A stretch of DNA of 25,906 bases from a virus, in IMG/VR virus record IMGVR_UViG_3300002143_000056, positions 1 to 25,906 of that record. The stretch is one strand, 5' to 3'. A model generated the notes under the pieces. That model was not told where the DNA came from, ran no database searches, and saw only the letters and a list, made by a program, of their open reading frames with translations. The translations under genes and the position numbers were made by a program. Below are positions 1 through 25,906 of the stretch, piece after piece; within the stretch, counting starts at the first letter, position 1, and every line of letters begins with the position of its first letter.

Positions 1-119
1 AATCTTGCTGTAGGATCTTCATATTTGAATTTTTTAACCAAGGCTTTACGAGCGTCAAGACTTAAATTTTCTATCTTAACATTTACTTCATCTTTAATAA
101 TAATTTTACATGATGCCAA
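1..119 (-). CDS. uvsW: UvsW-like helicase, N-terminal start (partial)
   Basis: Only the first 39 codons are present; the rest lies beyond the left edge. I read it from a TTG start at 119 that overlaps the end of the upstream gene by 14 bp and has an AGGA Shine-Dalgarno 9 nt before it. There is no ATG in this frame after the last in-frame stop. The peptide (KIIIKDEVNVKIENLSL, then a basic helix and YEDPTAR) resembles the N-terminal substrate-recognition domain of T4-like UvsW proteins, before their GRWDG segment. UvsW is a superfamily 2 helicase that unwinds branched DNA and remodels recombination forks. The neighbourhood (UvsY-like, UvsX, gp32) supports this. No helicase motif is inside the window, so the call rests on a short N-terminus plus context. 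Confidence 0.42.
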   Translation of the reverse strand, partial: MASCKIIIKDEVNVKIENLSLDARKALVKKFKYEDPTAR

Positions 120-1278
120 TGGTAAAGTTCCTTGTATGGTTATCTTTAGTATAATACACTAAATTTGCGTGTTTATCAAGATATTGTTGCATTGTATAAT
201 GCACATTCATGTAACCCATATTAACAACAGAATTGAATTTTATTCCAGATTTAACTACGGGTTTCGGTAACTTACTGCTGACAAATACTACTTTAGTATC
301 TTCTGTAATTGGTGCGTTGTATTGGTTATCTTTTACAAAACAATTAAATTCTTTACCATTGTCCGAATCTAATCTAAACATAACACTCATTTGTTCGTTG
401 CTAATACCGCAGTTGTGGAAAAATTCAACTGCTTGCGATAATTTAGTTAACTCGGCGCCGCCCGGGATCACTGCTATAGTAGGTGATAGATTCTTTATAA
501 TTGTTGACATTACCGACATCGAGTGGTTGTCTGAGTTTACTAGAAATTTAGAATCTGGGGAAGTTTTTAGAAAATCTCTAGTTATAGAATCAACATCGTT
601 TTCAATGTAGGTGTCAATTTCTTCATCCCATATACTCACACCTCGCAATCTCGCTTCGAACACTGCTTCTAATATACCAGTGGACACTAGTGGTGGACAG
701 TTTCGGTGGCAATTTTTTAACACTGGTTTTCCTTCTTCCATTACTAGAATAGGAAAGTAATTTTCTAAGTTGTCCCGTATTTCTTTTATTTGAGAAATAT
801 AATTTTGAAAAGTATTATCTGTATCAAATCCCTCAAGAGAAGATAGAAACATAATAGCCGATTCGGACAAGGGAAATATCCAACATTTTTCTTCTTTATT
901 CCAAACTGCAAAAGTGTTTGAATCTTCTTTATACTTTCTAATACTTGCTACTAGTCCTTCATTGAAAGGAAATACCGCACGGATATTTTGACCATAGGTA
1001 TCGTCTGGGGTAATTGAAAGTTTCTTTTCGTTGTTTAGTTTACGAATAGATAATTTATAAATTGGATTTTCTAGGAAGGGAGTAACATCTTTACAAATAG
1101 TGTTTGTTAATGCGTTGCTATGTCGCTTGAGTATCTTAACTGCTAGAGCACCCTGCTTTTCTGTTAGGCCAGATCCCCTAGTAATTTGGTCGTAGAAACT
1201 GCTTATCAATTTTGAATCCCACTGATTAAGTGGAATCCTTGATAAAATTAAAGAAATAATGAGATCTTCAATATGCAT
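106..1278 (-). CDS. Unknown protein with a HARP-like segment, between uvsW-like and uvsY-like genes
   Basis: I do not recognise this 390-aa protein as a named T4 gene. Residues about 36-55 (SGLTEKQGALAVKILKR) and 99-147 (VFPFNEGLVASIRKYK, then W-N-K-E-E-K-C-W-I-F-P) look like the helix plus HARP-type beta module found in SMARCAL1-like and some phage helicases, where a pair of Trp residues brackets a 'calculated versus actual' DNA-binding hairpin. The C-terminal half (about 235-390) has alternating hydrophobic strands but no Walker A or DEAD motif, so an active helicase is unlikely. There is no Shine-Dalgarno; TATAAT lies 6 nt upstream of the ATG with a TTGAAG box 17 nt before it. It sits between UvsY-like and UvsW-like genes, which suggests a DNA recombination or repair accessory role. 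That is inference. Confidence 0.6.
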   Translation of the reverse strand: MHIEDLIISLILSRIPLNQWDSKLISSFYDQITRGSGLTEKQGALAVKILKRHSNALTNTICKDVTPFLENPIYKLSIRKLNNEKKLSITPDDTYGQNIRAVFPFNEGLVASIRKYKEDSNTFAVWNKEEKCWIFPLSESAIMFLSSLEGFDTDNTFQNYISQIKEIRDNLENYFPILVMEEGKPVLKNCHRNCPPLVSTGILEAVFEARLRGVSIWDEEIDTYIENDVDSITRDFLKTSPDSKFLVNSDNHSMSVMSTIIKNLSPTIAVIPGGAELTKLSQAVEFFHNCGISNEQMSVMFRLDSDNGKEFNCFVKDNQYNAPITEDTKVVFVSSKLPKPVVKSGIKFNSVVNMGYMNVHYTMQQYLDKHANLVYYTKDNHTRNFTIGIM

Positions 1279-1283
1279 GATTA

Positions 1284-1312
1284 ATTATAACATCAGATAG
1301 AAATATCTTCAA
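1284..1312 (-). promoter_or_regulatory. Sigma70-like promoter for the 390-aa gene
   Basis: On the minus strand a perfect TATAAT (1284-1289) is preceded, after a 17-nt spacer, by TTGAAG (1307-1312). Start of transcription would fall at about 1277, on the ATG at 1278, so the message would be leaderless. The box lies in the last codons of the uvsY-like gene and the short gap after it. Predicted by eye only. Confidence 0.4.
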
Positions 1313-1748
1313 GACCTGCTGCCCTTAATTTAATGATGTTGCTTAACTGCCATTGTTTGATATCAAGACCTTTGATAATTCCAAGCCATTGATTTCGCAA
1401 CATAGCAAACTCGTTGATGATCTTTTCCATATCAACAACATCGGCTTCACCATCTACATATTTTTCAACATCTCTAGAGCTTAACGCTCGCTGATAGCTT
1501 TCCAAATATTTCTTAAAGGCTTTGGATCTAGTTCTTCTCAATTCGATATTGAGATATTCAAGGATAGCTTCAATTTCCTGAAGCTGATTAAATCTTTGTT
1601 CTACAATACCCGGAAGTGAAGCAGAAGCCTTTTCAACACTTCCGTGTATCTTGACTTCTGCTCTTGCACTTTCGATTTCGTTGTAGTAGTGATCTAAACA
1701 ACTAGGAAGGTGTGCTATGTCCTTTGAGACTTTAGCATACCAAGACAT
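1293..1748 (-). CDS. uvsY: UvsY-like recombination mediator
   Basis: This 151-aa, largely helical protein resembles the UvsY family: an N-terminal charged helix region, an EAILEYLNIELRR helix, a central SRDVEKYVDGEADV segment, and a C-terminal helix pair (ILIIKGLDIKQWQLSN type) matching the UvsY pattern of residues that form its helical hairpin. T4 UvsY is 137 aa. UvsY loads UvsX recombinase on single-stranded DNA covered by gp32. The gene is two genes downstream of uvsX and close to the uvsW-like gene, as expected. The start at 1748 has a strong GAGGAGT Shine-Dalgarno 5 nt away. The family is very divergent and similarity is seen only by pattern, so an unrelated coiled-coil protein remains possible. 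Confidence 0.5.
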   Translation of the reverse strand: MSWYAKVSKDIAHLPSCLDHYYNEIESARAEVKIHGSVEKASASLPGIVEQRFNQLQEIEAILEYLNIELRRTRSKAFKKYLESYQRALSSRDVEKYVDGEADVVDMEKIINEFAMLRNQWLGIIKGLDIKQWQLSNIIKLRAAGLEDISI

Positions 1749-1751
1749 AGA

Positions 1752-2006
1752 TTACTCCTCGTCTTTGTTTTGATCCCAACCATCTTCGTCGTACTCGTCG
1801 GCATCATCTTCGACCTCATCTTGAATAGCTAGGTTAATAGCGTCATCAAGGTTAGGATCATACCCTAGCAGACCTTTTAAAGTCTCAGGATCAACATCTT
1901 TACCTAGTAGCATATCGATGTAATGACTTGCCGCAGTTTCTTTATTTTTATCTGGAATATACTCTCGAAATATATCCCAAACTTCAACGATTAAATCTTC
2001 ATCCAT
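1752..2006 (-). CDS. Small acidic conserved phage protein of unknown function
   Basis: The 84-aa protein begins MDEDLIVEVWDIFREYIPDK. I chose the ATG at 2006 because GAGGAAG lies 6 nt upstream; a longer reading from 2030 would overlap uvsX. Residues 1-60 form a compact helical domain (VWDIFREYIP, AASHYIDMLLGKD, ETLKGLLGYDPNLDDAI). The last 22 residues are almost all Asp/Glu. It lies 1 bp after the uvsX stop and 3 bp before the uvsY-like start, so it is translated with the recombination genes. I have an impression of similar small proteins next to uvsX in aquatic T4-like phages, but no function is known to me. An acidic tail beside a DNA-binding recombinase could mimic DNA or bind a partner; this is only inference. 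Confidence 0.6.
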   Translation of the reverse strand: MDEDLIVEVWDIFREYIPDKNKETAASHYIDMLLGKDVDPETLKGLLGYDPNLDDAINLAIQDEVEDDADEYDEDGWDQNKDEE

Positions 2007-2007
2007 T

Positions 2008-3066
2008 TTATTCTTCCTCAATTTCTTCAATTAGAGTAGATGTAGTTACTACTGCACTGGCATCCCATTCTGCCATGATCTTCATTAATTTATCTTCTGT
2101 CCAGCCTTTTCTAAATTCAGCGATAATCTCACCGGTTCCTTTGCTGGTATAAGCAAGTTTATTGCCTACTTTAGATAATACACCCATCTTCTCAAACATG
2201 TCAAGCAGTCCAGAGGTAGGACTCATGCCTGTTGAATAAGGGATTTCAACTTGAACACTTTCAAACGGTTTGGCATATCGTGTCTTCATAATTTTACATG
2301 CAGAACGAATTCCTAGAACCGAAGTTACTTTGTTGCCATCAGCATCAATTTTAAGTTTCAACTTCTTCATGGCAACGACAATTGATGATGCATATATGAA
2401 GCCTTGGCCGCCACTAATTTTGTCATCAGGATCAAACATGTCTTGACTTGCGTATGTATGATTGGTACAAACTAGTCCAACATTCCAAGAACCAAACATA
2501 TTGACACAGTTACGAACAAGACTTGTAAGTGCTTTGGGCTTGCGGCCCATATCACCTTTCATCTCGCCTGCTTCAAACTGATTTACATCAGTCGGAGTTA
2601 GTAACATGCCTAAACTATCAATTACGAACAAAACTTTTGGACGATCTTCTTCGGCCATTAGTTTATACTCTTTCATAAACTCACTGATAGTTTTGGCCAC
2701 ATCATCGATCATAGCCATGTTAAGTTTAAGAAGTTTTTGCTCACTGGTATCAACATCCAAAGCATGTAACCATGCTTCATCTAGAGCATTTTCACTGTCA
2801 ACTAGGATAACATAAATTCCCTGTTCCTGTGCGTGACGGATGATGTTTCCAGCGCAGACATATGATTTGCCTGCACCGGATTCTCCGGCAAACACCGTTA
2901 CCTTACCAAGCGGAACTCCTTTGAAGAAGTCTCCGCTGATAAGGTAATTTAGGGCATAGTTACCTGTTGATATCCAGTCTGTAGGATCGTTAAATCCAAC
3001 ACCTAGGCCATCGATCGACTTGGTGATGGATTTACGAAACTTTGAAATATCAAAGGCTTTTCCCAT
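2008..3066 (-). CDS. uvsX: UvsX, RecA-like recombinase
   Basis: The 352-aa protein is the phage RecA homologue that forms filaments on single-stranded DNA and catalyses strand invasion for recombination-dependent replication. Visible motifs: Walker A GESGAGKS (61-68), a RecA-type DSENALDE catalytic segment (90-97), Walker B VLFVID (145-150), and the L2 DNA-binding region from TNHTYAS to ISGGQG (201-222). The Walker A is canonical, unlike T4 UvsX, and is like that of cyanophage and pelagiphage versions. Length fits the family (T4, about 390). The start at 3066 has AAGGGGAT 5 nt upstream. It lies 14 bp after gp32, its natural partner on DNA, and upstream of the UvsY-like loader. The C-terminal end (SALIEEIEEE type) is acidic. 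Confidence 0.93.
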   Translation of the reverse strand: MGKAFDISKFRKSITKSIDGLGVGFNDPTDWISTGNYALNYLISGDFFKGVPLGKVTVFAGESGAGKSYVCAGNIIRHAQEQGIYVILVDSENALDEAWLHALDVDTSEQKLLKLNMAMIDDVAKTISEFMKEYKLMAEEDRPKVLFVIDSLGMLLTPTDVNQFEAGEMKGDMGRKPKALTSLVRNCVNMFGSWNVGLVCTNHTYASQDMFDPDDKISGGQGFIYASSIVVAMKKLKLKIDADGNKVTSVLGIRSACKIMKTRYAKPFESVQVEIPYSTGMSPTSGLLDMFEKMGVLSKVGNKLAYTSKGTGEIIAEFRKGWTEDKLMKIMAEWDASAVVTTSTLIEEIEEE

Positions 3067-3080
3067 TCTCTATCCCCTTA

Positions 3081-4070
3081 TTACTTGTTACGATTGCGAA
3101 TCATCGCAATGATGTCGGCAGCACGACTGCCTGCGTCACCATTTGCTGGGGTAGATTCTGCTGGTGCAGGAGCCGGATCAGCATCAAACGGAGCATCATT
3201 GTCTGCAGGAGCAGATGCTTGTGGTGCCGGAGTTGCCTTTGGCGCAGGTGCGCTTGCCGGTGTGTTTGATGAACTATTGCCACTATTAAAGCCTGCTGGC
3301 TTAAAATATTGACCCCACCGGGCTCCGTCATATGCTTCTCCGTCAACGGATGCCGCAAACATTTCAGCTATAACTTTGATTTCAACTGGACCTGGCTTCT
3401 TGGGCAAGAAGTCACCTAGGCTGTATAGCCCGTGCTGTGCAATAGCCGCATTTTCTGCTTCGCTCAAGGCACGCTCTCGACGAGCCCATGTGCTGGTAGA
3501 ATAGTCAGCATAGCCACCTTTAGATGTCTTAGTGATTTTGAAGTCTAGCCCGCGAACATAGTCGGTTGGCAATTCTTCAATTTCTGCGTCCATCAAAGCA
3601 TTCTTAACGATGTTAAAAATTTGGCTACCAATGATAAATCTACGGATTGGATTTTCCGGAGTCTTATCTTCTTGTAGTTTGCTGTCAACAACAAACCCTT
3701 GGAACAAGTAAGACTTCTTTTTCCAATACTTACGACCCATTTCTTCGAGACTCTTATCCTTAAACCAAGGACGGACTTCTGTTAGAACTGGACAAGTTTC
3801 GCCCCACATTTCCATACATGGAACTTGTACCTGTGTTGGTTTACTGTTTGTTTCACCTTTAATACCGGCGAATGGCAATCGAATCATTGCTCGTTCAATC
3901 CAGAAAAAAGTATTTTTAGAATCACCATCTGGTAGGAAACGAATTGAAGTATTCGAGCCTTCCGGCATGTTCCAATGGGGATAAATTGCGTTGTCTCCAC
4001 CAGTTGCGCCGCCGGTGTTGTTTTGAGATGATGCTTGAAGTTTTGCGCGAATTTCTGCTAAAGTGGCCAT
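3081..4070 (-). CDS. 32: gp32, single-stranded DNA-binding protein
   Basis: This 329-aa protein coats single-stranded DNA in replication, repair and recombination and contacts the replisome and UvsX/UvsY. Start MATLAEIRAKLQ at 4070 is chosen over the ATG at 4112 because AAGGAGA stands 8 nt before it. The core has the gp32 features: FLPDGD, the WIERAMIRLPF strand, the VPCMEMWGETCPV zinc-region segment, GRKYWKKKSYLFQGFVV and PIRRFIIGSQIFNIV. Only two of the T4-type cysteines remain (C85, C93); the CPxC pair reads CPVL. The tail (about 258-315) is a long Ala/Pro/Asp linker ending in a basic helix (RAADIIAMIRNRNK), so the end is not purely acidic as in T4. First gene of the recombination block. 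Confidence 0.92.
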   Translation of the reverse strand: MATLAEIRAKLQASSQNNTGGATGGDNAIYPHWNMPEGSNTSIRFLPDGDSKNTFFWIERAMIRLPFAGIKGETNSKPTQVQVPCMEMWGETCPVLTEVRPWFKDKSLEEMGRKYWKKKSYLFQGFVVDSKLQEDKTPENPIRRFIIGSQIFNIVKNALMDAEIEELPTDYVRGLDFKITKTSKGGYADYSTSTWARRERALSEAENAAIAQHGLYSLGDFLPKKPGPVEIKVIAEMFAASVDGEAYDGARWGQYFKPAGFNSGNSSSNTPASAPAPKATPAPQASAPADNDAPFDADPAPAPAESTPANGDAGSRAADIIAMIRNRNK

Positions 4071-4145
4071 AATGATTTCTCCTTGTTTAATATGCCTCTT
4101 CTTTAAAGCCAACTGACTAAAAAGAAAAATGTGTGCATACGGTTA

Positions 4146-4174
4146 AGTATACACTAAACTATTTATACATGCAA
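4146..4174 (-). promoter_or_regulatory. Sigma70-like promoter upstream of gp32
   Basis: Minus strand: TTGCAT (4169-4174), 17-nt spacer, TATACT (4146-4151). Transcription would start at about 4139, giving a gp32 leader of about 70 nt. The spacer contains the TATAAATA late motif, so early and late polymerase would use overlapping DNA. Predicted by eye. Confidence 0.45.
4160..4167 (-). promoter_or_regulatory. T4-type late promoter (TATAAATA) upstream of gp32
   Basis: A perfect TATAAATA on the minus strand, the -10 element recognised by the gp55 late sigma factor in T4-like phages. It lies 89 nt before the gp32 start in the 128-bp gap between the 754-aa gene and gp32, inside the spacer of a sigma70-like promoter. 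Unlike other late motifs here it is far from a start codon, in keeping with the good Shine-Dalgarno of gp32. Confidence 0.65.
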
Positions 4175-4198
4175 CCTAAAAGATTGCAATAATATGGT

Positions 4199-6463
4199 TT
4201 ATTTTGCCAAACCAGCTAATTTTAAAATACTTTCCATTTCTGCGTTTTCTGCTCTAGGAACACCACCTTTGGTTAGATAGTCGGCACGATCTTTGTAACT
4301 TCTACGCTCTACATCTTTATCGTGCGGTGCAAGTTCTTTTTTCTTTTGCGGATCAGTTATATGTTTTGATGGATGCCAATTATCTTCTTCTTTATCTTCT
4401 TTTTCTTTAGCAAAATAGTCTTGCACATTACTACCTAACTCTGCCCCGGCCATTGCTCCGCTTGGTGTTTTAGTTAATAATGCCCCGCCTACTCCGCCTA
4501 CTACAGCCCCACCTATACCTTCTACTCGACCTTTAATGCTTTGAACAAGTTCTTTTAATCTTGCTAATCCATCATCGCCTACATTGCCATGCTTTTGATG
4601 CCATTCGGTTGTAAGTTTTTCAATAAACTGTCCTGCAATACCTTCAGCAAATTCACCTGCTTTGTCACCAAATTTTTCTGTAACTTGTTTTTTGCAGTCA
4701 AGTGCGATGTTTTCTGTACCACGAAATGGTCCAACAGTTGGATTGTCTGCGTTATAAAAACTCTTAACAATCTTGGCAACTTCTTTGACAATGCCTTCGC
4801 GGGTTGGCATTGCCCCAGTCTGTTCTTCATCTTCGGCAGTTGGTTGTTCTGCACCCGCTTCTGGAGCGGCTGGTTCTTCAGCTGGGGGTTCTTCAGCGCC
4901 AGCTTCTGGTTCTGCTTCTCCACTCATACCTAATGCCACAGTTAGTTCGGGATAGTTATCGTCTGCCCATAATTTAAATACTTCTAGTGGAGCTGTTTCT
5001 GGATCTACTTCTGCGGCCGCCTTAAATTTATCTTCAAGGTCGGGGTCAGTCAATCCAAAGTTATTAAAAAATTGCCATGCTATTTGACCATCTGGACCTA
5101 ATTTTAATTCTTTTGTATCTGTGATTGCTTGTTTCAGTTCTTCAATTTCGTCGTCTGCTAGTTTGCCTTGCTCTGTTGCATCTGCCCATTCTTCAAAATA
5201 TTCAATCGACTCTGCTGGGGATTTTGCCATCTTTTCAGTTTCGCGGCGGGCTTTATCGCTTAGGTTAGTAACTTTGCCGCGTCCGTCTTTCTTTTCAGCT
5301 TTCTTCCATTCGCCCTTTTCCATCCAGCTTGTAACATTTCCGTCTTTGTCTTTAGTTTCTGTACGGTCTTCGTCCATGTCGTCCCAACGCTTGTCGTCAG
5401 CATCTTGATCTTGATCTTCCGGCTTGTCGGCACTACCTTCACCTACATAGTCTTCTAATTCTATTGTATTTGTTTCTTGCATGATACTATGTATCAATGG
5501 AAAATAATTTGCAAGTTCTTCTTTAAAATTAGACTGTGTAAATTTTTGTTTGTATGTTTCAAGAGTTACTGGATCTAGTTCACCTAACATTGGTGCTTCA
5601 GTTTCATTAACATCGGCCGCCCATGATTCATAATGATGGCGCTTACCCAATGCTTCAATTTTCGCTTTTAATTCCTGTAGTCGGCCTACGGCCCTTTCTG
5701 TTATTCCCATAGCATCGTCGTGTAAACTTGTATGCTGTACCTGTCTTTGGAATTCTTGTAATTGAGCAATTTGCTCACTCATTCTAATGATTGCCTTGCC
5801 CGCCGGATCGTGTGGTACACCGCCGTGGTCCACATGTTGTGCCATAGCAAATGCGCCTGCCGGATGTATGAACGGATACTTATAACGCTCACCGTCTCTA
5901 TTTTGAATAAAAATTGCCTTGATATTTTTTCGTTGACTTCTACTACCTGCATATTCTTCATCGACTGCGTGAGCGTGACGAACAATAACTTCTGTTGCGC
6001 CACGAACAGCACGACTAGTTTTCTTAGTACTTTTTTGATTCCATTTGGATTCGTTGGTTGTCGCTGGCATGTTTAATTCCTTGGGAGCTTGTGTTTTGGC
6101 CAAGTGTTGAAAATCGTTTTTATCAAGATTTGTTTTAGCAATATCTCGCGTGTCAAATCTTAGCAATCTACGCATAGAAAAGAAACGCATTTCTTTAAGG
6201 AACTTGTACCATTCCTGTTTTGCAAGGTCGTCTTGATTTTCTGTTATACCTTGGCTATAGTATACTTTTAGACTACCTAATTCGTTTAAGCTAATACTTA
6301 CCCGCCCTAAGTTATTGCCCTCAATAACAAAATCAAAATCAAAAAACCTTGCTTCTGCGGAGTCAATAGTTACTGCACCTGTTTCGTCGCCCATTTCTAA
6401 CTTAGAGAAACGACTGCGAACTTTGTCAAACAGGTCTTGGCTGATTATTTGAATAGCTTTCAT
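4199..6463 (-). CDS. Conserved 754-aa phage protein of unknown function, next to terL
   Basis: I read from ATG at 6463 (MKAIQIISQDLFDKVRSRFS); a longer frame to 6514 would run into terL. Residues 1-120 form a mixed domain (SAEARFFDFDFVIEGNNLGR, SLKVYYSQGI, EWYKFLKEMRFFSMRRLLRF) of a type I associate with unannotated aquatic T4-like phage proteins. A second domain (about 160-235) contains IFIQNRDGERYKYPF and a His-rich AQHVDHGGVPHD stretch. The middle is strongly acidic and low in complexity, with a Glu/Ala/Pro tract near 510-560. Residues 651-680 are a Gly-zipper-like hydrophobic stretch (GGAVVGGVGGALL) that could insert in a membrane or pack helices. The C-terminus ends ILKLAGLAK, like the end of the 362-aa protein. 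Its upstream AATAAATA late motif suggests late expression; a virion or assembly role is inference. Confidence 0.7.
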   Translation of the reverse strand: MKAIQIISQDLFDKVRSRFSKLEMGDETGAVTIDSAEARFFDFDFVIEGNNLGRVSISLNELGSLKVYYSQGITENQDDLAKQEWYKFLKEMRFFSMRRLLRFDTRDIAKTNLDKNDFQHLAKTQAPKELNMPATTNESKWNQKSTKKTSRAVRGATEVIVRHAHAVDEEYAGSRSQRKNIKAIFIQNRDGERYKYPFIHPAGAFAMAQHVDHGGVPHDPAGKAIIRMSEQIAQLQEFQRQVQHTSLHDDAMGITERAVGRLQELKAKIEALGKRHHYESWAADVNETEAPMLGELDPVTLETYKQKFTQSNFKEELANYFPLIHSIMQETNTIELEDYVGEGSADKPEDQDQDADDKRWDDMDEDRTETKDKDGNVTSWMEKGEWKKAEKKDGRGKVTNLSDKARRETEKMAKSPAESIEYFEEWADATEQGKLADDEIEELKQAITDTKELKLGPDGQIAWQFFNNFGLTDPDLEDKFKAAAEVDPETAPLEVFKLWADDNYPELTVALGMSGEAEPEAGAEEPPAEEPAAPEAGAEQPTAEDEEQTGAMPTREGIVKEVAKIVKSFYNADNPTVGPFRGTENIALDCKKQVTEKFGDKAGEFAEGIAGQFIEKLTTEWHQKHGNVGDDGLARLKELVQSIKGRVEGIGGAVVGGVGGALLTKTPSGAMAGAELGSNVQDYFAKEKEDKEEDNWHPSKHITDPQKKKELAPHDKDVERRSYKDRADYLTKGGVPRAENAEMESILKLAGLAK

Positions 6464-6468
6464 AATGT

Positions 6469-6476
6469 TATTTATT
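6469..6476 (-). promoter_or_regulatory. Late promoter motif AATAAATA, 5 nt before the 754-aa gene
   Basis: Minus strand AATAAATA, then ACATT, then ATG at 6463. It overlaps the TAA stop of the terminase C-terminal gene. No Shine-Dalgarno is present. With T4 late spacing, transcription would begin at or next to the start codon. Confidence 0.6.
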
Positions 6477-7566
6477 AAAAAGAGTTGACATATATTGGCA
6501 TGGGCATGATCCACTCATCTTCGCGTTCTTCACGCATTTTGTCATAAATTGCCGGATCCCAATCCTGTAGAACCATCATCATGCGTACTGCGAGTAACAT
6601 ACTGCTAACTAGGTCGTCGTGTGATCCTACTTTTCCTTCAAATCCCAGCCCTTTTGCAACATAAGTTTTTAACTCACTTACTAAGGGTTTACTATTAATT
6701 TTTAAGCGGTTACTTTCAATTAGATGTTTTAGTTTAGCACATACACTAAGTTTACTGCCGTGTGTTGTATAAAATCCCTTACGGTATCTGCGTACGTGTC
6801 CCTTGCGTATTGGTTCACTTAGGAATAATCCCGGAATACTTTCTTCCCCAATCTCATTAATTGCAACCAAGGCAGCTTCACCAACGCTGTTATTTTCTAC
6901 ACTATAATAAAGGCTAAGTGTTACGCCTTTTTTGTTAAATTCTTGATTTATAAAGGTACATATATCTCGCAAGATTCTAACCTGCCCTTGTATCGGAGTT
7001 AAATTATGTTGCCATTCACCCACCTGTTCTAAACTAGGTAATTCTACAATTTGAATTGCGGCCGGATCACTACCTGTTCCTAGGCTAGGATCAAGTGAAA
7101 TTAGATAAGTGTTTTTAGGATTAATTTTCTTGTACCAGCGACACTGCCCCATTTTTATAATAGGGTCAATTCCGGACATGCCTGCTAGCTTAATACTATT
7201 AATTAAAGTTTCATCAAATACTAAGAACTCACAATTTTTAACAAGGATATCATTAGCATAAAATCTATGATTTTTTTCAACATCAAATAGATCATATACA
7301 GGTTCTTTGTTAGATAATTTTACAGACACTACTTTCTCAATACCACTTGCAACTTGAATTCGTATACCAGGAAACAGTTTTTGTGCTTCAATTGGGTAGA
7401 ATTTATTATCAAAAAAGTTGTGGTCAGGAGTGCAGGTTATTTCCTTGGTTTCTGTTTTTACCTTCAGCGTTTTTTGTAGGCCTTTATCTAATAGCCCCTC
7501 AAAATTACTCCATCCGGTGTCAGTAAGGACTTGTAATCCTAATTTATTTTTTAGCAATTCTTCCAC
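6475..7566 (-). CDS. 17: Terminase large subunit, C-terminal (nuclease) half, with intein C-fragment
   Basis: The 363-aa product is IntC (1-111) fused to the C-extein (112-363). IntC contains block B (ITCTPDHNFF, His49) and blocks F/G (YDLFDVEKNHRFYANDILVK, then Asn111), followed by Cys112 (+1). The C-extein starts CEFLVFDETLINSIKLA, the expected continuation of TerL after REHD in the N-half. It is the RNase H-like packaging nuclease: LISLDPSLG (Asp159), SVENNS (Glu224) and SHDDLVSSML (Asp317/318) supply the metal-binding acids. The start is GTG at 7566, with GAAGGA 7 nt upstream, lying 23 bp inside the end of the HNH gene, so its expression depends on transcription through that gene. The penultimate intein residue is Lys, where His is usual. 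Confidence 0.92.
   Translation of the reverse strand: MEELLKNKLGLQVLTDTGWSNFEGLLDKGLQKTLKVKTETKEITCTPDHNFFDNKFYPIEAQKLFPGIRIQVASGIEKVVSVKLSNKEPVYDLFDVEKNHRFYANDILVKNCEFLVFDETLINSIKLAGMSGIDPIIKMGQCRWYKKINPKNTYLISLDPSLGTGSDPAAIQIVELPSLEQVGEWQHNLTPIQGQVRILRDICTFINQEFNKKGVTLSLYYSVENNSVGEAALVAINEIGEESIPGLFLSEPIRKGHVRRYRKGFYTTHGSKLSVCAKLKHLIESNRLKINSKPLVSELKTYVAKGLGFEGKVGSHDDLVSSMLLAVRMMMVLQDWDPAIYDKMREEREDEWIMPMPIYVNSF
7234..7566 (-). other. Intein C-fragment (111 aa, blocks B to G)
   Basis: This part carries every intein block except A: block B TPDH near residue 46-49, the F block helix/strand with HRFYAND, and the terminal Asn before Cys+1 (TGT at 7231-7233). Having block B on the C-piece places the split far earlier than the usual split site, which lies after about 100 residues at the endonuclease position. 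Size is close to that known for AceL-TerL-like IntC. Confidence 0.88.
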
Positions 7567-8227
7567 GACTAAATCCTTCAGGTTGATTACCTTCTTTAAA
7601 TTGGCGGGTTACCTCGCCATTGTTATACCATAACATTCCTCGTTTTGCAGGCAGTAATCGAGGCAACCTACCTTTGATATATCCATCTGGACAATTCAGT
7701 GCGTATGTTTCTACTACTCCGTTATTGAACCAGGTTTTTCCTTTAGCAGATCCTATTATGCCTTTTTTAGCATCACTTATTTTTTTATTTCTTGCAGGAT
7801 CTTTAGTATAATCATAATATCCTTCGGCAGATCTAATTTTGATTTGTTTTTCTCTTTCTTCTTCAGACCATCCTGTGCCTTTCTTTCGTCCGCCAACACC
7901 TGGTCTTTTCACACCTCTGTTAGGGGCAGGTTTTCCATACATAGGATTTTTATCTCCTAAACGCATTTTAGATAGTTTCTCCTTGGCTTCTGTAGTATGC
8001 CTGTGGCCACCAGGATTAGAATTTTTCAATATTTCATAAATTCTTTCTTCGTCCTTCATGATACCAGATAGACTTAACCATGCTACTCTATCCTGCCATC
8101 GGCCGTATTTTTCATATAGTTCTTTATGAGCAATGGCATGCTCCTCTATACTCAATTCAACTAAATTCGAAATGTCGTTAGAACCGCCTGCGTGTCGAGG
8201 TATTATATGGTGCTTATGTAATTTCAT
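7544..8227 (-). CDS. HNH homing endonuclease inside the split terL
   Basis: This 227-aa protein starts MKLHKHHIIPRHAGG at 8227; the longer frame to 8320 overlaps intein coding sequence and lacks a better start. Residues 6-34 form an HNH nuclease core (HHIIPRHAGG, D18, NLVEL, EEHAIAH). Two NUMOD3-like DNA-binding motifs follow (KEKLSKMRLGDKNPMYGK, about 83-99; RNKKISDAKKG, about 146-156). The end has two copies of a W-F/Y-NNG...P-G/E-G...GR repeat (166-187 and 200-223), common in phage homing endonucleases. The likely target is the uninterrupted terL insertion site, spreading the intervening unit between phages. It has its own GATAAATA late motif 5 nt before the ATG and no Shine-Dalgarno. Its 3' end overlaps the TerL C-half start by 23 bp. 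Confidence 0.88.
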   Translation of the reverse strand: MKLHKHHIIPRHAGGSNDISNLVELSIEEHAIAHKELYEKYGRWQDRVAWLSLSGIMKDEERIYEILKNSNPGGHRHTTEAKEKLSKMRLGDKNPMYGKPAPNRGVKRPGVGGRKKGTGWSEEEREKQIKIRSAEGYYDYTKDPARNKKISDAKKGIIGSAKGKTWFNNGVVETYALNCPDGYIKGRLPRLLPAKRGMLWYNNGEVTRQFKEGNQPEGFSRGRIAKK

Positions 8228-8232
8228 AATAT

Positions 8233-8240
8233 TATTTATC
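8233..8240 (-). promoter_or_regulatory. Late promoter motif GATAAATA, 5 nt before the HNH gene
   Basis: Minus strand GATAAATA, then ATATT, then ATG at 8227. The motif with its spacer and start codon (ATAAATAATATTATG) is the same 15-mer as that before the 361-aa tube-fold gene at 13307. No Shine-Dalgarno. It lies in the 26-bp gap after the TerL N-half stop. Confidence 0.6.
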
Positions 8241-8253
8241 ATTTCGTCAAATA

Positions 8254-9180
8254 TTATGAACTCATCAATAATTGTTTTAGTTCTATAATTGATATTTGTT
8301 CTATTTTTCCATCGGGCCATTTAACAGATATAATGGAATTTCCAGTCACACAGTCGTGTTCTCGGCGGAACCGCTCTTCACCAATTCGAGACATTTCTTC
8401 AGCAGCCCACTTGTCATCACGATCGGGGTGCTCTCTCCAATTTGCTCTAAAAGGAAAGAATCCGTTCTTTCCTAATGTAGTTTCGTTACCATGGTCGTCA
8501 AATCTTAAATTGGCTTCTTTCCAAATTGTAGCAAATTGATCTTCGTCGTTATTTGGTGTACTAGTAATAATCGCCTTACCACCAGTTGCTAGTGTAGGTG
8601 ATATCGAAGTCCAGAATTCTGTGGCGATGTTAGGTTCAACGAACGCAAACTCGTCAGCGTATAGTAGTGATAGTGACATACCACGACCGGTTGTTTCTGT
8701 AGTTGTATGCGCTACAATCCTCGATCCATTATCAAACTCTATACTTTGTTTATTGTAACTTGTAACACCACACCGAATATGGTCGTCGCATAGTTCGTAT
8801 GCATAGCGTATGCGTTGCATAATTTCCTGTGCACCTGTGTACTTGTGCGCGGCAACAAGAATAGTTGAATCTGGAATAAACATTGCGTACCACAACAAAT
8901 ATCCTGCGGCCGTTGTCGTTTTACCTGTTTGACGAGGAAGTAAATTTACATTAAATCTATGTCCGTGATAACTGTCTACGAGTCGTCGTTGGTAATCGTA
9001 AGATTGATACTGTAACTTTCCTCGTGTGGGATGCTGTATGTAAAAAAAGTGGTCAAGGAAGTAATGAGGCCCGGTTTCTCGGTCCTGACATTGCATCAAC
9101 TCTTCGATATGCTGTTCGGTAAATCGTTGAGTTTGATGAGCTGTTTTTACCAGCTTATTGTCGATATTTTTTGATCCCAT
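8254..9180 (-). CDS. 17: Terminase large subunit, N-terminal (ATPase) half, with intein N-fragment
   Basis: The 308-aa product is the N-extein (1-276) plus IntN (277-308). The extein is the packaging motor ATPase: Walker A with the phage-type Arg (LPRQTGKTT, 81-89), Walker B plus catalytic Glu (LLYADE, 172-177), and coupling motif ITSTPN (205-210). It ends EERFRREHD, where TerL proteins continue into CEFL. Instead the sequence goes to CVTGNSIISVKWPDGKIEQI, an intein block A with Cys1, and stops 32 residues in. Spliced to the C-half it would give a 528-aa TerL, normal for the family. Start at 9180 has no Shine-Dalgarno but ATTAAATA 5 nt upstream, directly after an intrinsic terminator. Without trans-splicing, ATPase and nuclease would be separate proteins. 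Confidence 0.93.
   Translation of the reverse strand: MGSKNIDNKLVKTAHQTQRFTEQHIEELMQCQDRETGPHYFLDHFFYIQHPTRGKLQYQSYDYQRRLVDSYHGHRFNVNLLPRQTGKTTTAAGYLLWYAMFIPDSTILVAAHKYTGAQEIMQRIRYAYELCDDHIRCGVTSYNKQSIEFDNGSRIVAHTTTETTGRGMSLSLLYADEFAFVEPNIATEFWTSISPTLATGGKAIITSTPNNDEDQFATIWKEANLRFDDHGNETTLGKNGFFPFRANWREHPDRDDKWAAEEMSRIGEERFRREHDCVTGNSIISVKWPDGKIEQISIIELKQLLMSS
8257..8352 (-). other. Intein N-fragment (32 aa, block A only)
   Basis: It begins with Cys (TGT, 8350-8352) directly after Asp276 of TerL and reads CVTGNSII, the block A splicing motif, then ends at TAA (8254-8256). Usual split inteins have about 100 residues in this piece; block B is absent here and lies in the other gene. The short length matches the atypical N-terminally split class (AceL-TerL, with about 25 residues). 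Confidence 0.88.
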
Positions 9181-9185
9181 GATTG

Positions 9186-9193
9186 TATTTAAT
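9186..9193 (-). promoter_or_regulatory. Degenerate late promoter motif ATTAAATA before the terL N-half
   Basis: Minus strand ATTAAATA (one change from NATAAATA), then CAATC, then ATG at 9180. It has the same 5-nt spacing as the exact copies and follows the terminator T-run by 1 nt. No Shine-Dalgarno is present. Confidence 0.45.
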
Positions 9194-9222
9194 GAAAAAA
9201 ATAGCCTCCGAAGAGGCTATTT
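9194..9222 (-). terminator. Intrinsic terminator after the 362-aa gene
   Basis: Minus strand: a perfect 10-bp stem AAATAGCCTC / GAGGCTATTT (9199-9208 with 9213-9222) closing a TTCG loop, then a run of T (9195-9201). It lies 18 bp after the stop of the 362-aa gene and just before the terL N-half, isolating the packaging motor gene from upstream transcription. Confidence 0.85.
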
Positions 9223-9240
9223 GGATTACATCCTAAGGTG

Positions 9241-10329
9241 TTATTTTAAACCAGCTAACTTAATAATATCAGCTGTGCTTTCGTCTACTTTTTCATCGCT
9301 CATTCCTACTTCTGCTTTACGTCTAGCCAACCCTGCTAACCTACGCATTTCGGATAATTTGGTATTACCAGCCGATTCTCCCCATCCAAAGTTTGCACTA
9401 AGATTATCAATATAGGCAAACAACTTAGGATTGCCTGATTGTAATGATTCAATCATTATTTCACGGAACTCTGTATCATAATCGAGCAATGCATTAACTA
9501 AATCTTTTTCTGTAGCACTTCCTGATGAAAGTTTTTGTAAATGCGCTTTCATTGCCGGAACATCCATTGTGTATCTAACATCGTCTGGATCAGCGTCTGG
9601 CTCATTAGCTGTTTCTGACCATAGGAGAATTCCATCTTTTAAAAATGCTACCATAGCATTAACAGCTTTTGGATTTGCCGGGGCAGTATCTTCTTCTTCT
9701 GATTCACCGATAAAAGACTTATATTCTTTCATTAGAGATTCGAATGTAGCAGTGGGTAAGTTACTTTGGCGCTTTTCGCCATTGCTAGTTTGGCCTGCGC
9801 CTGGTTGATTTTCGTGGTGTGCGTATTCGTCTGCGTCGGCAGCAGGAACATTGTTTGGATCAGCTGGACTGTTGTCATATTGACCTTCGTCAGTTTCTTC
9901 CTCATCGTCGTCTCCGACCTCATCATCACCTTGGAAAGCACCCAAGTCGTTACCTTCTTCATCATCTGGATGCAGTTTGTCAATAACTGATCGCATATCA
10001 TCGGCTGCACTTGGCAGTGGTTCAGCAATTGCAGGGCCAACAGCGGCAATTGGTTCTGGTGTTAGTTTCATTAGCTCTGGCTCAACACCTAAGTGTTCAT
10101 CGCCGACTTTTTGCATACCAGCTAATTGCATAATGTCTCGCAACATACCGGTTAATTCAGAACCGCTGTCGGCAGTCATATTGATGGAAGCAGGAGTATG
10201 TTGCCCTCCCATTCCCATTCCCGGCATTGGCATCATACCACATTCTTCAATAGCTGTACGTTCTTTAACTATATTTGGATTCTTAGAATCCAATTCTGCT
10301 AGTCGCTTCATTACATCGATCATTTGCAT
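9241..10329 (-). CDS. Acidic 362-aa phage protein of unknown function
   Basis: I do not recognise a named family. Residues 1-45 include a helix (MIDVMKRLAELDSK) and a Met/Gly-rich tract (GMMPMPGMGMGG). A long disordered region (about 105-195) is dominated by Asp/Glu with Pro and Gln. A folded helical domain follows (about 200-325; FESLMKEYKSFIGE, AVNAMVAFLKDGILLWSE, LVNALLDYDTEFREIMIESL). Three short helices with a shared LAG pattern occur: IMQLAGMQKV (about 66-75), MRRLAGLARR (about 330-339) and the C-terminal IIKLAGLK. The 754-aa protein ends the same way (ILKLAGLAK). The start at 10329 has AAGGAAA 7 nt upstream, also followed by the recurring ATAATATTATG. Lying between terS and terL, a capsid or packaging role is plausible but unproven. 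Confidence 0.65.
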   Translation of the reverse strand: MQMIDVMKRLAELDSKNPNIVKERTAIEECGMMPMPGMGMGGQHTPASINMTADSGSELTGMLRDIMQLAGMQKVGDEHLGVEPELMKLTPEPIAAVGPAIAEPLPSAADDMRSVIDKLHPDDEEGNDLGAFQGDDEVGDDDEEETDEGQYDNSPADPNNVPAADADEYAHHENQPGAGQTSNGEKRQSNLPTATFESLMKEYKSFIGESEEEDTAPANPKAVNAMVAFLKDGILLWSETANEPDADPDDVRYTMDVPAMKAHLQKLSSGSATEKDLVNALLDYDTEFREIMIESLQSGNPKLFAYIDNLSANFGWGESAGNTKLSEMRRLAGLARRKAEVGMSDEKVDESTADIIKLAGLK

Positions 10330-10333
10330 AATA

Positions 10334-10930
10334 TTATTTCCTTAGGTCTTGTCCCTGAAACTTTAAAAGGCTTGTCTGCTTTTCATCATTATCAGTATTA
10401 AATTTTGCAGTTGCCGCTGAGGGAATTTGCTCGCCGCGGGCTTTGCGTTCTAGTTTTAATAAGTCATTTAATTCTTTTACGAAACCACTATTATACTTAG
10501 TGCCGTAAAAGTCTTCAAACTTAGCGTTCTCGGCTTCTTTATAGTCGGGATCGTTTAATAGAGCGCCCTCTCTTTTTGGTTCTTGATTTTGATATTCTTC
10601 AGAAGGTTCATTAGGGCGGCGTACAACCAGTCGTTGTTTGCTAACCTCTAACCCACTGGTTAAGTATTCTGTTAGTTCTTGTTGTGTAGTAGGATAGTCT
10701 AAAGTAACTTCGTAAATTTTAACTTCACAATTTTTTATTTGAGGAAAATCTAAAGGAGTAGATTGAATTGGAGTAACGCCAATCTTTTTAAACCCACTAA
10801 CTTGATATCGCTCAAGCATGGTCTTTAACTTTGCCTCTTGTTCCGCTGTAAAATCGCCCGCAACCTTAACGCGAAACTCGTGTTTTCTTAATTGTTGGCC
10901 TTCTTGAAGATGTTCTTTAAAGTTTTTCAT
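10334..10930 (-). CDS. Conserved phage protein of unknown function (198 aa)
   Basis: Residues 1-105 look like a small alpha/beta domain: HEFRVKVAGDF, a helix (TAEQEAKLKTMLERY), GFKKIGVTPIQSTPLDFPQI, NCEVKIYEVTLDYP, a helix (TTQQELTEYLTS) and SKQRLVVRRP. The beta-alpha-beta-beta-alpha-beta order suggests a ferredoxin-like fold. The second half is charged and probably extended (PNEPSEEYQNQEPKREGALL, FEDFYGTKYNSGFVKELNDLLK). The ATG at 10930 has AATAAATA 7 nt upstream and no Shine-Dalgarno. The gene ends 4 bp before the 362-aa gene, whose Shine-Dalgarno lies in its last codons, so the two are co-translated. Its place beside terS and the gp4-like gene suggests head assembly or packaging, by context only. 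Confidence 0.62.
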   Translation of the reverse strand: MKNFKEHLQEGQQLRKHEFRVKVAGDFTAEQEAKLKTMLERYQVSGFKKIGVTPIQSTPLDFPQIKNCEVKIYEVTLDYPTTQQELTEYLTSGLEVSKQRLVVRRPNEPSEEYQNQEPKREGALLNDPDYKEAENAKFEDFYGTKYNSGFVKELNDLLKLERKARGEQIPSAATAKFNTDNDEKQTSLLKFQGQDLRK

Positions 10931-10936
10931 AGTGTA

Positions 10937-11410
10937 TTATTTATTCATATTCTTAAGTTTTTCTAGGATACTATTACGGTCTGTGAGTATATATCCCTCC
11001 CCACTAATAGATTCTGGGTCAGATCCGTTCTTCTTGTCTATAGCTAGTTTCTTTAACTGTAGATCAACCATCTTTAATTTCTTGTCAATTTTGTTGGTTT
11101 TAGCTTGAATTGCGGCATTCATCATCTGTGCAGCCACTTCAAACATACGGGTACCGTATCTAGCTTCAACATTCATTCCTAAATCCATTAGATCATCGTA
11201 TGCCTGTTCAGCTTTGGCAGCTAGAGCATCTAGTTCTCCATCGGCCATGTCTCCTAGACCTTTTACTTTGGGTAATGCCGCCGCAATTTTATCAAATTCT
11301 TCAAGTCTTTCTTGAAGGTCAATTACAGCTGGTCGAGGCGGTGTTTCTGTAGTAGGTTCTATTACAGGCTCTGAGGGTATGTTAAACACTTCTTCTAATT
11401 TTTTAGTCAT
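10937..11410 (-). CDS. 16: Terminase small subunit, gp16-like
   Basis: The 157-aa, mainly helical protein matches gp16 of T4-like phages: an N-terminal Pro-rich lead (LEEVFNIPSEPVIEP), then AEQAYDDLMDLGMNVEARYG, FEVAAQMMNAAIQAKTNKID and KKLKMVDLQLKKLAI, which correspond to the antiparallel helices of the oligomerisation core. The C-terminus (GYILTDRNSILEKLKNM) is also of the aquatic phage type. gp16 forms rings that recognise viral DNA and stimulate the gp17 ATPase. T4 gp16 is 164 aa. It is upstream of terL in transcription order but separated from it by two unknown genes and a terminator. The start at 11410 has no clear Shine-Dalgarno; a degenerate late motif (GATAAGTA, 11418-11425) lies 7 nt upstream. 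Confidence 0.8.
   Translation of the reverse strand: MTKKLEEVFNIPSEPVIEPTTETPPRPAVIDLQERLEEFDKIAAALPKVKGLGDMADGELDALAAKAEQAYDDLMDLGMNVEARYGTRMFEVAAQMMNAAIQAKTNKIDKKLKMVDLQLKKLAIDKKNGSDPESISGEGYILTDRNSILEKLKNMNK
10938..10945 (-). promoter_or_regulatory. Late promoter motif AATAAATA, 7 nt before the 198-aa gene
   Basis: Minus strand AATAAATA, then ATACACT, then ATG at 10930. It overlaps the last codons and stop of the small terminase gene. No Shine-Dalgarno. The 7-nt spacing equals that before gp14. Confidence 0.55.
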
Positions 11411-11420
11411 AGTTTAATAC

Positions 11421-11864
11421 TTATCGCTTTTTACCGGTATTGGAAAAAATATCGTGTTCGTTTATTATTCGAAAATTGATACCCTGCATTCTACACCATT
11501 TGTTTGCCGCATCCCATTTAGCCATGTTCTTAACATACTGCGCTTGATTGTAAGGATTTTTACCAACTTTTTCTAATATTTGTTGATTAGCAGGTTTTAT
11601 CTCTACTATCTCTACATGGGCTTTTTGATTGCGGTCTGTATATTTAATTAAGAAATCGGGAACATATACAGTTTGTTTACCAGTTAAGGGATCTCTATAT
11701 GGAATTTTTACGGGCTCACTTGCCCATTGATTTATGGCAGGGTTGTTATCGCAGAACATCATAAATGTATGTTCCCATCCACTGCGGTATATAGGACTTT
11801 TAGTGCCCATATACTTTTCTGTATTTTTAATTTTATATACGCCTTTGGCGAATTTTAGACTCAT
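11421..11864 (-). CDS. 4: gp4/gp50-like head completion protein with a PD-(D/E)XK nuclease-like core
   Basis: The 147-aa protein resembles T4 gp4 (also called gp50), needed to finish DNA-filled heads before tail joining. KGVYKIKNTEKYMG, SPIYRSGWEHTFMMFCDNN, WASEPVKIPYRDPLTGK and VYVPDFLIKY are in family order. The core looks like a TnsA-type PD-(D/E)XK nuclease: Glu31 after Trp30, PD at 69-70, and Glu88-Ile-Lys90 in VEIVEIKP. All four residues are present, so nuclease chemistry is possible; trimming DNA ends at the portal would fit. The rest (NQAQYVKNMAKWDAANKWCR, INFRIINEHDIF) completes the fold. Its ATG overlaps the stop of the upstream gene (ATGA), implying coupled translation, and it has no obvious Shine-Dalgarno. 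Confidence 0.83.
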   Translation of the reverse strand: MSLKFAKGVYKIKNTEKYMGTKSPIYRSGWEHTFMMFCDNNPAINQWASEPVKIPYRDPLTGKQTVYVPDFLIKYTDRNQKAHVEIVEIKPANQQILEKVGKNPYNQAQYVKNMAKWDAANKWCRMQGINFRIINEHDIFSNTGKKR

Positions 11865-12220
11865 GGTAACACATTTCTACTAACCGGGAGGAATGAAGTT
11901 GGATCTAATTTAGATCCAATGTAACTACTTTTAAATCTATTATAATTTAAAATCTGTATTACTACCTCATTTAATTCTAAGTTACCTAATCCCTTAAGAG
12001 TTCCTAATACTTCTAAAGGATTATATCCGTCTTGTTTTGCCTGTCTTATAACTGTTACTGAGATTGTTTCCGCGGCGGCTTTTTCAAACCCGTGTCCTTC
12101 AAAAAAACCTTTTAACAAATTAAATGTATTAGTTTCTAATTCTAACGGAGGTGTATACGCATTATCATAGGCCTGCGCCGCCAAATTTGAAGATCGCCCT
12201 GCTGGTAAATTAGTATACAT
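11861..12220 (-). CDS. Small conserved phage structural-type protein, unknown function
   Basis: This 119-aa protein has an extended N-terminus (MYTNLPAGRSSNLAAQAYDN), a helical middle (FNLLKGFFEGHGFEKAAAETISVTVIRQAKQDGYNPLEVLGTLKGL) and a C-terminus NYNRFKSSYIGSKL, then SRNVLP. I have seen similar unannotated proteins beside gp4 and tail genes in aquatic T4-like phages, but cannot name one with certainty. A baseplate or head-tail role is suggested by the flanking tube-fold protein and gp4. It starts 2 bp after the tube-fold gene stop; the preceding GAAGAAATAAT holds only a weak Shine-Dalgarno. Its stop overlaps the gp4 start. Confidence 0.6.
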   Translation of the reverse strand: MYTNLPAGRSSNLAAQAYDNAYTPPLELETNTFNLLKGFFEGHGFEKAAAETISVTVIRQAKQDGYNPLEVLGTLKGLGNLELNEVVIQILNYNRFKSSYIGSKLDPTSFLPVSRNVLP

Positions 12221-12221
12221 A

Positions 12222-13307
12222 TTATTTCTTCAACACTATTCTAACTGGACCGGCATTAATAACACCGGTACCATGCAATCCGCCTTTACCAAACCATACA
12301 CTTATGCCGCCAAGTAAGCTAGGTTTTCGATAACTGCTAAGTCCAAATGATCCCGATCCGATGGGTCTCGGTACTGGATAGTACGGATTATTCCGGGGTA
12401 CCGGACTCCTACTCTGCATAGGAGCAGGATATGACGGTGTTGCTTTGGCGGCAATCTTGGCTAGCTGACTAAGGTTTGGACCAGTCGGTGACGGATAACT
12501 TGGTATTGGTTCGGGCGAGGGGGTCGACTTTGGTCCAAATACGCTTCCAATAGTTGGGGCATTATTCTGATTTCCTTGTCCAATGCTACCTGGAATATTA
12601 TCGTAATATAATGCTTTGTACGAATTTGCCGTGTCATCATTGACAATTTCGCCTTGATAGTATGCTACATTATCATACGCTACAGACATCTTATTCTGCA
12701 TCGTTTTTGTATCCTCTCCTTGGTTTAATACATCGTGATCCCAAGAAGTAATTAAAGGATTGGCAATACTTATTTGAGTAAACTTACCTTGATGCAATAC
12801 AAATATATCAATTTTATCAAAGAATGGAACAGTTTCGTGATTATTTAACCCGTATTCTGCGGCGTCCATGTTATATTTGTTATCGCCAAACTCCCCACCA
12901 AAGTTGCCCCGACTGGTATATCCGCTATCTGCGTAATAATATTTGTAATAATTCTTCCAGAGGCCGTTTGTTATTTCACTGTTATCGTCATGGAACTCAA
13001 AATTAATAGGTTCATAACTTATCTTAGTCTGTATGTTTGTTTTTCTATTATACTGATTTAATGTTTCGGTTGTTATTTTAAATTTTGGAAGATCAACTTT
13101 CTTAACTAACATGCCGATATCTTTATAATATCTTTCAGTCCATTGTTTGTCTTTTACTGTGCTTGGGTTAATGGTAAAAGACACATAGTACATGAACCCA
13201 AATTTAGGAGCCCGTGCAAGTCTCTCAGTTAGGTATAGCCCAGTTGCGTGTGCATAGTTTTTATACCCGCCATTACTAGATAGGAATTTATAGAAAGGAT
13301 CACTCAT
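12222..13307 (-). CDS. Tail-tube-fold protein (gp19/gp54/gp48 family-like)
   Basis: The 361-aa protein has a myovirus tube-type core in residues about 30-225: FMYYVSFTIN, VKKVDLPKFKITTETLNQYNRK, TKISYEPINFEFHDD, a helix LWKNYYKYYY, FFDKIDIFVLHQGKFTQISI, NPLITSWDHDVLNQGE, and MSVAYDNVAYYQGEI. That order (strand, DLP loop, NQYNR, FHDD, helix, ISSWD, AYD) is shared by tail tube proteins and the tube initiators and caps of baseplates. Residues about 265-330 are Pro/Ser-rich and probably disordered; a Gly-rich end follows. As gp19 itself is next door, this is more likely a baseplate tube initiator (gp54) or tube cap (gp48) than the tube. CATAAATA lies 5 nt before the ATG, no Shine-Dalgarno. Confidence 0.68.
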   Translation of the reverse strand: MSDPFYKFLSSNGGYKNYAHATGLYLTERLARAPKFGFMYYVSFTINPSTVKDKQWTERYYKDIGMLVKKVDLPKFKITTETLNQYNRKTNIQTKISYEPINFEFHDDNSEITNGLWKNYYKYYYADSGYTSRGNFGGEFGDNKYNMDAAEYGLNNHETVPFFDKIDIFVLHQGKFTQISIANPLITSWDHDVLNQGEDTKTMQNKMSVAYDNVAYYQGEIVNDDTANSYKALYYDNIPGSIGQGNQNNAPTIGSVFGPKSTPSPEPIPSYPSPTGPNLSQLAKIAAKATPSYPAPMQSRSPVPRNNPYYPVPRPIGSGSFGLSSYRKPSLLGGISVWFGKGGLHGTGVINAGPVRIVLKK

Positions 13308-13312
13308 AATAT

Positions 13313-13320
13313 TATTTATG
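13313..13320 (-). promoter_or_regulatory. Late promoter motif CATAAATA, 5 nt before the tube-fold gene
   Basis: Minus strand CATAAATA, then ATATT, then ATG at 13307. It begins 4 nt after the T-run of the gp19 terminator. The 15-mer ATAAATAATATTATG is identical to that before the HNH gene. No Shine-Dalgarno. Confidence 0.65.
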
Positions 13321-13324
13321 TCAT

Positions 13325-13350
13325 AAAAAAAGCCCGGATAACCGAGCTTT
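13325..13350 (-). terminator. Intrinsic terminator after gp19
   Basis: Minus strand: stem AAAGCTCGG / CCGGGCTTT (13342-13350 with 13329-13337; one G-T pair) around a TTAT loop, followed by seven T (13325-13331). It starts 17 bp after the gp19 stop and ends the sheath-tube transcript. Confidence 0.85.
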
Positions 13351-13367
13351 CTTTTGTTAGTGTTGGG

Positions 13368-14006
13368 TTAACTACCGATTGCTGTAGTACCAACTGTTCT
13401 ACCAACTGGAATACCAATACCAACTAATCCACCGTTAATACCGACAGTCTGTAGTGCGTTGTCATAACAAATAGTTAATTCAATATTCATTGCTTCTGTA
13501 CTCTTACTGTAATCACCGCCATCATATGATAGGGATTTAATCCAACATCCTTGCAATTCAAATGTTTCTAATGCTATTGGTTCGTATGCTCCATTACCAC
13601 CATCTAAAATTTCAATGTATGTTGTAAACTTGTAATCTAAACCAGATGCGGCACTTGCTTGTTCAAAAAAGTCAAACTGTTTCTGCATTTGTTCAGCAAC
13701 CTTATTAGTTACAAGGTTGGTCATATCGTCGCGTAACTTTAGTTTGATATCGTCAAACTTTGGCTTACCTGCGAGTTTTACAACACTGTTATAAACATCT
13801 AATTTAATTTCCTCAAAAATTGGCTTTGGACGCTCCACTGTTGCGACCTGCTTGGTTAGTTCTGTAGCAGGAGCACCACCGACACCAAAGTTAACTAATA
13901 CTACTCTAAAGCGGTATGGTAACTTAGGCATTAATAAGCCTTGGTTAGCGGCGCTTTGGTCCGTAGATAACGGAACTGAAAATCTTGATAAACTTGCGAT
14001 TGGCAT
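13368..14006 (-). CDS. 19: gp19, tail tube protein
   Basis: This 212-aa protein is the tube subunit inside the contractile sheath. It shows the family pattern: LPYRFRVVLVNFG, ELTKQVATVERPKPIFEEIKLDVYNS, KLAGKPKFDDIKLKLRDDMTN, a helix (VAEQMQKQFDFFEQASAASGLDYKF), TYIEILDGGNG, LETFELQGCWIKSLSYDGGDYSKS, and MNIELTICYDNAL at the end of the core. T4 gp19 is 163 aa; the extra length is at the N-terminus and in a Gly/Val-rich tail. It follows the sheath gene by 12 bp with a strong AGAGGAGC Shine-Dalgarno, and a terminator follows it. That the sheath and tube share one message, with the tube last, is normal for myoviruses. Confidence 0.92.
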   Translation of the reverse strand: MPIASLSRFSVPLSTDQSAANQGLLMPKLPYRFRVVLVNFGVGGAPATELTKQVATVERPKPIFEEIKLDVYNSVVKLAGKPKFDDIKLKLRDDMTNLVTNKVAEQMQKQFDFFEQASAASGLDYKFTTYIEILDGGNGAYEPIALETFELQGCWIKSLSYDGGDYSKSTEAMNIELTICYDNALQTVGINGGLVGIGIPVGRTVGTTAIGS

Positions 14007-14018
14007 TTGATGCTCCTC

Positions 14019-16958
14019 TTAATTTGATAGTGCGGCAATAGCACCGGTGTTCAGAATACGCAACGGAATATAGATAAACTCCACGGCCTTAACTGGCTCA
14101 ATGGCGATATCAACCCATAATTCACTGCGGTCTATTCTTGCTGGTGTGTTATTACTTTTATCACACACTACCAAGAAGTCGTATAATGCTCGTTGCCCCA
14201 CTAACTCAGTTAGCAATGCATCAACAGAGCTTTTAACTTCAATACGGGTTTGTGAATCGTTTGGTTCAAACAAGAACGGTTTAGCTAAAATTGATAGCTG
14301 TCTGCGTAGATGTGCAATTAAACGACTAACATTGATTCGGTCTAATGCACTGGCATTTTGTGCCCGAGTGTATTGGCCCATGTTTACAAGTCCAACTCCG
14401 GGAAGTGTTGCGATTGGATTAATCTTAACACCTGCCATTACATCTCGTAAACCTTGATGTAGGCTAGCTGTTTTAAACTCGCCGCTTTCTGCGTCAACAT
14501 AACCGACGCTACTTGCATTGTCAATAGTACCACGGCGTGTGCCAGCTGGTGCAAACCATAGATATGCTTTGTTATCATTGTTAAGAATGGTCCTAATCAT
14601 CATGTGACTTGGGGGGACAACAATTGCATTTCCTAAGTTGTCGTTTGTATAACCACTTGGGTAGAACATTGATAAGTTTACATCATATGTAACTGCCGCT
14701 GTGTCATTGTTGTCAGCCGCTAATACTGTATTGTTACCGTACTCGCTTAGAGCGGTGCCTGTTGCAGGCAGTCTAAATGGTGTATCAGCAACAATGTGTG
14801 CAGTTTGACCAATGTCTACATTGAACTCAACCATGTTTTGCATTAGTTCGGAATAACCCGGACATGCGATCAAGTTAAAAACTAATGTGTCTGTATCACG
14901 GATTGCTTGGTTACTTGTAACTTCAGCTTTTAGTGCCTTAACCACAACACTTCGTTGTGCTTGACGACCAAACTGGCCAGCACCATCTACAGCATTTGGA
15001 CTTGCTGTTACCCAACGATCGGCAAAGTAACCTGCCATTGATTCGTCTCCAAATCTTTCGTTAAGTTCAGTAGTATTGATATATCCTTTATGATATTTCT
15101 TAATGTTGTTACCACTACGGCGTGTGTTAAACAACCGCACACCTCGCGGATATAGTCTTGGATTTGGAGCATCAGGATCAACATAGTCACTTGATAGTAA
15201 TTCTACGATTGTATCTGCATCTTCCTTATCACCACCATCTGCCCAGCGAGCATCGTTAAATACCCACCCATCTGGAGAATCGCTGTCTGTTACATCTTGT
15301 AGCACATATTGACTACCATCGTAAACATAAATGCTTCTACCATACTGATCTGGGTTATCTGTATCGATCCAAATATCACCAAATGCAAGAGCGGTTAATC
15401 CGTCTTGCTGTGTAGTTGGCATGCTTGCACTAACCATAGGACCTAATGGATCACTGTCTGGGAAAGCATTTAAGTAGCCTTGCCAGATTGTTCCGTTATT
15501 GTACATAATGTCAACATCTAGTTCGGAACTATACCATACTTGCCCATCATCAGGAGCAGTTGTTGGTGCTGTGCTTTGTGATTCGTAAACTAATGGCTTC
15601 CAATTTGTTACCAAGAATTCAAAATTACCGTCATAGCACTTGTATAGGTTTGCAACCTCACCTGCGCTCGGTGCTCCAAATACATCAGTAAATGGCTGAT
15701 TTGTGGTTTGATTTACTTGTATATCTCCACCTAGTGCATGGGTAATTGTAATTCTACTTTGAGCACTATCCCAAGTTGCTAGTACATTGGTAAATCCTGC
15801 ACCTTGAATACCTTCTGCAATCTTCTGTCCCATTGGAACGGTGCCGGCCCCGCTTGTTAATTCTACGGTGATTTCGTTCCAGCCGCCACCTTTTAGTGTT
15901 TCTCTCATTACAAAGGCCGCAACTCCACTGGACATATTGCTAGATGATGCTGTTATTGATGTCGCACCCCCCTTGTAACGGATCCATGGTTGGAGAATTG
16001 CTTTATCTTCTTGTGTGGGATCAAACTCAACAAATACTGAACCCAATGGAATAGCTTTGCCGCCAGTATCATCTAATGCGTCAATTGCCGCGTCTGTACT
16101 GTGATATAATGGAGCACTTACTGTATTCCAAGATCTTGTTGCGGCGCTGTAGACTTTAACATCCCAGTTTGATCCGCGACTTGGCGAAGTTGTCTTAATC
16201 CAAACACTGCCGTTACCGACTGCTGAAAAATCTGGATAATCATAGTGGGGACTTAGTGCAACGGTTTTACCACTGTCGAATCCATCGCTAACTGGTACCC
16301 AACCAGTAGCCGATCTGTAAAAAACTTGATTTGGCTCATCACCAACATCACCGTTTCCGTTATCACTGATTAGTAACACAGCATATTGTCCAACTCCGCC
16401 TACCGTAGCCTTTGGGAGGTGATTATCTAAATCGTAATCGTTGTCAACATTTGTGTTATCGATGATAATTGGATCTGCAACAACAGTAAACTTACTTGTC
16501 GAAGTGTTCCACTCATTAATACCAAATGCAGAATTTTCTGGATTAATCCAGTATGTTCCGTTTACAGGTGTTCCTCCAGGAACGCTACCATCGGCTACTA
16601 ATTGCGAAGTGTCTACATCAGCACGAATAATGTATGCCTTAGAGCTTACACCTAGTGCGCTGTAGGCCGCTTGTAGACCGTATTCATTTAGCTCTCCAGC
16701 ATGTACGGGATTACCTTCTGCGTCAGTCTCAAAGTAAGGAGTACCAAATGTGTCAGTTAAATCTCGCTGACTTGTGATTACCCAAACTTTGCCAGCGTTA
16801 GCCGCTGTCGTACCTTGTGCTGTGCCTGAGCCAGCACCGTTTGCTTTGTCTTCTGCCGTAGCAACGAAGAACATTGGAACAGTTCCGGCGCCTGCGGGTG
16901 TATAGAAACTCTCATCTATAACACTAACTGAAACGCCTGGTGATTGTAATGTTGCCAT
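14019..16958 (-). CDS. 18: gp18, tail sheath protein, enlarged by inserted modules
   Basis: The 979-aa protein is a sheath subunit: N-terminus ATLQSPGVSVSVIDES, then QRDLTDTFGTPYFE and YSALGVSSKAYIIRADV; C-terminal core from about residue 610, with TDTLVFNLIACPGYSELMQN, KAYLWFAPAGTRRGTI, INPIATLPGVGLVNMGQYT, INVSRLIAHLRRQLSILAKP and the last handshake strands VEFIYIPLRIL. T4 gp18 is 659 aa; the surplus of about 320 lies between residues about 120 and 600 in beta-rich, Asp/Ser/Thr/Trp-rich modules with repeated openings such as GSVWIKT, GSVFVEFD, GQVWYSS and GDIWIDT. These would face outward on the sheath. Start at 16958 with AAGGAGTT 7 nt upstream. Confidence 0.94.
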   Translation of the reverse strand: MATLQSPGVSVSVIDESFYTPAGAGTVPMFFVATAEDKANGAGSGTAQGTTAANAGKVWVITSQRDLTDTFGTPYFETDAEGNPVHAGELNEYGLQAAYSALGVSSKAYIIRADVDTSQLVADGSVPGGTPVNGTYWINPENSAFGINEWNTSTSKFTVVADPIIIDNTNVDNDYDLDNHLPKATVGGVGQYAVLLISDNGNGDVGDEPNQVFYRSATGWVPVSDGFDSGKTVALSPHYDYPDFSAVGNGSVWIKTTSPSRGSNWDVKVYSAATRSWNTVSAPLYHSTDAAIDALDDTGGKAIPLGSVFVEFDPTQEDKAILQPWIRYKGGATSITASSSNMSSGVAAFVMRETLKGGGWNEITVELTSGAGTVPMGQKIAEGIQGAGFTNVLATWDSAQSRITITHALGGDIQVNQTTNQPFTDVFGAPSAGEVANLYKCYDGNFEFLVTNWKPLVYESQSTAPTTAPDDGQVWYSSELDVDIMYNNGTIWQGYLNAFPDSDPLGPMVSASMPTTQQDGLTALAFGDIWIDTDNPDQYGRSIYVYDGSQYVLQDVTDSDSPDGWVFNDARWADGGDKEDADTIVELLSSDYVDPDAPNPRLYPRGVRLFNTRRSGNNIKKYHKGYINTTELNERFGDESMAGYFADRWVTASPNAVDGAGQFGRQAQRSVVVKALKAEVTSNQAIRDTDTLVFNLIACPGYSELMQNMVEFNVDIGQTAHIVADTPFRLPATGTALSEYGNNTVLAADNNDTAAVTYDVNLSMFYPSGYTNDNLGNAIVVPPSHMMIRTILNNDNKAYLWFAPAGTRRGTIDNASSVGYVDAESGEFKTASLHQGLRDVMAGVKINPIATLPGVGLVNMGQYTRAQNASALDRINVSRLIAHLRRQLSILAKPFLFEPNDSQTRIEVKSSVDALLTELVGQRALYDFLVVCDKSNNTPARIDRSELWVDIAIEPVKAVEFIYIPLRILNTGAIAALSN

Positions 16959-16991
16959 ATCTTTTAACTCCTTAGTGGATTTACTTTGTTA

Positions 16992-16999
16992 TATTTAGT
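16992..16999 (-). promoter_or_regulatory. Possible degenerate late promoter upstream of gp18
   Basis: Minus strand ACTAAATA, one base from NATAAATA, 33 nt before the gp18 start and upstream of its Shine-Dalgarno. It is the only late-like site in the 102-bp gap on this strand. Weak. Confidence 0.3.
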
Positions 17000-17060
17000 C
17001 ATTGATGGTAAAAACCAGGCGGTAAATACACTAGGAAAAGGGCACAAAAAGGGCACCACA

Positions 17061-17396
17061 ATGAGAAAACTATGTAAAAAGTGTCAGGAACGACCAGTCG
17101 CAATTAATTACTATAAGGAAGGCAACCCCTTCTATAGATCAGTGTGCGATCAATGTTCGAGAGGGCACGAGAGAGGAGTATCGCTATGGCAACGACAGGG
17201 TTACAAAAAGAAAACAGTATGTGATAAGTGTGGTTTTAAATCAACACAGCTAGATGTTTTCAATGTCTTTTTTGTAGATGGCAACCTAACCAATTGTAGA
17301 TTTACTAACCTAAAAACAGTCTGTGCTAATTGCCAGCGTGTCCTTCAGCAAGAAGGAGTTAAGTGGAAGCAGGGAGATTTGCGTCCTGATTTTTAA
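17061..17396 (+). CDS. Cys4 zinc-ribbon protein with a degenerate HNH-like motif
   Basis: I take ATG at 17061 (MRKLCKKCQERPVAINYYK); an upstream TTG reading has no support. The 111-aa protein has four CxxC knuckles (C5/C8, C29/C32, C54/C57, C88/C91), enough for two zinc sites. Between the last two is NVFFVDGNLTNCRFTNLKTV followed by CANCQ, which follows the HNH outline (H-x-D-G...N...NL-x-T-x-C-x-x-C-H) but with Phe/Val in place of the catalytic His and Gln in place of the last His. It is thus either a non-catalytic DNA-binding relative of HNH/endonuclease VII zinc proteins or a variant enzyme. It is a lone plus-strand gene among minus-strand genes, and its stop overlaps the dNMP kinase stop from the other strand. 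Confidence 0.72.
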   Translation: MRKLCKKCQERPVAINYYKEGNPFYRSVCDQCSRGHERGVSLWQRQGYKKKTVCDKCGFKSTQLDVFNVFFVDGNLTNCRFTNLKTVCANCQRVLQQEGVKWKQGDLRPDF

Positions 17397-18070
17397 ATTA
17401 GGTCCAACGCTACACTGACTTCGAGCGGTAGTTGATTATTGGGTAATAGATTCTGTAGTTGTGAAAACAACTCGTCGATAGTACTGTCATTAGAAATAAT
17501 AGTATCAATGTTGCCACCTACCCAGGCAGTTTCGCTAGCGTGTATGTTAAGTTTTTCTAACTGAAGTCGCCCAGTGGCCCACCCCATATTGCAGTTAGGG
17601 CCTTTATTGTAATCTAGTGCGGATTGGTACCAGTCAGGTTCAGGACCTCGCCTGATCCTTACTACCTGTCCGCCAGCATTGTGTATGGCTTTTATTTCAT
17701 TTGGAAAACGGACATCGCTAATAACGATATCGTCTTTGGTTTTTCTAACTCTGTTTTCTAAACTAGCAATCCAAGTATCGTCGTGGAATCCTTGGCGACA
17801 AACTTCTGTTCCCCAGTATTGTAGCACCCATCGTGGAGTAAGTGTAGGGAATCCTAGTCGCTCTGCCCACCAAGTGTCAACTTCTTCTCGCCACGCTCTA
17901 GCTTCTTTTGTACGACCTTCGAGTAATTCTCTATCCCAACCAAATACTGCGGCTACGGCATCTTTAAGAGTATTGGCAAAAGAGTCTCGGCGAAAGCCGT
18001 GGAAGTTAACCAAATAGTCAGCGGCAGTGTCTTTACCTGAACCAATAAAACCAACGAATCCAATAATCAT
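17393..18070 (-). CDS. 1: Deoxynucleoside monophosphate kinase, gp1-like
   Basis: The 225-aa protein should phosphorylate dNMPs to dNDPs to feed phage DNA synthesis. It has a P-loop at the N-terminus (GFIGSGKDT, 7-15), the substrate-side DSFANTLKDAVAAVFGW segment, PRWVLQYWGTEVCRQGFHDDTW (TPR-like nucleotide-binding helix), IVISDVRFPNEIKAIHNAGG (Walker B-like strand) and RIRRGPEP, then IHASETAW and a TIISND strand. These are shared with T4 gp1 (241 aa). It has its own sigma70-like promoter and a hairpin around its ribosome-binding site, so it is probably expressed early, unlike its late neighbours. Confidence 0.85.
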   Translation of the reverse strand: MIIGFVGFIGSGKDTAADYLVNFHGFRRDSFANTLKDAVAAVFGWDRELLEGRTKEARAWREEVDTWWAERLGFPTLTPRWVLQYWGTEVCRQGFHDDTWIASLENRVRKTKDDIVISDVRFPNEIKAIHNAGGQVVRIRRGPEPDWYQSALDYNKGPNCNMGWATGRLQLEKLNIHASETAWVGGNIDTIISNDSTIDELFSQLQNLLPNNQLPLEVSVALDLI

Positions 18071-18090
18071 AGTATCTCCTGGGATACTAT
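18069..18090 (-). promoter_or_regulatory. Hairpin at the dNMP kinase ribosome-binding site
   Basis: Minus strand: perfect 8-bp inverted repeat ATAGTATC / GATACTAT (18083-18090 with 18069-18076) around the loop CCAGGA. Most of the AGGAG Shine-Dalgarno (18076-18080) is in the loop and the first two bases of the ATG are in the stem. This looks like a translational operator or a structured start. Confidence 0.5.
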
Positions 18091-18119
18091 AATATACTAT
18101 AATTGACTATAATTGTCAA
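18091..18119 (-). promoter_or_regulatory. Sigma70-like promoter for dNMP kinase
   Basis: Minus strand TTGACA (18114-18119), a 17-nt spacer, and TATATT (18091-18096). The -35 is a perfect consensus. The start point would be near 18084, making a leader of about 15 nt that is nearly all hairpin. ATTATAGT occurs three times in a row across the spacer and -10. The box overlaps the end of the methyltransferase gene. Confidence 0.6.
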
Positions 18120-18852
18120 TATATTTTTGTTTAAAATGGACAACTTTTAGGTCCGGGTCGGTGGGTGAGTCAGCATTCGTTTGATATTCTGGATAAGGGT
18201 CTGGAAACATATCATGCACATTTTCTACTTTAAAGTCCAATAGCTCTGGCAATGCCATTAATTGAGCTAGCACCGTTGAATGAACTGATAGAAAAATGTC
18301 AGCATCGGCGGTTATGTAATTTTTAATATTTTTAAAAAATTCTCTGTGGGCTTCAAACTCTATATCAAAGGTAGTGCGTACATACAGTTGAATATGATCT
18401 TTTGATAGTCGCTCCTCAGAGAATCTATCAAGTATTGTATGATCCACTCCTGCAGAATTGGGAGGATTTCCCACTACTAGATCCCATTTTTTATTCTGGG
18501 GAATGTTAGAGATAACAGGTGTTGTATATGCGGTTATTTGATCTGCGAGCCCAAGCTCTTCTGCATTTTTTAAACACCATTTTTCAGATCCGGGATGCAG
18601 ATCTGAAAATGACAGCGTTTTACATATTCCTGCGGTTATCAGTTCAAACCCTATCTCACCGTGACCCGCACACCATTCAAATGCATTTTCATATCGTTTA
18701 TTTCGTAATATTTTTAAAAAATATTTTTTATGAACCTGGCCGCCGCCGCACAGCCATGTAGGAAATGTTATTTTACTGCCAGATATTAATGTGGCAGTTC
18801 TTATTGCGCGGCTGTCTTGATTCAGCCCTTCTTCATCTTCGATATCATTCAC
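18097..18852 (-). CDS. SAM-dependent class I methyltransferase
   Basis: The 251-aa protein has a Rossmann methyltransferase core: SAM motif I FEWCAGHGEIGFEL (58-71), an acidic residue in LSFSDLHP after strand 2 (Asp84), and DLVVGNPPNSAG with the NPPN catalytic motif (129-132). The GNPPN form resembles PrmC/HemK-like enzymes, which methylate Gln of release factors, and N6-adenine DNA methyltransferases. The substrate cannot be told from the sequence. An N-terminal FPTWLCGGGQVHKKYFL is a likely substrate loop. The last part (HFKQKYIDNYSQL) is basic/aromatic. It starts 3 bp after gp13 with no clear Shine-Dalgarno, so it is likely read on the gp13 message. Confidence 0.8.
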   Translation of the reverse strand: MNDIEDEEGLNQDSRAIRTATLISGSKITFPTWLCGGGQVHKKYFLKILRNKRYENAFEWCAGHGEIGFELITAGICKTLSFSDLHPGSEKWCLKNAEELGLADQITAYTTPVISNIPQNKKWDLVVGNPPNSAGVDHTILDRFSEERLSKDHIQLYVRTTFDIEFEAHREFFKNIKNYITADADIFLSVHSTVLAQLMALPELLDFKVENVHDMFPDPYPEYQTNADSPTDPDLKVVHFKQKYIDNYSQL

Positions 18853-18854
18853 GA

Positions 18855-19613
18855 TTAACCAGTGACCCAGGTCAGGGGCGTTCCGCCATCTTTGTAAGTT
18901 ATTAGGTCAAGTTCTAACGCATCCATTTCAGCTTTTCCTTCGCCTTTTAGTGCGGCACCGTTAAGTTGTGTGCTGCCTTGTGGGCTGGCGATGCTGGCAA
19001 ACTTTTCACGGGCTTGTCCTAGCATTAGTTTACAATTTGCTAGGCTGTAGTCACGCAACCACTGGCTTGCCTGCGGGTCTTGTAATAGATTAAAATCAGG
19101 ACGGTAATTGTACATCCACAATAACAGCTCTTCTTCTCCTCGAGGGCGTTGCATGATTGTTAATAATTTCGTAGTTCTATTAAATGTAAAATTAATGTCA
19201 CTACCAAACATTTTGCCAACTTGTTTTTGATACGAAGCAAATGCATAATAAGTAGCTAGGCCACCCATGTTTGAAGATGATAACAAATAAGTGTTAGCAT
19301 ACGCCAGGCTAAACGGTTCAAATAATGTCCCGCCATCTCCGCCACCCGATCTACTGCCAATACTTCTACGGAATAAATGCCTAACATCCATAACTTCTTT
19401 GGGAAGTATGTATTCATTAACATCTACTTGTAGTGTTAAAAACCCATAACTTTCTTCAACGCTGTTGCTACTGCGTTGGCGGAACTTGTTTAGGGCACGA
19501 TCTATAGCGGTATTATAGTGTGAAGGGTCTAACTCTACATCAATCATGCCGTCGCCCAACATGGTTTTGCAGTAGTCGATAACTTCTTGGCGTTGTTGTT
19601 CGTTGTCGGTCAT
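18855..19613 (-). CDS. 13: gp13, neck protein
   Basis: The 252-aa protein matches T4 gp13 (309 aa), which joins the filled head to gp14 and the tail. Start MTDNEQQRQEVIDYCKTML at 19613 is chosen for GGAGT immediately before it; a reading from 19637 would overlap the divergent promoter. GMIDVELDPSHYNTAIDRALN corresponds to the gp13 [20 protein letters not shown] pattern, and WLRDYSLANCKLMLGQAREK, GAALKGEGKAEMDALELDL and GGTPLTWVTG correspond to its C-terminal helices and the final PPFGILVG-like end. The middle (SDINFTFNRTTKLLTIMQRP, EEELLLWMYNY) is the beta part. It is transcribed divergently from gp14 and gp15, its partners, from back-to-back late motifs. Confidence 0.85.
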   Translation of the reverse strand: MTDNEQQRQEVIDYCKTMLGDGMIDVELDPSHYNTAIDRALNKFRQRSSNSVEESYGFLTLQVDVNEYILPKEVMDVRHLFRRSIGSRSGGGDGGTLFEPFSLAYANTYLLSSSNMGGLATYYAFASYQKQVGKMFGSDINFTFNRTTKLLTIMQRPRGEEELLLWMYNYRPDFNLLQDPQASQWLRDYSLANCKLMLGQAREKFASIASPQGSTQLNGAALKGEGKAEMDALELDLITYKDGGTPLTWVTG

Positions 19614-19618
19614 ACTCC

Positions 19619-19626
19619 TATTTATC
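19619..19626 (-). promoter_or_regulatory. Late promoter motif GATAAATA, 5 nt before gp13
   Basis: Minus strand GATAAATA, then GGAGT, then ATG at 19613. Here the 5-nt spacer is itself Shine-Dalgarno-like, but if transcription starts at T4 spacing this GGAGT would not be in the mRNA. It abuts the plus-strand motif. Confidence 0.65.
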
Positions 19627-19634
19627 AATAAATA
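19627..19634 (+). promoter_or_regulatory. Late promoter motif AATAAATA, 7 nt before gp14
   Basis: Plus strand AATAAATA, then CATTACT, then ATG at 19642, with no Shine-Dalgarno. It touches the minus-strand GATAAATA with no base between, giving TATTTATCAATAAATA. Confidence 0.68.
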
Positions 19635-19641
19635 CATTACT

Positions 19642-20844
19642 ATGCCAAGACTATCTCTTTATAAATCAGAAAAGGGTAACGATTTTCGCTTTTTGGATCG
19701 TGTAATTAACGAACAATTCCAAGTGGGTGGAACCGATATTTTTATACACAAATACATAGGAACTACTTCGCCTGCACCCGGTGAAAGCACTCCTACGACA
19801 CCGGATAATAGTACTAATCCTATCCCAGAATTAGGGATACAAGATGTGCTTTTTATGGAAAATCGAGATAGGAAATACGACCCCGATGTTTATGTAATGC
19901 GAGGAATATATACCATGCAAGACTTGGATTTTAATCTAAGTCAGTTTGGCCTGTTCCTGACCAATGATAATATCATGATACATTTTCACCTAGCTAATTG
20001 CGTTGATATGTTACAGCGTAAGATCATGCCCGGTGATGTTTTTGAGTTACCTCATTTAAAAGATGAATACGCATTAGATGATAGTATAGTAGCATTGAAA
20101 AGATTTTATGTAGTTACAGATGTCAGCAGACCCACTAACGGTTTTAGTCAAACATGGTATCCCCATTTATTGAGGGCTAAATGTCAGCCGCTAGTTGATA
20201 GTCAAGAATTTGCAGAAATCCTTAATCAAGAAAGTGGTGCAGGTGACGGTAGTACCCTACGAGATCTACTGAGTACCTATCAAAAGAGTATTGATATTAA
20301 CAATCAGATCATAGCGCAGGCTAATCTAGATGCTCCTATAAGCGGATATGATACTAATCATATGTTTGTTATACCAACTGATGAAAACGGCCTTGTTGAC
20401 TATGCCGCGGCCAGTGACGGAACCGACGATGCTAGCATGGATACTATGGATGCTAGCTTCGTCCTAAATACCCCAAATCAAAATGTCTACATTGGTGTAT
20501 CAAATGGTAATAATATCCCATCGAATGGACATGCGTTTGGTTCGGGAATTACCTTTCCTAGTGCTCCTAGTACAGGACAATACTTTTTAAGAACAGATTA
20601 TTTGCCCAATGCACTCTATAGATTCGATGGTAGGAGATGGGTGATATATGAGCAAGGTGTAAGAATGACTATGAATCAATTTGGTGCACAGGATGTTTCT
20701 GCGGCACCGTGGCAAGATAGTCAAATTAGACAAACACAGAAAACAAGTTTCATTAACAATAGTACTACTGCAACCGTTAATGGTCAACTGATACAAGAAC
20801 GACAAGCATTAAGCAAAGTATTAAAACCTAAAGCGGATAATTAA
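19642..20844 (+). CDS. 14: gp14, neck protein with an extra C-terminal beta module
   Basis: The 400-aa protein corresponds to T4 gp14 (256 aa), part of the head-tail neck. I start at ATG 19642 (MPRLSLYKSEKGNDFRF). Residues about 75-190 carry the gp14 core: YDPDVYVMRG, LSQFGLFLTNDNIMIHFHL (like the SNFGMQVQDEVTLSI of T4), MPGDVFELPHLKDEY and LKRFYVVTDVSRPTNGFSQTWYP. The added region includes an Ala/Ser/Asp-rich linker (about 245-280) and, at 305-338, a module SAPSTGQYFLRTDYLPN then LYRFDGRRWVIYEQG that resembles the repeats of the enlarged sheath. The end is basic (SKVLKPKADN). It is followed after 1 bp by gp15, one operon reading away from gp13. Confidence 0.83.
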   Translation: MPRLSLYKSEKGNDFRFLDRVINEQFQVGGTDIFIHKYIGTTSPAPGESTPTTPDNSTNPIPELGIQDVLFMENRDRKYDPDVYVMRGIYTMQDLDFNLSQFGLFLTNDNIMIHFHLANCVDMLQRKIMPGDVFELPHLKDEYALDDSIVALKRFYVVTDVSRPTNGFSQTWYPHLLRAKCQPLVDSQEFAEILNQESGAGDGSTLRDLLSTYQKSIDINNQIIAQANLDAPISGYDTNHMFVIPTDENGLVDYAAASDGTDDASMDTMDASFVLNTPNQNVYIGVSNGNNIPSNGHAFGSGITFPSAPSTGQYFLRTDYLPNALYRFDGRRWVIYEQGVRMTMNQFGAQDVSAAPWQDSQIRQTQKTSFINNSTTATVNGQLIQERQALSKVLKPKADN

Positions 20845-20845
20845 A

Positions 20846-22231
20846 ATGGATCACTTTTATGACGGACAAGTAAGAAGATACTTAACACAATTTATGAGGG
20901 CAATGAGTAACTTCAGTTACAAAGACGGCAGTGGCCGACTTGTACAAGTGCCCGTAATGTATGGCGATCCGTCTAGGCAAACTGCGGCATTGCTTAAGAA
21001 GAACAGCGAAAACACTATTCCAGCCGCTCCATTTATTGCCTGCTACATTAAAAGCCTAAATTATGACCAGGCTAGATTACAGGATCCTACATTCGTTAGT
21101 ACAGTTAATATTAGAGAACGAGAATATGACGAAGCTACCGGAGAATATACTCAGGTACAAGGAAGAGGATATTCTGTTGAACGAATAATGCCCGCACCTT
21201 ATAAACTAACATTTTCTACAGACATATGGACTACTAACACAGATCAAAAGTTACAAATTTTTGAACAGTTGGCATACTTGTTTAATCCTAGTTTAGAATT
21301 ACAAACTACTGACAATTATATAGACTGGACTAGTCTAACTGTCTTGTATCTAAAAGATACTAATTGGACCAGTAGGCAAGTTCCCCAAGGAGCAAACCAA
21401 GATATTGATATTTTAAACTTGACATTTGAAACACCTATCTGGATTACTCCTCCTGCAAAAGTAAAACGAATGGGGATTATTACAAAGATTATTGCCAATG
21501 TATTTTCAAATGAAGAAGGCACTGTTAAGAGTGAATATTCTAATGCTAATTCTGTTTATGTGGGACTCGGAGATCGAGTTGCACGAACAGTAGTTACGCC
21601 CGGCGACTTTGAACTATTGGTGCTCAACAATGTAGCTAGTATTGTAAAAAATAATATATTTTCCGATGCACAAGATGTCTATATGCCCGACCATACAGTA
21701 TCATGGAGAAAGTTATTAGATCTGTATCCAGGACAATTTAGGGCAGGGTTGTCTCAATTAAGATTAACAAAATCTGATGGTAATGAAGTAATCGCCTATG
21801 TTAGCCTAGACCCATTTGACGAAAGAAGAATGGTGTTAAGTATTGATACTGATACAATCCCCACTAATACCATCATAGACGGCAGGGGAACTATTGATGC
21901 TATTATTAATCCAGAAACAATCGACGGTATTCCTGCATCAGGAACTAGGTATCTGATATTAGAAGATATAAATCCTAACTATGCAGACCTTGGTGACGAT
22001 GGTCCGTTACTGTGGAAGAACAGTGATACTTCGGATTTTGTTGCACATGCAAACGATATTATAGAACGGGATGGTGCAGACTGGGTTGTTGTTTTCAATT
22101 CTCAAGAGGTCACCGAGACAACTTATATAACTAACATTTATACGAACCTTCAATATAAGTGGGACGGTGAAAGCTGGAGCAAGAGTTTTGAAGGCATATA
22201 CGATAAGGACGCATGGAGAATAATTCTGTAA
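20846..22231 (+). CDS. 15: gp15, tail completion / sheath-terminator protein, extended
   Basis: The 461-aa protein matches T4 gp15 (272 aa), which caps the finished tail and binds gp13/gp14. MDHFYDGQVRRYLTQFMRAM, VQVPVMYGDPSRQTAAL, IPAAPFIACYIKSLNYDQAR, SVERIMPAPYKLTFSTDIWT, QKLQIFEQLAYLFNPSLELQ, and ILNLTFETPIWITPPAKVKR are in gp15 order and cover residues 1-215. Residues about 240-461 are added: a beta-rich region with VSLDPFDERRMVLSIDTD, TRYLILEDINPNY, DWVVVFNSQEVTE and a final LQYKWDGESWSKSFEG module of the type seen in gp14 and the sheath. It has no good Shine-Dalgarno; translation is likely coupled to gp14, whose stop is 1 bp away. Confidence 0.87.
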   Translation: MDHFYDGQVRRYLTQFMRAMSNFSYKDGSGRLVQVPVMYGDPSRQTAALLKKNSENTIPAAPFIACYIKSLNYDQARLQDPTFVSTVNIREREYDEATGEYTQVQGRGYSVERIMPAPYKLTFSTDIWTTNTDQKLQIFEQLAYLFNPSLELQTTDNYIDWTSLTVLYLKDTNWTSRQVPQGANQDIDILNLTFETPIWITPPAKVKRMGIITKIIANVFSNEEGTVKSEYSNANSVYVGLGDRVARTVVTPGDFELLVLNNVASIVKNNIFSDAQDVYMPDHTVSWRKLLDLYPGQFRAGLSQLRLTKSDGNEVIAYVSLDPFDERRMVLSIDTDTIPTNTIIDGRGTIDAIINPETIDGIPASGTRYLILEDINPNYADLGDDGPLLWKNSDTSDFVAHANDIIERDGADWVVVFNSQEVTETTYITNIYTNLQYKWDGESWSKSFEGIYDKDAWRIIL

Positions 22232-22662
22232 ACACGCAACAAATCATCGCTAGCGGTGGGCTGTTTCTTGCGAAGAAAACTAAGAGATTTTTGTTCTTGC
22301 TACGCACACAGGGAAGAACTGCTGGTACATGGGGACTAGTAGGCGGTCGAAAAGAACCCAGTGATGCTACACCGTTCGAAGCATTGCGTAGAGAAATAGA
22401 AGAAGAAATAGGTAAAGTTACTACCTTACAAAAGATTGTTCCCCTGGAATTATTCACTTCAAATGATCAAAACTTCCAATATAACACTTATGTCTGTATT
22501 GTTGAAGAAGAATTTATTCCCATACTAAATGAAGAACACAGCGGTTACGCATGGTGTAGTTTTGACAACTGGCCCAAGCCCTTGCATCAAGGTGTGAAGA
22601 CCAGTTTTGGAAATAAAGTAATCAGAGCAAAGCTGGAATTACTTTTAGATTTATTTGACTAA
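22213..22662 (+). CDS. Nudix hydrolase
   Basis: The 149-aa enzyme should cleave a nucleoside diphosphate linked to another moiety, for example a modified dNTP, NAD or capped RNA; the substrate is not visible. The Nudix box lies at 44-68: GGRKEPS, then ATPFEALRREIEEEIG, with the metal-binding REIEEE intact. Compared with the GX5EX7REUXEEXGU rule there is one extra residue before the helix and an Asp or Ala where the first Glu belongs. Strands ASGGLFLAKKTKRFLFLLRT and TWGLVGG are typical. The ATG lies 19 bp inside the end of gp15 with AAGGA only 3 nt upstream, so it is translationally coupled to a structural gene. Its 3' end overlaps the opposing glycosyltransferase by 12 bp. Confidence 0.88.
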   Translation: MENNSVNTQQIIASGGLFLAKKTKRFLFLLRTQGRTAGTWGLVGGRKEPSDATPFEALRREIEEEIGKVTTLQKIVPLELFTSNDQNFQYNTYVCIVEEEFIPILNEEHSGYAWCSFDNWPKPLHQGVKTSFGNKVIRAKLELLLDLFD

Positions 22663-23304
22663 TTCCGGACCAAACGCCCATTGACCTAGATGTCTAAGTT
22701 CTAAACTTAGTTGAGTGTCAACTTTAATAGTGTGCCCTTGTTCAGCGATCTTCATACAGAAGTCCATATCTTCGCCAAGGTTATCTTTAGTGTGGTCGTT
22801 CCATCTAAACTCAAACCACGGTTGAGCAATTTCATCTAGTATTGCGGTCTTCATCATAAAGCATCCCATACCAATACCTTCTATAGGAACAAGATCAGGT
22901 TGTGGACTAAGACTTAGAGGATTCTGCCAGTCGCCGATCTTTTGATATGCAACACCCTTAAATGGTGGTTGGCGTTTGACATAGTTTGCAGTTACCACAT
23001 CTTCTTCATGTGCCATCAATCTAGATGCGACCGTTTGTGGGAATGTCATGTCGCTGTCTAACCATAGCATATATTCAGCACCAATCTTCTGTGCTTCCAT
23101 TGCAAGATTTTCTCTCTGTGTTAACAATACCGTGCTGGAGTCGTAGACCACATGAGTGTCAATTCCGTTCTGTGTATTGAATTTAACTAGCTCTATTAGA
23201 CATTTACTAAATGCTGAATGAATCATGTCCCTGCAAGGAACAAGTACTGCTAGTTTTTTCTTTTTAATAGCCCATTTGCTACTGTTAAAAACACTTTTTG
23301 TCAT
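22651..23304 (-). CDS. GT-A family glycosyltransferase-like protein
   Basis: The 217-aa protein looks like a small family 2-like glycosyltransferase: KLAVLVPCRDMIHSAF (nucleotide-binding strand and loop), TQRENLAMEAQKIGAEYMLW then the DSD motif (WLDSDMTFP, 83-85) that holds the metal and sugar nucleotide, a GIGMGCFMMKTAIL acceptor loop (143-155), a GEDMDFC catalytic-type acidic motif (177-183) and a late His in LRHLG (205). It is cytosolic, with no membrane segment. In phages such enzymes may glycosylate modified DNA bases, virion proteins or host surface sugars; none is favoured by the neighbours. Its ATG overlaps the stop of the 158-aa gene by 4 bp, so the pair is co-translated. Confidence 0.8.
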   Translation of the reverse strand: MTKSVFNSSKWAIKKKKLAVLVPCRDMIHSAFSKCLIELVKFNTQNGIDTHVVYDSSTVLLTQRENLAMEAQKIGAEYMLWLDSDMTFPQTVASRLMAHEEDVVTANYVKRQPPFKGVAYQKIGDWQNPLSLSPQPDLVPIEGIGMGCFMMKTAILDEIAQPWFEFRWNDHTKDNLGEDMDFCMKIAEQGHTIKVDTQLSLELRHLGQWAFGPELVK

Positions 23305-23777
23305 GCACCCGCCACATCTTTACTTAGGGTCTCTCCCTGAATAACTAATTCTTGTACAGAATTAATAATATCCTGGCTTCGTTTTGCGGCTAGTATAAAA
23401 TCGTCGGGCGATAATTTACACATGTCAGTCATTGTTTCGATGCTAAGTGCATCATTACACAGAGTTTCTAGAGCTCCCCGGCGAGCGATGGATTCGATGA
23501 AGTGGTGGTGTGCGGCCTCTTCGCTATCTGATAACAGCTCCTCACATTCAGCCTGATCCAGTTCCGTTGATAAATCTTCTAGGAGTTCTAGTTCGCTAGC
23601 TTCTATTAATGTTTTTTCGGAAATGGCTCGAAGTCGCTCAATTCTTTTTAAGAATTTTAATAGCGTGATAGGATTACTAGTTCTATCGTGCCACACTATG
23701 TTGTCTAATTCCCAACGAGTATATCCGGGTGGTGCGATGCTGATCAGTTTCTTTATATCTAATTTATTTTTCTTCAT
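23301..23777 (-). CDS. Conserved helical phage protein of unknown function (158 aa)
   Basis: The protein is almost all helix. It starts MKKNKLDIKKLISIAPPGYTRW, with WELDNIVWHDRTSNPITLLKFLKRIERL next, then ELELLEDLSTELDQAECEEL, a His-rich AAHHHFIESIARRGALETLC, and KLSPDDFILAAKRSQDIINSVQELVIQGETL. No catalytic motif or domain known to me is visible. I recall the HHHFIESIARRGALE region as the kind of sequence conserved in unannotated genes of aquatic T4-like phages, but cannot give a function. AGGT near the start (23777) is a weak Shine-Dalgarno. It lies 13 bp after the 66-aa gene and overlaps the glycosyltransferase start. Confidence 0.65.
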   Translation of the reverse strand: MKKNKLDIKKLISIAPPGYTRWELDNIVWHDRTSNPITLLKFLKRIERLRAISEKTLIEASELELLEDLSTELDQAECEELLSDSEEAAHHHFIESIARRGALETLCNDALSIETMTDMCKLSPDDFILAAKRSQDIINSVQELVIQGETLSKDVAGA

Positions 23778-23790
23778 TAATCAACCTATA

Positions 23791-23991
23791 TTAAGAGTAA
23801 GTATACGGAGTAGTTTTACCACCAAAAGTAGAACTAAAACTAATTTGGGCACTTGCAATTTTACCGCCATAACTAACACCAAGTGTTGCGCTAAGACGGA
23901 TGTTTAGACCACCGGTAGGAGCAGTGTTTGTATATGCTTGATTCACGCCTCCCATTTTTATCGCTGATCCCGTTGCTGGTAAAACTGACAC
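23791..23991 (-). CDS. Small virion-type protein (66 aa)
   Basis: The start is GTG at 23991 (MSVLPATGSAIKMGGVNQAY), supported by AGGGGA 6 nt upstream; there is no ATG before residue 13. The protein has a short LPATGSAIKMGGVNQAYT lead and repeated beta-like stretches (TAPTGGLNIRLSATLGVSYGG, KIASAQISFSSTFGG). It resembles the small 'LPxSGxIxxxxIN...' proteins often found next to tail fibre genes in aquatic phages, where they are thought to be minor structural or fibre-associated parts. It is directly downstream of the S74 fibre, with two AATAAATA late motifs before it. Function is not established. Confidence 0.68.
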   Translation of the reverse strand: MSVLPATGSAIKMGGVNQAYTNTAPTGGLNIRLSATLGVSYGGKIASAQISFSSTFGGKTTPYTYS

Positions 23992-24005
23992 TTATAGTCC
24001 CCTGA

Positions 24006-24013
24006 TATTTATT
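24006..24013 (-). promoter_or_regulatory. Late promoter motif AATAAATA before the 66-aa gene
   Basis: Minus strand AATAAATA, 14 nt before the GTG at 23991. The intervening sequence holds the AGGGGA Shine-Dalgarno, so this message would have a short leader, unlike those with 5-7 nt spacing. Confidence 0.6.
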
Positions 24014-24056
24014 GACCAAATTTTTCGTAAGTTGAAAATATGAAATATGTAACTTC

Positions 24057-24064
24057 TATTTATT
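24057..24064 (-). promoter_or_regulatory. Second, upstream late motif AATAAATA
   Basis: A further exact AATAAATA on the minus strand, 43 nt upstream of the nearer one, in the 196-bp gap between the fibre gene and the 66-aa gene. It lies downstream of the hairpin at 24103-24136. Confidence 0.5.
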
Positions 24065-24102
24065 GGTTGGTTAACCATGCATATTTTCTTTGGAAAAATG
24101 TT

Positions 24103-24136
24103 AGCAACATCGAGACATAATAATCTCGATGTTGCT
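24103..24136 (-). terminator. Probable terminator hairpin after the tail fibre
   Basis: A perfect 13-bp stem AGCAACATCGAGA / TCTCGATGTTGCT (24103-24115 with 24124-24136) with an 8-nt loop. On the minus strand it is followed after AACA by five T. It lies 51 bp beyond the fibre stop. The T-run is short and offset, so a processing or mRNA-stability hairpin is also possible. Confidence 0.6.
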
Positions 24137-24187
24137 AGTTGAAATGGATTAAATTTAGCCATGTGTTCCTTTTCGCTGGTATCTAGC

Positions 24188-25906
24188 TTAAGGTCTAGGC
24201 TTAATGTTATCTATTTGGGCCGTTAATGCAGTTATCTTATTTGATAATGTATCAATTGTTTTCTGTTGCTCTTTTATTGCTTCAATCAATAGCGGCACAA
24301 TCTTTTCGTATTGTACAGTCTTATAATTTTCGCCACTCTTACTACTGCCACTCTCGTCAATGTCAAACGGTGCAAGGCGAACTGCTTCTGGTAGTACTGC
24401 TTCAATTTCATCAGCAAATACACCAACTAATTTCTTAGTTCGGTCATACCCGTAACTTTCAGCAACAGCATTTGGAGTGTAAGTAATACCACTTAATGAT
24501 AACACTTTTACTAGAGCATTGTCAATTACTTGCACATTTTCTTTTAGCCTACGATCAGAATAATATGCTGTAATCTCATTGGTTGCTCGAATTTCACCAG
24601 CTGTAGCACTGGCTGCTGTTCCAACTCCTAGACTGTTAAATTGTACGTTACTTGATGTGGCAACCGCTTGGCCAATACTAATCGTAACCGCGCCGGTAGC
24701 ACCAGAAACACTAACACCTGTACCTGCCACTGCACTTGTTACACCGGTATTAGTAATAGTGACTGCACCGGTTGCTCCCGACACGCTAATTGCTGTACCT
24801 GCCACTGCACTTGTTACACCGGCATTGGTCCAAGTAACCGCCGCCGATCCATTGAATGCTGTTCCTGATAATCCAGTTCCAGCAGTTAACGAGTTAGCAA
24901 CACTACCAGCACCACCACTTGCACTATCAGCGATGACAGCACGACCTACATATATACTTGCTGTGTTTGTATATACAGGAGAACTTGCGCCAGCACTTAC
25001 TAAAAGTTGTCCTGCTGTACCGTATGCTGTACCACCTGCACCAAAACTTATACCACCGCCGGAGGTAATTCGTAGTCGTTCGTTGCCGCTGTTCGTTAAA
25101 AATCTAATAAAATTACCTGGTGTATCAAAAACTATTGAATTATTAACACCGTGATCGCCGAGGTAAAGACTAGTTCCGTAGTTAGAAATTTCTAATCTTG
25201 AGCCTCCTACAGACCCATCCATCTGACATATCACATTAGTAGTAGCAGCAACATGTAATTTATATGCTGGGGTAATTCCAAGACCAACATTGCCAGTACT
25301 TGGATTAATAACAAAACTACTTGTGGTGTAAACACTTTCAGCAGTAGCACTGGCATTATTACTATCAACAAATGTTGGAAAGTAATTTGCACTGGCTGTT
25401 TGTATTGCGGTGTTAACTTGACTTGATCCACCACTTGCACTATCAGCGATGACAGCTCGGTTAACATACATACTAGCAGTTGTTGTCCAGGTAGGAGCAC
25501 CTGCAAAGTTGGCCTGTAGGAAGTTACCTGTGGTAGCTGTACTTATAAACGCAGTGGTACTTGCGGCTGATTGATATACTAACTGCCCGGCAGTACCTGC
25601 ACGAACACTAGTTGCGATAGCCGCATTAGCCACATAGATATTTGCAGTGGTTGTCCAGGCAGGTGCTCCATTGGTCGTTGCTTGCCAGAACTGGCCAGTT
25701 GTACCTGAGCTGGCAAATAATGTTGTACTTGGCGCTGACTGATATGGAATTTGCCACGCATTACCACCGGCTAAGTTCGTAGCGGTTGCAGATCCACCAC
25801 TTGCACTATCAGCGATGACAGCACGACCTACATATATACTTGCTGTGTTTGTATATACAGGAGCACTTGCGCCAGCACTTACTAAAAGTTGTCCTGCTGT
25901 ACCTGG
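24188..25906 (-). CDS. Repeat-rich tail fibre with S74 intramolecular chaperone (partial, 5' end off window)
   Basis: The frame stays open to the right edge, giving the last 572 residues. The last 123 residues are a peptidase S74 chaperone: SDRRLKEN motif (24536-24559), then VIDNALVKVLSLSGITYT, YDRTKKLVGVFADEIEAVLP and a C-terminal coiled coil (VPLLIEAIKEQQKTIDTL). In this family the domain trimerises the fibre and then cuts itself off at the Ser before Asp. Upstream lies a 'Gly/Ser/Thr/Ala' shaft built of repeats: AGQLLVSAGAS..PVYTNTAS, then IYVGRAVIADSASGG, and a 25-residue unit GVTSAVAGT..SVSGATGAV repeated twice. It also has a YKLHVAATTNVICQMDGS module. The fibre would be a host-recognition or collar fibre. 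Which one cannot be said. Confidence 0.88.
   Translation of the reverse strand, partial: PGTAGQLLVSAGASAPVYTNTASIYVGRAVIADSASGGSATATNLAGGNAWQIPYQSAPSTTLFASSGTTGQFWQATTNGAPAWTTTANIYVANAAIATSVRAGTAGQLVYQSAASTTAFISTATTGNFLQANFAGAPTWTTTASMYVNRAVIADSASGGSSQVNTAIQTASANYFPTFVDSNNASATAESVYTTSSFVINPSTGNVGLGITPAYKLHVAATTNVICQMDGSVGGSRLEISNYGTSLYLGDHGVNNSIVFDTPGNFIRFLTNSGNERLRITSGGGISFGAGGTAYGTAGQLLVSAGASSPVYTNTASIYVGRAVIADSASGGAGSVANSLTAGTGLSGTAFNGSAAVTWTNAGVTSAVAGTAISVSGATGAVTITNTGVTSAVAGTGVSVSGATGAVTISIGQAVATSSNVQFNSLGVGTAASATAGEIRATNEITAYYSDRRLKENVQVIDNALVKVLSLSGITYTPNAVAESYGYDRTKKLVGVFADEIEAVLPEAVRLAPFDIDESGSSKSGENYKTVQYEKIVPLLIEAIKEQQKTIDTLSNKITALTAQIDNIKPRP
24719..24822 (-). repeat. Tandem 75-bp (25-residue) repeat in the fibre
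   Basis: The 29-nt segments at 24719-24747 and 24794-24822 are identical and 75 bp apart, exactly 25 codons. The unit encodes GVTSAVAGT..SVSGATGAV. The period is a whole number of codons, so copy-number change would keep frame. Confidence 0.8.
24912..25021 (-). repeat. 110-bp direct repeat in the fibre, copy 1
   Basis: Matches 25794-25903 at 109 of 110 positions by eye (one A/C difference). It encodes the AGQLLVSAGAS / VYTNTASIYVGRAVIADS shaft module. The distance between copies, 882 bp, is 294 codons, so recombination between them would delete in frame. The first 29 nt recur at 25428-25456. Confidence 0.85.
25794..25903 (-). repeat. 110-bp direct repeat in the fibre, copy 2
   Basis: Second copy of the repeat at 24912-25021, ending 3 bp before the window edge. 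The identity is at DNA level, beyond what protein conservation alone would need, so the duplication is recent or kept similar by recombination. Confidence 0.85.

What the first reader, a model, noticed from the sequence alone, without database searches (positions are those of the whole stretch)
7234..8352. Fractured terminase gene with an atypically early-split intein and an HNH gene in the gap
Seen: TerL ATPase half ends REHD and runs into CVTGNSII (Cys1, block A), stopping after 32 intein residues. The other half begins with 111 residues carrying blocks B, F and G, ends Asn, then Cys+1 EFLVF, the natural continuation of TerL. A separate HNH gene fills the gap. Known: split inteins usually break after about 100 residues; a small class, typified by AceL-TerL from metagenomes, breaks after about 25, and split inteins interrupted by endonuclease genes have been described as fractured genes. 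Inference: this is a member with a longer IntN, a Lys in place of the penultimate His, and an essential packaging motor that requires trans-splicing.
Basis: partly seen in the sequence, partly recalled or inferred. Interest (0 to 1): 0.92.

Follow-up and report, generated by a model that had tools for sequence, protein, structure and literature searches.

The report
Mobile split intein interrupting phage terminase
In this T4-like phage the gene for the DNA-packaging motor is cut in two by a self-splicing protein element whose halves flank a DNA-cutting enzyme gene; sister phages show that the whole block jumps as one piece into exactly this spot, so the motor must almost certainly be stitched together from two separate proteins.

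Summary
terL (minus strand) is broken after codon 276 (REHD|CEFLVF): a 32-aa IntN, an HNH gene overlapping both halves, then a 111-aa IntC ending in Asn before Cys+1. The 1,119-bp element (8352..7234) is a mobile unit. Nearly all of the 80 closest contigs have uninterrupted terL joined exactly there, and one phage pair (97% identical flanks) differs by precisely this insert. Two contigs share the element at 92-93% DNA identity while their terL exteins match at only 70-71%; all three of its genes evolve under dN/dS about 0.1. A contiguous relative folds as a HINT domain, best PDB match the atypically split VidaL intein. AceL-TerL itself, recovered here, sits at the homologous TerL site but has no endonuclease gene. 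So this is a new HNH-bearing, Lys-penultimate branch of the known atypically split TerL inteins, arranged as a 'fractured gene'. The 32-aa IntN is not unusual (known range 15-37). New points: a re-fused relative keeps a fossil of the HNH tail; different endonucleases occupy the same slot; 33 nt before the HNH start nearly copy the target's right half, like the I-TevI operator. Splicing and cleavage remain unproven experimentally.

The parts
8353..9180 (-). TerL N-extein (ATPase half, residues 1-276, ends REHD); Walker A PRQTGKTT and Walker B LLYADE intact
8257..8352 (-). IntN, 32 aa CVTGNSIISVKWPDGKIEQISIIELKQLLMSS (Cys1, block A); stop at 8254-8256
   Evidence: dN/dS 0.11 vs L093/L094
8231..8263 (-). 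33-nt near-copy of the start of the C-extein (right half of the insertion site), just before the HNH start; operator-like or fossil
   Evidence: 19/24 nt identical to own extC; PSSM 19.1 bits versus background maximum -0.4 over 48,308 positions
8233..8240 (-). GATAAATA, T4/cyanophage late-promoter-like motif 5 nt before the HNH ATG (function inferred only)
   Evidence: 7/8 or better in 19 of 22 HNH-type elements versus 4% of random windows; NATAAATA late promoter (PMC2984593)
7544..8227 (-). HNH homing-endonuclease gene (HNH HKHHIIP..N..H, NUMOD3, two W[FY]NNG repeats), 227 aa from the likeliest ATG; longest ORF 258 aa from 8320
   Evidence: (phrog_655 homing endonuclease 4e-15); start inferred from stops upstream in L005, L017, L106
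7574..7578 (-). AAGGA, Shine-Dalgarno-like, 7 nt before the IntC GTG, inside the HNH coding sequence
   Evidence: conserved in most split relatives
7234..7566 (-). IntC, 111 aa from GTG (blocks B, F, G; penultimate Lys, terminal Asn); first 23 nt overlap the end of HNH
   Evidence: dN/dS 0.07-0.08 vs L093/L094
6475..7233 (-). TerL C-extein (nuclease half, 252 aa, begins Cys+1 CEFLVFDETL)
7234..8352 (-). whole mobile element IntN-HNH-IntC, 1,119 bp
   Evidence: 92-93% DNA identity to L093/L094 against 70-71% in the exteins; precise presence/absence at the same site, L017 versus L062

Best explanation
A mobile composite element sits in terL. It consists of an atypically split class-1 intein (split after helix alpha-1, IntN 32 aa / IntC 111 aa) with a homing-endonuclease gene in the split. 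TerL-N-IntN, HNH and IntC-TerL-C are made from overlapping genes; the intein halves associate into a HINT domain and trans-splice (Cys1, block B TxxH, block F Asp/His, terminal Asn, Cys+1), ligating Asp276 to Cys277 to give the 528-aa packaging motor. The HNH enzyme, inferred from its family, cuts the uninterrupted terL site, and repair copies the whole 1,119-bp block into it. Because the site lies between the ATPase and nuclease domains of an essential enzyme, only precise loss or retained splicing is tolerated. Shown: anatomy, exact insertion site, mobility as a unit, purifying selection, HINT fold of a contiguous relative. Inferred: splicing in trans, HNH cleavage specificity.
For: Anatomy. 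Uninterrupted relatives joined exactly at the splice junctions; L017 versus L062/L066: 97% identical flanks, the intein-bearing one longer by exactly the insert between GAA and TGT. Element 92-93% DNA identity to L093/L094 while exteins 70-71%, Fisher p 1e-48 to 1e-50, break points at the junctions; exteins saturated at synonymous sites, element dS 0.2-0.55, dN/dS 0.07-0.11 in IntN, HNH and IntC. Patchy presence on the extein tree, at least 6 changes forced. AlphaFold2 of the contiguous relative L047: pLDDT 90.5, pTM 0.82, split point in a disordered linker after alpha-1; best PDB match VidaL 6vgv, E 1.7e-11, TM 0.80, also best by sequence. AceL-TerL (25/104 aa) found in L149/L151 at the homologous TerL residue (sizes as published).
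Against: No splicing or cleavage data. The penultimate His is replaced by Lys; whether this slows splicing or favours side reactions is unknown. Only a contiguous relative, not the IntN + IntC pair itself, was folded. The window is a 25.9-kb fragment, so a second intact terL elsewhere in the genome cannot be excluded. Some genes-in-pieces made by homing endonucleases work without splicing (Aeh1 NrdA, PMC2988022).
Confidence: 0.88

Rival explanations
1. The two TerL halves function unspliced as a two-subunit enzyme; the intein halves are inert tails left by an endonuclease insertion, as in Aeh1 NrdA genes-in-pieces.
For: Precedent in T4-like phages (PMC2988022); the break falls between the ATPase and nuclease domains.
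Against: IntN and IntC keep Cys1, TxxH, block F Asp, Asn and Cys+1, with dN/dS about 0.1; the exact junction is preserved in about 30 relatives; L047 and L129 carry both halves fused in one reading frame, where unspliced TerL would have a whole domain inside it.
Confidence: 0.06
2. The gap is removed at RNA level (a group I or II intron carrying HNH), leaving a contiguous cis-intein.
For: HNH + NUMOD3 enzymes are often intron-borne (weak hit to TIGR01453 group I intron endonuclease); the published reading of Campylobacter phage IBB_35 terL invokes an intron.
Against: No Rfam intron match even at E <= 1; almost the whole gap is HNH coding sequence overlapping IntN and IntC, with no room for a ribozyme core; IntN ends in its own stop and IntC has its own GTG with a Shine-Dalgarno-like site.
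Confidence: 0.03
3. A decaying insertion or assembly artefact in a dead terL.
For: Fragmentary metagenome record.
Against: Same architecture in about 30 contigs and a like one in isolates 92A1 and PSTRCR_127; purifying selection on all parts; TerL catalytic motifs intact.
Confidence: 0.02

Closest known systems
AceL-TerL and GOS-TerL atypically split inteins (Thiel 2014; Bachmann and Mootz 2015; via PMC11766414)
   Same: Same protein and homologous insertion residue (TEFE|C...SHN|CEFLGS in L149, AceL); split after alpha-1; short IntN (25 and 37 aa versus 32) and long IntC (104 and 115 versus 111); Cys1/Cys+1 as in AceL
   Different: AceL-TerL has penultimate His and no endonuclease (IntN stop overlaps IntC ATG); here an HNH gene sits in the split and the penultimate residue is Lys; IntC only 26% identical
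Fractured genes (Dassa et al. 2009)
   Same: Host gene in two ORFs, each with an intein half, and a free-standing endonuclease gene between them
   Different: Atypical split site after about 30 aa; HNH + NUMOD3 endonuclease; the original paper could not be read here, so its list of cases was not compared
VidaL intein (PDB 6vgv)
   Same: Best structural and sequence match in the PDB; natural short IntN
   Different: Its split is after strand beta-2 with a 16-aa IntN (PMC13014065)
Serratia phage 92A1 and Providencia phage PSTRCR_127 terL
   Same: Same site (QEH|C), split intein with 35-37-aa IntN, endonuclease-like ORF in the gap
   Different: GIY-YIG (SegE-like, weak Pfam match) instead of HNH; penultimate His (LTHN); annotated only as hypothetical proteins and terminase pieces
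Campylobacter phage IBB_35 terL (PMC3322345)
   Same: terL interrupted by an intein carrying an endonuclease (MobE) after the IntN helix (DFYN)
   Different: Different TerL site (Walker B); published as intein plus intron; the relative CP21 has that intein contiguous

Membership tests
Atypically split TerL inteins (AceL/GOS class) | Inserted at the same TerL residue | tested here: met
   Cys1 aligns with AceL Cys1 and both C-exteins begin CEFL
Atypically split TerL inteins (AceL/GOS class) | Split after alpha-1 with short IntN (15-37 aa) and long IntC | tested here: met
   32/111 aa; the model of L047 places the split in the linker after helix 22-30; range
Atypically split TerL inteins (AceL/GOS class) | Class-1 catalytic residues: nucleophile 1, block B TxxH, terminal Asn, nucleophile +1 | tested here: met
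   C1, TPDH, N, C+1
Atypically split TerL inteins (AceL/GOS class) | Penultimate His (usual in inteins, not defining) | tested here: not met
   Lys here; Lys or Ser in all HNH-clade relatives checked
Atypically split TerL inteins (AceL/GOS class) | HINT fold | tested here: met
   Contiguous relative L047; not the window pair itself
Atypically split TerL inteins (AceL/GOS class) | Trans-splicing activity | not testable with these tools
   needs expression
Fractured genes | Host gene in two ORFs with matching intein halves and a free-standing endonuclease ORF between | tested here: met
Fractured genes | Uninterrupted orthologues at the same point | tested here: met
HNH homing endonuclease | HNH motif and NUMOD3 DNA-binding motif | tested here: met
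   Pfam HNH 1.8e-5, NUMOD3 6.4e-7
HNH homing endonuclease | Spread of its own element into empty sites | tested here: met
   Element/flank identity contrast and presence/absence pair; cleavage itself not tested
Group I intron | Conserved intron core | tested here: not met
   No intron match in Rfam at E <= 1, only two chance-level hits to other families
I-TevI-type autorepression operator | Homing-site-like sequence directly upstream of the endonuclease ORF | tested here: met
   19/24 nt, right half only; I-TevI operator is 15/20
I-TevI-type autorepression operator | Overlaps the endonuclease's promoter | tested here: inconclusive
   NATAAATA motif conserved 5 nt before ATG, but promoter activity and such a short leader are unproven
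I-TevI-type autorepression operator | Endonuclease binds and represses | not testable with these tools
   needs binding and reporter assays

The most novel reading that the evidence does not exclude
The atypical split site of TerL inteins is a recurrent docking slot for interchangeable homing endonucleases (HNH, GIY-YIG, DUF7487): insertion there makes the split, and later loss re-fuses the intein (L047 with an HNH-tail fossil). The HNH gene carries a copy of half its own target in front of its start as an operator, so that the enzyme represses itself without cutting, the first such control in a split-intein element as far as I know.
Probability: 0.3. Interest if true: 0.72.

Novelty: new variant of a known kind. 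Interest (0 to 1): 0.58.

Why it matters
It links two things usually treated apart: the odd early split of AceL-like inteins (valued for protein labelling because of the short IntN) and endonuclease insertion. About 30 natural HNH- or other-endonuclease-bearing members, two contiguous ones and near-identical empty-site phages make the origin, reversal and spread of split inteins directly testable, and give a set of new Cys1/Cys+1 split inteins with Lys or Ser instead of the penultimate His. It also shows an essential phage motor repeatedly entrusted to trans-splicing, in a few phages apparently from three pieces.

Tried and rejected
RNA intron in the gap: no Rfam match. The same element in annotated isolates: no DNA match in 50,697 phage records; only distant protein relatives. 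IntC profile in bacterial and archaeal genomes: nothing confirmed. A copy of the left half of the target inside the element: not found. Late-promoter reading: kept only as a lead, since exact TATAAATA occurs once on the coding strand of the window, before the gp32-like gene. Original papers on fractured genes, GOS-TerL and Cat could not be read. A longer-than-known IntN: rejected (GOS-TerL 37 aa).

Full report
OBSERVATION. The window carries a T4-like myovirus segment (UvsX, UvsY, gp32-like SSB, tail sheath and tail tube genes). terL lies on the minus strand in two ORFs. The first ends ...REHD|CVTGNSIISVKWPDGKIEQISIIELKQLLMSS*, the second begins VEELLKNK...VYDLFDVEKNHRFYANDILVKN|CEFLVFDETL. 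Domain searches give the TerL ATPase half, the TerL nuclease half, weak but correctly placed intein N- and C-terminal models, and HNH + NUMOD3 for the ORF between. The stated coordinates (8352..7234) are exactly the element.

EXACT INSERTION SITE. Of the 80 nearest IMG/VR contigs to the N half, nearly all join the residue equivalent to 276 directly to the residue equivalent to 277 in one ORF; only L005, L017 and L047 are interrupted there. L017 and L062/L066 are the same phage lineage (97% DNA identity over 3.1 kb upstream and up to 5 kb downstream) with and without a 1,119-bp insert between GAGCACGAA and TGTGAATTT.

MOBILITY AND SELECTION. Against L093 and L094 the element is 92-93% identical in DNA, while the terL exteins are 70-71% identical, with break points at the splice junctions (Fisher p about 1e-49). 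This is not only constraint: exteins are saturated at synonymous sites (pS 0.78-0.89), whereas the element has dS 0.2-0.55. So the block moved recently, as a unit, between phages with old terL divergence. dN/dS is 0.07-0.11 in IntN, HNH and IntC alike, so all three parts are maintained. On the extein tree presence is patchy, with at least 6 changes forced.

FOLD AND CHEMISTRY. A contiguous relative, L047, was folded with the family alignment (A2): pLDDT 90.5, pTM 0.82, with the split position in the only disordered stretch, after alpha-1. Foldseek against the PDB gives VidaL first (E 1.7e-11, TM 0.80), then other inteins. Cys1, block B TxxH, block F Asp, Asn and Cys+1 are kept. The penultimate residue is Lys or Ser in every HNH-clade member checked, never His, and the block F His varies (His/Tyr/Arg).

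KINSHIP WITH AceL-TerL. A DNA pattern for the AceL IntN (sequence recalled from memory, then confirmed by an exact hit) found L149-L151. There TerL reads ...TEFE|CVYGDTMVETEDGKIKIEDLYKRLA* and a 104-aa IntC ends SHN|CEFLGS, matching the published 25/104 sizes. Its Cys1 aligns with the window's Cys1 in TerL and the IntC halves are related (hhalign E 2.4e-6). AceL has no endonuclease: the IntN stop overlaps the IntC ATG. IntN 32 aa is within the natural range 15-37.

A WIDER FAMILY. The IntC profile found 52 IMG/VR loci. Architecture was read for them: about two dozen with HNH in the split (some partial or near-duplicate), L107 and L125/L126 with a GIY-YIG-type front on the same NUMOD3 tail (Pfam supports GIY-YIG weakly for L107, not for L125), L119/L122 with a DUF7487 protein, and L047 and L129 contiguous. 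Named phages 92A1 and PSTRCR_127 have a GIY-YIG-type ORF at the same site. L107 and L129 carry a second split intein at the Walker B site, so L107 terL is in three pieces.

RE-FUSION. In L047 the linker between IntN and IntC reads, in another frame, EFKENTQPEEFNRGRISKK*, the C-terminal tail of the HNH protein with its stop. Chance cannot plausibly give this, so L047 descends from a split, HNH-bearing element by deletion. L129 pairs with the split L119 (support 94/80) and joins at DLYN|NTE; its direction of change is not settled.

COPY OF THE TARGET. Directly before the HNH start, GAGTTCATAATATTTGACGAAATGATAAATAAT nearly repeats the C-extein start GAGTTCTTAGTATTTGATGAAACTTTAATTAAT. In the window 19 of 24 nt match and extC is its best match in the locus; the PSSM score is 19.1 against a background maximum of -0.4. 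Most HNH-type relatives have it at the same offset; L119, L121 and L125 do not. I-TevI represses itself through just such a homing-site copy lacking the cleavage part (PMC2988022). An equally possible reading is a fossil of how the endonuclease gene came in. A NATAAATA motif 5 nt before the ATG is conserved (19 of 22) and resembles the late promoter of cyanophage S-PM2 (PMC2984593), but its function is unproven.

VERDICT. A new variant of known kinds: an atypically split TerL intein of the AceL class in fractured-gene arrangement with its own HNH gene. Trans-splicing and cleavage are inferred, not shown.

Noticed in passing
L047:1063-1518: Contiguous intein whose linker retains the out-of-frame C-terminal tail of the HNH gene: a formerly split intein fused again.
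   Followed up: yes
window 8231-8263 (-): Near-copy of the C-extein start (right half of the insertion site) just before the HNH start; conserved in most HNH-type relatives; operator-like.
   Followed up: partly
L107:904-5095 and L129:2-3173: terL carries a second split intein at the Walker B site (LLYC.../HQ|CDEFAF) with another endonuclease-like ORF, similar in place to gene 225 of Salicola phage SCTP-2; in L107 TerL is in three pieces.
   Followed up: partly
L090:2547-5402 (Campylobacter phage IBB_35) versus L086:3509-5404 (CP21): The published 'intron' with MobE in IBB_35 terL looks like an endonuclease inserted into an intein after its alpha-1 (DFYN); the same intein is contiguous in CP21, whose terL holds three inteins.
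   Followed up: partly
L149, L150, L151: IMG/VR contigs that contain the AceL-TerL intein (25-aa IntN exact; IntC 104 aa) in its phage context, without an endonuclease gene.
   Followed up: yes
L084 (Serratia phage 92A1), L087 (Providencia phage PSTRCR_127): Named phage records with terL split by an atypical intein and a GIY-YIG-type ORF, annotated only as hypothetical proteins and terminase pieces; convenient for proteomics.
   Followed up: partly
window 16986-17396 (+): 136-aa Cys-rich ORF on the opposite strand between tail sheath and dNMP kinase genes, zinc-finger/HNH-like by eye; no PHROG match.
   Followed up: no
window 12222-14006 (-): Two adjacent genes both match tail-tube family phrog_4542, suggesting a duplicated tube protein.
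   Followed up: no
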